Below, in pieces: positions 1 through 49,369 of a DNA stretch of 49,369 nucleotides. The position numbers and the translations under genes were made by a program. The stretch is from an uncultured Oscillospiraceae bacterium. Lineage in GTDB: Bacteria; Bacillota; Clostridia; Oscillospirales; Oscillospiraceae. The notes beneath the pieces were generated by a model, which did not search any database, had not been told where the DNA came from, and saw nothing but the letters and a program-made list of their open reading frames with translations. The stretch covers positions 1 through 49,369 of the forward strand of contig CANQJZ010000013.1 of the NCBI GenBank assembly GCA_947624385.1, read 5' to 3'. The first letter of the stretch is position 1. The number at the start of each line of letters is the position of its first letter.

Positions 1-480
1 CTGCTGCACCGGGCGTTCTCCATCTTCCTCTACGACCGGGCCGGGGGGCGGATGCTGCTGCAACAAAGGGCGGCGGGCAAGTACCACTCCGGGGGGCTTT
101 GGGCCAACGCCTGCTGCTCCCACCCACGGGCGGGCATGGACATGGCGGAATGTCTGAACAGGCGGCTGGGAGAAGAGCTGGGTCTGCATACGGCGCTCCC
201 CATCACGGCCGACGCCGGGGCCGGGTTTTGCCCATGCGGCAGCTTTCTCTACGAGATGCGCCAGGGGGACATAGGCGAGCACGAGCTGGACCACGTGTTT
301 TTGCACTGCCCGGCCCAGGCGCCAGAGCCGGATAAGCTGGCCTTAGACCGGTCAGAGATCGCCCGGCTCCGATGGGCGCCCATGGACGAGCTGCGGGCCT
401 GGATGGACCAGCGGCCAGAGGACTTCGCCGCCTGGTTCCCACCGGCGCTCAAATTGGCCGAGCAGTATATAAATCGGTGA
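1..480 (+). CDS. idi: Isopentenyl-diphosphate delta-isomerase type 1 (5' truncated by window edge)
   Basis: This is the C-terminal 159 residues of a type 1 isopentenyl diphosphate isomerase, the Nudix-fold enzyme that interconverts IPP and DMAPP in the cytosol for isoprenoid synthesis. Visible family marks are HRAFSIFLYD, LLQQRAAGKYHSGGLW, the catalytic-cysteine/metal segment CCSHP, the Nudix-like RLGEELG, the acidic metal-binding GEHELDHVF and the late LRWAPMDEL. Only about 20-30 N-terminal residues seem to be missing, because the frame is open to base 1. The gene ends in TGA at 478-480. The next gene, a small peptide, begins 53 bases later and looks unrelated. Identity rests on these motifs and is firm. 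Confidence 0.93.
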   Translation: MLHRAFSIFLYDRAGGRMLLQQRAAGKYHSGGLWANACCSHPRAGMDMAECLNRRLGEELGLHTALPITADAGAGFCPCGSFLYEMRQGDIGEHELDHVFLHCPAQAPEPDKLALDRSEIARLRWAPMDELRAWMDQRPEDFAAWFPPALKLAEQYINR

Positions 481-532
481 AACGACGTGAAGCGCGTTTC
501 AAATATAAAAAATCTGAAAAGGAGACACAACG

Positions 533-769
533 ATGAACGAGGAAATGCTGAAAAAGCTGCAAGAGGCCAAGTCCGCCGAGGACGTGGTCGCCATCGCGAA
601 GGAGCACGGCAAGGAGATCACCCTGGAGCAGGCCCAAGCCCTCCTGGACCGGGTGAAGCATACCGTCAGCGGCGAGCTGTCCGACGATGACCTGGAGGCC
701 GTCGCAGGGGGCGAAGGTTACCTCTTTGACCCTCTGTTGGAAGAGATAGGCAGCTGGTTCGGCAAATAA
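533..769 (+). CDS. Nif11-leader-type peptide with double-glycine site and short core
   Basis: A 78-residue acidic peptide. Residues 1-60 are a helical Nif11-like leader (EEMLKKLQEAKSAEDVVAIA...) that ends in LSDDDLEAVAGG, the classic double-glycine processing motif of RiPP and bacteriocin precursors. The putative core is the 18 residues EGYLFDPLLEEIGSWFGK. It has no Cys and a single Ser, so lanthionine or sactipeptide crosslinks look impossible. It is amphipathic and aromatic. A good ribosome site (aaaaggaga) lies 8 bases before the ATG, and a strong terminator follows. No maturase or C39-peptidase transporter is nearby. It may be an orphan precursor, an unmodified secreted peptide or a signalling peptide. 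Leader class is fairly sure; function is unknown. Confidence 0.75.
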   Translation: MNEEMLKKLQEAKSAEDVVAIAKEHGKEITLEQAQALLDRVKHTVSGELSDDDLEAVAGGEGYLFDPLLEEIGSWFGK

Positions 770-787
770 CGCCCGATTTGGTAATAA

Positions 788-820
788 GAGGCTCCCCCGG
801 ATGGGGAGCCTCTTTCGTTT
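788..820 (+). terminator. Intrinsic terminator after the Nif11-type peptide gene
   Basis: A perfect 10-bp stem (GAGGCTCCCC, 788-797, with GGGGAGCCTC, 803-812) and a 5-base loop are followed by TTTCGTTT. It lies 19 bases after the peptide stop codon. Confidence 0.85.
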
Positions 821-828
821 CGCTCGGT

Positions 829-855
829 GCCTCCCCTTACACAGGGGAGGCTTTT
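829..855. terminator. Second hairpin with T-tract, between convergent genes
   Basis: GCCTCCCCT (829-837) pairs with AGGGGAGGC (843-851) and is followed by TTTT. It backs up the terminator just upstream. It resembles one half of the dispersed 'ctccc...gggag' palindromes at 1870-1929 and 14338-14401. Confidence 0.6.
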
Positions 856-867
856 AAAAGAAAATAA

Positions 868-1544
868 TTACGTTTCCCGAAAATAGAAATTCACGGTCAG
901 CCGGTCCCGGTCGTCCAGGGCCAGGGCCATGATCGGGCAGTAAAACCGGGGGCGGGCGTCGTCCCAGGCCATCAGCTCGTCAAGCTGCCGGAGCAGCCGG
1001 GGCCCTGTTCCCGTCCGAAGGCCTCCGCCAGGCTCTGGTAGAGAAATATGGGGTCGATGAAATATACTTTGTACTTACGCTCCCCGGTGAGCCAGTAGTC
1101 CGTCCCGGCCATGAAGATGTGCCCGCCGCAGCGGCCGAGCACGTCCCGGACCAGGGGGCCGAGGCGCTCCATGGGGGGTATGCCGCTGTGTTCCAGGCAG
1201 GACAGATAGTAGCCGTCGTCGAAATGGCCCCGCCGGGCGGCGGTATTCTTCTGCCCCCAGCAGAGATAGTGGCATTTCAGGGCGGTGACCCGGTCGTCTT
1301 GGGAGACGAAGCCCAGAAAGTGCATGGCGGCCAGACGAAATTCCTGCTCGTCGTATACCCGCATGGCGGCCAGCTTTCTGATCTCGGCCTCCCGCTGGGA
1401 AAACACGCCCACGTGTTCCCGCAGCCAGACGAAAAGGGCCTCCATGTTCTCGTCGGTGCGGTTTTTCAGGCCGATGTCATAGCGGTACCGCCGACAGCCG
1501 CCGGTGTCCTCCGCCAGGGTGAGGAAGTTTATAAGGTCAGCCAC
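868..1544 (-). pseudogene. Unknown protein gene with a one-base frameshift near its 3' end
   Basis: A coherent but unrecognised protein reads leftwards from about 1544 (segments NMEALFVWLREHVG, MHFLGFVSQDDRV, YKVYFIDPIFLYQSLAEAFG). In the upstream frame it stops at 972. The neighbouring frame continues without pause from about 1000 with RLLRQLDELMAWDD and PRFYCPIMALALDD, and ends NFYFRET-TAA at 868. The join lies in a C/G-rich run near 996-1002, so one base appears lost, either in the genome or by sequencing error. The start is uncertain: GTG at 1544 or ATG at 1445. The open frame continues further upstream, but that part lies antisense to the 1678 peptide gene and is probably spurious. It lies between two Nif11-type peptide genes, which may be chance. 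Confidence 0.5.
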
Positions 1545-1556
1545 CCCGGCTGTCAA
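1528..1556 (-). promoter_or_regulatory. Consensus-like sigma-A promoter pointing into the 868-1544 gene
   Basis: On the minus strand TTGACA (1556-1551), a 17-base spacer and TATAAA (1533-1528) match sigma-A consensus in 11 of 12 positions. If used, transcription starts near 1521. That would put the first usable in-frame ATG at 1445. Confidence 0.5.
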
Positions 1557-1574
1557 CCGGGCGGGTGCGGGGAT

Positions 1575-1611
1575 TTCGTAAAAGTCAGGTTTGACTTCGT
1601 AAACGTCAAGG
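1575..1611 (+). promoter_or_regulatory. Two direct repeats 21 bp apart upstream of the second peptide gene
   Basis: TTCGTAAAAGTCAGG (1575-1589) and TTCGTAAACGTCAAG (1596-1610) match at 13 of 15 positions with a period of 21 bp, two helical turns. The second copy ends 21 bp before the -10 hexamer, over the position where a -35 element would lie. This is the usual layout for an activator that replaces the -35 contact. The protein is not identifiable from the window. Confidence 0.5.
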
Positions 1612-1628
1612 CCGGCGGGGAAAAACGC

Positions 1629-1637
1629 TGGTATAAT
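1629..1637 (+). promoter_or_regulatory. Extended -10 promoter for the second Nif11-type peptide
   Basis: TGGTATAAT is a perfect extended -10. No -35 hexamer lies at 16-18 bp; the direct repeats occupy that region instead. The transcript would carry an mRNA leader of about 35 bases with the ribosome site GGAAGGAG at 1661-1668. Confidence 0.55.
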
Positions 1638-1677
1638 GGTACCGGTAAAAAACCGCCACGGGAAGGAGCGATATACA

Positions 1678-1863
1678 ATGGATGAAGTGATGCTGCTGGA
1701 CGAGGAAATGCTCGTAAGGCTGGAGGAGGCCAGGTCCGCAAAGGATGTGATCGCCATCGCCAGAGAGTTTGGCAGGGAGATCGCCCCGGAGCAGGCCGTG
1801 GAGCTGTTCGACCGGGTGAAAAATGTCGCCTCGTCGGAGGCGGCATGGCAGGACTGGGAATAG
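1678..1863 (+). CDS. Nif11-leader-like peptide lacking the double-glycine site and core
   Basis: A 61-residue peptide whose body (EEMLVRLEEARSAKDVIAIAREFGREIAPEQAVELFDRVKN) aligns closely with the leader of the peptide at 533-769 (EEMLKKLQEAKSAEDVVAIAKEHGKEI...). The paralogue has LSDDDLEAVAGG plus a core. This one ends in SSEAAWQDWE, so it has no processing site and no core. GGAAGGAG 9 bases before the ATG fixes the start. It could be a degenerate precursor, a free-standing leader that acts in trans, or a regulator that binds the same partner. It is followed by a repeat element whose last hairpin is a terminator. Relationship to the paralogue is clear; function is unknown. Confidence 0.65.
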   Translation: MDEVMLLDEEMLVRLEEARSAKDVIAIAREFGREIAPEQAVELFDRVKNVASSEAAWQDWE

Positions 1864-1869
1864 TCGATC

Positions 1870-1929
1870 GCCTCTCCCCTCCGTCACGGCCGCGCCGTGT
1901 TACCTCCCTCGTCAGAGGGAGGCTTTTTT
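1870..1929. repeat. Dispersed palindromic repeat, two hairpins, second one a terminator
   Basis: After a ctcccct lead-in there is CACGGC-cgc-GCCGTG (1885-1899), then CCTCCCTC-gtca-GAGGGAGG (1903-1922) and six T's. The same design, with different arms but the same gtca loop, recurs at 14338-14401. The second hairpin plus T-tract should end the peptide transcript. Confidence 0.65.
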
Positions 1930-2007
1930 ACAGTCTCTTCACAAAATCCTCGCGGGGCGTTCACATTTGGCGCTTATACTGCCGCCATAAATTGCAGGAG
2001 GTATCTT

Positions 2008-3549
2008 ATGAAAAAAGCAATGTGCGCGGCGCTGTGCGCCCTGTTTCTGCTGGGCGGCATGCCTGTTTACGCCGCGGAAGAGACGCCCATAGAGCTGGAC
2101 TTCACCGGGCGGGAGGTGCTGGTGGACGGGGCGCTGGCCCCGGAGGGCGAGACGGACCAGGCGGTGTACACCGCCCATGATATAGTCTACTATGAGGCGG
2201 GACACGACTTCACCTACGGCGAGGGGTCCACGGACGACGAGCACACCGCCGACGAGGCGGCGGCCCATACGGTTGTCCATATCACAAAGCCGGGGACATA
2301 CGTGCTGCGGGGGACGCTGCCACAGGGGCAGATCGCCGTGGATCTGGGCGAGGACGCGATCGACGACCCGGCCGCACGGGTGACGCTGGTGCTGGACGGG
2401 CTGGACATCACCTGCACCGTGGCGCCGGCGGTGATATTTTACCGGGTCTATGAGTGCGACCAGAGCGGCGGGCAGGGCGCAACGCCGGACATGAGCAAGG
2501 CCGGAGCGGTGGTGGAGCTGGCCGACGGAAGCGTGAACCGGGTCAACGGGTCACATGTGGCGAAAATATACGAGTCCGTCACATTGAGCGAGGACGGCAA
2601 GAGCATAACCGACAGCAAGAAGCTGCATAAGTACGACGGGGCGTTTTACTCCAAAATGAGCATGCGTATCACGGGCCAGAGCGAGGATAACGGTGTGCTG
2701 GACATCACGGCCGACAACGAGGGTCTGGACACGGAAATGCACCTGGCCATCGAGGGCGGCAACGTGAACATCACGTCGGGCAACGACGGCATCAACTGCA
2801 ACGAGGACGGGGTATCCGCCATTGTGATATCCGGCGGGACGGTGGACATCACGGTGGACGGCTCCACCGGCGAGGGGGACGGTATCGACTCCAACGGGTA
2901 TCTGACCCTCTCCGGCGGCACGGTGTACGCCAGCGCGTGCGGCCAGAGCGCCGACGCGGGGCTGGACGCGGAACAGAGCGTGTCCCTGACCGGGGCGACG
3001 GTGATGGCCGCGGGGAATATGCTGGATGAGCTCAACTGCGACGGGCAGTGCTGCGCGGTGTTCTCCTTCGGCCAGCGGCAGAGCGGCGGCGTCACGTACG
3101 CGGTCAAGGACAGTAAGGGCGAGACGGTGCTGGAATACGCACCCGCCAACGACTTCACGCTGCTGACGGTGACGAGCCCGGAGCTGGCCGAGGGCGAGAG
3201 CTACAGCCTGTGGGCAGGTGACGAGCTGCTGCAGACCGCACCGGGTCAGGCTGGCGGCGGTATGGGGCCAGGTCTCGGCATGAGGCATGGTCCGCAGATG
3301 TCGACCGGTCAGGCGCCGGATGACGCGCCGGAACCGCCGGAGGGGGAAATGCAGCAGGGTCCGGATGATATGCCTGAACCGCCGGAGGGCGAGATGCCGC
3401 AAGCGCCGGAGGGCATGCCTGAGCTCCCGGAGGGTGATATGAAACAGGGACGCGGTTTCCCAGGCGGCGAAACGCCGGACCTGGACCAGGCAAGCCTGTC
3501 GGATACCTTCACCCTCTCCCCCGGCGTGAACCGGTTCACAGTTGGATAA
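2008..3549 (+). CDS. Secreted carbohydrate-binding beta-helix protein (Cthe_2159-like)
   Basis: A 513-residue exported protein. Residues 1-23 are a signal peptide ending VYAAEE, with no lipobox cysteine. The middle (about 200-340) has repeated short strands rich in Asp, Gly and Asn, such as GVLDITADNEGLDTE, GNVNITSGNDGINCNEDG and GGTVDITVDG. These are typical of the right-handed beta-helix family described from Clostridium thermocellum Cthe_2159, which binds acidic polysaccharides with calcium. The C-terminal part (about 415-490) is a low-complexity Pro/Glu/Met stretch with repeated EPPEGEM units, likely a spacer or wall-spanning tail. There is no LPXTG. AGGAGG 6 bases before the ATG at 2008 sets the start. 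Sugar binding is inferred from the family. Confidence 0.8.
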   Translation: MKKAMCAALCALFLLGGMPVYAAEETPIELDFTGREVLVDGALAPEGETDQAVYTAHDIVYYEAGHDFTYGEGSTDDEHTADEAAAHTVVHITKPGTYVLRGTLPQGQIAVDLGEDAIDDPAARVTLVLDGLDITCTVAPAVIFYRVYECDQSGGQGATPDMSKAGAVVELADGSVNRVNGSHVAKIYESVTLSEDGKSITDSKKLHKYDGAFYSKMSMRITGQSEDNGVLDITADNEGLDTEMHLAIEGGNVNITSGNDGINCNEDGVSAIVISGGTVDITVDGSTGEGDGIDSNGYLTLSGGTVYASACGQSADAGLDAEQSVSLTGATVMAAGNMLDELNCDGQCCAVFSFGQRQSGGVTYAVKDSKGETVLEYAPANDFTLLTVTSPELAEGESYSLWAGDELLQTAPGQAGGGMGPGLGMRHGPQMSTGQAPDDAPEPPEGEMQQGPDDMPEPPEGEMPQAPEGMPELPEGDMKQGRGFPGGETPDLDQASLSDTFTLSPGVNRFTVG

Positions 3550-3558
3550 ACGAATAGT

Positions 3559-3589
3559 AAAAGCGCCTGCGGCAAGCAAGCGCTTTTTT
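3559..3589 (+). terminator. Intrinsic terminator after the beta-helix protein gene
   Basis: AAAAGCGC (3559-3566) pairs with GCGCTTTT (3580-3587) and a run of six T's follows the GCGC. It lies 10 bases after the stop codon. Confidence 0.75.
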
Positions 3590-3669
3590 CTGTTTACCAT
3601 GTCGTGCGGTTCCGGCGTAAGCCGGGAGCACGACCGGTATTTTTTTGGAATAACAGCGCGTAGCGTCTG

Positions 3670-4539
3670 TTATTCAAGGCCCATGTCCTTCAGGAGGTAC
3701 TGGACGAACTTGTGTACCGCCACGGAATTTTCGTCTTTCCGCAGCCAGGACACGCCCAGACGGCGAAAGTAGGCCGGCGTGGCGGGACAGGCGTAAAGCC
3801 GGTAGGGCGTGCGCTGCAATAAAAGCTCCGGCAGTACGCTCACGCCCAGGCCGCTCTCCACCATGCTCATGACCGTGTAATCGTCCTTAACGGTGTATTG
3901 CCGCTTGGGGCGGATGGCCGCGTCCCGGAAGATCTTCTCCACGATCTGGCTGTACCCGGACTCCATCAGTACGAACGTCTCCTCCGCCAGGTCCGCAAGA
4001 CGGACCTCTCCCCCGGCCAGGGGGTGCTCCGGGGGCAGGACGATGTGCATCCGGTCCTCCAAAAGCTCCCGGAAGGCGAACTCGTCGGAGTCCGGTCTGG
4101 TCATGAAGCCGATGTCTACAAGGCCGTTGCGAAGCCAGTCGCAAATTTGCAGCATGTCCCCCTGCAGCAGCTCAAAGTTGATGTTGGGGTAGCGCTCCCG
4201 GAACTTCTTCAGGTACGGCGGCAGCCACTGGCAGGACATACTGGTGAAGATGCCCATGCGGATAAGGCCCGTGTTCAGGTTTTGCAGCTCCAGCGATTTC
4301 TCAAATACGCTGCGCTCCCCGCCCACGATCTGGCGCATGCTGGGCAGCAGGTACTCCCCCTCCGCCGTCAGGCGTACGCCGTTCTTGTTCCGGGCCAGCA
4401 GCGTCACGCCCAGGTCCGATTCCAGCGCCCGGACAAGCTGGCTCACCGCCGACTGGGTGCAGCCGAAAAACGCCGCCGTCCGCGTCAGGCTCTTCGTCTC
4501 CACGATCTTCAAAAAGACTTCATACCGGGATGTTTTCAC
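3670..4539 (-). CDS. LysR-family transcriptional regulator
   Basis: A 289-residue LysR-type regulator. Residues 1-60 are the winged helix-turn-helix (FLKIVETKSLTRTAAFFGCTQSAVSQLVRALE) followed by the linker helix. The rest is the two-lobed periplasmic-binding-like effector domain (MGIFTSMSCQWLPPYLKKF, LVDIGFMTRP, GLGVSVLPELLL). The GTG at 4539 is chosen because GGAGGG sits 8 bases upstream and the HTH then starts at the usual place. An ATG 28 codons upstream has no family support. The nearest genes are convergent (beta-helix) and divergent (CotF pair), so the target is not evident. The two IR arms GAATAACAG / CTGTTATTC flank its stop codon. Confidence 0.9.
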   Translation of the reverse strand: MKTSRYEVFLKIVETKSLTRTAAFFGCTQSAVSQLVRALESDLGVTLLARNKNGVRLTAEGEYLLPSMRQIVGGERSVFEKSLELQNLNTGLIRMGIFTSMSCQWLPPYLKKFRERYPNINFELLQGDMLQICDWLRNGLVDIGFMTRPDSDEFAFRELLEDRMHIVLPPEHPLAGGEVRLADLAEETFVLMESGYSQIVEKIFRDAAIRPKRQYTVKDDYTVMSMVESGLGVSVLPELLLQRTPYRLYACPATPAYFRRLGVSWLRKDENSVAVHKFVQYLLKDMGLE

Positions 4540-4594
4540 GCCGCATGCCCTCCATAAGGCAGACTGATTCGCGCCGTTAGAAAATGATGGGCTC

Positions 4595-4623
4595 ATTATA
4601 TACTCTTGTATGCAACTGGACAA
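4595..4623 (-). promoter_or_regulatory. Sigma-A promoter of the LysR gene
   Basis: Minus strand TTGTCC (4623-4618), a 17-base spacer and TATAAT (4600-4595), about 55 bases before the GTG start. The remainder of the 4540-4715 gap is AT-rich; I see no convincing sporulation-sigma promoter for the coat genes. Confidence 0.65.
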
Positions 4624-4715
4624 GGCAATTCATAAAAAATTCATAAAAATTTTTATATTGCGCAAGCGGCATATTCGGCGCGGTTCGGGAGATACTTGCA
4701 GTGAGGTGATTTAAT

Positions 4716-4889
4716 ATGACGACAAAAGAACTTCTCTACGTTGACGACGCGCTTTCCCACGCGCAGTTTCTGGTCACCCAGTACCAGAACGCCGCAAATT
4801 CCCTGCAGGACCCCAGCCTGAAGCAGCAGGTGCAGCAAATGGCCGACCGGCACCGCCAGGTGTACCGGAAATTCTACGATCTTGTGTAA
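4716..4889 (+). CDS. Small CotF-associated spore coat protein
   Basis: A 57-residue protein starting MTTKELLYVDDALSH, with Q-rich helices (LKQQVQQMADRHRQVY). It is 11 bases upstream of a clear CotF-family gene and has the same style of alpha-helical, Gln-rich composition. Pairs of a short and a longer CotF-like protein are common in clostridia. A ribosome site (GTGAGGTGA) precedes the ATG. Expected role: structural or assembly protein of the spore coat. The identity is inferred from context and composition rather than from a strong motif. Confidence 0.7.
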   Translation: MTTKELLYVDDALSHAQFLVTQYQNAANSLQDPSLKQQVQQMADRHRQVYRKFYDLV

Positions 4890-4900
4890 GGAGGAGCACA

Positions 4901-5149
4901 ATGGACGACAAAAATATCATGGAAGATCTGCTTCTCACCACCAAAGGCGTCATCGATCTGTATATGCACGGCGCCGTGGAATCCAGCACCACCAATATCC
5001 ACCAGGCGTTCTCCAGCGCCTTTGACGACGCCCTGTGCATGCAGGACAACATCTATAAGCAGATGACCGCCAAGGGCTGGTACCAGACCGAGAGCGTACC
5101 CCAGCAGAAAATACAGCAGACCAAGCAGAAGTACGCGCCCACCTGCTGA
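4901..5149 (+). CDS. cotF: CotF-family spore coat protein
   Basis: An 82-residue Coat_F-type protein: NIMEDLLLTTKGVIDLYMHGAVESST, then HQAFSSAFDDALCMQDNIYKQM and AKGWYQTESVPQQKIQQTKQKY. These are the core conserved stretches of the family, found in the spore coat of Bacillus and clostridia. The length is that of the single-domain clostridial form. GGAGGAG 6 bases upstream of the ATG and the 11-base gap to the preceding small gene show co-translation in one operon. It suggests that the organism sporulates or descends from spore formers. Confidence 0.88.
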   Translation: MDDKNIMEDLLLTTKGVIDLYMHGAVESSTTNIHQAFSSAFDDALCMQDNIYKQMTAKGWYQTESVPQQKIQQTKQKYAPTC

Positions 5150-5174
5150 GGCGGGCCATACAGACAAATGCACA

Positions 5175-5204
5175 GGGAGCGTGGCTTGTTCCACACTCCC
5201 TTTT
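5175..5204 (+). terminator. Terminator after the CotF pair
   Basis: GGGAGCGTGG pairs with CCACACTCCC (one mismatch) around a 6-base loop and is followed by TTTT. It sits between the convergent cotF and glycosyltransferase genes. Confidence 0.7.
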
Positions 5205-5207
5205 CCA

Positions 5208-6962
5208 TTATTGGTCTTTCGGCCTCTTTGGGATGAAAACCGAGAAGAACAGACAGAACAGCCCGCACTCCATCAGGAACAGAACATAGCGCGGGTCCTG
5301 GGACGGAATGCTCACAAAGAGAAGCAAATATGTTATCACCGGTACAGAAAAGGCTATCAGATACCGATACTGCCGCTTCAGAAGGATGATGAGCACACAC
5401 AGCAGCATATTGAACGCCCAGATACCGCCCCGCCAGTACAGCGGGTTCATAAGCTTGTTGTCGGAGCTTATGTTGGACAACGTTCTGGCCACCGGAGTGG
5501 CGGCCCTGTTCGTGACCTGGTCGGCTATCGGCGGCCATTCGTAGCCGTCTATCGGCCGGCCTATCTCCCACAGGATGGACGTTATGTCCAGATAGGAGCT
5601 GATATATTCTTTGGGATAATGCAGGAGCCACTTCAGATTTAATTTCAGGATGTCCATCGCAATAGACGGGTCGTTCATATTCGCAACGTCCCCGGCAAAT
5701 TCGCCCCAGTCCCTTGACACGGGGTCCGCCCAATAGCGGTTGGAAGCCGCGGCCCTCCGCCAGTCGTCCAGCGGCGCGACCTGTTCCATGACGGCCACGT
5801 CTTCTTCGGGGATGTCCTCGATCTTGTTGGACAAAGCGCCGATCATGTACATCGGAACGGAATATTTCACGTATGCCGGATTCTTCTCCGCGTGCAGGAT
5901 ATACTGCGATACCACGATGTTTACGAACAGAAACCCGCACAGGACCGTGGCCGTAATGGCGAGCACACGGCGGAGATCCTTTTTTCTGACGAGGCAGAAA
6001 ACGCACCATATCACCAGCGCGGTCAGGACCGAGGCCCAGCCCGCGTGCCGGAAGATGCACACGGCGATACCGGAGACAGTCAGCAGCGCCGCAGACTTCC
6101 ACGTGACGCGCTCCGCGTGCAGCGCGTCGATGAAGGCCGTCACAAACAGGAGCATGAACATGCAATATACCGGGTCCTTCAGCGCCACGGAGGTATAGAG
6201 CTCCGGGGTGAACAGGACAGTGGCGGCTATAGAATAGGCCAGACAGAGCTTTTTCGAGCCCAGGACCCGATACAGCACGCCCACGCCGTAATTGAAGATC
6301 GCGATCCACAAAAGCCCCTGGGTGATGGTCAGGGAGTACTCGCTCCTGCTCCAGAGAGAGGTGAGCTTAAAAAAGAGGAAATATCCGATGGTATGCCATT
6401 CGCTCCACGCGTTGCTGGCCGCCGCAGCCCACAGGCCACGGTAATCATCCCAAATAAACGGCGGACAACCGGCAATCAGATAAAACACGGTCAGAAAGAC
6501 CACCGGCAGAGAGGCGTAATAAAGGCGGATAAACGGGATCCGCTTTAATCCCGGCTCGTCCGAAGTCTCCCGCTCCCCTCTCGTCAGCGCAAAAGACAGC
6601 GTCCAGTATACGATGACGAACACCGCGGCCGCAAGAAAACAGGTGTACGCGGCGAGATAGGGCAGGCGCAGAGGATTTTTGCTCCCGGAAAAAGCGATCC
6701 AGACATCGGTAATGGAAAGCTGCAGCACGAACAGGACCGCCATCAAAGCCGAGAGGATGACCAGCTTTTTGTCACAGGCGCAGCGTCGGAAGACGCCGGA
6801 CAAAAGAAGTCCTGCCGCCGCGCCAAGGGGTATGACAGAAAAAATATAGCCGTTGGAGGACCGCGCAAGAGGCGTCCAAAACACAAGGAATACGAACGCG
6901 ATAAGGGCAAGGCCCAGAAGCTTTTCCGCCAGGGACAAAGCCGTGTTTCGATCTTTACTCAT
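5208..6962 (-). CDS. Polytopic membrane protein, DUF6020 / GT-C-like glycosyltransferase
   Basis: A 584-residue protein with roughly 12 hydrophobic segments, a cytoplasmic-looking loop after the first group, and a large non-membrane domain near residues 390-500 (EDIPEEDVAVMEQVAPLDDW). The stretches PPFIWDDYRGLW, SEWHTIGYFLFFKL, SVALKDPVYCMF and CIFRHAGWASVL match what I know of DUF6020-type membrane proteins, which share the GT-C layout with an acidic pair (DD) in the first outer loop. It overlaps the upstream GT2 gene by 8 bases (ATGAGTAA), and GGAGGTG precedes the ATG. Inference: it transfers a sugar from a lipid carrier, made by the GT2 partner, onto a cell-surface polymer. No substrate can be named. 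Confidence 0.65.
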   Translation of the reverse strand: MSKDRNTALSLAEKLLGLALIAFVFLVFWTPLARSSNGYIFSVIPLGAAAGLLLSGVFRRCACDKKLVILSALMAVLFVLQLSITDVWIAFSGSKNPLRLPYLAAYTCFLAAAVFVIVYWTLSFALTRGERETSDEPGLKRIPFIRLYYASLPVVFLTVFYLIAGCPPFIWDDYRGLWAAAASNAWSEWHTIGYFLFFKLTSLWSRSEYSLTITQGLLWIAIFNYGVGVLYRVLGSKKLCLAYSIAATVLFTPELYTSVALKDPVYCMFMLLFVTAFIDALHAERVTWKSAALLTVSGIAVCIFRHAGWASVLTALVIWCVFCLVRKKDLRRVLAITATVLCGFLFVNIVVSQYILHAEKNPAYVKYSVPMYMIGALSNKIEDIPEEDVAVMEQVAPLDDWRRAAASNRYWADPVSRDWGEFAGDVANMNDPSIAMDILKLNLKWLLHYPKEYISSYLDITSILWEIGRPIDGYEWPPIADQVTNRAATPVARTLSNISSDNKLMNPLYWRGGIWAFNMLLCVLIILLKRQYRYLIAFSVPVITYLLLFVSIPSQDPRYVLFLMECGLFCLFFSVFIPKRPKDQ

Positions 6963-7924
6963 ACCGCACCTCCTGATCCCGCTCACTGAGCTCGTTGAAC
7001 TTTTCTTCCGTATGAAGCAGCCGGATCTCAAACTCCTGCCGGCTCTTTTCGATGATCGTAGAGAGGATGAGGCCGGAAAAGTATGACATGAGCGCGGCCG
7101 TCACGCAAAAGCCGCAGAGGATGAGGGTGGGAAATCTCGCCACCAGGCCGGTTTTCAGGTAATCCACAAAGACAGGGATAAAGAACGCCGCCGCGACCAG
7201 CACCAGCACCGCCGCTATGAGCGAGAAAAACTGAAAGGGCTTATAATTCTTGTACAGCTTCACGATCGTACGCAGGACCCTGGCGCCGTCGGAAAACGTA
7301 TTGAGCTTTGACTCGCTGCCCGCCGGGCGGTCCCGGTAGTCAACGATGACGTTGCTGACCGCCATCTTCTTGTGGACAGCGTGGATGGTCATATCGGTCT
7401 CTATCTCAAAGCCGCCGGACAGGACCGGGTATGTCTTGACAAAATTATAGCTGAACGCACGGTAGCCGGTCATAACGTCCCGAATGTCGGACTTGAATAT
7501 TCGGTTGATGAACATCCGGACGATCACGTTGCCGAAGTTGTGGAACGGCCGCTTATTTTCCGTGAAGTAGGTGGAGGACAGCCGGTCGCCCACGACCATG
7601 TCCGCCCTGTTCTCCAGCACCTCCCGCACCATGGCCGGCGCGGCCTCGGCGGGATATGTATCGTCGCCGTCCACCATGATGTAGCACGCCGCGTCGATCT
7701 CCCGGAACATGCGGCGGATCACGTTGCCCTTTCCCTTGACCGGCTCCCGGCGGACGATAACGCGGTTACCCCCCCCGCCTCGCCTCCTCGGCGGTCCGGT
7801 CGGTCGAGCAATTGTCATAGACGTATATGGCCGCCTCCGGAAGCGCTCTCGCGAAATCCGCCACGACCTTGCCGATCGTCTTTTCCTCGTTGTAGCATGG
7901 GATCAAAACAGCGATCTTGTCCAT
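6955..7924 (-). pseudogene. GT2 polyprenyl-phosphate sugar synthase, frameshifted at a G8 tract
   Basis: Reading left from ATG 7924: MDKIAVLIPCYNEEKTIGK, then DNCSTDRTAEEARRGG and a stop. The frame resumes one base over with NRVIVRREPVKGKGN. It carries MVDGDDTYPAEAAPAM (the metal-binding DXD of dolichyl/bactoprenol-phosphate glycosyltransferases), a mid-domain and two C-terminal membrane helices (FFSLIAAVLVLVAAAFF and LILCGFCVTAALMSYF), as in GtrB-like enzymes. The break is at eight C's on the plus strand (7769-7776). Seven would restore one 322-residue protein. It is co-transcribed with the polytopic partner downstream. It could be a true mutation, a phase-variable OFF state or a homopolymer sequencing error. 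GGAGAG before 7924 fixes the start. Confidence 0.8.
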
Positions 7925-7980
7925 ACCCGCTCTCCTGTACCGGCAGCATGAAAACTGCCCGTTTTTGTAAGTCAGGGAGC

Positions 7981-8009
7981 ATTATATATCAGTCGTTCTA
8001 ATTATGCAA
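7981..8009 (-). promoter_or_regulatory. Sigma-A promoter for the GT2 / DUF6020 pair
   Basis: Minus strand TTGCAT (8009-8004), a 17-base spacer and TATAAT (7986-7981). Its -35 lies inside the last codons of nptA (stop at 7998), so the glycosyltransferase pair has its own promoter rather than depending on the Pho promoter. Confidence 0.7.
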
Positions 8010-9026
8010 GGTCTCTCCGCAGACAGGCCCGATGCTGTTTTGCCGGCCTCCGGCGTCGGGTGCCAGGCGGCAGACCAGCTTTTCCAGAAGGCCGGACAGG
8101 GGCAGCATGAGGACCACGCACAGCACGTTGAAAACGCTGTGGGCCGCGGCGATGCCGGCAAGGGTGGCGCTCTCGTCCAGAAGCGCCGGGGCCAGAAACG
8201 TGCGGGCCAGGCAGAAGAGCGTGAGCCACACCGCCGTGCCGATCACGTTGAAGGCCAGGTGGACCAGCGCCGCACGTTTGGCGTTTTTATTGGTCCCCAC
8301 GGCGGACAGCAGCGCCGTGACGCAGGTGCCGATGTTCTGGCCCATGATGATGGGGATGGCCGCGCCGTAGGGCACCTGGCCCGTCACGGCAAGGGCCTGT
8401 AAGATGCCCACGGAGGCGGAGCTGGACTGGATGACGGCCGTCAAAGCTGCGCCGGCCAGCACGCCCAGCAGCGGGTTTTTAAAGAGCAGAAACAGCCGCT
8501 GAAAGCCGGGCGCGTCCCCAAGGCCGGACACCGCGCCCGACATGGTCTGCATGCCGAACATCAGCGTGGCAAAGCCCAGCAGTATCGCGCCCGTGTCCTT
8601 TTTCCTGTCGCCGCGGCAGAACATATACAGGATGACGCCCACAAGGGCCAGCACCGGGGTGAAGGAGCTGGGCTTCATGAGCCGCAGGAGGATATTGCCG
8701 CCGTCGATGCCGGCCAGTGACAGTATCCAGGCCGTGACGGTGGTGCCGATGTTGGCGCCCATGATAACGTGGATGGCCTGGGAAAGGGTCATGAGGCCGG
8801 CGTTGACAAAGCCCACCACCATGACCGTTGTGGCCGACGAGCTCTGGACGATCGCCGTGACCGCAAGGCCGGTGAAAAGGCCCGCCGCCTTTTTCGTGGT
8901 CAGCCGGCCAAGAATGTCCCGTAACCTGCCGCCGGCGCGGCGCTCCAGGGCCTGGCCCATGAAGTGCATGCCGAACAGAAACAGGCTCAGCCCGCCCAGC
9001 AGGCTCAGAAGATCGAAAATGTCCAT
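7998..9026 (-). CDS. Na+/phosphate cotransporter, NptA / PF02690 family, without PhoU domain
   Basis: A 342-residue membrane protein with the two inverted repeats of the Na/Pi cotransporter family. Each carries the QSSS signature (AIVQSSSATTVMVVG and AVIQSSSASVGILQA). It starts MDIFDLLSLLGGLSLFLFGM, as typical of the bacterial branch. Most bacterial members run to about 540 residues with a C-terminal PhoU-like helical domain. This one ends soon after the last membrane helix (LPLSGLLEKLVCRL), so that domain is absent. A Pho box lies about 85 bases upstream, and phoR-phoB are the next genes. Together these suggest phosphate import or balance under phosphate limitation. Transport of phosphate is inferred from family and context. 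Confidence 0.88.
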   Translation of the reverse strand: MDIFDLLSLLGGLSLFLFGMHFMGQALERRAGGRLRDILGRLTTKKAAGLFTGLAVTAIVQSSSATTVMVVGFVNAGLMTLSQAIHVIMGANIGTTVTAWILSLAGIDGGNILLRLMKPSSFTPVLALVGVILYMFCRGDRKKDTGAILLGFATLMFGMQTMSGAVSGLGDAPGFQRLFLLFKNPLLGVLAGAALTAVIQSSSASVGILQALAVTGQVPYGAAIPIIMGQNIGTCVTALLSAVGTNKNAKRAALVHLAFNVIGTAVWLTLFCLARTFLAPALLDESATLAGIAAAHSVFNVLCVVLMLPLSGLLEKLVCRLAPDAGGRQNSIGPVCGETLHN

Positions 9027-9109
9027 ACATACGCCTCCGTTTTGAGATGATGCCCATTTGTCCCAGCTTCATTGTAACGGGGCCATTGTAAAGTCCGATA
9101 TCACAGGCG

Positions 9110-9126
9110 TGTAAAATCCACGTAAA
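9110..9126 (-). promoter_or_regulatory. Pho box upstream of nptA
   Basis: Minus strand TTTACG-TGGAT-TTTACA, two hexamers 11 bp apart, the spacing of PhoP/PhoB direct repeats in Firmicutes (TTxACA-N5). It agrees in 16 of 17 bases with the site upstream of phoB at 11228-11244. Its left end overlaps the T-tract of the phoR terminator. Confidence 0.7.
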
Positions 9127-9154
9127 AAAGCCGCCGGAGCATAACTCCGGCGGC
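9124..9154 (-). terminator. Intrinsic terminator of phoB-phoR
   Basis: Minus strand GCCGCCGGAG (9154-9145), 5-base loop, CTCCGGCGGC (9139-9130), then six T's that run straight into the downstream Pho box. Confidence 0.88.
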
Positions 9155-9173
9155 GCGCTATTTTTCATCCGAT

Positions 9174-10490
9174 TCAGTTGTCCAGGGGGAAGCGGACCGT
9201 GACGGCGGTGCCCTTCCCAACTGCACTGGTAAGGTCGATCTCAGCGCCCAGGACCATGGCCGCGTGCTTGACGATGGAAAGGCCCAGACCCGTGCCGGGG
9301 ACCGACTTGCTGTGGCTCTTCTCCCCCCGGTAAAACCGCTCGAAAATGTGCTCCCGCTGGTCCGGGGGGATGCCCACGCCGTCGTCCGTGACCGTGAGCA
9401 CCCCGGCCGCAGCCGTGTGGCGCACGTCCACGGTCACATGCCCGCCCGGGCGGTTATACTTGACGGCGTTGTCGCACAAATCGAACACGATGGAATGGAC
9501 CAGCGCGCCGATGGCCAGCAGAGGCACAGGCTCGCCGGTGACGGAAAGCGTCACGTCCGACCTCGCGGCCTCCGCCTCCAGCTGGCCGGCCACATCTGTA
9601 GCCACGGCGTACAGGTCGATCTGCTCAAAGCGCATGTCCTGCGCGCCCTCGTCCAGGTGGGAAAGGCGGATGATGTCCTCCACCAGCTTCACCATGAGCT
9701 GGCTCTCGTCATATATTTTTCCGGCGAAAGCCCCCACGTCCTCGGGCCGGGCCAGGCCGTTTTGAATGAGTTCGGCGTAGCCGGAGATCACGTGCAGCGG
9801 CGTTTTCAGCTCGTGGGAGACGTTGGCGGTGAACTCCCGGCGCATTTGCTCCTGGGCCCGCAGCTGCTTTTGCTGGGCGTCAACCCGGCGCAGCAGCGGC
9901 TGTATCTCCGGATAGCCCTCGTTTTCCAGGGGCCGGTCCAGGTCCAGGGCGTTGAGGGGCTGCACGATGCGCCGGGAAAGCCGCCGTGCCAGCAGCACGG
10001 AGATAAAAAGCGCCAGCAGTATCACGGCGGCGAGGCCCTGCCCCACCCCAAGAAGCATGGTAAGCACGGTGTTTTGGGCAATGGCGAGACGCAGGACGGA
10101 GCCGTCCGTCAGGCGCTGGGCGGTGTAAAGCGAGCGCTCCATCAGCGTGGCGGAATAGCGGTGGCTCTCCCCATAGCCCTCGGCAAGGGCCTGACGCACT
10201 TCCTCCCGCTGCAGGTGGTTGGCCATGCCGGCGCTGGGCGCGTCGTTGTCGTACAGCACGCTCCCGTCCCGGCCGATCCAGGTGATGCGGTAGTCCCGGA
10301 CATCCATGCCGTCGAAATAGTCCATGCCGCTTTTTTCCACACCTTGGGCGGCAAGCTGGGTCTGCATGCGAAGCTGGGTCATCTCCACACGGGAGAAGTA
10401 CTCATAGAGCACACCCATGATGAGCACCAGCGAGGCCAGAAATACCGTGAACGCCACAAGACACAGGGCGTGAAATATCTTTCTCGTCAC
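9174..10490 (-). CDS. phoR: Sensor histidine kinase PhoR
   Basis: A 438-residue membrane histidine kinase. TM1 is near residues 7-30, followed by an extracytoplasmic segment of about 125 residues (GMDVRDYRITWIGRDGSVLYDN). TM2 is near 160-185. The HisKA box NVSHELKTPLHVISGYAELI holds the phospho-accepting His. The ATPase domain shows DLCDNAVKYNRPGG (N box), VTDDGVGIPPDQREHIFERFYRG (G1/F) and GTGLGLSIVKH (G2). No PAS domain is obvious. The GTG at 10490 is used because GGAGG lies just upstream and its GTGA overlaps the phoB stop. The Pho boxes at phoB and nptA support the PhoR assignment over a generic kinase. Confidence 0.85.
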   Translation of the reverse strand: MTRKIFHALCLVAFTVFLASLVLIMGVLYEYFSRVEMTQLRMQTQLAAQGVEKSGMDYFDGMDVRDYRITWIGRDGSVLYDNDAPSAGMANHLQREEVRQALAEGYGESHRYSATLMERSLYTAQRLTDGSVLRLAIAQNTVLTMLLGVGQGLAAVILLALFISVLLARRLSRRIVQPLNALDLDRPLENEGYPEIQPLLRRVDAQQKQLRAQEQMRREFTANVSHELKTPLHVISGYAELIQNGLARPEDVGAFAGKIYDESQLMVKLVEDIIRLSHLDEGAQDMRFEQIDLYAVATDVAGQLEAEAARSDVTLSVTGEPVPLLAIGALVHSIVFDLCDNAVKYNRPGGHVTVDVRHTAAAGVLTVTDDGVGIPPDQREHIFERFYRGEKSHSKSVPGTGLGLSIVKHAAMVLGAEIDLTSAVGKGTAVTVRFPLDN

Positions 10491-11167
10491 GGCCTTTCCT
10501 CCAATCGGTAGCCCACGCCCCGGACCGTCTCGATGCAGTCCGCGGCCTGACCAAGCTTGGCCCGCAGGGAGCGGATGTGTACGTCCACGGTCCGGGTCTC
10601 CCCGGCGTAGTCCGTGTCCCATATCCGGCGCAGAAGCGTGTCCCGGTCAAAAACCTGGCCGGGGTTTTCCAGAAACAGGCGCAAAAGCTCGTATTCCTTC
10701 AAGGTCAGCGCCACCCGTTGGCCGTCGGCTTCTACGGTGTGCTCCCGGGTGTGCATGACCAGCCCACCGGCGCGGAGGACCTCAGCCGTCCTGTCCGGTC
10801 CCGCCCGGCGCAGGACCGCACGGACCCGGGACACCATCTCCATCATGCCGAAGGGCTTGACCAGATAGTCATCCGCGCCCAGGTCCAGGCCGGATACCTT
10901 GTCAAACTCCGTGCCCCTGGCGGTAGCCATAATGACCGGCAGGGCCGCCGTGTCCGGCCGGGAGCGGAGCTTTTCCAGCACCTGCATACCGTCCTCGCCG
11001 GGGAGCATGATGTCCAGCAGGATAAGACGGGGCAGCCGCTGGTCCAGGGCCGTCCAAAAGCTCTCGCTCTCCGCAAAGCCCCGGGCCTCAAAGCCCACGG
11101 TGTTCAGGGTGTAAAGAATGAGATCGCGGATAGCGTCGTCGTCCTCCAGGCAGTAGATAAGGCTCAT
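10487..11167 (-). CDS. phoB: Response regulator PhoB/PhoP, OmpR family
   Basis: A 226-residue OmpR-type response regulator. The receiver domain (1-120) has the acidic pair (CLEDDDAI), the phosphorylated Asp in LILLDIMLPGEDG, and the switch Lys in DDYLVKPFGMMEM. The C-terminal winged helix (LTLKEYELLRLFLENPGQVFDRDTLL, then ETRTVDVHIRSLRAKL) is standard. GGAGGTGA precedes the ATG. It overlaps phoR by 4 bases, so the two are one operon. A Pho box 60 bases upstream of its own start implies autoregulation, as known for pho operons. A second copy lies before the phosphate transporter downstream. Confidence 0.88.
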   Translation of the reverse strand: MSLIYCLEDDDAIRDLILYTLNTVGFEARGFAESESFWTALDQRLPRLILLDIMLPGEDGMQVLEKLRSRPDTAALPVIMATARGTEFDKVSGLDLGADDYLVKPFGMMEMVSRVRAVLRRAGPDRTAEVLRAGGLVMHTREHTVEADGQRVALTLKEYELLRLFLENPGQVFDRDTLLRRIWDTDYAGETRTVDVHIRSLRAKLGQAADCIETVRGVGYRLEERP

Positions 11168-11227
11168 GGCGTCACCTCCCCGGGTACAAGCATAGCCTAT
11201 CCCCTATGGGAACTTCTACCCCATTTG

Positions 11228-11244
11228 TGTAAAATCTACGTAAA
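11228..11244 (-). promoter_or_regulatory. Pho box upstream of phoB
   Basis: Minus strand TTTACG-TAGAT-TTTACA with an 11-bp period, almost identical to the nptA site at 9110-9126. It too abuts the T-tract of the preceding terminator. Implies positive autoregulation of phoBR. Confidence 0.7.
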
Positions 11245-11272
11245 AAGAGGCGGAGGATGGTCCTCCGCCTCT
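11242..11272 (-). terminator. Intrinsic terminator of metNIQ
   Basis: Minus strand AGAGGCGGAGGA, a 3-base loop and TCCTCCGCCTCT form a 12-bp stem followed by TTTTT. It is 22 bases past the metQ stop. Confidence 0.88.
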
Positions 11273-11294
11273 CGGTCATTGGCGCGGTATGAAA

Positions 11295-12191
11295 TTACGC
11301 GGCGGCTTCCTCGTCGCCGGTCTCATCGGCCTCGGCGTCTTCCGCGGGGGCATCTTCCTCGGTCTCGGTCTCGTCACTGTCGGTGATGGCGACCACAGCG
11401 CCCTCATAGGTCTCGTCGATGAACTGGGCGACCTCGTCGGACTGGAGGACCTCCAGCAGGGCCTGGATGGCCGGGTCGTCCTCGTTGCCCTCCTTGACGC
11501 ACAGGATGTTGGCATAGGTCTTGGCGCCGTCGCCGGAGGCGTCCTCCACGGCCAGGGCGTCGGTACCGGCGTTCAGGCCGGCCTGCAGGGCGTAGTTGCC
11601 GTTGATGACGGCGATGTCAACGTCCTCCAGAGACAGAGGGATCTGGGCGGCCTCCTGCTCGATGATCTCAAAGTTGTGGGGATTGTCCACGATGTCGTAC
11701 TTGGTGGCGTTGGAGGAGGCGTCCACGCCCTCGTCCAGGGTGATCAGGCCCTCCTGCTGCAGGAGCAGCAGGGCGCGGGTCTCGTTGGAGCCGTCGTTGG
11801 GGATGGCGATGGTGGCGCCGTCGGCCAGCTCTTCCAGCGTGGCGGTCTTGCCCGGATAGATGCCGAAGGGCTCATAGTGGACCAGGCCCACGCTCACCAG
11901 ATGGGTGCCGTATTCCTCGTTGAAGGTGTCCATGTAAGGGGTGTGCTGGAAGTAGTTGGCGTCCAGCTCGCCCTCTTCCACGTGGGTGTTGGGGAACACG
12001 TAGTCGTCATAGACCACGATGTCCAGGTCGATGCCCTGCTCGGCCAGAATGGGCTTGGCGAACTCCAGGATCTCCGCGTGGGGCGTGGAGGAAGCGCCGA
12101 TCTTGATGGTGACGGTGTCGTCGGCCAGGGCGGAAACGCCCAGGCTCAGGGCCAGCACAAGGGCCAGCGTGATGGCGATGATCTTCTTCAT
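11295..12191 (-). CDS. metQ: D/L-methionine ABC transporter substrate-binding protein MetQ
   Basis: A 298-residue NlpA/MetQ-family binding protein. The mature part begins TVTIKIGASSTPHAEILEFAKPIL and contains the ligand-fold signatures DDYVFPNTHVEEGELDANYFQHTPYM and TIAIPNDGSNETRALLLLQ. The signal peptide ends VSALADD with no lipobox cysteine, unlike most Gram-positive MetQ proteins, which are lipid anchored. The C-terminus is a long Glu/Asp/Ala tail (about residues 274-298). ATG 12191 has AAAAGGAG upstream. It is third in metN-metI-metQ, behind a Met T-box that supports methionine as the ligand. Confidence 0.9.
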   Translation of the reverse strand: MKKIIAITLALVLALSLGVSALADDTVTIKIGASSTPHAEILEFAKPILAEQGIDLDIVVYDDYVFPNTHVEEGELDANYFQHTPYMDTFNEEYGTHLVSVGLVHYEPFGIYPGKTATLEELADGATIAIPNDGSNETRALLLLQQEGLITLDEGVDASSNATKYDIVDNPHNFEIIEQEAAQIPLSLEDVDIAVINGNYALQAGLNAGTDALAVEDASGDGAKTYANILCVKEGNEDDPAIQALLEVLQSDEVAQFIDETYEGAVVAITDSDETETEEDAPAEDAEADETGDEEAAA

Positions 12192-12231
12192 TTTGGGTTT
12201 CTCCTTTTCATAATTGATTTTTAAATTAATT

Positions 12232-12921
12232 TCACCGGATGCGTTTGTCGCTCCGTTTGGTGATGATGTTGCCGGTGCTTTGGAATATCTGCACCAGGAT
12301 GACCAGCAGCACGACCATGGTCCACATGACCAGCTCGTTGCGGCGGTAGTGGCCGTAGGTGATGGCGAAGGAGCCAAGGCCGCCGGCGCCAAGGATGCCG
12401 GCCATAGCCCCGTAGCCGAAGATGGTGATGAGCGCCACGAAGAAGTTACTGAGCAGCGCGGGCTTTGCCTCGGGGATCAGCACCTTGCACACGATCTGCA
12501 TAGGACTGGCGCCCATGGACTGGGCCGCCTCGATCACCCCCTGGTCAATTTCCCGGATAGAAGTCTCCACAATGCGCGCCACGAAGGGGAACGCCGCCAC
12601 GGTCAGCGGCAGGATCATACCCTTCACCCCGGCGGTGGTGCCCAGCACGAACCTTGAAAGCGGGCTGACCACCACGATCAGGATAAGGAACGGTACGCTC
12701 CGCAGAAGGTTGATGATCACGTTGACCGTCTTCATCAGCGCGCCGGGCAGGGGGCGGATGCCCCGCTCGTCCCCCGTCACCAGCAGCACGCCAAGGGGAA
12801 GGCCGATGGCAAATGCCAGGAACGTGGGCAGGAACGTCATGACAAGCGTCTGGCCAATGGCTTCCAGCAGGTCGCTTTGCACGATGTTTTTCAGCAGCTG
12901 CACGTCTTTTTCACTGAACAA
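12232..12921 (-). CDS. metI: Methionine ABC transporter permease MetI
   Basis: A 229-residue inner membrane permease with five predicted helices and the EAA loop that docks on the ATPase (IEAAQSMGASPMQIVCKVLIPEA). The start TLVMTFLPTFLAFAIGLPLGVLL and the end GAMAGILGAGGLGSFAITYGHYR match MetI proteins closely. Its start overlaps the metN stop by 11 bases, so translation is coupled. It is followed 40 bases later by metQ. It pairs with MetN and MetQ to import methionine. Confidence 0.93.
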   Translation of the reverse strand: MFSEKDVQLLKNIVQSDLLEAIGQTLVMTFLPTFLAFAIGLPLGVLLVTGDERGIRPLPGALMKTVNVIINLLRSVPFLILIVVVSPLSRFVLGTTAGVKGMILPLTVAAFPFVARIVETSIREIDQGVIEAAQSMGASPMQIVCKVLIPEAKPALLSNFFVALITIFGYGAMAGILGAGGLGSFAITYGHYRRNELVMWTMVVLLVILVQIFQSTGNIITKRSDKRIR

Positions 12922-13939
12922 GGTCCGTCACCTCCTCCGCCGTCACGCCGGGTATCTCCCGTAAGTATATGAGCGCTCGCGCCGCGTCCGTCTCGTCCTC
13001 GGGCAGGGCCAGGACCATGGTGCCAAAGCTCCTGTCGCCAATGGTCCGGGTGTCGGCGCTGATGATGTTCAAACAAATGCCCTGCTTCGCCGCCAGGGTG
13101 GCGATGATGGGTTCGCCGGAGGTGGTCCCGTTGAAGGCCAGACGCACCAGCCGGTTTTCCGGCAGGACGTGTATCTTCTCCCCATTGGGCATCACCAGCC
13201 GCCGGCCGGCCTCGGTCCGGGGGTTGGAGAAGATGTCCGACACGTCCCCCTGCTCCTGTATCTCGCCGCCTTCCAGCACCGCGACACGGTCGCATATCTG
13301 CTCCACCACACGCATCTCGTGGGTGATGACCACCACCGTCACGCCCAGCTCCCGGTTGATCTTTTTCAAAAGGTCCAGGATGGATTGGGTCGTGGTGGGG
13401 TCCAGGGCGCTGGTGGCCTCGTCGCACAGGAGTACTTGCGGCTGCGGGTACTCGGCCAGGGCCCGGGCGATGGCGATGCGCTGTTTTTGCCCGCCGCTCA
13501 GCTGCACCGGGTAGGCGTCCGCCTTGTCGGGCAGGCCCACCATCTCCAACAGCTCCTTCGCCCGCTTCTCCCGCCAGCCCTTCTCGCCCTTGAGGCCGCT
13601 CAGCTCCAGGGGGAAGCAGATGTTTTGAAGCGCCGTGCGCTGCATGAGAAGGTTGAAGCCCTGGAAGATCATGCTCATGCCCCGGCGGGCCTTGCGCAGG
13701 TCCTTTTCCTTCAACGCCGTCAGCTCCTGGCCGTTCACGGTCACCTTGCCGCTGGTGGGCCGTTCCAGAAGGTTGATGCAGCGGACCAATGTGCTCTTGC
13801 CGGCGCCGGACAGGCCGATGATGCCGAATATCTCGCCCTTTTGGATGTCCAGGTTTATGTCCTTCAGGGCCTCTACTTTACCGTCCCCGGTACCGAAGGT
13901 CTTGCACAGGTGCTCGATACGGATGATCGTCTCGCTCAT
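12911..13939 (-). CDS. metN: Methionine ABC transporter ATP-binding protein MetN
   Basis: A 342-residue ATPase: Walker A GLSGAGKST, Q-loop FQGFNLL, signature LSGGQKQR, Walker B VLLCDEATSALD and the H-loop VVITHEM. After residue 265 comes the NIL (ACT-like) domain (LVRLAFNGTTSGEPIIATLAAK) that senses methionine and inhibits transport in known MetN proteins. ATG 13939 is chosen over upstream codons because the family starts SETIIRIEHLCKTFG and GAGGG lies 5 bases upstream; the upstream codons belong to the T-box leader. It is the first gene of metNIQ. Confidence 0.93.
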   Translation of the reverse strand: MSETIIRIEHLCKTFGTGDGKVEALKDINLDIQKGEIFGIIGLSGAGKSTLVRCINLLERPTSGKVTVNGQELTALKEKDLRKARRGMSMIFQGFNLLMQRTALQNICFPLELSGLKGEKGWREKRAKELLEMVGLPDKADAYPVQLSGGQKQRIAIARALAEYPQPQVLLCDEATSALDPTTTQSILDLLKKINRELGVTVVVITHEMRVVEQICDRVAVLEGGEIQEQGDVSDIFSNPRTEAGRRLVMPNGEKIHVLPENRLVRLAFNGTTSGEPIIATLAAKQGICLNIISADTRTIGDRSFGTMVLALPEDETDAARALIYLREIPGVTAEEVTDLVQ

Positions 13940-13957
13940 ATTTCCCTCACTAACAAC

Positions 13958-14232
13958 AAAATCGCCCTTGAATAACATCAAGGACGACATACATACGCCG
14001 TGGTACCACCTTGCTTCACCCGTCCCTCACGGGACCGGGCCTTTGGGGGTTCCATCAAACCCCTGCGCTGTAACGGGCGCGCCCGTCGCGGACTACATAT
14101 CGCCCACGCGGCTCCAAGACCATGTTCGGCGGACTCTCTGCACCCCTTCCCAGCTGCCGGGGCTCTCTGCGGCATAACCTTTCCGCTTACTCTTCTTTTC
14201 ATTGCCTTTGTGTGGTATTCAATTGTTCTGTG
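13958..14232 (-). ncRNA. T-box leader, methionine-specific, upstream of metNIQ
   Basis: Minus strand carries the T-box core AAGGTGGTACCACGG (14012-13998), which pairs with the tRNA acceptor end. It is followed by a 9-bp terminator (CGTCCTTGA 13986-13978 with TCAAGGGCG 13971-13963) and ATTTT. Upstream, Stem I contains AGAGAG motifs, and the specifier region reads GAAC-ATG-GTC. This places ATG (Met) at 14123-14121 in the usual GAAC-codon context. A stem III hairpin (GGGGTTTGATGGAACCCC) lies between. Uncharged tRNA-Met should stabilise the antiterminator and switch on the methionine importer. The specifier is read by eye from pattern. Confidence 0.9.
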
Positions 14233-14235
14233 GCC

Positions 14236-14264
14236 ATTATAACGCCGGAGTTTTCCCCTGTCAA
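14236..14264 (-). promoter_or_regulatory. Consensus sigma-A promoter of the T-box / metNIQ transcript
   Basis: Minus strand TTGACA (14264-14259), exactly 17 bases, then TATAAT (14241-14236): a 12/12 consensus match. Control is therefore expected at the level of attenuation, not initiation. Confidence 0.9.
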
Positions 14265-14337
14265 CCGACAGATGCGTCAAGATTTGGCCGAAATGGGCCT
14301 TAAAATTTTGTGTAAAGTGTTAAAGTGCGACGGTTAT

Positions 14338-14401
14338 AGAGAGACTTCTCTCCCCCAGTCACCGCCTAAAGGCGGCGACAGCCCCCTCGTCAGAGGGGGC
14401 C
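14338..14401. repeat. Dispersed palindromic repeat between metNIQ promoter and putP
   Basis: Contains CTCCCCCAGTCA, a hairpin CCGCCtaaaGGCGG, then GCCCCCTC-gtca-GAGGGGGC. Same two-hairpin design and same gtca loop as 1870-1929. No T-tract on the putP strand, so termination there is doubtful. The rest of the 14265-14421 gap shows nothing else. Confidence 0.6.
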
Positions 14402-14421
14402 GTATTCTATACCAAGTACAA

Positions 14422-15876
14422 TCATTCCTCCGTGTAGGCAACGGCCTTGTCGAACAGGGCCTCCACGTCCTTGCCGGGGGCTTTGGTGGCCAGGGACACG
14501 ACGACTGCGGCCAGAAGGCCCGCGGCCGCGCCGGGGACGATCTCGTAAACGCCGGTGGAGGCCAGAAACGCCAGCCACAGGATGTCAACTGCCGCGCCCA
14601 CCACGATGCCGGCTACCGCGCCGGCAAAGGTGAAGCGCTTCCAGTAAAGGCTCAGCATGATGACCGGGCCGAAGGCCGCGCCGAACACGCCCCAGGCGTT
14701 GGACACCAGGCCCATGATGCTGCCCGCGTCCGGGTCAGCCGCCAGGACAAGGGCTATCAGCGCGATCGCGACCACCACCAGCCGGCCGGCCCAGAGCATC
14801 TCCCTGTCCCCCGCCTTGTTCTTGCGGAAAACGGGCTTGTACACGTCGCTGGCAAAGGCGGAGGCGGCCGCCAGAAGCTGGCTGTCCGCGGTGGACATGC
14901 TGGCCGCCAGAACGGCCGACAGCAAAATGCCGGAGATGACGCCGGGGAAGATGCGCCGGGTCATGGTGATGAACACCAGCTCCCCGCCGTTGATGGCCTC
15001 GTCGTAGCCCAGGAACATGCGGCCGATCACGCCCACCAGCGTGGCGAACAGCACGATCAGCACCGTCCAGGTGACGCCGATGGCGGCGGATTTTTTCAGG
15101 TCCTTCTGGCTCTTGAGACTCATGAACCGGATGATGATGTGGGGCATGCCGAAGTAGCCAATGCCCCAGCCCAGGCCGGAGACGATGTCCTGCCAGCTGG
15201 TGAAGGGGTTCATGTACCCCTCCGGCAGCGTGGAGGCCGCGCCGGCGTCCAGCATGGAGGCGGCGAAAATGGGGGCGATCAAAAGCGCGCCCAGCATCAA
15301 AAGCCCTTGGAAGAAGTCGGTCCAGCACACGGCGGAGAAGCCGCCCAGGAACGTGTACGCGATGATGATGAACGCCGCCAGGTACATGGCCGTGCTCTCC
15401 TTGATGCCCACAACGGTGCTGAACAGGGTACCGCAGGCCTTCACGCTGGAGGCGGCGTAGATCGTGTACGCCACAAGGAAGATGACGGCGCAGACGATCT
15501 GCAGGGCCTTGGACCTGGAGAGGAACCGACGGGTCAGGTACTGAGGGATGGTGATGGAGTCGTCCGCCACGATGGAGAATTTCCGCAGCCGTGGGGCCTC
15601 GAAGATCCAGCTCAGGGTATAGCCGATGGCCAGGCCGATGGGTATCCATGTCTGGCCCAGGCCAAGAGCGTAGATGCTGGTAGGCATGCCCATGAGCACC
15701 CAGGCGCTCATGTCGGACGCGCCGGCAGAAAGCGCCGTGACCCATGGGCCCATCTGACGGCCGCCCAGGAAATAGCCCTTCTCGCCGCCGGCCTTGTTCT
15801 TCACAAAGAACCACAGGCCGATGCCGATCATGAATGCCAGATACGCAATGAAGACGACTGTTTCGGAAACGTTCAC
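14422..15876 (-). CDS. putP: Sodium/proline symporter PutP (SSS family)
   Basis: A 484-residue sodium:solute symporter with about 13 membrane helices. It has the PutP-type N-terminus (LAFMIGIGLWFFVKNKAGGEKGYFLGGRQMGPWVTALSAGASDMSAW). The Na+ and proline site helices follow, including GMPTSIYALGLGQTWIPIGLAIG, and then FLGGFSAVCWTDFFQGLLML. It probably imports proline with Na+ at the cell membrane. GTG at 15876 is preferred because GAGGTG sits 6 bases upstream; a GTG three codons earlier has no good ribosome site. It lies downstream of the AGCS symporter on the same strand, with a GC hairpin between. Confidence 0.88.
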   Translation of the reverse strand: MNVSETVVFIAYLAFMIGIGLWFFVKNKAGGEKGYFLGGRQMGPWVTALSAGASDMSAWVLMGMPTSIYALGLGQTWIPIGLAIGYTLSWIFEAPRLRKFSIVADDSITIPQYLTRRFLSRSKALQIVCAVIFLVAYTIYAASSVKACGTLFSTVVGIKESTAMYLAAFIIIAYTFLGGFSAVCWTDFFQGLLMLGALLIAPIFAASMLDAGAASTLPEGYMNPFTSWQDIVSGLGWGIGYFGMPHIIIRFMSLKSQKDLKKSAAIGVTWTVLIVLFATLVGVIGRMFLGYDEAINGGELVFITMTRRIFPGVISGILLSAVLAASMSTADSQLLAAASAFASDVYKPVFRKNKAGDREMLWAGRLVVVAIALIALVLAADPDAGSIMGLVSNAWGVFGAAFGPVIMLSLYWKRFTFAGAVAGIVVGAAVDILWLAFLASTGVYEIVPGAAAGLLAAVVVSLATKAPGKDVEALFDKAVAYTEE

Positions 15877-15903
15877 ACCAAACACCTCGACTTACAAACG
15901 GCC

Positions 15904-15924
15904 GCCCCCGGACTCGCCGGGGGC
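15904..15924 (-). terminator. GC-rich hairpin between agcS and putP
   Basis: GCCCCCGG and CCGGGGGC form an 8-bp stem with a 5-base loop. On the minus strand it is followed by GGCCGTTTG, so the T-tract is poor; it may attenuate rather than stop transcription. Confidence 0.45.
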
Positions 15925-15973
15925 GGGTTGTGCTGTATGATATCAAACTTTATCGAATTAGTCAATTAATAAT

Positions 15974-17428
15974 TTATTTAAGTTTGTGCCCGTCGGAGAA
16001 ATATTCTTTGGTAGTCTTGATGATGACCCCGGACAGAGCCAGCAGCGCCACCAGGTTCGGGAAGGCCATCATGCCGTTCAGCGCGTCCGCCAGGTCCCAC
16101 ACCACGCCGATCTTCAGGGTCGCGCCCACGGGCAGCAGCACCAGGAAGACGATCTTGTAGAACACGCTCAGGCGGGTGCCCAGCTTTTTGCCGCACAGGT
16201 ACTCAAAGCAGCGGGAGCCGTACAGGGACCAGCTGATGATGGTGCTCAGGGCGAACAGGCTCAGGCCAACGGCGACTACAAGCGCGCCCAGCTTTCCGCC
16301 CACGATGGAGCCCATGGCGGCCTGGATGAGGGTGGCGTCGCCGTCCCCGCCCCAGGTGATGGCCAGGCCGTCGCCCAGGCGGCAGTAGCTGGTCAGCAGC
16401 ACCAGGGAAGTCATGGTGCAGATCACGATGGTGTCCATGAACACCTCGAAGATGCCGTACAGGCCCTGCTTGACGGGCTCGTTCTCGGAGGTGGCCGCGT
16501 GGGCCATGGGCGCGGAGCCCATGCCGGCCTCGTTGGAGAACACGCCGCGGCCGACGCCCTTCTGGATGGTGTCCATGATCATGATGCCGAACGCGCCGCC
16601 CAGCGCCGCCTCCGCGTTGAACGCGCCCTTGAAGATCATACCGAAGGTCTGGGGGATGAACTTTACGTTGGCGAAGATGACGATGAGAGAGAAGATGATG
16701 TAGATGACGGCCATGATGGGCACCAGCCGCTCGGTGACAGAACCGATGCGCTTGATGCCGCCGAAGAGCACCAGGCCCACAATGACGGCCACGACGATGC
16801 CGAAGATCAGGCTGGTCACGGGCACGGCCGCGCCGAACAGGACGACTGTATTGGCCGCGGCGTTACCGCCGAAGGCGTCGATGGCGCCGTTGATGGCGGT
16901 GGCAATGGAGTTGACCTGGGTCATGTTGCCGATGCCGAAGGCGGCCAAAGCGCCGAACAGGCAGAACAGCACGCCCAGCCAGGTCCAGTTTTTGCCCAGA
17001 CCGTTCTTGATGTAGTACATGGGGCCGCCGACCCAGTCGCCCTTGTCGTTGCGCTCACGGTACTTGACCGCCAGCAGGACCTCGGAGTACTTGGTACACA
17101 TCCCGAACAGGGCGCACAGCCACATCCAGAACACGGCGCCGGGTCCGCCGGCCACGATGGCGCCAGTGACGCCGGCGATGTTGCCGGTGCCCACGGTGGC
17201 GGCCAGAGCGGTGGTCACCGCCTGGAAGGGCGTGACCTCACCCTTGCCCGCCGTCTGCTTGGAGAACATCTTGCCGATGGTGTTCTTCATGGCGTAGCCA
17301 AATCTGCGGAACTGGGGGAAGCCCATCCGGACGCTCAGGTAGATGCCCGTACCGGCCAGCAGGACCAGCAGCACCGGGCCCCATACCCAGCCGTCCACCG
17401 ACTTGATGATGGCAGCGATCTTTTCCAT
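15974..17428 (-). CDS. Sodium:alanine/glycine symporter (AGCS family)
   Basis: A 484-residue AGCS carrier. Recognisable are GTGIYLSVRMGFPQFRRFGYAM, the GEVTPFQAVTTALAATVGTGNIAGV core that binds substrate and Na+, GGPGAVFWMWLCALFGM, GDWVGGPMYYIKNGLG and the late GRGVFSNEAGMGSAPMAHAA. Family members import alanine and/or glycine with Na+. A glycine riboswitch in the leader indicates that glycine is a real substrate here. The ATG at 17428 follows a short AAGGAGAG ribosome site. putP is downstream on the same strand. Family assignment is firm. Confidence 0.92.
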   Translation of the reverse strand: MEKIAAIIKSVDGWVWGPVLLVLLAGTGIYLSVRMGFPQFRRFGYAMKNTIGKMFSKQTAGKGEVTPFQAVTTALAATVGTGNIAGVTGAIVAGGPGAVFWMWLCALFGMCTKYSEVLLAVKYRERNDKGDWVGGPMYYIKNGLGKNWTWLGVLFCLFGALAAFGIGNMTQVNSIATAINGAIDAFGGNAAANTVVLFGAAVPVTSLIFGIVVAVIVGLVLFGGIKRIGSVTERLVPIMAVIYIIFSLIVIFANVKFIPQTFGMIFKGAFNAEAALGGAFGIMIMDTIQKGVGRGVFSNEAGMGSAPMAHAATSENEPVKQGLYGIFEVFMDTIVICTMTSLVLLTSYCRLGDGLAITWGGDGDATLIQAAMGSIVGGKLGALVVAVGLSLFALSTIISWSLYGSRCFEYLCGKKLGTRLSVFYKIVFLVLLPVGATLKIGVVWDLADALNGMMAFPNLVALLALSGVIIKTTKEYFSDGHKLK

Positions 17429-17555
17429 TTGTTACTCTCTCCTTACGTTACAGTTTAAATCTTTAACTGGTCAAAAACCATGGTTAAACAAAATGAGCTT
17501 ACCAAATGGTACGCTCAAGCAATCGGACAAATGCCCCCATTCCCGGCGGGCGTTC

Positions 17556-17645
17556 ATTCTGTCCTTTTGCCTGAGAGATTAAGCGCTTCGCGCCTTGCCC
17601 CTTCGGCCCCCGCGATCAGACGCGGGCTTCTCCAGAATCCCATCC
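17556..17645 (-). ncRNA. Glycine riboswitch, single aptamer, upstream of the AGCS gene
   Basis: Minus strand reads GGAGAAGCCCGCG, then GCCGAAGGGGCAAGGCGC, then AATCTCTCAGGCAAAAGGACAG, the conserved core of the glycine aptamer. Only one full aptamer is seen. Just upstream, AGCCGTCAGGACCG/CGGAACTGGCT can form a hairpin that may be the 'ghost' partner of singlet riboswitches. The 17429-17555 platform has no clear terminator, so control could be at translation. Known members upstream of symporters respond to glycine. Confidence 0.92.
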
Positions 17646-17723
17646 ACAGCCAGTTCCGATCAAACGGTCCTGACGGCTTCACATGGTTATATGAAATTAT
17701 TGTCCTTAATGTTTCTTATAATT

Positions 17724-17752
17724 AATATAAATGATTTGTGTCTATTTTTCAA
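17724..17752 (-). promoter_or_regulatory. Sigma-A promoter of the glycine riboswitch transcript
   Basis: Minus strand TTGAAA (17752-17747), 17-base spacer, TATATT (17729-17724). Transcription would begin about 70 bases before the aptamer, leaving room for the putative ghost hairpin. Confidence 0.6.
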
Positions 17753-17804
17753 CTATGGGTATTTGACATTTTATTGCGTTTGACCCCATGATCCTTGTGC
17801 AAAA

Positions 17805-18875
17805 TCACAACAAGTCCCTCTCCATCAGGGCCAGATCGGCCCGCAGACGGGCGTTTTCCGGCTCCATGGCCAGAGCCCGGCGGGCGCAGTTGACCGCCCA
17901 GGTCTTCTCCCCCTGCCGCCAGCAGGCGATGCTGAGAATGTCCCAGGGCAGCGCGCCCCACGCCTCCGGCTCGCTTAAGTAGGTCAGGTCCCGGCGGGTG
18001 ATATCCAGCGCACGGCGGCAATAGCGCTCGCACTCCCGCCAGCGCTCCTGTGCGTACATGAGCTTTGCCAGGTCCACCAGCGGCTCCCGCTGGTCCGGGG
18101 CCTCGAACGCCGCCCGCAGCAGCCACAGCTCCGCCGTCTCGTCCTCCCCCCTGGCCCGCAGACACCGGGCGATGAAGCGCATGGACGCGGCCCGTTCCGG
18201 CGGCCAGACAGCGCTGCGCATGGCCAGGTGGGCCTTGAGGGTCTCGATGGCGTCGTCCCACCGGCCGCGGAACATGTACTCCCGGCCCAGGTAATGGCGG
18301 TTCCGGTCGTCCTCCGGCGCTTCCGCCACGCTCAGCTCCAAAAGCCGCAGATAGTCACCCCGGCTCTTGGTGGGGTCCGGGTGGTGCTCCAGACGCATGC
18401 CCGGTACGTCGCAATATACCTTCGGGACGGTGTATGTGAGTATTTCATGCACCGGGTGGGTCCAGCGGCACACGCCGGGGCGGTGGACCTTCTCATAGAG
18501 AAACTTCACCCCGTCGGACCCGTCGGCGTTGAAGCTCCACACGTACTCGTACCGGGCCGTGGTGCAGCCGGGCCGCCAGGCCGCTTCCAGCGCCGCTCGC
18601 CAGCCGGGGGCCAAAACCTCGTCCAGGTCCGTGCATACCAGGATGTCGGCGTCGGGCGGTACCAGGTCCATGGAGGCGTTGCGGGCCGTGTCGAACCGCC
18701 AGGGGTCGAATACCCGGGTCTGCACGTGAGCGCCCAGCGACCGGAGCCGTTGGACGGTGCCGTCGGTGCTGCCCGTGTCCAGCACGTACACCCCGTCCGC
18801 CTCGGCCATTGAGGCCATCCAGCGGCCGGCGAACGCTTCCTCGTTTTTGCTTATGGCGTAGACATAGATCTTCAT
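17805..18875 (-). CDS. GT2 glycosyltransferase with C-terminal TPR-like repeats
   Basis: A 356-residue soluble protein. Residues 1-200 are a GT-A fold of the short family-2 type: IYVYAISKNEEAFAGRWMASM, VLDTGSTDGTVQRLRSLG, then the metal-binding LVCTDLDEVLAPGWR. Residues 205-356 are helical pairs resembling tetratricopeptide repeats (NRHYLGREYMFRGRWDDAIETLK, AELWLLRAAFEAPDQREPLVDLAKLMYAQERWRE, AVNCARRALAMEPENARLRADLALM). This two-part build is common in gut clostridia, where such enzymes glycosylate surface or other proteins. The acceptor is unknown. GGGAGG lies upstream of the ATG. It is 80 bases downstream of the ABC exporter and may be part of that transcript. Confidence 0.8.
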   Translation of the reverse strand: MKIYVYAISKNEEAFAGRWMASMAEADGVYVLDTGSTDGTVQRLRSLGAHVQTRVFDPWRFDTARNASMDLVPPDADILVCTDLDEVLAPGWRAALEAAWRPGCTTARYEYVWSFNADGSDGVKFLYEKVHRPGVCRWTHPVHEILTYTVPKVYCDVPGMRLEHHPDPTKSRGDYLRLLELSVAEAPEDDRNRHYLGREYMFRGRWDDAIETLKAHLAMRSAVWPPERAASMRFIARCLRARGEDETAELWLLRAAFEAPDQREPLVDLAKLMYAQERWRECERYCRRALDITRRDLTYLSEPEAWGALPWDILSIACWRQGEKTWAVNCARRALAMEPENARLRADLALMERDLL

Positions 18876-18955
18876 AGCACACCCTCCCGTATATTGTATG
18901 CGGGGGATGAAAAAGCCGCCCCTCCCGGTGGGAAAGGCGGCGGTATATTGCGCGT

Positions 18956-20848
18956 TCAGCCGGCGGAGAGCCGGGCGTTCTGGGTCTCGTACTGGAGCAT
19001 GTAGAGCTTGTAGTACCGGCCGTGCTGGTGCAAAAGCTGCTGGTGGGTGCCCTGCTCCAAGATCTCGCCGTGGTCCAGCAGGATGATGTTGTCCGCGTGC
19101 TGGATGGTGGAGAGACGATGGGCCACGATGAGCATGGTGCCGATGTTCTTCATCTTTTCCAGAGATTGCTGGATGAGTATCTCCGTCTCCGTGTCGATGT
19201 TGGCGGTGGCCTCGTCCAGGATCATGACCTCCGGCCGGTGCAGGACCGTGCGGGCAAAGGATAGAAGCTGGCGCTGGCCGGCGGAGAAGTTGTTGCCCCG
19301 CTCTAAAACCCGCTCGTCTAAATGCCCGTCCAGCTTCAGGATGAACCGGTCCGCGTTCACATAGCGGCAGGCCTGCCATATCTCCTCGTCGGTGAAGCTC
19401 TCTTCCCGCAGGACGATGTTGGAGCGAATGGTGCCAGAGAACAGAAATACGTCCTGGAGCATCTGGCCGAAGTGCTTACGCAGGGAGGCGATCTTGATGT
19501 GGCGGATGTCGATGCCGTCTATCAAAATCTGGCCCTTCTGGATGTCATAATTGCGGCAGATAAGGGACAATATGGTGCTCTTGCCGGAGCCGGTGGCGCC
19601 AACGAGAGCCACGGTCTGGCGGGCGTTCACATGGAAGCTGACGCCCTTCAGGACCCACTGGTCAGGCTCATAGGCGAACCACACGTCCTTAAATTCGATA
19701 TCGCCCTCGATGTGGTCCAGGTCGATGGCGTCCGGCTCGTCCGTAAGCTCCGGTTCCATGTCGAACACGGCGAATATTTTTTCCGCCGAGGCAAAGGCCG
19801 ATTGGAGCATGTTGAACTGCTCCGCCAGGGTCTGGATGGGGTCGAAGAACTTGGAGATGTAGAGGTAGAACGTGACCACGGTGCCGCTGGTGATGGTCTG
19901 GCCCAGAAAATGGGTGTCCCGGATATAGCCCCGGCCGCCTACGTAGAAAAGGCACAGCACGGAGGAGATGAACAGCATGTAGACCGTGGGGCGGAAGATG
20001 CCGAACACGTACATCTGCTGCTGGCGGGCCTTTTTCAGGGCGTTGCTCTTTTCCAGAAAATCGTTCATCTTGGCCTGTTCCCGGTTGAAGACCTGGGTTA
20101 TCTTGATGCCGGACAGGTTCTCGGACAGGTACGTGTTGATGTCGGTGGTGCAGTCTTTTACCCGGCGGAAGGCACGGCGGGTCAGCTTGCGGAAGATGAC
20201 CGTGAACAGCACGAGAAACGGCACAAAGCACAGCACCATCAGGGTAAAGGCGTAGTTCACCAGCAGCATGGCACCCAGCACGCCGAACAGGACAAAGACG
20301 TTGCGGATCATGTTCACAAGAATGTTGGTGAACATCATGCTGATGGCGTTGGTGTCGTTGGTCACGCGGGTCACCAGCTTGCCCACGGGGATGTTGTTCA
20401 GCTGGTCGTGGGAGAGGCTCTCGATGTGGGTGAAAAGGTCCTGGCGCAGGTTGGACAGTATCTTCTGCCCCACCTTTTGCAGGATGATGGATTCCAGATA
20501 GGTGCAGATCATGGACACGACCAGCAGCGCCGCATACACCGTCACCATGGTCCAGAGTTCCCGCAGGGGGAAGTCCGCCTTGATCAGTTCCTCGATGCGG
20601 CCCACCAGAATGGGCGATATGAGCGAGTAGGCGATGGAGGCCAGCATGATAAAGAGCACCAGCACGAACTGCTTCCAGTAGGGTTTGGCGTACTTGCTCA
20701 GGCGGCGCAGTATCTCCCCGTCGCGCATGTTCCGGTCCAGACTGAGCTGCTGCTTGCGGCGCTTGACCACGGTCCACAGGACGATGAACAGCACCGTGAA
20801 CACGCCGATGATGGCACCCATGATCAGGATGGGCAGGTATTCACGCAC
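18956..20848 (-). CDS. ABC exporter half-transporter, subunit with degenerate signature motif
   Basis: A 630-residue type IV exporter half. An extra N-terminal helix (IIGVFTVLFIVLWTVV) precedes the six-helix ABC membrane domain (about 60-350) and the nucleotide-binding domain. Walker A is GATGSGKST. Walker B ends in a normal catalytic Glu (MILDEATANID). The signature reads FSAGQRQ instead of LSGGQ. This complements its partner, whose Walker B lacks the Glu, so the pair has one active and one degenerate ATP site, as in BmrCD, LmrCD and TM287/288. GTG 20848 with GGAGG upstream is the likely start and overlaps the partner's stop by 8 bases. It probably exports drugs, peptides or lipids; no C39 peptidase domain. 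Confidence 0.88.
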   Translation of the reverse strand: MREYLPILIMGAIIGVFTVLFIVLWTVVKRRKQQLSLDRNMRDGEILRRLSKYAKPYWKQFVLVLFIMLASIAYSLISPILVGRIEELIKADFPLRELWTMVTVYAALLVVSMICTYLESIILQKVGQKILSNLRQDLFTHIESLSHDQLNNIPVGKLVTRVTNDTNAISMMFTNILVNMIRNVFVLFGVLGAMLLVNYAFTLMVLCFVPFLVLFTVIFRKLTRRAFRRVKDCTTDINTYLSENLSGIKITQVFNREQAKMNDFLEKSNALKKARQQQMYVFGIFRPTVYMLFISSVLCLFYVGGRGYIRDTHFLGQTITSGTVVTFYLYISKFFDPIQTLAEQFNMLQSAFASAEKIFAVFDMEPELTDEPDAIDLDHIEGDIEFKDVWFAYEPDQWVLKGVSFHVNARQTVALVGATGSGKSTILSLICRNYDIQKGQILIDGIDIRHIKIASLRKHFGQMLQDVFLFSGTIRSNIVLREESFTDEEIWQACRYVNADRFILKLDGHLDERVLERGNNFSAGQRQLLSFARTVLHRPEVMILDEATANIDTETEILIQQSLEKMKNIGTMLIVAHRLSTIQHADNIILLDHGEILEQGTHQQLLHQHGRYYKLYMLQYETQNARLSAG

Positions 20849-22622
20849 TGAGACCGCCTCCTTCCTCCTCCAGCTTTTGCAGCTGGACCATGTGGGCGTA
20901 GGCCGGGCAGGACGCCAGAAGCTGCTCATGGGTCCCCACGGCGGAGACCCGGCCGTCCTCCAGGTACACGATCTTGTCCAGCCGCTCGATGGTGGACACA
21001 CGGTGGGCGATGAGGATGGTGGTGCGGCCAGAGCGGGTGGCGGAGAGATTGGCCAGAATGGTCTTTTCCGTGTCCGTGTCCACGGCGGATACGGAGTCGT
21101 CCAAAATCAGGATGGGCGCGTCCTTCATCAGGGCACGGGCGATGGAGATGCGCTGCTTCTGTCCGCCGGAGACGGTCACGCCCCGCTCGCCCAGGACCGT
21201 CTCGTAGCCCAAGGGAAATTCCTGCACGTCCCCGTCCACGTCGGACAGTATGCCCGCGGCACGCACGCTCTCCGGGTCCGGGTCGTCCCGGGAAAAGCCG
21301 ATGTTCCGGGCGATGGTGTCGGAGAACAAAAAGTTGTCCTGGGGTACGTAGGCCACAGCCTCCCGCACGTCCCGGATATACACGTCGTTCACGTCGTGGC
21401 CGTCCACAAACACCGTGCCGTCAGGCACGTTGTAGGTGCGCAGCAGCAGGTCCACCAGCGTTGTCTTGCCCGCGCCGGTGCGGCCCACCAGACCCACGCT
21501 CTCCCCCGCACGGATGGTCACGGATACGTCGCTGAGAGCGTCGTACTCCCCGCCGGGGTAGCGGAAGGTCAGGTGGCGAAACTCGATATTGCCGGCTACA
21601 CGGTCCAAATGCTCCACGCCGGGCCGGTCCGCCACGTCCTGTTTGGCGTCCAGAAGCTCGGAAATGCGCTTCAGAGAGGCAGCTCCCCGGCTGGTCATGT
21701 CGATAAGCTCCGAAACGGCCATAATGGGCCAGACGGTGGCGTTGAAGTAGCCGATGAACTCCATGAGCTGGCCGGCGTTGAACACGTCCTGCCAGACAAG
21801 ATAGCCGCCGTAGCCCAATATGATGCAGATAACGCTCTCCACGAACAGCGTCACCAGAATGCGCAGCAGCACGGAAGCGCGGGTGAAGTCCACGTTGGCC
21901 TTCTCATTTTCCCGGTTCAGGGCCTTGAAGGCCAACAGCTCCTTGGCCTCCTTGACGAAGGCCTTGATGACCGCGATGCCGGAAAAGCTCTCCTGCGAAA
22001 AGTCGCTGAGCTTGGAAAAAGCCTCCTGGCGGATGTCCCACTTTTTCGTCATGTACTTGCCGATGAGGGCGCTGGAGGCCAGCAGGAGCAGCATGGGGAT
22101 CATGGCAAGGCCCGTCAAAAACCGGTCCATCCGCCACATGCGCCAGATCGCCATACCGCCCAGGGCCGCCGCGTCGAAGAACATCAAAAGGCCGTTGCCG
22201 TAGCAGTCCTGCACCGTGTCCAGGTCGTTGGTGAAAAGGCTCATCAGGTTGCCCACCTTGTTCACCTGGTAAAACTCCCGGGAAAGGTCCTTGGCGTGGT
22301 CGAACATCTGGTTGCGCAGACCGGCCTCCACCTTGATGGCCGCGCCGAAAAAGCAGATACGCCACAGAAACCGGCACAGGACCATCATCAGGATAACGCC
22401 CGTCATGGGCATGCAGATACGGTCCAGCAGGAAGTCCATGTCGAATGGCACGCGCACCCCGTCCACCAGCACCCAGCCGTCGTTGATGCCGTTGATGACC
22501 ATCTGGTAGAGATTGGGGATGACCAGCTGCAGATAGTCCACCAGCAGCAGCGACGCCAGACCCAGCAGCAGGCGGGCGGCATATTTGCCGTAGTATCGGT
22601 TGATGTATTTGCCCAGGATCAT
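20841..22622 (-). CDS. ABC exporter half-transporter, subunit with degenerate Walker B
   Basis: A 593-residue ABC half-exporter: six membrane helices (about 15-310), then an ATPase domain with Walker [10 protein letters not shown], signature VSGGQKQR, H-loop IAHRVST. Its Walker B is [11 protein letters not shown], with Asp in place of the catalytic Glu. It is translated first, from ATG 22622 behind AAGGAG, and overlaps the second subunit by 8 bases, so the two should assemble as a heterodimer. The degenerate site is built from its Walker motifs plus the SAGQ signature of the partner. Substrate unknown. Nothing around it hints at a bacteriocin locus beyond the distant Nif11-type peptides. Confidence 0.9.
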
Positions 22623-22656
22623 ATATGTCTTCTCCTTATTGTCCGCAACGCGGGCA

Positions 22657-22685
22657 ATTATAGCATATCCACGACACAAAGACAA
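22657..22685 (-). promoter_or_regulatory. Promoter of the ABC exporter operon
   Basis: Minus strand TTGTCT (22685-22680), 17 bases, TATAAT (22662-22657) with a TG one base before it (extended -10). No MarR- or TetR-type operator palindrome is visible nearby. Confidence 0.7.
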
Positions 22686-22757
22686 TAGGGGCGCTGGAAA
22701 TTTCAGCGTCCCTCAATTCGATTTTCCAAATTTTATCCCGCTCAGCACTGATGGGGC

Positions 22758-22832
22758 CCCCACGCGGCACGCCTGTCGCGTGGGGAGAGGAGATGCCGCG
22801 AGCCACTCGAGCTTTGCCGCTTCGCGGCAAAG
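22758..22832. repeat. Two strong palindromes between degV and the ABC exporter promoter
   Basis: CCCCACGCG (22758-22766) pairs with CGCGTGGGG (22777-22785), and CTTTGCCGC-ttc-GCGGCAAAG spans 22812-22832. Neither has a T-tract, so they look like a repeat element rather than terminators. They fill the 22686-22842 gap, which has no gene. Confidence 0.55.
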
Positions 22833-22842
22833 GGAGACCTGG

Positions 22843-23712
22843 CTAGCGCGCATCGACGACCCTGCTGCAGGCGATGGCCATCGAACCCTTGCCGATGTGG
22901 CAGGACACGCTCAGAGATAGCGGGTCCAGCATTTCCAGCTCCATGTCCGGGAAACGCTGGCGTATCTGCTCCGCCCAGCCGGCGGCCTCCTCCCGGGTGC
23001 AGGTATACGCCGCCATCAGGTGGACCTTCTGCCCGGCGAAGCGCTCCCGGATGTCCTTTTCCATGGCGTCCAGCATCTTCAGCCGCGCCGCCTTCATGCC
23101 CCGGACCTTGGCAAAGGCGTCCAGCTTCTCCCCCTGGATGGTCAGCACGGGCTTGATGTTCAGCACGGAGCCCAATGCCGCGCCGGCGGGGGTCACACGG
23201 CCGCCTTTTTTGAGGTATTTCAGCGTGTCCACGGTGATGTAGATGCTCGATTCCAGCTTCTCCCGCATAAGTACGTCCACGATCGCCGGGGCGGTCATGC
23301 CCGCCCGCGCCATTTCCAGCGCGTCCAGCACCGCCTGTCGCTGGGTGATGGAAATGCGCTGGTTATCCACCACGTAGACACGGCCCTCGTAGGGCTCGTC
23401 CGCCGCCAGGGCCTCCGCCGTCTCACAGGAGGCGGACAGGCCGCTGGACATGGGGATATAGATCACCTGGTCGTAGTCTTTCAAAAGCTCGTCCCACAGG
23501 TCCGTCACGTCCCCGGGGGCGGGCTGGGAGGTGGAGATGTCCGCGTCCTGGTCCAGCTTTTCATAAAACTCCGCCTGGGTCAGGGTGATGTCCTCGAAGT
23601 AAAGCTCCCCGTTGATGAAAAACGGCATGGGCAGCACACGGATGCCCATATCACGGGCCATAGCCTGGGTGATGCCGCTGTTGCTGTCTGTCGCTACCGC
23701 TATCCGGCTCAT
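22843..23712 (-). CDS. DegV family fatty-acid-binding protein
   Basis: A 289-residue DegV protein. It begins SRIAVATDSNSGIT, with the family motifs ISTSQPAPGD, VIYIPMSSGLSASCETAEAL, YVVDNQRIS and LKYLKKGGRVT, ending SLSVSCHIGKGSMAIA. DegV (FakB-type) proteins bind a fatty acid in a deep cleft and, in bacteria with FakA, present it for phosphorylation. FakA is not in this window, so whether this copy serves the kinase is unknown. The gene stands alone, between palindromic repeats and the CDF exporter gene. The ribosome site (GGGGGACGAG) is weak. Confidence 0.9.
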   Translation of the reverse strand: MSRIAVATDSNSGITQAMARDMGIRVLPMPFFINGELYFEDITLTQAEFYEKLDQDADISTSQPAPGDVTDLWDELLKDYDQVIYIPMSSGLSASCETAEALAADEPYEGRVYVVDNQRISITQRQAVLDALEMARAGMTAPAIVDVLMREKLESSIYITVDTLKYLKKGGRVTPAGAALGSVLNIKPVLTIQGEKLDAFAKVRGMKAARLKMLDAMEKDIRERFAGQKVHLMAAYTCTREEAAGWAEQIRQRFPDMELEMLDPLSLSVSCHIGKGSMAIACSRVVDAR

Positions 23713-23840
23713 GATCTCGTCCCCCTGTGTAAAGCGCTGTTTTCTTTATTCTAGCAGAGAATAAAATTTCACGCAATCGTACAAGGCCACAAGCCCGTCC
23801 GTCAGGTCGGCGGTTTTTCTGGAAGATATGCCAAATTGTA

Positions 23841-25019
23841 TCAGTGGGGCGGCGCCATGTAGTCCCTGTCGATGGTTATGGCGCAGTCCGCGGCTTGATA
23901 CTGCTCCCGGACGATGTTTTCCAGCATCCGGCGCAGCTCCGGCTCCGGTATCTCCACGTCCGCCGGTATGTAGCAGTCAAAGCGGACGGTCACGCTCTCC
24001 CCCGCCCTGGTAAGGCTCAGGTCGTGGACCGTGACATGCTCGTCGATGAGTTTGGCCCGCCGGGATACGTGGGCACGCAGCCGGTTTTCCTCCGTGTCCG
24101 CGTGGGACACCGGGTCCAGCTGGAACACGATGTGCAAGCCGTCCTTCTCCAAAAACTCCCGGCTCAGGGCGACTAACGCGGCGTGGCACGCCGTCAGGCC
24201 GTCCTCCTCCGCCATCTCCACGTGGGCGCTGGCGAAGCGCTGGCCGGGGCCGTAGTCGTGCAGCATCAGGTCGTGGGTGCTCAGTACGCCGGGGCAGGCC
24301 AGAATACGCTCCCGGATGGCGTCGATGACCTCCGGCTCCGGCTTGCGGCCGATGAGCGGGTCCAGGGTGTCCCGCACGAGAGTAAAGCCGCTGTGCAGCA
24401 CGAACGCCGCCACGCCCAGGCCCAGCCAGCCGTCCAGGTCAGCTCCGGTGAAATGGGCCGCAGCCATACCCAGCAGCACCACCGCCGTGGCGACGGCGTC
24501 GTTGCGGCTGTCCATGGCCGTGGCGGTCAGGGTCCCGGAGCCGATGCGCTTGCCGGCCTCCAGGTTGAAGGCCATCATCCACAGCTTCACCAGAATAGAC
24601 GCGGCCAGGGTCGCCGCCATGGCCCAGGAAAACTCCGGCGCCGCCGGGTGCAGCACCCGCTCCACGCTGGACTTTAATAGCTCCAGGCCCGCCGCCAAAA
24701 TCAGCACCGCCACCATCAGGCCCGCCAGGTATTCATAGCGGCCGTGGCCGTAAGGGTGTTCCGCGTCGGCCGGGCGGGAGCCAAGGCGGAAGCCGATGAG
24801 GCTTATGATGTTGCTGGCCGCGTCGGACAGGTTGTTGACGCCGTCCGCCACCACCGCCACAGACCCGGCCGCCAGACCCGTCGCCAGCTTCAGGGCACAC
24901 AGGAGCACGTTGGAGCCGATGGACAGGGCGCTGGCCATCTGGCCGCAGGCCATACGGACCTCGGGACGGTCCGTCTCGTCCCAGTGCTTGATGAATTTCG
25001 AGGCAAACCAGCGAAACAT
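23841..25019 (-). CDS. Cation diffusion facilitator exporter, candidate Mn(II) type
   Basis: A 392-residue CDF protein with six membrane helices, followed by a long cytoplasmic C-terminal region (from about 215). That region contains the usual dimer domain (HDLMLHDYGPGQRFASAHVEM) plus an extra C-terminal stretch ending ITIDRDYMAPPH. The transport site is Asn-x3-Asp in helix 2 (ADGVNNLSD) and Asp-x3-Asp in helix 5 (MDSRNDAV). Zinc exporters carry His at the first position of these motifs. The N-D-D-D set is that of manganese CDFs such as pneumococcal MntE, so Mn(II) efflux is inferred. GGAGGTGA precedes ATG 25019. No metal regulator or riboswitch is seen next to it. Confidence 0.85.
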   Translation of the reverse strand: MFRWFASKFIKHWDETDRPEVRMACGQMASALSIGSNVLLCALKLATGLAAGSVAVVADGVNNLSDAASNIISLIGFRLGSRPADAEHPYGHGRYEYLAGLMVAVLILAAGLELLKSSVERVLHPAAPEFSWAMAATLAASILVKLWMMAFNLEAGKRIGSGTLTATAMDSRNDAVATAVVLLGMAAAHFTGADLDGWLGLGVAAFVLHSGFTLVRDTLDPLIGRKPEPEVIDAIRERILACPGVLSTHDLMLHDYGPGQRFASAHVEMAEEDGLTACHAALVALSREFLEKDGLHIVFQLDPVSHADTEENRLRAHVSRRAKLIDEHVTVHDLSLTRAGESVTVRFDCYIPADVEIPEPELRRMLENIVREQYQAADCAITIDRDYMAPPH

Positions 25020-25102
25020 CCTCTCACCTCCCCTGCATATCCTATGCAAACCGGCCTTTTCTGACCATCATAGGAGCGGGGAGGCGGTTTTGTCAACGCT
25101 AA

Positions 25103-25570
25103 CTATCCATTGAGATACCACACCCCGGCGTTCAGATACCCGGCGAACGTGACCCAGAGGATATAGGGAATGAGCAGCTTTCCGGCGGTGGGCGACTGCT
25201 TCCAGAAGCGCACGATGGTGGCCAGTATCAGCGCCCAGAGAATGACCAGCCAGCCCAGCGCAAAGCCCCGGCGCTGGGTGTTGAAAAAGATGATGGTCCA
25301 CAGGAAATTGAAGGCCAGCTGCACCCCGTAAAGCCACAGGGCCGTCTTGCGGTCCGGGGCGTTTTCCACCCAGACGAGATAGGCCGCTATGCCCATGAGG
25401 ATAAAAAGCACCGTCCACACCACCGGGAATAGCCACCCCGGCGGGGACAGAGGCGGCTGGTCCAACATGGCAAATTCCTCCATGGCGTCCCGGGTCAAAA
25501 GGGCCGACAGGCCGCCAACGCCCAGGCTGACGGCCAGGCTTATCACCAGCGGTTTTAACTTCACTTGCAT
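25103..25570 (-). CDS. tspO: TspO/MBR family membrane protein
   Basis: A 155-residue five-helix membrane protein of the tryptophan-rich sensory protein family. It has LDQPPLSPPGWLFPVVWTVLFILMGIAAYLVW, then LAFNFLWTIIFFNTQRRGFALGWLVILWALI and a C-terminal PYILWVTFAGYLNAGVWYLN. All the family's Pro/Trp signatures are present. TspO proteins bind porphyrins and related ligands; their role in anaerobic Firmicutes is unclear. GGGG before the ATG at 25570 is the ribosome site. It is divergent from the antiporter gene. A small hairpin with T6 (minus strand, 25652-25675) lies in the shared 200-bp gap. Confidence 0.92.
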   Translation of the reverse strand: MQVKLKPLVISLAVSLGVGGLSALLTRDAMEEFAMLDQPPLSPPGWLFPVVWTVLFILMGIAAYLVWVENAPDRKTALWLYGVQLAFNFLWTIIFFNTQRRGFALGWLVILWALILATIVRFWKQSPTAGKLLIPYILWVTFAGYLNAGVWYLNG

Positions 25571-25688
25571 GATTTTCCCCTTTTCGGATGATTTGTCCAA
25601 AGTATATGCGCTGGGGCGGAAAACATGCGCCCGGACCGCACGGAAAAAAGCCGCCGGTTTTCGACCGGATATTTAGCGATTTTGATGC

Positions 25689-25717
25689 TTGCATTCACAA
25701 ATAAAACACACTATAAT
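25689..25717 (+). promoter_or_regulatory. Promoter of the CPA2 antiporter gene
   Basis: TTGCAT (25689-25694), 17 bases, TATAAT (25712-25717), followed by a 56-base leader. Confidence 0.75.
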
Positions 25718-25773
25718 GCCGTCTTGCGCCGGAAATGGCGCTGTTATTATGTAGAAGGAATCAGGTCGAACAA

Positions 25774-27150
25774 ATGGAAATTCTTCTCTCCGTATCCGTC
25801 GCGATTTTGGCAGGGCTGCTCATGACCCGGCTTTCCCGGCTGGCCAAGCTGCCCGCCGTGACCGCGTATCTGGTCTCCGGCGTGCTGATCGGGCCCTACT
25901 GCCTGGGCGCGCTGGGCGTGAAATACCTGGGCTTCACCAGCTTTGACCAGGTGGAAGCGCTGGGTCTGGCGTCGGACATCGCGCTGGGCTTCATCGCCTT
26001 CTCCATCGGCAGCGAGTTTCGCCTGAAGGACCTGAAGGCCATCGGCAAACAGGCCACCGTGGTGGGCATCGTCCAGGCGCTGACGGCTACGGCGCTGGTG
26101 GACGCGGCGCTGTACGTCTTTCACCGGCTGCGGCCGGACGTGCTGACCGTGCCCCAGCTTCTCACCCTGGCGGCTATCGCCACCGCCACCGCCCCCGCCG
26201 CCACGCTGATGGTGGTGCGGGAATATAAAGCCAAGGGACCCCTGACCAGCATACTGCTGCCCATCGTCGCCCTGGACGACGCGGTGGGCCTGGTGGTGTT
26301 CGCCGTCAGCTTCGGCGTCGCCAAGACGCTGGTGGTGGGCGAGCTGGACCTGGTGTCCATCATTGTAAACCCCCTGGTGGAGATCGCGGCGTCCCTGGGT
26401 CTGGGCGCGCTCATGGGCTGGACGCTGACCCAGATGGAGAAGCTCTTCAACTCCAACACCAACCGGCTCAACATGACCATCGCGTTCGTGTTTTTGACGG
26501 TGGCGCTGTCCATGGCGGAATTTCACATCGGACCCGTGACCATCGGGTTTTCGTCCCTGCTGGTGTGCATGATGCTGGGCACGGTGTTCTGCAACTGCTG
26601 CCCGCTGTCGGAGGACCTTATGTACCTGGCGGACAAGTGGTCGTCCCCCCTGCTGGCGCTGTTTTTCGTGCTGTGCGGCGCGGAGCTGGACCTGGGGGTG
26701 TTCGCCTCCGGCTCCATCGTGCTCATCGGCGTGATATACATCATCTTCCGCTCCATCGGCAAATACGTGGGCGCCTGGGCCTCCGCCAAGGCCACCCACT
26801 GCCCGGAATCCACCTGCAAGTATCTGGGTATCACGCTGCTGCCCCAGGCCGGCGTGGCGCTGGGCATGTGTACGACGGCTATGGAGCTGGGCGAACAGGG
26901 CGCGCTCATCCGCAATATCACGCTGTTCGCCGTGCTCATCTATGAGCTGGTGGGCCCGCTGATGACCAAGATGGCCCTGAAGGCCGCCGGCGACATCCAG
27001 CCCATGCACGAGGACGTGAAGAACCGCCGGCAGCTGAAGCTGGCCGCCGCGGGTCAGACCGAGGCGGATAAAACCTCCGGCCGCCGGAGGTTCAACCACG
27101 CCGCCGCGGAAAATGTACGCGCCACAAGGCAAAAAGCGCATCAGAATTGA
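25774..27150 (+). CDS. Cation:proton antiporter, CPA2 (KefB/NhaS-like) family
   Basis: A 458-residue membrane protein with about 12-13 helices of the Na+/H+ exchanger CPA2 fold: LPAVTAYLVSGVLIGP, ALGFIAFSIGSEF, the helix-5 region LAAIATATAPAATLMVVREY and the ion site LLPIVALDDAVGLVVFAVSFG with its Asp pair. Later comes LPQAGVALGMCTTAMELGEQG. The C-terminus is a short basic tail, without the TrkA-N nucleotide-binding domain of full Kef proteins. It likely exchanges Na+ or K+ for H+. ATG 25774 starts the first helix but has only a weak ribosome site. A bidirectional terminator separates it from the convergent aminotransferase. Confidence 0.85.
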   Translation: MEILLSVSVAILAGLLMTRLSRLAKLPAVTAYLVSGVLIGPYCLGALGVKYLGFTSFDQVEALGLASDIALGFIAFSIGSEFRLKDLKAIGKQATVVGIVQALTATALVDAALYVFHRLRPDVLTVPQLLTLAAIATATAPAATLMVVREYKAKGPLTSILLPIVALDDAVGLVVFAVSFGVAKTLVVGELDLVSIIVNPLVEIAASLGLGALMGWTLTQMEKLFNSNTNRLNMTIAFVFLTVALSMAEFHIGPVTIGFSSLLVCMMLGTVFCNCCPLSEDLMYLADKWSSPLLALFFVLCGAELDLGVFASGSIVLIGVIYIIFRSIGKYVGAWASAKATHCPESTCKYLGITLLPQAGVALGMCTTAMELGEQGALIRNITLFAVLIYELVGPLMTKMALKAAGDIQPMHEDVKNRRQLKLAAAGQTEADKTSGRRRFNHAAAENVRATRQKAHQN

Positions 27151-27169
27151 GTTTTCTCACCAAACATAC

Positions 27170-27208
27170 AAGGACCCTGTTTCAAAGGTGAAACAGGGTC
27201 CTTTTGTA
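27170..27208. terminator. Bidirectional terminator between the antiporter and alaA
   Basis: AAGGACCCTGTTTCA (27170-27184), loop aagg, TGAAACAGGGTCCTT (27189-27203): a perfect 15-bp stem followed by TTTTGT on the plus strand. Serves two convergent genes. Confidence 0.92.
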
Positions 27209-27215
27209 TTGTGAA

Positions 27216-28430
27216 TCAGTCCTGGCGGTAGTGTTCCAGAAAGTCGCCGATCTCCAGCAGGGCGCGGTACAGCTCCTCCGGCTCGGGCAGGAGCACCAGC
27301 CGGAAGTGGTCCGGCGCGGGCCAGACAAAGCCGCTGCCCGGCACCAGCAGGATATGCTTCGCCTCCAGCAGGTCCACGGCGAAACGGTGGTCGTCCCGGA
27401 TGGGGACCCGGTCAGATATCTTTGGGAAGATGTAAAAGGACGCGTGGGGCTTCACATAGGATACGCAGTCTATCTGGTCCAGGGCCCGCAGGGCGGCGGA
27501 GCGCTGCTCGTAAATGCGCCCGCCGGGGATCAGCATGGCCCGGGTGCTGTCCGGGTCGTTCATGGCGGCGGGGATCACCAGCTGGGTCAGAACGTTGCCG
27601 CACAGCCGCAGGGCCGAGAGCTTCATAAGACACTCCCGCAGCTGCCGCGTCTGCTCCCGCGGGCCGGAAACCACCGCCCAGCCGCAGCGAAAGCCGCATA
27701 TGATGTGGCTCTTGGAAAGGCCGTTCAACGTCACCACAGGCAGGTCCGGGGCGATGGCCCCCGCGGACCGGAAGGGCATATCGTCCATGATGAGCCGGTC
27801 GTAGATCTCGTCCGAGATGAGCAGCAGCCCGTGCTCCCTGGCGAGGGCCGCCACATGCTCCGTAAGCGCCGGGGCGTATACCTGGCCGGTGGGGTTGTTG
27901 GGGTTGATAAGTACGATGGCCTTCGTCTTTGGCGTGATCTTCCGGGCCATATCGTCCAGGTCCGGATACCAGTCCGCCTTCTCGTCGCAGATATAGTACA
28001 CAGGTTTGGCCCCGGCCAGGTAGGCGCTGTTGGACCAGAGACTGTAGCACGGCGCGGGCACCAGCAGCTCGTCCCCGGCGCTGAGTACGCTGGCGCAGAC
28101 CATCTGGGCCATCTCGCTTACGCCGTTGCCGATGAACACGTCCTCCGCCGTTATACCCTGCAGACCGCAGGACGCGTGATAGGCCCGCAGAGCCTCTCTT
28201 GCCTCGTCCAGGCCGCCGGGCGCGCAGTAGGCCACGGCCCGGTCCATGTTGGCCAGCAGCGCCTGGCGCACGCTGTCCGGCATGCCGAAGCCAAAGTTGC
28301 CGGGATTGCCGGTGTTGAGCTTCAGCACCTCGATCCCCTGCCGCTCCATCTCCAGGGCCTTCTGGTATACGGGCCCCCGGATGTCGCTGTGTATCATCTT
28401 CAATTTATCGGAACTTTCCACGACTGACAT
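27216..28430 (-). CDS. alaA: AlaA-type glutamate-pyruvate aminotransferase
   Basis: A 404-residue fold-type I PLP enzyme. It has the N-terminal SDIRGPVYQKALEMERQGIEVLKLNTGNPGNFGF, VFIGNGVSEMAQM, LLVPAPCYSLW, IVLINPNNPTG, the PLP-contacting ISDEIYDRLIMDD and the Schiff-base Lys in TLNGLSKSH. The late IPGGRIYEQRSAALRAL and LVPGSGFVWPAPDHFRLV resemble Escherichia coli AlaA along the whole length, so alanine synthesis from pyruvate and glutamate is the best guess. A broader substrate range is possible in this subgroup. GGAGGG precedes the ATG at 28430. It is a single-gene unit. Confidence 0.88.
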   Translation of the reverse strand: MSVVESSDKLKMIHSDIRGPVYQKALEMERQGIEVLKLNTGNPGNFGFGMPDSVRQALLANMDRAVAYCAPGGLDEAREALRAYHASCGLQGITAEDVFIGNGVSEMAQMVCASVLSAGDELLVPAPCYSLWSNSAYLAGAKPVYYICDEKADWYPDLDDMARKITPKTKAIVLINPNNPTGQVYAPALTEHVAALAREHGLLLISDEIYDRLIMDDMPFRSAGAIAPDLPVVTLNGLSKSHIICGFRCGWAVVSGPREQTRQLRECLMKLSALRLCGNVLTQLVIPAAMNDPDSTRAMLIPGGRIYEQRSAALRALDQIDCVSYVKPHASFYIFPKISDRVPIRDDHRFAVDLLEAKHILLVPGSGFVWPAPDHFRLVLLPEPEELYRALLEIGDFLEHYRQD

Positions 28431-28468
28431 ACAAATAACGCCCTCCTGTCTCTTTATGGCGGTCTATC

Positions 28469-28500
28469 ATATTAGCACAACGGTTTTCGTATTGCAATAC
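28469..28500 (-). promoter_or_regulatory. Possible alaA promoter overlapping a perfect 12-bp palindrome
   Basis: GTATTGCAATAC (28489-28500) is fully palindromic. It contains the minus-strand -35 TTGCAA, followed after 17 bases by TAATAT (28474-28469). The palindrome could be an operator. Both calls are tentative. Confidence 0.45.
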
Positions 28501-28530
28501 GGCGCAGAATTTCTTATGAAAAGGGTACGC

Positions 28531-28558
28531 AAAACCCCCGGCCTGTGCAGGCCGGGGG
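28531..28558 (-). terminator. Terminator of the dicarboxylate/amino acid symporter gene
   Basis: CCCCCGGCCTG and CAGGCCGGGGG form an 11-bp stem, followed on the minus strand by TTTT. It is about 60 bases after the stop at 28622. Confidence 0.85.
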
Positions 28559-28621
28559 CTGACATACGCTCTTGCTCGTCCGGCCTTTTTGTCAGCCAGA
28601 CGATACTTTTTTATGTCCGGC

Positions 28622-29857
28622 TTACTTCTTTGCTGCCAGACGTGCTGCCCGCTTGGCGTCCAGACGGGACATGTACAGCGCGCAGGTGGAGTCGCCCACG
28701 ATGTTCAGCGTGGTACGGCCCATATCGAACAGCTTATCGACGCCGGCGATAAGGCCGATGCCCGCCACGGGCAGACCCACGCTCTCCAGCACCATGGCCA
28801 GCATGATCATGCCCGCGCCGGACACGCCAGCCGTACCGATGGAGGCAAGGGTCGCGGTCAGGACGATCATGGCCATCTGGCTCAGGGTCAGGTGGATGCC
28901 GTAGCAGGTGGCGATGAAGATGGAGGCCACGCCCATGTAAATGGCGGTGCCGTCCATGTTGATGGTGGCGCCAAGAGGCAGCACGAAGGAGCTGACCTCC
29001 GGGTCGGAACCCAGCTTATTGGAGCAGTCGATGGTCACGGGCAGCGTGGCGGCGGAGGACGTGGTGGTGAAGGCCACCACCATGGCCGGCCAGATACCCT
29101 TGACGAACTTGACGAAGCCCACCTTGCTCAGCGCGGCAACGGACGCGCCGTAGCAGACGACGAAGTGGACGATATAGGCCACATAGGCCACCAGCACCAC
29201 CAGCATCAGAGAGCCCACGATCTTGGGGCCGTTCACGGCCACCACGTCGGCCATCAGGCAGAACACGCCGATGGGGGTCAGCTTGATGATGAAGCTCATG
29301 ATCTTCATGACCACGGCGTAGGCGCTCTCCATCACGTCGCTGAACTTCTTTCCCTTCTCCCCGGCCATCAGGATGCCGGCGCCCAGGAACAGCGCCACGA
29401 CGATGACCTGGAGCATGTTGGCGTCGGAAAAGCTCTGCCACATGTTGGAGGGGAAGATGCCCTTTATCACGTCCATGATGTTGGAGGAATTGGCCTCGTA
29501 CTCCGCCTCGGCCGTCTCCAGCACCGGGAACAGACCCATGCCGTTGGCCACGTTGGCGAAGATCAGGCCGATCACGATGGCGATGGCCGTCGTGCCCAGA
29601 TAGTAGACGATGGTCTTCCAGCCGATGGAGCCGACGCGCTTGATGTCCCCCAGGCTGACAACGCCGCTGACGATGCTGGTCAGCACCACGGGCACCACCA
29701 GGAATTTCAGCAGGTTGATGTAGATGTCGCCAAAGGGCTTTAAGTACGCGGTGGTGAACGCGCCGCCGTCGGCCATGCCGTACATGCACCCAAGGCCGGC
29801 CAGGATGCCCAGGATCATGCCGATGAAGATCCACGCGGGCAGTTTCAGCTTTTTCAT
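28622..29857 (-). CDS. Dicarboxylate/amino acid:cation symporter (DAACS family)
   Basis: A 411-residue elevator-type transporter of the GltP/DctA family. It opens KLPAWIFIGMILGILAGLGCMYG and continues YINLLKFLVVPVVLTSIVSGV. The serine-rich hairpin 1 reads TTTSSAATLPVTIDCSNKLG, followed by the TM7 motif NMDGTAIYMGVASIFIA and hairpin 2 TLASIGTAGVSGAGMIMLAMVLESVGLP. The NMDGT motif binds Na+ and substrate. The TM8 segment (MGRTTLNIVGDSTCALYM) carries the conserved Asp, but where glutamate transporters have an Arg a Cys/Ala-rich stretch follows. The substrate may therefore be a neutral amino acid, which is an inference. AGAAGGAG precedes the ATG. Confidence 0.9.
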   Translation of the reverse strand: MKKLKLPAWIFIGMILGILAGLGCMYGMADGGAFTTAYLKPFGDIYINLLKFLVVPVVLTSIVSGVVSLGDIKRVGSIGWKTIVYYLGTTAIAIVIGLIFANVANGMGLFPVLETAEAEYEANSSNIMDVIKGIFPSNMWQSFSDANMLQVIVVALFLGAGILMAGEKGKKFSDVMESAYAVVMKIMSFIIKLTPIGVFCLMADVVAVNGPKIVGSLMLVVLVAYVAYIVHFVVCYGASVAALSKVGFVKFVKGIWPAMVVAFTTTSSAATLPVTIDCSNKLGSDPEVSSFVLPLGATINMDGTAIYMGVASIFIATCYGIHLTLSQMAMIVLTATLASIGTAGVSGAGMIMLAMVLESVGLPVAGIGLIAGVDKLFDMGRTTLNIVGDSTCALYMSRLDAKRAARLAAKK

Positions 29858-29893
29858 GGTTTCGCTGCTCCTTCTATTTAAATTAATAAAATT

Positions 29894-29922
29894 ATTATAA
29901 CATAATCTTATGATATTGTAAA
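29894..29922 (-). promoter_or_regulatory. Promoter of the DAACS symporter gene
   Basis: Minus strand TTTACA (29922-29917), 17 bases, TATAAT (29899-29894), within an AT-rich stretch unusual for this GC-rich region. Confidence 0.75.
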
Positions 29923-29998
29923 GGAAAAATTCACGCCGCGCACCGTACAGGTCATTGTATGCCGTTATACGCGCTCCCGCCCCGGGTCACAGGGCAAG

Positions 29999-30036
29999 AA
30001 AAAACAGCGGCAAATGGCGGGTGCCAAATGCCGCTG
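29999..30036 (-). terminator. Terminator of the 5'-nucleotidase gene
   Basis: Minus strand CAGCGGCA (30036-30029) pairs with TGCCGCTG (30012-30005), with further GGC/GCC pairing inside, and is followed by six T's. Confidence 0.85.
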
Positions 30037-30055
30037 CTTGGTTATTGCAGGGAAA

Positions 30056-31786
30056 TTACTCGATGGTGATGCGGCCCTCGCCGTTCACATCGGGATAGCC
30101 GGATACGTTGGGCAGACCGTCGCCGTCGGTGTCCTCAAAGGACTGAACGTAATTGGCCAGGACCATGTAGTCCTCCATCACGTAGTCCAGGATGTTCACG
30201 CCGCCCTGGAACATGGAGAAGCCGTCGCCCAGGTCGCGGAGGGTGTAGTTGTACCCCGCCAGGTTATAGGTTGCGTTCACGTCCAGAGGCTCGTACTCGC
30301 CGGTCTCGTGGTTGCGGATCTGCACGTCCTTCACGCGGTAGTCGCCGGTGACGCCGGTGAACACGCCCTTTTCGTCCATGGTGACAGAGCTTTCAATGCT
30401 GGTGTCGATGGTGTACTTCGCGCCGGAGACATGCAGGAAGCCGCCGATCTCCTCGCCGGTGCCGACGCCGCGGGCGCCGAACTCCAGCGCGTCAAGGATC
30501 TGCTGGCCGGTGACCTGGATGAAGCAGGCAACGTTGCCGAAGGTGTGCATGTTCTTGCAGGTCAGGTAGCTGATCTCGCCAGTCAGGGCCTCGTTGCGGA
30601 TGCCGCCGCCGTTCATAATGGCCATATCCACGGGATAGCCGTCCACCACGCTGGTCTGGTCGAACAGGTAATACAGCGCGTCGGCCGCAAAGTCGCCGGA
30701 GTTGGTCTCCTGGCTGCGGACAAGACGGTTGCCGTCGGCGTCATAGTTGTCCAGAACGTCCTCGGTGGTGCCGATGACCTGGCCCAGCTCGTCGTTGACC
30801 TGGCCGATCCAGGCGGACTGCACGTCATAGACGCCAGCTTCCAGCTCGGGCTCCTCGCCGGCACGGAGGGCAGCGTCCTCCTTGTCGAACAGGGCGGCCT
30901 TCACGTCCGTCATGGTCAGAAGGCCGGTCTCGATGGTCCCGTCGGGGGCGATGGTCATCTGGCCAAGGTTGTTGAAGTAGGAGCCGGTCTGGGTGAGGAT
31001 GACGGTGTTGCCGTCCTTATCCGCGACCTCCTCCATGGGGACCTCGGTGTGGGAGTGGCCGTCGATGAAAGCGTCAAAGCCGGTGGTGTTGGCGATGACT
31101 TCCTCGCTGGTCCAGGGCTTGGAGGCGGGGTCAACGCCCAGGTGGCCCAGGCCGATAATGATGTCAGCCTCGGCGGAGGCGGCGTCGATGGCCTCCTGCA
31201 CGGTGGCGTACAGGTCGGAGCCGTCCTCGCCGCCGGCGATGCCGTAGATGTAGTTGCCGTTTTCATCCTGGAAGTAAGCGGGGGTGGACTTGGTGAAGCT
31301 CTCGGGGGTGGTGATGCCCACGAAGGCGATCTTCTGGCCGCCGATCTCAAAGACCTTGTAGGGGTCCAGAACGTTCTCGCCCTTCACGCCGTCGGCTTCA
31401 TGGTAGAAGTTGCAGGAGATGTAGGGGAACTCGGCCCACTCGATGGCGTTCATGCAGCCTTCCATGCCGTAGTCGAACTCGTGGTTGCCCAGGGTGGCCA
31501 CGTCATAGCCCACGGCGTTCATCAGGTCGATGATGTGCCGACCCTTGTCCATGGAGCCGTAAGCGGTGCCCTGGATGTGGTCGCCGGCGTCCACGATCAG
31601 CACGTTGTCCAGCGTGTCGCGGTACATGGCGGCCAGGGTGTAGTTCAGGTCCTTGTCGATGTAGGTGTGTACGTCGTTGGTGTACAGCACCGTGACGGTC
31701 TCGGCCTCGGCCTCGTCAGCAAACGCGGCCGCGCCCAGGCTCAGCACCATCGCAAGGGCCAGGAGCAGGGATAAGAGCTTCTTCAT
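30056..31786 (-). CDS. Secreted 5'-nucleotidase / metallophosphatase, UshA-like
   Basis: A 576-residue exported enzyme. A signal peptide (1-24, ending AAAFADE) precedes a calcineurin-like metallophosphatase domain with all metal ligands: TVLYTNDVHTY, VDAGDHIQGTAYG, TLGNHEFDYG, IGLGHLG and FIDGHSHTE. From about 340 the C-terminal nucleotidase domain binds the nucleoside (SQETNSGDFAADALYY, MNGGGIRNEALTGEI, NYTLRDLGDGFSMF). It should release phosphate and nucleosides outside the cell. The last 28 residues (DTDGDGLPN..., DVNGEGRITIE) resemble a single dockerin-like calcium loop pair. No cell-wall anchor is seen. AGGAGG precedes the ATG, and the operon is monocistronic. Confidence 0.9.
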   Translation of the reverse strand: MKKLLSLLLALAMVLSLGAAAFADEAEAETVTVLYTNDVHTYIDKDLNYTLAAMYRDTLDNVLIVDAGDHIQGTAYGSMDKGRHIIDLMNAVGYDVATLGNHEFDYGMEGCMNAIEWAEFPYISCNFYHEADGVKGENVLDPYKVFEIGGQKIAFVGITTPESFTKSTPAYFQDENGNYIYGIAGGEDGSDLYATVQEAIDAASAEADIIIGLGHLGVDPASKPWTSEEVIANTTGFDAFIDGHSHTEVPMEEVADKDGNTVILTQTGSYFNNLGQMTIAPDGTIETGLLTMTDVKAALFDKEDAALRAGEEPELEAGVYDVQSAWIGQVNDELGQVIGTTEDVLDNYDADGNRLVRSQETNSGDFAADALYYLFDQTSVVDGYPVDMAIMNGGGIRNEALTGEISYLTCKNMHTFGNVACFIQVTGQQILDALEFGARGVGTGEEIGGFLHVSGAKYTIDTSIESSVTMDEKGVFTGVTGDYRVKDVQIRNHETGEYEPLDVNATYNLAGYNYTLRDLGDGFSMFQGGVNILDYVMEDYMVLANYVQSFEDTDGDGLPNVSGYPDVNGEGRITIE

Positions 31787-31846
31787 GGGTTACCTCCTAA
31801 AAAAATAAAAAATTATAGGAACGCAACGTCAAGCTTTCTCGTCATA

Positions 31847-31875
31847 AGTATAACAATGCCCGGCCAATATGTCAA
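31847..31875 (-). promoter_or_regulatory. Promoter of the 5'-nucleotidase gene
   Basis: Minus strand TTGACA (31875-31870), 17 bases, TATACT (31852-31847). No Pho box of the type found at nptA and phoB is visible here. Confidence 0.8.
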
Positions 31876-31949
31876 AGAAAACCCGTCCGTGATAAGCCCA
31901 AAACTTCTCCAAATTTCCCACGAATTATTTGTGGGTTTGGCACGAAAAG

Positions 31950-32462
31950 TTATGCCTCGCCGGTCATATAGGCGTTTTTCCGGGCCACGTACCCGGCGGC
32001 GTTGGCAAGATTGGCCTGTTTCTGCTCCGTCCGGTCCGTCCGGACTATTTTGGCCGGCGCGCCTACCGCCAGGGCATAGGGCGGTATTTGTGTCCCGGCG
32101 GTGACAACGGCGCCGGCGCCGACGATGGCGTACTCGCCGATAACGGCGTCGTCCAGCACCACAGCGCCCATGCCGACGAGGGCGCCGTCGCCCACCGTGC
32201 AGCCGTGGACCACCGCGTTGTGGCCCACCGTCACGTCGTCGCCGATGGTCAGCGGGTGGCCCGGGTCGCAGTGGAGGGTGGCGTTGTCCTGCACGCTTGT
32301 CCGGCGGCCGATGATAATGGGCTCGTTGTCCCCCCGCAGCACCGCGCCGAACCAGAGGGAGGAGTCCTCCCCCACCCGCACGTCGCCGATGACGGTGGCG
32401 TTGTCCGCCAGAAACACGGACTTGTCCAGGGCGGGCGTCTTGCCCTTATATGTCACGATCAT
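31950..32462 (-). CDS. Gamma-class carbonic anhydrase-like hexapeptide protein
   Basis: A 170-residue left-handed beta-helix protein. The repeated hexapeptides run from VFLADNATVIGDVRVGEDSSLW through DDAVIGEYAIVGAGAVVTAG. The metal-binding histidines appear in ATLHCDPGHPL and VTVGHNAVVHGCTVGD, as in YrdA/PaaY and Cam-type proteins. It may hydrate CO2 or have an unknown acyl-related role; activity cannot be judged from sequence. ATG 32462 follows AAGGAG. It is divergent from the TSUP exporter and has a consensus promoter with a perfect palindrome just downstream of it. Confidence 0.88.
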   Translation of the reverse strand: MIVTYKGKTPALDKSVFLADNATVIGDVRVGEDSSLWFGAVLRGDNEPIIIGRRTSVQDNATLHCDPGHPLTIGDDVTVGHNAVVHGCTVGDGALVGMGAVVLDDAVIGEYAIVGAGAVVTAGTQIPPYALAVGAPAKIVRTDRTEQKQANLANAAGYVARKNAYMTGEA

Positions 32463-32481
32463 GGTATTTGCTCCTTGATTT

Positions 32482-32497
32482 CCCGCTTGCAAGCGGG
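32482..32497. promoter_or_regulatory. Perfect 16-bp palindrome in the 5' untranslated region of the gamma carbonic anhydrase gene
   Basis: CCCGCTTGCAAGCGGG lies about +8 to +23 of the predicted transcript. A 16-bp perfect palindrome in this place is typical of a repressor operator, but it could also act as a 5' stabilising hairpin. Confidence 0.5.
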
Positions 32498-32511
32498 TAT
32501 AGTATAGGGAA

Positions 32512-32540
32512 ATTATAAGGAAAACGCCGGTTGCTGTCAA
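32512..32540 (-). promoter_or_regulatory. Consensus sigma-A promoter of the gamma carbonic anhydrase gene
   Basis: Minus strand TTGACA (32540-32535), 17 bases, TATAAT (32517-32512): full consensus. Confidence 0.85.
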
Positions 32541-32559
32541 CCGCGGTCGGGAGTCAAAA

Positions 32560-33327
32560 ATGGCCTCTTGGGTACAGTATTGCATCGTCTGCCCCCTGGT
32601 GTTTCTGGGGGGATTCGTGGACGCCGTTGCCGGCGGCGGCGGGCTCATCTCCCTGCCGGCCTATCTCATCGCGGGACTGCCGGTACACATGAGCATCGGC
32701 ACCAATAAAATAAGCTCCGCCATGGGCACCACCGTCACCACCGTCAAGTTCTGGCGGGAGGGGTATATAAAGCCCCGGCTGTGCTTATTGTGCGCGGTGT
32801 TCGCGCTCATAGGCTCCGCGGCGGGGGCCAATCTGGCGCTGCTGGTGGACGATAAGGTCTTTCGCGTCATATTGCTGTTCGTGCTGCCGCTGACGGCGGT
32901 TTACGTGTTCAAAAGCAAGGCCATCGACGCCGCCGGAAAGGACCCCCTGCCCGCCGGGAAGACAACGGCCATCGCCTGTGCGCTGGCGCTGGGCATCGGG
33001 GTGTACGACGGGTTTTACGGACCCGGCACCGGCACGTTTTTGCTGCTGCTGCTCACAGGTCTTGCCCACATGAGCCTGAACGACGCCGCCGGGACCACCA
33101 AGGTCATCAACCTTTCCACCAACATCGCCGCGCTGGTGACGTATCTGGTCAACGGCCAGGTCCAGCTGCCCCTGGGGCTGACGGCAGGGCTGTTCGGTAT
33201 CGCGGGCAATTACCTGGGGGCCCGGTCCTTTACCGCCAAGGGCTCCAGGATCGTCAAGCCCCTCATAGGCGTTGTGCTGGGGGTGTTCTTCGTCCGCGTC
33301 GTGTACGAGACGTTTTTCGCATTTTAA
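32560..33327 (+). CDS. TSUP family (TauE/SafE) anion exporter
   Basis: A 255-residue membrane protein with eight predicted helices. It has the TSUP start GGFVDAVAGGGGLISLPAYLIAGLP, the following GTNKISSAMGTTVTTVKFWREG, and the second-half repeat GVYDGFYGPGTGTFLLLLLTG with GTTKVINLSTNIAALVTYL. These glycine-rich repeats are the family signature. Members export sulfite, sulfoacetate or other sulfur-containing organic anions; the substrate here cannot be told. The ribosome site is weak (CGGGAG). It is divergent from the gamma carbonic anhydrase gene, and the inverted repeat GGTTG/CAACC sits 20 bases before its start. The aro promoter lies just 13 bases downstream. Confidence 0.88.
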   Translation: MASWVQYCIVCPLVFLGGFVDAVAGGGGLISLPAYLIAGLPVHMSIGTNKISSAMGTTVTTVKFWREGYIKPRLCLLCAVFALIGSAAGANLALLVDDKVFRVILLFVLPLTAVYVFKSKAIDAAGKDPLPAGKTTAIACALALGIGVYDGFYGPGTGTFLLLLLTGLAHMSLNDAAGTTKVINLSTNIAALVTYLVNGQVQLPLGLTAGLFGIAGNYLGARSFTAKGSRIVKPLIGVVLGVFFVRVVYETFFAF

Positions 33328-33339
33328 ATCAAAAAATTA

Positions 33340-33368
33340 TTGACAATTATCGCATTACGCACTATAAT
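33340..33368 (+). promoter_or_regulatory. Consensus sigma-A promoter of the aromatic amino acid operon
   Basis: TTGACA (33340-33345), 17 bases, TATAAT (33363-33368), full consensus, 30 bases before a leader-peptide ATG. Confidence 0.92.
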
Positions 33369-33397
33369 GCCGGTGACAACACAAAGGAGCCATTTTT

Positions 33398-33454
33398 ATG
33401 CGTTTCGTTTTTTCCGCCAGCTTTTATCGTTCCTATTACTTTTTCGGAAGGTAA
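33398..33454 (+). CDS. Phe/Tyr-rich attenuator leader peptide
   Basis: An 18-codon open frame, MRFVFSASFYRSYYFFGR, with five Phe and three Tyr, including the block YYFF. It has its own ribosome site (AAAGGAG, 33383-33389), begins about 24 bases after the expected transcription start, and ends in TAA 43 bases before an intrinsic terminator. It precedes the shikimate/tyrosine operon. This is the arrangement of the E. coli pheL leader: a ribosome stalled at Phe or Tyr codons would favour an antiterminator. Too short for usual gene finders. The reading frame, codons and position are seen; attenuation is inferred. Confidence 0.85.
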   Translation: MRFVFSASFYRSYYFFGR

Positions 33455-33497
33455 TAGCGACAGGTGCTGCGGAAAAGCGTTCGACCAGAATCTACAG

Positions 33498-33529
33498 GCT
33501 GTGCGGCACATGCGCCGCACAGCTTTTTT
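33498..33529 (+). terminator. Attenuator terminator of the aro operon leader
   Basis: GCTGTGCGGC (33498-33507) and GCCGCACAGC (33514-33523) form a perfect 10-bp stem with six T's after it, 19 bases before the aroF start. It is between promoter and first gene, hence a conditional terminator. The alternative antiterminator pairing in 33455-33497 is not obvious by eye. Confidence 0.88.
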
Positions 33530-33548
33530 GTAAAGGAGAGTATTCCCC

Positions 33549-34553
33549 ATGATAACCGTCCTGAAACCCAATGCCACCGCCGAGCAGCGGGACCACCTCA
33601 TCCACTGGCTGGAGGGCCAGAACGTGCAGGTACACGTGTCCCAGGGCGACGAGTACACCATTCTGGGCCTGGTGGGCGACACGTCCCACATCGACATGGA
33701 GCTGCTGCAGAGCCTTGAGATCGTCCAGTCCGTGAAGCGGGTCAGCGAGCCGTTCAAAAAGTGCAACCGGAAGTTTCACCCGGAGGACACGGTGGTAAAC
33801 GCCGGAGGCGTCGCCATCGGCGGCGGACACTTCGCCGTCATCGCGGGACCATGCTCCGTGGAGACCCACGACCAGATCATCGGCATCGCCGAGAGCGTGA
33901 AGGCCAGCGGGGCCAAGCTTTTGCGGGGCGGCGCGTTCAAGCCCCGGACCAGCCCCTACGACTTTCAGGGCCTGCACGCCACGGGACTGGAGCTGCTGGC
34001 CGAGGCGAAAAAGGCCACGGGCCTGCCCATCGTGTCGGAGATCATGGACATGCGGGACCTGGACCTGTTCGCGGACGTGGACGTGATACAGGTGGGGGCA
34101 CGGAATATGCAGAATTTCGAGCTTCTGAAGGGTCTGGGCCGGACCGGCAAGACGATTTTATTGAAGCGCGGCCTTGCCAACACCATCAAGGAGCTTCTCA
34201 TGAGCGCCGAGTATATCATGGCCGGGGGCAACGAGAACGTGATACTGTGCGAGCGGGGCATCCGGACCTATGAGACGTACACCCGCAACACCCTGGACCT
34301 GTCGGCCGTGCCGGTGCTGCACGAGCTGAGCCACCTGCCCGTAGTCGTTGACCCCAGCCACGCCACCGGACATTCCAGTCTGGTGCCCTCCATGGCCCTG
34401 GCGGCCGCCGCGGCGGGGGCCGACGGCATCATGGTGGAGGTACACAACGACCCGCTGCACGCCCTGTGCGACGGGGCGCAGAGCCTGACGCCGGAGCAGT
34501 TCGACGGTTTGATGAAGCAGATAAACCGGGTGTTGGAGGCAATTCGGTCATGA
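33549..34553 (+). CDS. aroF: DAHP synthase (3-deoxy-7-phosphoheptulonate synthase), type I-beta with ferredoxin-like domain
   Basis: A 334-residue first enzyme of the shikimate pathway, joining phosphoenolpyruvate and erythrose 4-phosphate. Residues 1-70 form the ferredoxin-like regulatory domain found in Thermotoga-type enzymes (MITVLKPNATAEQRDHLIHWLEG), which confers Tyr/Phe feedback in known cases. The barrel follows, with FAVIAGPCSVETHDQ, GAKLLRGGAFKPRTSPYDFQG, VIQVGARNMQNF, LLKRGLANTIKE, CERGIRTYE and PVVVDPSHATGH. AAAGGAG precedes the ATG. First gene of the operon; its stop overlaps tyrA by ATGA. Confidence 0.95.
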   Translation: MITVLKPNATAEQRDHLIHWLEGQNVQVHVSQGDEYTILGLVGDTSHIDMELLQSLEIVQSVKRVSEPFKKCNRKFHPEDTVVNAGGVAIGGGHFAVIAGPCSVETHDQIIGIAESVKASGAKLLRGGAFKPRTSPYDFQGLHATGLELLAEAKKATGLPIVSEIMDMRDLDLFADVDVIQVGARNMQNFELLKGLGRTGKTILLKRGLANTIKELLMSAEYIMAGGNENVILCERGIRTYETYTRNTLDLSAVPVLHELSHLPVVVDPSHATGHSSLVPSMALAAAAAGADGIMVEVHNDPLHALCDGAQSLTPEQFDGLMKQINRVLEAIRS

Positions 34554-35383
34554 CAGTCGGCATCGTGGGCCTGGGCCTCATCGGCGGGTCCCTGGCCAAG
34601 GCGTACAAGCGCGACCCGGACGTGAAGGTCCTGGGCTGGAACCGCAGCCGGTCCACATTGGAATTTGCCATGCTGGACGGAGCCGTGGACGGGGTTTTAA
34701 CGGCGGAGAATTTGAAAACCTGCGACCTGGTGCTGATCGCCCTCTACCCCCAGGCGGCCATGGACTATATGAACGAGCACGCGGAGGATTTTTCCAAAAC
34801 CGGTATCGTCATGGACTGCGCCGGGGTGAAGCGGGCCATATGTGAGTTCGGCTTTGACCTGGCAAAAGCGCACGGCTTTACCTTCGTTGGCGGCCATCCC
34901 ATGGCCGGGACCCAGTTTTCCGGCTACAAATACGCCCGGGCCAATCTCTACGACCGCTCGCCCATGGTGGTAGTGCCGCCGGTATACGACGACCCGGACT
35001 TTCTGGCAAGGGTCAAGGCCCTTTTGAAGCCCGCCGGGTTCGGCCGCATCAGCGTGACCACCGCCCAGGACCACGACGAGATGATCGCCTTCACCTCCCA
35101 GATGTGCCACGTGGTGTCCAACGGGTACATCAAAAGTCCCACTGCCGCAAGGCACCGGGGCTTTTCCGCCGGGAGCTACAAGGATCTGACACGGGTGGCG
35201 TGGCTGAACCCCGGCATGTGGACCGAGCTTATTTTGGACAACCGGGACAATATGCTCGCCGAGATGGACGCGTTCATCGCCAGCATGCAGGCCTACCGGG
35301 ACGCCATCGCGGCGAACGACCACGACACGCTTTGCGCCCTGTTGGAGGAGGGCAAGCGCCGGAAGGAGGAGATCGACGGATGA
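34550..35383 (+). CDS. tyrA: Prephenate dehydrogenase
   Basis: A 277-residue NAD(P)-dependent enzyme that converts prephenate to 4-hydroxyphenylpyruvate for tyrosine. It has the dinucleotide-binding GIVGLGLIGGSLAKAY, VMDCAGVKR, the catalytic histidine in GGHPMAGTQFSG, and the helical C-terminal dimer domain with AFTSQMCHVVSNGYI. No ACT domain is attached, so feedback may act elsewhere. ATG 34550 overlaps the aroF stop. GGAGG lies 13 bases upstream. It is the only post-chorismate dehydrogenase here; no prephenate dehydratase (pheA) is in the operon. Confidence 0.93.
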   Translation: MTVGIVGLGLIGGSLAKAYKRDPDVKVLGWNRSRSTLEFAMLDGAVDGVLTAENLKTCDLVLIALYPQAAMDYMNEHAEDFSKTGIVMDCAGVKRAICEFGFDLAKAHGFTFVGGHPMAGTQFSGYKYARANLYDRSPMVVVPPVYDDPDFLARVKALLKPAGFGRISVTTAQDHDEMIAFTSQMCHVVSNGYIKSPTAARHRGFSAGSYKDLTRVAWLNPGMWTELILDNRDNMLAEMDAFIASMQAYRDAIAANDHDTLCALLEEGKRRKEEIDG

Positions 35384-36456
35384 AAACCGTACACGTACCC
35401 GTATCCGTGCCATACGACGTGGCCGTGGGGCCGGGGCTGCTGGACGGTCTGGGCCGGACGGTGAAAACCCTCTGCCCCGGGGCCAGCCGGTACGTGCTGG
35501 TGACCGACACCGGCGCGGGACCAAGCTGGGCGAAAAACGCGGAAAAGAGCCTGACCGACGAAGGGCTGCTCGGGGACACGTTTACCCTGCCACAGGGGGA
35601 GGCCAGCAAGACGGCCGCGAACCTCATCGACCTGCTGAATTTCGCCGCCGCCCGCCGCATGACCCGCTCGGACGTGTTCGTGGCCCTGGGCGGCGGCATG
35701 GTGGGCGACCTCACCGGTCTCGCCGCCGCCACATACATGCGGGGCGTGGCCTATATCCAGTGCCCCACAACGCTTCTCGCCGCCGTGGATTCCTCCGTGG
35801 GCGGCAAGACGGCCGTGGACCTGCCCGCGGGCAAGAATCTCATGGGGGCGTTCTGGCAGCCGCGGGCCGTGCTGTGCGACACGGACACGCTGGGGTCTCT
35901 GCCGGAGAACGTGTTCACCGCCGGGTGCGCCGAGGTCATCAAGACGGCGGTGCTGTTCGACCCGGCATTGTTCGACCTGCTGGACCGGGTCGGCAAGGGC
36001 TTCGACCGGGAGGCGGTCATCGCCCGGTGCGTAGAGCACAAGCGGGACGTGGTGGCGGAGGATGAGTTCGACACGGGCCGTCGGGCCCTTTTGAATCTGG
36101 GCCACACATTGGGCCACGCGGTGGAAGCGGAGAGCGGTTTCGGCCTGTCCCACGGCGAGGCCGTGGCCATCGGGCTGGCCGTGGTCTGCCGTGCCGCCGC
36201 CAAAAACGGCATTTGCGCCGCCGACGTGCCGGCGCGGGTGGACGGTATTCTGGATAAGTTCGGCCTGCCCACCCATACGGACGCGCCATTTCCCGCGCTG
36301 GCGGAGCGGATGCTCTCGGACAAAAAGCGCTCCGGGGGTAAGACAAGCGTCATTGGGGGCACGATCAACGTCATCGTGCCGGAGGCGATAGGCCGCTGTG
36401 TGATACGGCCCATGGGTACGAATGAGACGGCGGCGTTCATGAAAGCGGGGCTTTGA
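35380..36456 (+). CDS. aroB: 3-dehydroquinate synthase
   Basis: A 358-residue NAD- and metal-dependent enzyme forming dehydroquinate from DAHP. Clear motifs are VFVALGGGMVGDLTGLAAATYMRGV, QCPTTLLAAVDSSVGGKTAVDLPAGKNLMGAFWQP, GCAEVIKTAVLFD, LNLGHTLGHAVEAESG and LSHGEAVAIGLAVV, carrying the metal ligands Glu, His and His. It starts with ATGA overlapping tyrA, with GGAAGGAGG upstream, and is followed by aroA 1 base later. Third enzyme in a tightly coupled operon. Confidence 0.95.
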   Translation: MKTVHVPVSVPYDVAVGPGLLDGLGRTVKTLCPGASRYVLVTDTGAGPSWAKNAEKSLTDEGLLGDTFTLPQGEASKTAANLIDLLNFAAARRMTRSDVFVALGGGMVGDLTGLAAATYMRGVAYIQCPTTLLAAVDSSVGGKTAVDLPAGKNLMGAFWQPRAVLCDTDTLGSLPENVFTAGCAEVIKTAVLFDPALFDLLDRVGKGFDREAVIARCVEHKRDVVAEDEFDTGRRALLNLGHTLGHAVEAESGFGLSHGEAVAIGLAVVCRAAAKNGICAADVPARVDGILDKFGLPTHTDAPFPALAERMLSDKKRSGGKTSVIGGTINVIVPEAIGRCVIRPMGTNETAAFMKAGL

Positions 36457-36457
36457 G

Positions 36458-37681
36458 ATGAAGGCCATCATCCAGCCATCCCGCCTGGCCGGGACCATAC
36501 CGGCCATCGCCTCCAAAAGCCAGGCCCACCGGCTGCTCATTTGCGCGGCCCTGGCCGACAGGCCCACGGCCATCGCCTGCCCCACCCTCTCGGCGGATAT
36601 TATCGCCACAGCCGACTGTCTGCGGGCCCTGGGGGCGGATATCGTATACGAAAACGGCGGGTTCAGTGTAGCGCCGATAAATGCCGTGCCGGAGCGTCCC
36701 GCGCTGGACTGCGGCGAGAGCGGGTCCACCCTGCGGTTTTTGCTGCCGGTGGTGTGTGCCCTTGGCGCAGAAGCGACCATCAAAATGCACGGACGGCTGC
36801 CGGAGCGGCCATTGTCCCCCCTGTGGGAGGAGCTGGAGCGCCACGGAGCAAAATTATCCCGGCCCGCGCCGGATGAGATCGCCGTGGCGGGAAGGCTCAC
36901 GCCGGGGGACTATACCCTGGCCGCCAACGTGTCCTCCCAGTTCATCAGCGGACTGCTGTTCGCCCTGCCCCTGTTGGACGGGCCGAGCCGTATCGCCCTG
37001 ACGGGACATTTGGAGTCGGCGGCATACGTGACCATGACCGTGCGGGCGTTGGGGCTTTTCGGCGTGGAATGTCCCATGGGGGACAATGGCTTCACCGTGC
37101 CCGGCGGGTCCCGCTACGTCTCCCCCGGTCAGGCGGCGGTGGAGGGCGACTGGTCCAACGCCGCGTTCTGGGTCGTGGCGGACCACATCTGCGGCGGCAC
37201 GCTGCGCGTGACGGGGCTGGACCCGGATTCCCCCCAGGGGGATAAGGCGGTGACGGCGCTGGCGGCGCGTATCTCGGCGGGCGACAACCTGGTGGACTGC
37301 GCCGACGTACCCGACCTGGTGCCGGTCTTAAGCGTGCTGGCCGCCGTCAGCCCCGGGGTGACAAGATTTCAAAACGCCGGGCGGCTGCGGATAAAGGAGA
37401 GCGACCGGCTGGCCGTCACGGCAAAGCTGATAAGCGCCCTGGGCGGCGACGTGCAGGAGCTGGCCGACGGACTTATTATAACGGGAAAGCCCCGTCTTGC
37501 CGGCGGCGAGGCAGACAGCGCCAACGACCACAGGATCGCCATGAGCGCCGCCGTGGCGGCATTGGCATGTGAGGGGCCGGTCACGCTCCACGGGGCCGAG
37601 GCCGTAAACAAATCTTATCCCGCCTTCTGGGAAGATTTCGCCCGTCTGGGAGGCCGGATCACTTTGGAGGACGAACCATGA
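36458..37681 (+). CDS. aroA: 3-phosphoshikimate 1-carboxyvinyltransferase (EPSP synthase)
   Basis: A 407-residue two-domain EPSP synthase. It has the substrate-binding ASKSQAHRLLICAALA, DCGESGSTLRFLLPVV, the phosphate-binding AGRLTPGDYTLAANVSSQFISGLL, VEGDWSNAAFWVVA and the C-terminal RLRIKESDRLAVTAKLISALGG and NDHRIAMSAAVAAL. The N-terminal PEP loop has ESGST where the usual glyphosate-sensitive enzyme reads NAGTA, so it looks like a class II-type or divergent enzyme; sensitivity is not predictable from this alone. Gene spacing of 1 base to aroB and an ATGA overlap with aroC show coupling. Confidence 0.94.
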   Translation: MKAIIQPSRLAGTIPAIASKSQAHRLLICAALADRPTAIACPTLSADIIATADCLRALGADIVYENGGFSVAPINAVPERPALDCGESGSTLRFLLPVVCALGAEATIKMHGRLPERPLSPLWEELERHGAKLSRPAPDEIAVAGRLTPGDYTLAANVSSQFISGLLFALPLLDGPSRIALTGHLESAAYVTMTVRALGLFGVECPMGDNGFTVPGGSRYVSPGQAAVEGDWSNAAFWVVADHICGGTLRVTGLDPDSPQGDKAVTALAARISAGDNLVDCADVPDLVPVLSVLAAVSPGVTRFQNAGRLRIKESDRLAVTAKLISALGGDVQELADGLIITGKPRLAGGEADSANDHRIAMSAAVAALACEGPVTLHGAEAVNKSYPAFWEDFARLGGRITLEDEP

Positions 37682-38682
37682 GCAACAGCTTTGGCAGCCG
37701 CTACCGCTTCACCATTTTCGGCCAGTCCCACGCCCCCGCCATCGGCGTGACGATCGAGGGGCTTCCTTCCGGGTTCGCCCCGGACATGGACGCGCTGGGG
37801 GCCTTTCTGGCCCGCCGTGCGCCGGGGCACGGCAAGTACGCCACGGCCCGGAAAGAGGCCGACGCGCCGGAGTTCATCGCGGGGCTGGCGGACGGGCACA
37901 CCTGCGGCGCGCCGGTGACCGCCGTCATCCGCAACACCGACGCCCGCTCGTCGGACTACGACCAGCTGCGCCGGGTGCCGAGACCGGGCCACGCGGACTA
38001 CACCGCCTTCGTAAAATACGGACCTGCCCGGGACGTGGCCGGGGGCGGACAGTTCTCCGGCCGGCTCACCGCGCCGCTGTGCGTGGCGGGAGGGCTGGCG
38101 CTGCAGCTGCTGGCCCAGGAGGGCATCAGCGTCCGGGCCCGCGTTTTGTCCATCGGCGGCGAAACGGAGCCCGCCGCCGTGGAAGCGCTGCTGGAAGATG
38201 TCAAGGCCGCCGGGGATTCGGTGGGCGGCATCATTGAGTGCGTGGCCGAGGGCGTGCCCGCCGGTCTGGGCGAGCCCATGTTCGGCGGCATGGAGAATCG
38301 TATCGCCCAGGCGGTATTCGCCATACCCGCCGTGAAGGGCGTGGAGTTCGGCGCGGGCTTTGCCGTAGGCCATATGCGGGGCAGCGAGAACAACGACCCC
38401 TTCTATTTTGACGAGGCCGGTCCGGTCCGCACCCGGACAAATCACCACGGCGGTATTTTGGGCGGTATCACCAGCGGCATGCCCATCGTGTTCCGTGCCG
38501 CGTTCAAGCCCACCCCGTCCATCGGCATGGAACAGGACAGCGTGGACCTTTTCTCCCACGAGAACGTGAAGCTCACGGTCCAGGGCCGTCACGACCCATG
38601 CATCGTGCTCCGGGCCGTGCCATGCGTGGAGGCCGCCGCCGCCGCGGCCATTTACGACGCGTTGTTGGAAAGCAGGTGTTGA
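37678..38682 (+). CDS. aroC: Chorismate synthase
   Basis: A 334-residue FMN-dependent enzyme that makes chorismate from EPSP. Motifs: FTIFGQSHAPAIGVTIEGLPSG, LARRAPGHGKYATARKEAD, RPGHADYTAFVKYG, GGGQFSGRLTAPLCVAGGLA, GRHDPCIVLRAVP. It is slightly shorter than the usual 350-390 residues, as in several clostridia, but all flavin and substrate motifs are present. It overlaps aroA by ATGA and ends 1 base before the chorismate mutase gene. Confidence 0.95.
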   Translation: MSNSFGSRYRFTIFGQSHAPAIGVTIEGLPSGFAPDMDALGAFLARRAPGHGKYATARKEADAPEFIAGLADGHTCGAPVTAVIRNTDARSSDYDQLRRVPRPGHADYTAFVKYGPARDVAGGGQFSGRLTAPLCVAGGLALQLLAQEGISVRARVLSIGGETEPAAVEALLEDVKAAGDSVGGIIECVAEGVPAGLGEPMFGGMENRIAQAVFAIPAVKGVEFGAGFAVGHMRGSENNDPFYFDEAGPVRTRTNHHGGILGGITSGMPIVFRAAFKPTPSIGMEQDSVDLFSHENVKLTVQGRHDPCIVLRAVPCVEAAAAAAIYDALLESRC

Positions 38683-38683
38683 C

Positions 38684-38962
38684 ATGGACTTGAACGAACT
38701 GCGAGAAAAAATCGACGCGGTGGACCGGCAGCTCATCGCGCTGTTGGAGCAGCGGCTGGACGTGGCCGCCCAGATCGCCGCCTATAAAAAGGCCCACGGT
38801 CTGGCCGTGCTGGACCCGGGCCGTGAGGCGGCGAAAGTGGAGGCCGTCAAGGCCCAGTGCCGGCCCGAGACGGCGGAGCTTATCGGAGGGCTTTACGGCC
38901 CCATCATGGCCGCAAGCCGCGCCTATCAGGAAAGGCTGATGGAGGAACACGATGGGCAGTAA
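38684..38962 (+). CDS. Chorismate mutase, AroQ fold
   Basis: A 92-residue all-helical monofunctional chorismate mutase. Helix 1 is LNELREKIDAVDRQLIALLEQRLDVAAQIAAYKK, with the active-site Arg and Lys of the family, and a short helical C-terminus follows (LYGPIMAASRAYQERLME). It converts chorismate to prephenate, feeding tyrA in this operon. In many bacteria the same domain is fused to prephenate dehydratase or DAHP synthase; here it stands alone. It overlaps the next gene by 11 bases. Confidence 0.92.
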   Translation: MDLNELREKIDAVDRQLIALLEQRLDVAAQIAAYKKAHGLAVLDPGREAAKVEAVKAQCRPETAELIGGLYGPIMAASRAYQERLMEEHDGQ

Positions 38963-40178
38963 GAAATTCGGGCTGCTGGGCCGGACGCTGGGCCACAGCT
39001 GGTCGCCGCAGATACACGGCATGCTGGCCGATTACGGGTACGAGCTCTACGAGGTGGAGCCGGATGATTTGGACCGGTTTTTGCGGACCACGGACCTGGA
39101 CGGGATGAACGTGACCATCCCCTACAAAAAAGACGTGCTCACCTACTGCGCCCAGCTCTCCGACGCAGCGACACGCATCGGCAGCGTGAACACGCTGGTC
39201 CGCCGGTCTGACGGCTGGTACGGGGACAACACGGACTACACCGGCTTCCGGTATATCGTGGAGCGCTCCGGCGTGGATGTGGCGGGCAAAAAAACGCTGG
39301 TGTTCGGCACCGGCGGCGCGTCCCTGGCCGTAAAAGCGGCGCTGGCGGAGATGGGCGCAGACCCGATCGTGTCCGTGTCAAGGACCGGGGAAAATAATTA
39401 TGGTAACCTGGACAGGCATCGGGACGCGGCCATACTGGTCAATACCACACCCCTGGGGATGTTCCCCAACACCGGCGCAGCGCCCGTATCTGTCGCGGAC
39501 TTCCCCGCCTGTGAGGGGGTGTTCGACGTGGTGTATAACCCGCAGCGGACGGCGTTTTTGCTGGAAGCGGAAAAACTGGACATACCACACGCCGGGGGTC
39601 TCGGCATGCTGGTGGCCCAGGCGTGGCGCAGCGCGGAGCAGTTCGCGGGACATGAACTCCCCAAGGAAAAAATAGAAGAAATTATGTCAACTCTTTCCCG
39701 GCAGATGTCCAACATCGTTTTGATCGGCATGCCGGGTTGCGGCAAGTCCGCCGTGGGGCGGGCGCTGGCGAAGGCCCTGGACCGACCGTTTATCGACGCG
39801 GACGGTGAGATCGTGAAGGCGGCGGGCTGTTCTATCCCGGACATTTTCGCCGCGGAGGACGAGGCAGGCTTCCGGGCCCGGGAGACGGCGGCGCTGGCGG
39901 AGCTGGGCAAGGGCTCCGGGACAGTGCTGGCCACCGGCGGCGGGTGCGTCACCAGGGCGGAAAACTATCCCCTGCTGCACCAAAACGGCGTCATCGTGTG
40001 GCTCACCCGGGACCTTGCCAAGCTGCCCAAGGCAGGACGGCCGCTTTCACAGCAAAATTCCGCCGAGACCCTGTACGCGCAGCGGCGGGACAAATACGCC
40101 GCGTTCGCGGACATCACCGTGGACAACAACGGGCCGCTGGAGGACACCGTAACACACATTTTGGAGGCGCTCAAATGA
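38952..40178 (+). CDS. Shikimate dehydrogenase-shikimate kinase fusion
   Basis: A 408-residue fusion of two consecutive pathway enzymes. Residues 1-250 are AroE: GLLGRTLGHSWSPQIHGML, GMNVTIPYKKDVL with the catalytic Lys, GDNTDYTGF with the catalytic Asp, the NADP-binding TLVFGTGGASLAVKAAL, and GVFDVVYNPQRTAFL. From residue 252 follows AroK: VLIGMPGCGKSAVGRALAK (Walker A), FIDADGEIVKAAG, FRARETAAL and VLATGGGCVTRAENY. The product of the first half, shikimate, is the substrate of the second. An internal ATG at 39705 starts the kinase part but has no clear ribosome site, so a separate kinase is not expected. Confidence 0.94.
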   Translation: MGSKKFGLLGRTLGHSWSPQIHGMLADYGYELYEVEPDDLDRFLRTTDLDGMNVTIPYKKDVLTYCAQLSDAATRIGSVNTLVRRSDGWYGDNTDYTGFRYIVERSGVDVAGKKTLVFGTGGASLAVKAALAEMGADPIVSVSRTGENNYGNLDRHRDAAILVNTTPLGMFPNTGAAPVSVADFPACEGVFDVVYNPQRTAFLLEAEKLDIPHAGGLGMLVAQAWRSAEQFAGHELPKEKIEEIMSTLSRQMSNIVLIGMPGCGKSAVGRALAKALDRPFIDADGEIVKAAGCSIPDIFAAEDEAGFRARETAALAELGKGSGTVLATGGGCVTRAENYPLLHQNGVIVWLTRDLAKLPKAGRPLSQQNSAETLYAQRRDKYAAFADITVDNNGPLEDTVTHILEALK

Positions 40179-40609
40179 AAATACTTGTGATAAACGGGCC
40201 GAATCTCAACATGCTTGGCATCCGGGAACCGGGCATTTACGGCGAGCAGAGCTACGACGCGCTGGTGAAGTTCATCCAGGACGTTTGCAACCAGCACAGC
40301 GTGGAGGCGGAGTGCTTCCAGTCCAACCATGAAGGGGCCATCGTGGATAAGATACAGGCCGCCTATGGAGTCGTGGACGGCATCGTCATCAACCCCGCCG
40401 CCTACACCCACACCAGCGTGGCCATATTGGACGCGCTGAAGGCGGTGAGCATCCCGGCGGTGGAGGTACATCTGTCCGACGTGTCGGCAAGGGAGGCCTT
40501 TCGCCAGGTGTCCTACGCGGGGCTGGCATGCGAGAAGACATACGCCGGCCACGGCTTCGTCGGGTACCGGCTGGCGATCGAGTATCTGGTGGAGCACTAC
40601 GGAAAATGA
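40175..40609 (+). CDS. aroQ: Type II 3-dehydroquinate dehydratase
   Basis: A 144-residue type II dehydroquinase, last gene of the operon. It has VINGPNLNMLGIREPGIYG with the catalytic Tyr, SNHEGAIVDKIQ, the catalytic His in INPAAYTHTSVAILDAL, and VEVHLSDVSAREAFRQVSY. It acts between AroB and AroE, so the operon includes every step from DAHP to chorismate. It overlaps the aroEK fusion by ATGA. A hairpin follows at 40615. Confidence 0.95.
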   Translation: MKILVINGPNLNMLGIREPGIYGEQSYDALVKFIQDVCNQHSVEAECFQSNHEGAIVDKIQAAYGVVDGIVINPAAYTHTSVAILDALKAVSIPAVEVHLSDVSAREAFRQVSYAGLACEKTYAGHGFVGYRLAIEYLVEHYGK

Positions 40610-40636
40610 AAAAACGGCGGCCCAGGCGGGCCGCCG
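40609..40636. terminator. Hairpin between the convergent aro operon and thiT
   Basis: CGGCGGCCC-aggc-GGGCCGCCG (40615-40636). On the minus strand it is followed by TTTTTT, so it stops transcripts arriving from thiT. On the plus strand the tail is only GCGCTATGTTTT. The next bases to 40731 hold a second GC hairpin (GAGGCGGGG...CCCCCCTC) and no gene. Confidence 0.65.
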
Positions 40637-40731
40637 GCGCTATGTTTTCAATTCGAGGCGGGGCTTCCGCCCCCCTCGAGCTCCCCCCTGTGGGATTACA
40701 ACGCTGCTTTTTGACAAGCTCTTGGCAAGTT

Positions 40732-41304
40732 TTACGCCAGGTCCTCGCCACGGAAGTACTTGCCCAGGGGCTTGTAGATGAGCATGGCCACGATCTCCGT
40801 CAGCACCAGCTCCCCGGCCATGTACCAGCCGTTGTAGACCAGCGAGTAGACGTAGCTGTTCATGCCGTAATCGTTGGGCCACAGCGCGTCCCAGATCCAC
40901 ACGCCGGTGATGAAGTGGCACACGAACCGCAAACAGAACGTCACGGCAATGCCCACCGCCACGCAGGTACGGGGGTTGGCGAACTTGCCGTCAAAGATGC
41001 CGGACAGGCCGATGACCGTATAGGCCACCACGTAGTCCAGCAGCACGATGGCCACGGCCATACCGAAGCCGGTGGCGTAGCGCACGTTGTCCAGCCCCAG
41101 CACCAGCTGCAAAAGGCTGTACACCAGGGCGCTGACCATGCCCCACTTCCAGCCGTACCGGTGGCTGAGCACGATCAGGGGCAGCATGCTGCACAGCGTC
41201 ATGCCGCCGCCCATGGGCATGTCGAACTTCACCAGGCTCAGCACCGTTCCTACGGCGATGAGCATGGCGCTCTCCACGAGCTTTCGGGTTTGGATCTTCT
41301 GCAT
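40732..41304 (-). CDS. thiT: Thiamine ECF transporter S component ThiT
   Basis: A 190-residue membrane protein with six helices and the ThiT pattern: RKLVESAMLIAVGTVLSLVKFDMPMGGGMTLCSMLPLIVLSHRYGWKWG, then CHFITGVWIW and NSYVYSLVYNGWYMAGELVLTEIV. These contain the Trp/Tyr/Asn side chains that hold thiamine in known structures. It needs the shared ECF ATPase/T module, not in this window. A TPP riboswitch directly upstream confirms the vitamin. AAAGGAG precedes the ATG at 41304. Confidence 0.94.
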   Translation of the reverse strand: MQKIQTRKLVESAMLIAVGTVLSLVKFDMPMGGGMTLCSMLPLIVLSHRYGWKWGMVSALVYSLLQLVLGLDNVRYATGFGMAVAIVLLDYVVAYTVIGLSGIFDGKFANPRTCVAVGIAVTFCLRFVCHFITGVWIWDALWPNDYGMNSYVYSLVYNGWYMAGELVLTEIVAMLIYKPLGKYFRGEDLA

Positions 41305-41377
41305 TTTCTTCTCCTTTCTTTGCGGAAAGCAACGCCGCCAGGCACATAGTGACCCGACGGCGAGCGCGCAGCATGAG

Positions 41378-41473
41378 CTGCCAGTTTCCTACGCCGGTAT
41401 TATCCGGATCAGGTTCCAGGGCCCGGCGCGTCTACGCGCCATCTCAGCCGGGTCACACCCAGCACCCCTTTTC
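41378..41473 (-). ncRNA. TPP (THI-element) riboswitch of thiT
   Basis: Minus strand reads GGGGTGCTGGGTGTGACC, CGGCTGAGATGG, CCCTGGAACCTGATCCGGAT and AATACCGGCGTAGGAAACTG. These are the conserved TPP aptamer blocks, with CUGAGA for the pyrimidine sensor helix and the GAACCTGAT / GCGTAGGAA pieces of the other. No terminator is clear in 41305-41377, so the switch may hide the ribosome site. Thiamine pyrophosphate should turn thiT off. Confidence 0.95.
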
Positions 41474-41485
41474 GATTGTGTGGCC

Positions 41486-41514
41486 ATTATACGCGCCTTA
41501 TGCCCGCTTGTCAA
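41486..41514 (-). promoter_or_regulatory. Consensus promoter of the TPP riboswitch / thiT transcript
   Basis: Minus strand TTGACA (41514-41509), 17 bases, TATAAT (41491-41486). The -35 overlaps the queH stop codon (41513-41511). Confidence 0.88.
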
Positions 41515-42125
41515 TCCGCGACCGCAGTTTTTTCCGGAAAGCCGCAACCGCAATATTCCTGGCGGTATAAGCCGTATTCTTTGGACAGTTGAATAGAGCG
41601 CAGGTAGCCGTTGCGTTTTTTGAAGTCCGAGGGCAGCCAGGCCACGCCGTACTTCTCCCCCAGGCTCTCCCCGATGGCGTTGAGCACCTGGGCGTTTTTG
41701 TGGGGGCTCACGGTCAAGGTGGTGCCGAAATAATCAAAGCCACGCGCCGCGGCCAGCTTTGCCGTCTCCTCCAGCCGCAGCCGGAAGCACACCGCGCACC
41801 TTGCGCCCCCCTCCGGCTCACGCTCCAGACCCCGCACGGCGGCGAGAAACTCCTGCCCACGCCAGCCGGGTTCCATGAGCGTCGGCGGGTGCTCCATGGG
41901 CATGCGGTCGAGAAGCTGCTTCAGGGTCGCCAGACGCTTTTCGTACTCCGCCTCGGGCCGGATATTGGGGTTATAAAAAAGCACGGTCACGTCGAAATAT
42001 CGGGTGATGTACTCCAACACATAGCTGGAGCACGGCCCGCAGCAGGCCTGCAGCAGCAGCGTGGGCCGGTCTGTGAGGCCGGAGGTCAGGGCGTCCAGCT
42101 CTTTTTGATAGTTCCGCTTTTCCAT
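41511..42125 (-). CDS. queH: Epoxyqueuosine reductase QueH
   Basis: A 204-residue QueH (DUF208) enzyme, the last step of queuosine synthesis in tRNA. Its conserved cysteines are all present: LLQACCGPCSSYVLEYI, RCAVCFRLRLEETAKLA and the late YCGCGF, which hold an iron-sulfur cluster and a metal site. FYNPNIRPEAEYEKRL and TTLTVSPHKNAQVLNAIG are also typical. ATG 42125 has no ribosome site. It lies 6 bases after a -10 hexamer, so the message is probably leaderless. A more upstream ATG at 42143 is even less supported. Confidence 0.92.
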   Translation of the reverse strand: MEKRNYQKELDALTSGLTDRPTLLLQACCGPCSSYVLEYITRYFDVTVLFYNPNIRPEAEYEKRLATLKQLLDRMPMEHPPTLMEPGWRGQEFLAAVRGLEREPEGGARCAVCFRLRLEETAKLAAARGFDYFGTTLTVSPHKNAQVLNAIGESLGEKYGVAWLPSDFKKRNGYLRSIQLSKEYGLYRQEYCGCGFPEKTAVAD

Positions 42126-42131
42126 GGGCCT

Positions 42132-42160
42132 ATCATAGCACATATGTAACAAAAAAGTAA
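42132..42160 (-). promoter_or_regulatory. Extended -10 promoter giving a probable leaderless queH mRNA
   Basis: Minus strand TTACTT (42160-42155), 17 bases, TGCTATGAT ending at 42132. The start codon begins at 42125, so transcription would begin at or within a base or two of the A of ATG. Confidence 0.55.
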
Positions 42161-42182
42161 CCACTTCAATGGGAAAAAACTC

Positions 42183-42188
42183 TATAAT
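42183..42188 (+). promoter_or_regulatory. -10 element of the dCMP deaminase gene
   Basis: TATAAT, 26 bases before the ATG; no recognisable -35 at the right distance. Confidence 0.45.
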
Positions 42189-42214
42189 AAGGGCAACATA
42201 GGAGGGGAACGACT

Positions 42215-42691
42215 ATGGAACGCAGGGACAAGTTCAACTATTATCTGGACATCGCGGATGCGGCCCGGGAGCGGTCCACCTGTCTGCGGCGGACATACGG
42301 GGCCATTATCGTGAAAAACGACGAAATACTGGCCACCGGCTACAACGGCGCGCCCAGAGGCCGGCGCAACTGCGTGGACATGGGCGTCTGCCACCGGGAG
42401 GACCTGAAGATACCCGCCGGGGAGCGGTACGAGCTGTGCCGGTCCGTACACGCGGAGGCCAACGCCATCATCTCCGCCGCACGGCGGGACATGATCGGCG
42501 CCACCATGTACCTGGTGGGCCGGGACGCACGGACCGGGGAGCTGCTGCCAGACACCACCTCCTGCTCCATGTGCCGCCGGCTCATCATCAACGCCGGCAT
42601 TGAGCGGGTGGTCGCCCGCCTGGGTGAGGATAATATACGCGTCACCCAGGTCCGGGAGTGGATCGACCAGGACGACACGGTGATCGGCTGA
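42215..42691 (+). CDS. Deoxycytidylate (dCMP) deaminase, ComEB-like
   Basis: A 158-residue zinc-dependent deaminase that makes dUMP for thymidylate synthesis. The zinc site is complete: CRSVHAEANAIISAA (His and the proton-shuttling Glu) and TTSCSMCRRLIINAGI (PCxxC-type, with Ser in place of Pro). The N-terminal YYLDIADAARERSTCLRRTYGAIIVKNDEILATGYNGAPRG is typical of the family. AGGAGGGG is the ribosome site. It is divergent from queH and ends with its own terminator. Could also be called ComEB in competence operons, but no com gene is near. Confidence 0.92.
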   Translation: MERRDKFNYYLDIADAARERSTCLRRTYGAIIVKNDEILATGYNGAPRGRRNCVDMGVCHREDLKIPAGERYELCRSVHAEANAIISAARRDMIGATMYLVGRDARTGELLPDTTSCSMCRRLIINAGIERVVARLGEDNIRVTQVREWIDQDDTVIG

Positions 42692-42712
42692 CCAAACAGG
42701 TAAATATCAGAC

Positions 42713-42749
42713 CTGCTCCGGCAATAATTTGCACCGGAGCAGATTTTTC
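42713..42749 (+). terminator. Terminator of the dCMP deaminase gene
   Basis: CTGCTCCGG (42713-42721), CCGGAGCAG (42734-42742), then ATTTTTCTT. The T-tract runs into the -35 box of the next promoter. Confidence 0.88.
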
Positions 42750-42804
42750 TTGACAGGCGCTTTCTAGCGGAGTAGAATACCACGCAGGTTCTATCGCAGT
42801 AGAA
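42750..42804 (+). promoter_or_regulatory. blaI operon promoter with two BlaI-type operator dyads
   Basis: TTGACA (42750-42755), 17 bases, TAGAAT (42773-42778). Two inverted repeats, TTCTA-N6-TAGAA, lie at 42762-42777 (spacer and -10) and 42789-42804 (downstream of the start), 27 bp apart. They resemble the MecI/BlaI dyads (TACTA...TAGTA type) in arm length and place. Binding of the BlaI-like repressor just downstream would block this promoter. Confidence 0.75.
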
Positions 42805-42820
42805 TCACAAAGGACGGTAT

Positions 42821-43180
42821 ATGCATTTGAAGCTGTACGATTCAGAATTGAAGGTCATGGAGATACTCTGGCGGGAAGGCGAGACGCCGGCCAAGGATAT
42901 CGCGGCCGCGCTGTCCAAACAGGTCGGCTGGTCCAAGACCACCACCTATACCGTCATCAAAAAGTGTCTGGACAAGGGCGCGGCAGCCCGGCGGGAGCCG
43001 GGTTTTCTGTGCCGCGCCCTGATCTCCCGGGAGGATGCACGGGCATACGCCACGGACGAGCTGGTGGATAAGATGTACGGCGGCGCGGCGGACCGGCTGG
43101 TGGCGTCGCTGCTGAGCAGGAGGCGTCTTTCCCGGAAGGAGATCGAGGATCTGAAAAAGCTGGTGGAGGATCTGCGGTGA
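42821..43180 (+). CDS. BlaI/MecI/CopY-family repressor
   Basis: A 119-residue winged-helix repressor: LKLYDSELKVMEILWREGETPAKDIAAALSKQVGWSKTTTYTVIKKCLDKGAAAR, the DNA-binding half, then a helical dimer/cleavage region (AYATDELVDKMYGGAADRLVASLL). In this family the repressor is inactivated by proteolysis triggered by a membrane metalloprotease, which is the next gene, overlapping by GTGA. The two operator dyads upstream show autorepression. No beta-lactamase or penicillin-binding protein gene follows, so its regulon here is the two glycosyltransferase-like genes downstream. Confidence 0.92.
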   Translation: MHLKLYDSELKVMEILWREGETPAKDIAAALSKQVGWSKTTTYTVIKKCLDKGAAARREPGFLCRALISREDARAYATDELVDKMYGGAADRLVASLLSRRRLSRKEIEDLKKLVEDLR

Positions 43181-44190
43181 AAGCGCTGGTATATATGATC
43201 TTTCCGGCGTCCGTGCTGATCGCGGTCACTGCCCTGCTGCGGGCGCTGCTGCTGGACCGGCTTCCCAAGCGGCTGTTTACGGCGCTCTGGCTGATCGCGG
43301 CGGTGCGGCTGCTCGTCCCCTTCTCCCTGGTCCTGCCGTCCGGCCCCAACACACCGAACGCGGCCATGTGGATCATGGGCGCGGCCGAGCATGTACGATA
43401 CCATCTGGCCTACGCGGCCGGGATCACGACAGCGCCGGGTCCGGTCCAGACGCGGATATTTATGTCCGTCTGGGCGGTGGGAGCGGCGGCGCTGGCAGGA
43501 TATTTCATCCTCTCCCATATCCGCTTTCTTCGCCGCTGCCGACCGGCGCTCCCGGCGGAAAGCCCGGCCATTTGGGCCATAGCGGAGCGCTTTCGCCCAC
43601 GCCGCCGGGTCCGCATACTTGTGAGCCAACGAGTATCCTCCCCCCTGACCTACGGTGTGCTGCGGCCCGTGATCCTTCTGCCAGAATGCATGACCCATGC
43701 GGAGGACGAAAAGCTGCGCTGCGCGCTGGTCCATGAGTTCGTCCACATTCGCCGGTTCCATGTACCCTTCAAGTACCTGCTGGCGGCCGTGCTGTGCATA
43801 TACTGGTTCGATCCCCTGGTGTGGCTGATGTACGCGCTGGCGGCGCGGGATATCGAGCTTGTGTGCGATCAGGAGGCGCTGCGTCTGTCGGGTGACTGCC
43901 GAGCGGATTATGCCATGACCCTCATTAAGCTGGAGGAAGAGCGCGGCGCCGGGGTCCTTATGACCGGCCTCGGCGGGCGTGCGGTCAAGGAGCGGGTACG
44001 GCAGATCATGCTGGCGAAAAAGCGCGGGGTCGCCCCGGCCATTCTGGCCGTTATACTGCTGTTCTGCTCCGCCGTGTCCTTCCTCTCCACAACTGAGATC
44101 GTGGCAGAAAAGGACGCTGTTTCACCGATCGCGACCCCCTTGCCCGTCCCGGCTCTGGTGATGCGGGCAGAACCGGAAGGAGATCTGTAA
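43177..44190 (+). CDS. M56 (BlaR1-type) membrane metalloprotease without sensor domain
   Basis: A 337-residue membrane protease with four helices. It has LTYGVLRPVILLPECM, then the zinc site VHEFVHIRRFHVPFKYLLA (HExxH), YWFDPLVWLMYALAARDIELVCDQEAL with the third ligand Glu, and a final helix (AILAVILLFCSAVSFLS). Classical BlaR1 continues with a roughly 250-residue penicillin-binding sensor domain. Here only about 40 residues follow (STTEIVAEKDAV...), so the signal must be different. It starts with GTG overlapping blaI and ends 1 base before the next gene, which it is expected to induce by cleaving the repressor. Confidence 0.92.
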   Translation: MKALVYMIFPASVLIAVTALLRALLLDRLPKRLFTALWLIAAVRLLVPFSLVLPSGPNTPNAAMWIMGAAEHVRYHLAYAAGITTAPGPVQTRIFMSVWAVGAAALAGYFILSHIRFLRRCRPALPAESPAIWAIAERFRPRRRVRILVSQRVSSPLTYGVLRPVILLPECMTHAEDEKLRCALVHEFVHIRRFHVPFKYLLAAVLCIYWFDPLVWLMYALAARDIELVCDQEALRLSGDCRADYAMTLIKLEEERGAGVLMTGLGGRAVKERVRQIMLAKKRGVAPAILAVILLFCSAVSFLSTTEIVAEKDAVSPIATPLPVPALVMRAEPEGDL

Positions 44191-44191
44191 C

Positions 44192-45409
44192 ATGAAAAAC
44201 CGCCTTTCACACGTGATAACCCCCCGCTACCGCACCCTGGCGGCGCTGCTGGCCGTCATGGGCGCGGGTTATTTTCTCATGAGCGACCTGATGTGCGGGA
44301 CGCTGTTCGAGCACCATTACTGGGACAGCTATACCCTGCAAACCTGGAACTGGTTCCAGGGCCGGACGTGGATCGCCGAGCCGGAAAAATACGAATATCT
44401 GGAGCTTGCCATCTATAACGGCAAGTACTATCTCTCCTTCCCGCCGCTGCCGTCGGTGGTGCTGGTGCCCTTCGTGGCGGCCTTCGGCATGGACACGCCC
44501 AGCAACCTGCTGGTGGCCCTGTACGGCCTTTTTTCCGCCGCGCTGGCCTATTTCATCATGCTCCGCCGGGGCCGCACGCCGGGCGCCGCCGCCTTCTGGG
44601 CGCTGGTGCTGGTGTGGGGCAGCAACATCATGTTCATGACCACCATCGGCGGGGTGTGGTTCATGGCCCAGACGCTGAACATGGTGATGTGTCTGGCGGC
44701 GGTGCTGTGCGCGCTGGATGGGCGCAAGGCCCTGGCCACCACGTTTCTGGCCCTGGCGGTGGGCTGCCGGCCGCTGAGCGGGCTTTTCCTGCCCATATTC
44801 GCGTTTTTGTTCGCATGGAACGAGCGGGACCAGCGGGGCGGGTTCTGGCGCAGCTGCCTTGCCCAGTGGAAGTGCCTCATCGGGCCCATCCTCATCGGGG
44901 CGTGCTACATGGTCTACAACTATGTCCGGTTCGACGACCCATTGGAGTTCGGGCACAACTATCTGCCGGAGTTCATGCGGGCCGAGCACGGGCAGTTTCA
45001 CATAAGCTACCTCTGGCCCAACATCAAGCAGATGTTCTTCACGCCGGTGACGTTCGTTGACGGGCGGCTGAGTTTCCCGCTTTTCCAGGGGTTCATGTTC
45101 TTTGTGGCGAACCCGCTGTTTCTCGTCTGGTTCGTCCGCTGCGGGGTGAACGCGGCGCGAAAACGGGTCAGCGCCGAGGGCGTCTCCATCGCCGTGGGCG
45201 TGGCCGCGATGCTGCTGCTCACGTGCATGCACAGGACGTTGGGCGCGTGGCAGTTCGGGTCCCGGTATTCCTGCGACGCGCTGCCATTCGTGTACATGTG
45301 TCTGGCGGATAGAGCGCCAAAGCGCGTGGCCAGCTGGGAGCTGGCCCTGGGCGGGCTGGCCGTGGCGTTCAATCTGTACGGGGCCATGTATCTTTACATG
45401 TACGGGTGA
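44192..45409 (+). CDS. GT-C-type polytopic glycosyltransferase-like protein
   Basis: A 405-residue protein with about 10-11 hydrophobic segments. The first outer loop holds HHYWDSYTLQTWNWFQGRTWIAEPEKYEYLELAIYNGKYYLSFPPLPSVVLVPF, a layout like GT-C enzymes with a loop Asp. Later come ALAVGCRPLSGLFLPIFAFLF, YNYVRFDDPLEFGHNYLPEF and LGAWQFGSRYSCDALPFVYM. The REYNxxR-like 'VRFDDPLEFG' stretch is common in mannosyl- and arabinosyl-type membrane transferases. GGAAGGAG precedes the ATG, 1 base after the M56 gene. Inference: it adds a sugar from a lipid carrier to a surface polymer. The donor and acceptor are unknown. Confidence 0.65.
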   Translation: MKNRLSHVITPRYRTLAALLAVMGAGYFLMSDLMCGTLFEHHYWDSYTLQTWNWFQGRTWIAEPEKYEYLELAIYNGKYYLSFPPLPSVVLVPFVAAFGMDTPSNLLVALYGLFSAALAYFIMLRRGRTPGAAAFWALVLVWGSNIMFMTTIGGVWFMAQTLNMVMCLAAVLCALDGRKALATTFLALAVGCRPLSGLFLPIFAFLFAWNERDQRGGFWRSCLAQWKCLIGPILIGACYMVYNYVRFDDPLEFGHNYLPEFMRAEHGQFHISYLWPNIKQMFFTPVTFVDGRLSFPLFQGFMFFVANPLFLVWFVRCGVNAARKRVSAEGVSIAVGVAAMLLLTCMHRTLGAWQFGSRYSCDALPFVYMCLADRAPKRVASWELALGGLAVAFNLYGAMYLYMYG

Positions 45410-45418
45410 GGAGAGATC

Positions 45419-46651
45419 ATGCAGACGCTTCTCTGGATCGTTTCTACGGCGCTGATGCTGGCGCTGCTGGGACTGCTGGCGCTGCGGGCGCTGCCGGAGC
45501 TGCTGGGCGTGCAGGTATGCCTGCATCTCCCGGACCGGAAAAAGCTGGGCAGCTTCTCCCCCGCCAACTGGCCTCGTGCGGCGCAGTTTCTTGCCCCGCT
45601 GGCGATCTTATGGCTGGGCGCGTTTTTGAGCTATCTGGCCGTGGCCGGACACGCGGACGGATTTTTCGGCTATTTCTGGCAGCGCTTCACCACCGCCGGG
45701 GACAGCCCCCATTATCTGTACATCGCCGAGCACGGCTATGTGAAGAGCGGGGAGAACGTGAACAACATCGTGTTCTATCCCCTGTACCCCCTGCTGATAC
45801 GGGGCCTGGGGGCGCTTCTGGGCGGGCGGACGGCTCTCGCGGGCGTGATACTGTCCCAGGTGTGCTACGGGCTTTCCTCCGCGGCGCTGGCAAAGCTGGC
45901 AAAAAAAGAGTGCTCCCATCCGGGCGCGGCGCTGGCGGCCTATTGGCTGTATCCCTTCGGGTTTTTCTGCCTGGGCGTGTTCACGGAGGGGCTGTTCCTG
46001 CTGCTTGTGATCCTGGGGCTGTATCTCATACGGGAGCGAAAATGGCTCCCGGCGGGGCTGGTGGGGTTTTTATGCGCGCTGACAAGGACCCAGGGCGTGC
46101 TGCTGCTTTTGCCAGGGGTCTACTGCGCCTGGCGGGACTGCCGGCGGGAAAAGCGCTGGAATTGGAAGGCTCTGGCGCTGGCCGGGCCAATTATAGGCTT
46201 CGGCGGGTATCTGGCGCTCAACAGGGCGGTATGCGGCAGCTTTTTCGCCTATCAGTATTACGAGAGCATCGAGCCCTGGTGGCAGACGCCCCAGTGGCTG
46301 GGGACCACTATCGCCCAGCAGGTGGACATGATCTTGCAATACCCCGGCATCTCCGACTGGATATACTGGCCCCAGCTGGTGCTGTATTTCGTGGCGGCGG
46401 CGCTGCTGCTGGCCGGGTATAAGCGGAAGCTGGACACGGCGTGGATGCTCTATGGCACGGCCTATCTGGGCATGTGCTACACCGCCAGCTGGCTCATCAG
46501 CGGCAGCCGGTACATGCTGGGGTGCGTGCCGCTGTATCTGGCCGTGGGACGGCTGAAAAACCCCGGCCTGCGGGCGCTGATACTGCTCTGCGAGCTTGTG
46601 TTCCTGGGCGTTTATTTCTATTTTTACATGCAAGGTCAGGCGATCATGTAA
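45419..46651 (+). CDS. PIG-V-like mannosyltransferase family membrane protein
   Basis: A 410-residue protein with about 10 helices. AGDSPHYLYIAEHGYV is the PIG-V-family motif (usually W-D-x-x-H-Y-x-x-I-A-E-x-G-Y), followed by VFYPLYPLLIRGLGALLGG, YWLYPFGFFCLGVFTEGLFLL and ALTRTQGVLLLLPGVY. GSRYMLGCVPLYLAVG is the usual C-terminal motif. Bacterial members are thought to use polyprenyl-phospho-mannose or a similar donor. It is the fourth gene of the blaI operon, 9 bases after the GT-C gene with GGAGAG as ribosome site. The two may act in sequence on one glycan, a guess based on linkage. Confidence 0.78.
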   Translation: MQTLLWIVSTALMLALLGLLALRALPELLGVQVCLHLPDRKKLGSFSPANWPRAAQFLAPLAILWLGAFLSYLAVAGHADGFFGYFWQRFTTAGDSPHYLYIAEHGYVKSGENVNNIVFYPLYPLLIRGLGALLGGRTALAGVILSQVCYGLSSAALAKLAKKECSHPGAALAAYWLYPFGFFCLGVFTEGLFLLLVILGLYLIRERKWLPAGLVGFLCALTRTQGVLLLLPGVYCAWRDCRREKRWNWKALALAGPIIGFGGYLALNRAVCGSFFAYQYYESIEPWWQTPQWLGTTIAQQVDMILQYPGISDWIYWPQLVLYFVAAALLLAGYKRKLDTAWMLYGTAYLGMCYTASWLISGSRYMLGCVPLYLAVGRLKNPGLRALILLCELVFLGVYFYFYMQGQAIM

Positions 46652-46694
46652 TTCGCTTCGCAGAATTCGCCGCCGGAGCGGCGAAATCATCGGA

Positions 46695-46837
46695 TATTTT
46701 TTCCGGCGGCGTGTACGTCGGAAAAAATACTTCTCAGTCCGCAAACGTGCGAAGAACCCGACTCTTTCGAGTCGGGTTCTCTCGTGCGCTGCAGCGGGCT
46801 GCAGCCTTCTCGTTTGAAAGGCTCTGCCTTTCAAACG
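46695..46837. repeat. Cluster of palindromes in the gap between the PIG-V-like gene and rpsR
   Basis: Three perfect inverted repeats: TATTTTTTCCG/CGGAAAAAATA (46695-46705, 46719-46729), AGAACCCGACTC-tttc-GAGTCGGGTTCT (46753-46780), and CGTTTGAAAGGC-tct-GCCTTTCAAACG (46811-46837). One or two may terminate the converging operons, but only the first has T-runs, and these lie on the stem. The 188-base gap holds no gene. Confidence 0.6.
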
Positions 46838-46839
46838 AC

Positions 46840-47112
46840 TTATTCGCCCACGTAAGGCAGCAGCGCGATCTGACGGGCGCGCTTGATGGCCTCGGTGACC
46901 TGGCGCTGATGCATGGCGCAGGTGCCGGTGGTCCGGCGGGGCAGGATCTTGCCGCGCTCGGACAGATACTTGCGCAGACGGGCGGTGTCCTTGTAGTCAA
47001 CGTGGGTCATCTTGTCCACGCAGAACTGGCACACCTTGCGGCGCTTGCGGGGCTTCGCGGGACGAGCGCCGGCGTTGGCCGCCGCATTGTCATTGGCTCT
47101 ATCGAAAGGCAT
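46840..47112 (-). CDS. rpsR: 30S ribosomal protein S18
   Basis: A 90-residue S18. After a short variable N-terminus ([24 protein letters not shown]) comes the conserved [64 protein letters not shown]. It has the Cys residues (CxxC and a later Cys) of the zinc-containing form of S18. It binds S6 in the 30S platform and is last in rpsF-ssb-rpsR. GGAGG precedes the ATG. Confidence 0.97.
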
Positions 47113-47129
47113 GATCTATCCTCCTTAAA

Positions 47130-47585
47130 TCAAAATGGTAATTCGCCGTCGCCGTCATCCAGCTCGGCAAAGGCGCTGCCGCCGGTGGGCGCGGCGCCGT
47201 ATCCGGCGCTGGCGTACCCGGTGGAAGCGGGCTTCGGGGCCGCGGGGGCGCTGTTGTCCCGGCGCTTGCTCTCCCCGAAATAGACGTTGTCCGCCACGAT
47301 CTCGGCCGAGCGGCGCTTTCCGCCCTCCCGGTCGGTCCACTCGCGGATCTGCAGCCGTCCGGAGACGACGGCCATACTTCCCTTCTGGAAGTATTTGGTC
47401 AAAAACTCCGCGGTGCTGCGCCAGGCCACGCAGTCGATGAAATCGGTCTGCCGCTCGCCGGTGGTCCTGTCGGCAAAGTCCCGGTCCACCGCCACGGTGA
47501 ACGACGCCACCGGCGTCTGGGTCTGGGTGTACCGCAGTTCGGGGTCACGGGTCAGACGGCCCATGACAACGATGTGATTGAGCAT
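47130..47585 (-). CDS. ssb: Single-stranded DNA-binding protein
   Basis: A 151-residue SSB. The OB fold (1-105) shows LNHIVVMGRLTRDPELRYTQTQTPVASFTVAVDRDF, DFIDCVAWRSTAEFLTKYFQKGSMAVVSGRLQ and VADNVYFGE. A Gly/Ala/Ser-rich linker follows, then the acidic tip DDGDGELPF, which recruits replication and repair proteins. The tip ends in ELPF where many SSBs have DIPF. It lies between rpsF and rpsR, the universal order in Firmicutes. GGAGG precedes ATG 47585. Confidence 0.96.
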   Translation of the reverse strand: MLNHIVVMGRLTRDPELRYTQTQTPVASFTVAVDRDFADRTTGERQTDFIDCVAWRSTAEFLTKYFQKGSMAVVSGRLQIREWTDREGGKRRSAEIVADNVYFGESKRRDNSAPAAPKPASTGYASAGYGAAPTGGSAFAELDDGDGELPF

Positions 47586-47597
47586 GTCCGGCCTCCG

Positions 47598-47894
47598 TCA
47601 GTCCACCCGCAGGGTGATGAGACTGCGCATGATGCCGTCCGTGATGCCGAGCACACGGTCCAGCTCCGCCGGGAACGACGGGTCGCAGGTGAACTGCATC
47701 AGCACATAGTAGCCCTCGCCGATGTAGTTGATGGGATAAGCCAGCTTCTGCTTGTCCTTGACCTCCACCTCATCGACTGTGCCGTGCTGCTCCGCAAGCG
47801 CCTTGAACTTCTCGACGATGGCCGTACGATCCTCTTCCTCCAAGTTGGGATTGATGATGTACATGACCTCGTACTTCTCGCTTGTCTTCGCCAT
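47598..47894 (-). CDS. rpsF: 30S ribosomal protein S6
   Basis: A 98-residue S6: KYEVMYIINPNLEEEDRTAIVEKFKALAEQHG, then KDKQKLAYPINYIGEGYYVLMQFTCDPSFPAELDRVLGITDGIMRSLI. It forms a dimer with S18 on 16S rRNA. In many bacteria the S6:S18 complex also binds its own mRNA leader. GAAGGAGGTG before the ATG is a strong ribosome site. It is first in the operon and has an unusually long structured 5' region. Confidence 0.96.
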   Translation of the reverse strand: MAKTSEKYEVMYIINPNLEEEDRTAIVEKFKALAEQHGTVDEVEVKDKQKLAYPINYIGEGYYVLMQFTCDPSFPAELDRVLGITDGIMRSLITLRVD

Positions 47895-47945
47895 TTGAGC
47901 ACCTCCTTCTGGTCTAGTGGCCCTTGATGATCCTCAAGAGCAAGG

Positions 47946-48138
47946 AAATTGGCCTGGCCGGGCCTTGGTTTATGGATGCTCGTGTGCGGGGCGGAGAGGG
48001 ATTTTTCTGCGGGATGAAGACGGCATTTCGCAGCAATACTTTGTGTATTGCAAGAAAGGCCGGCAAAATGCCGCTGGAAAAGACCCTGCGCCCGGTGCGC
48101 GGGCATTCATAAACCAAGGCCTAAAGCCAAGCCAATTT
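47946..48138 (-). ncRNA. Rod-like structured leader of the rpsF-ssb-rpsR operon
   Basis: A near-palindromic region of about 190 nt. Outermost, AAATTGGC (48138-48131 on minus) pairs with GCCAATTT (47953-47946). Inside, the 19 bases 48121-48103 pair with 47979-47961 (14 perfect, then a G-T wobble). Then comes GGGCG-n-GGG with CCC-n-CGCCC. Next is CGGCATTTTGC (48073-48063) with GCGAAATGCCG (48031-48021). The innermost hairpin is GCAATAC-acaaa-GTATTGC (48051-48033). It starts right at the -10 element and ends 51 bases before the ATG. It has no open frame of note. It may hold the S6:S18 site or be an inserted palindromic element. Confidence 0.65.
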
Positions 48139-48166
48139 ATTATACATGTTTTTCCGGATTTGTCAA
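48139..48166 (-). promoter_or_regulatory. Promoter of the rpsF-ssb-rpsR operon
   Basis: Minus strand TTGACA (48166-48161), 16 bases, TATAAT (48144-48139). The transcription start falls inside the outer arm of the leader inverted repeat. Confidence 0.88.
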
Positions 48167-48190
48167 CGATTTTTCGCTTGCCCGCGACGC

Positions 48191-48223
48191 AAAAAGCACC
48201 CCCGGCCGGTTGACCGGGGGTGC
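48191..48223 (-). terminator. Terminator of nifJ
   Basis: Minus strand GCACCCCCGG, 8-base loop, CCGGGGGTGC and TTTTT, 22 bases past the stop codon. Confidence 0.92.
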
Positions 48224-48244
48224 GCGTATTTGGATGGGTGCGAA

Positions 48245-49369
<1,125 letters not shown>

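Follow-up and report, generated by a model that had tools for sequence, protein, structure and literature searches.

Leader-peptide attenuation of aromatic amino acid synthesis is taught from enterobacteria, and the regulators usually associated with Bacillota are T-boxes and TRAP. The nearest system that we found in print is the uORFC-13-1 motif of Acholeplasma aroF: The passages on this motif describe 24 representatives with a uORF containing at least 1 Phe codon and a terminator stem, propose attenuation, and confine the motif to Acholeplasma and environmental sequences of unknown origin (PMC8632094). Leader-peptide attenuators for His, described in the relevant part of another study for Eubacteriales, Erysipelotrichales, and the Bacillus cereus group (6, 5, and 6 species, respectively; PMC9413887), indicate that this kind of regulator does exist in Bacillota. 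For the Phe and Tyr operons of Actinobacteria, no conserved structure is reported (PMC1262725). Our search of the open-licence literature, with most subscription papers outside its scope, found no attenuator of clostridial aroF.

We analyzed a stretch of 49,369 nucleotides from an uncultured Oscillospiraceae bacterium (contig CANQJZ010000013.1; hereafter “the window”), in which a preliminary description made from the letters alone had proposed a Phe/Tyr attenuator in front of a shikimate operon. The consensus promoter, the 18-codon leader with its own ribosome site and 8 Phe/Tyr codons, and the terminator behind it that this description had named are all borne out and lie on the plus strand between a TauE-like gene and aroF. 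The sigma-A-type promoter (TTGACA-17-TATAAT, 33340–33368) matches the consensus at 12/12 positions, with 2 promoter-like sites in a 1,201-base scan against 0.2 expected, and promoter-like hexamers were also seen by eye, though uncounted, in upstream regions of the genus. It is followed by the leader’s Shine-Dalgarno sequence AAAGGAG (33383–33389) and the leader ORF (33398–33454), which runs from ATG at 33398 to TAA at 33452–33454, is directly followed by a second, tandem stop codon (TAG, 33455–33457), and encodes MRFVFSASFYRSYYFFGR with 5 Phe and 3 Tyr among its 18 codons. The intrinsic terminator with its U tract (33496–33529; stem 33496–33525, U tract 33524–33529) was found by terminator scan and in the minimum free energy (MFE) fold, and it shows two-sided changes within the genus. 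From a transcription start expected near 33375, the distance to the terminator end would be only about 150 nt. The terminator scan by itself is weak evidence (3 terminator-like sites versus 1.6 expected in shuffles), and the binomial probability of at least 8 Phe/Tyr among 17 non-Met codons (2e-5 at 8% background, 4e-4 at 12%) includes no correction for the numerous short ORFs that might have been chosen.

Beyond the terminator, Pfam assigned 8 genes from aroF to aroQ: aroF itself (33549–34553; DAHP synthase, DAHP_synth_1 with an FXD domain), followed by tyrA, aroB, aroA, aroC, a chorismate mutase, an aroE-aroK fusion, and aroQ (34550–40609). Spacing and strand suggest that all 8 are co-transcribed. 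The operon had been described as covering the steps from DAHP to prephenate, which it does, but it extends one step further on the Tyr side through tyrA together with the separate chorismate mutase.

Comparison with relatives, which the preliminary description had recommended, revealed that the Phe/Tyr codons are kept throughout the genus. aroF is present in 33/35 genus genomes, and we examined 30 upstream regions including that of the window (29 distinct sequences), all of which contain a leader of 17 to 19 codons with 6 to 10 Phe/Tyr codons (125 Phe and 133 Tyr in total), as well as the tandem TAATAG and a GUGYUGC strand. Codons −6, −5, and −4 are Tyr, Tyr, and Phe in 30/30 leaders, and the third bases of both Tyr codons are invariant while that of the Phe codon varies, just as pairing with the stop codons would demand. 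The start codon is kept as ATG or, in one member (L022), GTG; all other positions vary, with exchanges between Phe and Tyr at many of them. Start and translation of the leader ATG are therefore inferred from the Shine-Dalgarno sequence, the kept start codon and frame, and these Phe/Tyr exchanges, and the comparative sequence data provide strong evidence that the leader is real.

The full leader RNA (33375–33535) has a predicted folding energy of −58.5 kcal/mol (z −5.2), which 0/200 dinucleotide shuffles reached. In its MFE fold, segment 1 within the leader coding sequence (33409–33421) pairs with segment 2 (33466–33477) and encloses a stop hairpin (33433–33457) formed between the Tyr-Tyr-Phe codons and the tandem stop codons; the terminator forms downstream. 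Segment 2 overlaps the 5′ strand of a predicted antiterminator (33457–33470; core GUGCUGC at 33464–33470), and the 3′ strand of the latter (33503–33515; core GCGGCAC at 33503–33509) comprises part of the terminator 5′ arm, the loop, and the first 2 bases of the 3′ arm. This antiterminator had escaped the preliminary description, which had suggested folding the region with and without its 5′ part in search of mutually exclusive hairpins. Such exclusive structures are indeed predicted: With the part before 33440 omitted and the transcript ending at 33516, three bases inside the terminator 3′ arm, 33457–33470 pairs with 33503–33515, in a fold that is no more stable than shuffled sequences (z 0.15). 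The leader is modeled as three competing pairings, namely leader coding sequence with post-stop strand, post-stop strand with terminator 5′ arm, and the terminator itself.

The stop hairpin forms 9 pairs in all 29 distinct genus sequences (7/9 invariant), and the terminator shows two-sided changes at 3 pairs in 11 cells of the genus alignment. In the 7-pair antiterminator core, 99.5% of cells are paired and there is no two-sided change; 3 of its pairs vary on one side, 3 never vary, and 1 is broken in a single sequence, and its covariation within the genus appears uninformative. An RNAalifold consensus of the genus alignment recovers both the stop hairpin and the terminator; the helix of segments 1 and 2 is missing from it and may be concealed by codon gaps that MAFFT placed in segment 1. 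One genus member (L026) has a terminator with mismatches and one mismatched antiterminator pair, due to either assembly error or decay.

We then modeled how a ribosome would affect these pairings, using nascent RNA up to 33516 and a footprint that extends 18 nt upstream and 12 nt downstream of the first A-site base. The antiterminator core has a predicted probability of 0.57–0.99 with the A site at codons 3–14 and of at most 0.07 when the ribosome is absent or its A site lies at codon 2 or 15–20, so that a ribosome at the Phe-Phe codons 15–16 is not predicted to free the antiterminator strand. On full-length RNA, the terminator outcompetes the antiterminator at every ribosome position, and the switch must therefore be kinetic. 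A broader measure, which counts the terminator arm as sequestered whichever upstream sequence it pairs with, was higher with the ribosome on Phe/Tyr codons than without ribosome in 22/26 genus, 36/46 order, and 27/39 class leaders, and higher than with the ribosome at the stop codon in 19/26, 35/46, and 27/39, respectively; the genus rows leave out L004, L023, L025, and L026, in whose trimmed fragments no terminator was detected. This predicted effect across leaders is only moderately clear, and for the window the shift is small (0.44 on Phe/Tyr codons versus 0.39 both without ribosome and at the stop) because this measure also includes other pairings of the arm with upstream sequence. The same arm-sequestration measure, rather than core-helix probability, gave 0.81 for Escherichia coli trpL with the ribosome at the second Trp codon versus 0.05 without ribosome (0.32–0.51 at codons 2–5 and about 0.4 at codons 9–10), and for E. 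coli pheL 0.49 over codons 4–14 versus 0.20 without ribosome.

Beyond the genus, aroF was found in 128/197 genomes of the order, and 129 upstream regions from 119 other genomes, including 10 second copies, were scanned for a leader, defined as an ORF led by a Shine-Dalgarno sequence with at least 5 Phe/Tyr within 10 codons (assumed aroF start ATG in 122/129, TTG in one, and other codons in six). A leader was present in 75/129 and a leader with terminator in 70/129, compared with 21/2,580 and 1/2,580 dinucleotide shuffles. Leaders, including terminator-bearing ones, occur in 17/18 families with the exception of f5 (2 upstreams), and they are rare in family f11 (2/23). By this criterion, 54/129 upstreams have no leader, and some of these may not be operon starts. 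Leaders across the order vary in length and spacing, yet they stay rich in Phe/Tyr; in a scan of the 129 upstreams for residue pairs, FY scored 75 and the best of 14 other pairs were FL (35) and WF (29), with at most 13/129 for each pair without F. In other orders of the class, a leader was found in 43/87 upstreams (39/87 with terminator), and leader plus terminator in 22/41 families; the shuffle controls refer to the order set rather than to these 87. Named records, the best 80 by AroF similarity and thus phylogenetically uneven, yielded a leader in 49/78 upstreams by the strict criterion (44 with terminator) and in 50/80 by a looser scan that did not require a Shine-Dalgarno sequence; carriers include Sporobacter termitidis DSM 10068, Angelakisella massiliensis, and Emergencia sp. 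1XD21-10, and at least one named record (L032) doubles as a genus member (L020). No match to the leader was found among phages, and a DNA search of the window’s genome (93% complete) found no second copy.

Partner-swap tests used one leader per genus and compared the duplex energy of own and permuted partners over 10,000 permutations. For the antiterminator, the strand that follows the aromatic cluster (at most 75 nt) was paired with the terminator 5′ arm and loop. Across 47 genera of the order including that of the window (17 families), the mean energy was −18.3 with own and −13.8 with permuted partners (z −10.9; 0/10,000 permutations reached the observed mean), while the reversed-strand control still gave a weak signal (z −2.66, 45/10,000). 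The own terminator was among the best 5 for 22/47 strands against 5 expected; that of the window ranked eighth of 47. An earlier version with segment 2 positioned by the stop codon had given z −4.2, and placement by the last aromatic codon was chosen after this result; the signal rose because the leader ORF spans the antiterminator strand in many lineages. With this placement unaltered, the class set of other orders (28 genera, 22 families) was then run and gave a mean of −16.2 with own versus −11.1 with permuted partners (z −9.5, 0/10,000; reversed-strand control z −0.75), with the own terminator among the best 5 for 22/28. Leader coding sequences likewise matched their own segment 2 in the order (z −14.3) and the class (z −11.5; 0/10,000 each), with reversed controls at z −1.5 and z −1.24, and the region before the leader gave no signal with the terminator in the order set (z +0.41). 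One strand is thus complementary to two others across genera, which is the mark of an attenuator. In many lineages (L064, L149, L114, and others), the leader ORF continues through the antiterminator strand with no earlier stop, and a finishing ribosome would there cover the strand itself.

Altogether, the locus has an ORF enriched in end-product codons with its own ribosome site and a terminator between this ORF and the first gene, and prediction and comparison point to an antiterminator that excludes the terminator and a protector pairing that a stalled ribosome would release. Its layout, conservation, and mutually exclusive predicted structures, together with complementarity that follows the genome in the swap tests, uphold the proposed Phe/Tyr attenuator. 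We consider it very probable that the leader works as a ribosome-dependent transcription attenuator, which would gauge the supply of charged Phe-tRNA and Tyr-tRNA and adjust transcription of the entire aro operon accordingly, and we infer its transcription start, translation, stalling, read-through, and physiological signal as follows. RNA polymerase would start near 33375, and a ribosome would follow into the leader ORF. With ample Phe and Tyr, the ribosome would pass the aromatic codons and reach the tandem stop, and either segments 1 and 2 would pair again or the ribosome would cover segment 2; with the antiterminator blocked in this way, the terminator at 33496–33529 would halt transcription. 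Under a shortage of Phe or Tyr, the ribosome would stall at codons up to about 14 and cover segment 1, leaving 33457–33470 free for the terminator 5′ arm and loop as they emerge, and with the antiterminator formed polymerase would read on into aroF. Without translation, pairing of segments 1 and 2 plus the terminator would constitute the off state.

Might the operon instead be run by a T-box or another RNA sensor, with the leader ORF being incidental? T-boxes do occur before aroF in 2 of 20 scanned loci of relatives (L230 and L224), of which 19 are leaderless by our criterion and one (L327) has a doubtful leader without terminator, and the window’s genome has one T-box over the cut-off (13977–14211) besides a weaker match. 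None was found in 20 loci of leader-bearing relatives, though, and none of the 4,227 models of Rfam 15, T-box included, reached the gathering score at 33330–33560, where E<=10 gave only three matches far under their cut-offs; moreover, the Phe/Tyr reading frame is kept within the roughly 150 nt between the expected start and the terminator end, and we regard such a sensor as very improbable. Next to no weight remains for the view that regulation is absent, with Phe/Tyr codons arising by chance in a U-rich spacer and the hairpin terminating the upstream gene: Such codons are U-rich and shuffles of the region often give terminator-like sites, but a 12/12 promoter separates the upstream gene from the leader, leader plus terminator was reached by only 1/2,580 shuffles, and in neither partner-swap set did any of 10,000 permutations attain the observed value. 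Arrest by the nascent peptide rather than by codon supply, with free Phe or Tyr perhaps acting as the ligand, has precedents in tnaC and erm-type leaders and could draw on residue patterns shared between the aromatics in some lineages (approximately RFTGFxYxRYF in several f21 genera and similarly in genus g2 of f1). We find it improbable, if a little less so than a separate sensor, given that all leader positions except the start and Tyr-Tyr-Phe vary in the window’s genus, that leaders across the order differ in length and spacing yet remain rich in Phe/Tyr, and that base pairing may account for part of the shared residues.

It is unlikely, though much less far-fetched than these readings, that the attenuator senses only one amino acid and carries the codons of the other for structural reasons. 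In favor of this view, pairing with GTAATAG fixes the two Tyr codons TAT TAC, so that the Tyr signal could be partly structural. Nevertheless, each of the 75 swap-test leaders, order and class sets combined, contains both residues (394 Phe, 296 Tyr), which also have similar totals in the genus, as given above, and tyrA is part of the operon while pheA is not: The latter is on a different contig, where about 35 nt separate it from the gene before it and leave no room for such a leader, and by eye no similar attenuator was found in the sequence in front of it. Joint sensing of Phe and Tyr is likely. Trp codons are absent from the genus leaders (0/531). An anthranilate synthase N-domain was not found in the window’s genome, and loss of the Trp branch was considered as the cause of the missing Trp codons and rejected, as this domain was found in 15/35 genus genomes (8/13 among better genomes); the choice of Phe and Tyr therefore does not stem from Trp auxotrophy.

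Several observations stand beside this argument. The T-box leader of the window, the only one of its genome over the cut-off, lies on the minus strand (101.9 bits) before an ABC transporter ATPase that by eye looks methionine-type; a glycine riboswitch (17549–17645) and a TPP riboswitch (41369–41479), both on the minus strand, reached their gathering scores. The T-boxes before aroF in L224 (147–412) and L230 (145–395), both on the minus strand and in family f11, come without a detectable leader and constitute a change of regulator at one gene. In L159, a glmS ribozyme match (399–553, plus strand, 95.9 bits) lies upstream of aroF on the opposite strand. Members of two families (L204, L209, L181, L187, L176, and L207 as well as L206, L208, and L213) have a residue pattern in common, approximately RFTGFxY..RYF or FTRFTGYGYF, with Arg and Thr kept amid the aromatics, which could be due to pairing or to an effect of the nascent peptide.

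If our reading is right, leader-peptide attenuation would be a frequent control of the first step of this pathway across Clostridia, whose carrier lineages include many gut genomes according to record titles, and annotators would gain a regulatory RNA family for a leader that Rfam 15 leaves without a match. We lean slightly towards a single inherited, class-wide family in Clostridia that makes entry into the shikimate pathway depend on Phe/Tyr charging through a ribosome closely trailing the polymerase and that was lost or replaced by T-boxes in places. Johnson et al. 2020, reportedly on Bacillus subtilis, is the source behind a review’s statement on runaway transcription. A single family would imply transcription-translation coupling, at least at the aroF leader, in a class related to Bacillus, for which uncoupled transcription has been reported, and the leader offers a test of such coupling in Clostridia. 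Uncoupled or “runaway” transcription may, according to that review, be a fairly widespread feature of bacteria (PMC7858274).

Among known systems, T-boxes (RF00230) likewise precede aroF in two relatives, and the window’s leader has no T-box match. The Bacillota His attenuators, as far as their description goes, share leader peptide, terminator, and antiterminator before a biosynthetic operon but differ in their His codons and his operon (PMC9413887). Compared by description only, uORFC-13-1 resembles the clostridial leader in its Phe-codon uORF and terminator before aroF, but the text on this motif speaks of Phe incorporation and not of Tyr, whereas the clostridial leader has codons for both (PMC8632094). 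While the mechanism class is textbook, the family, its spread across Clostridia, the joint Phe/Tyr codons, and the tandem-stop hairpin appear new within the open-licence literature that was searched. Like E. coli pheL and trpL, the aroF leader combines a short stretch of end-product codons, exclusive pairings, and a terminator before the cognate biosynthetic operon, and it behaves similarly in ribosome-position folding (by the broader measure for the E. coli pair). Unlike them, it is found in another class of organisms, targets a DAHP synthase heading 8 genes, carries codons for two amino acids, has tandem stops within a hairpin, and, here and in many relatives, forms a predicted antiterminator that reaches the terminator loop.
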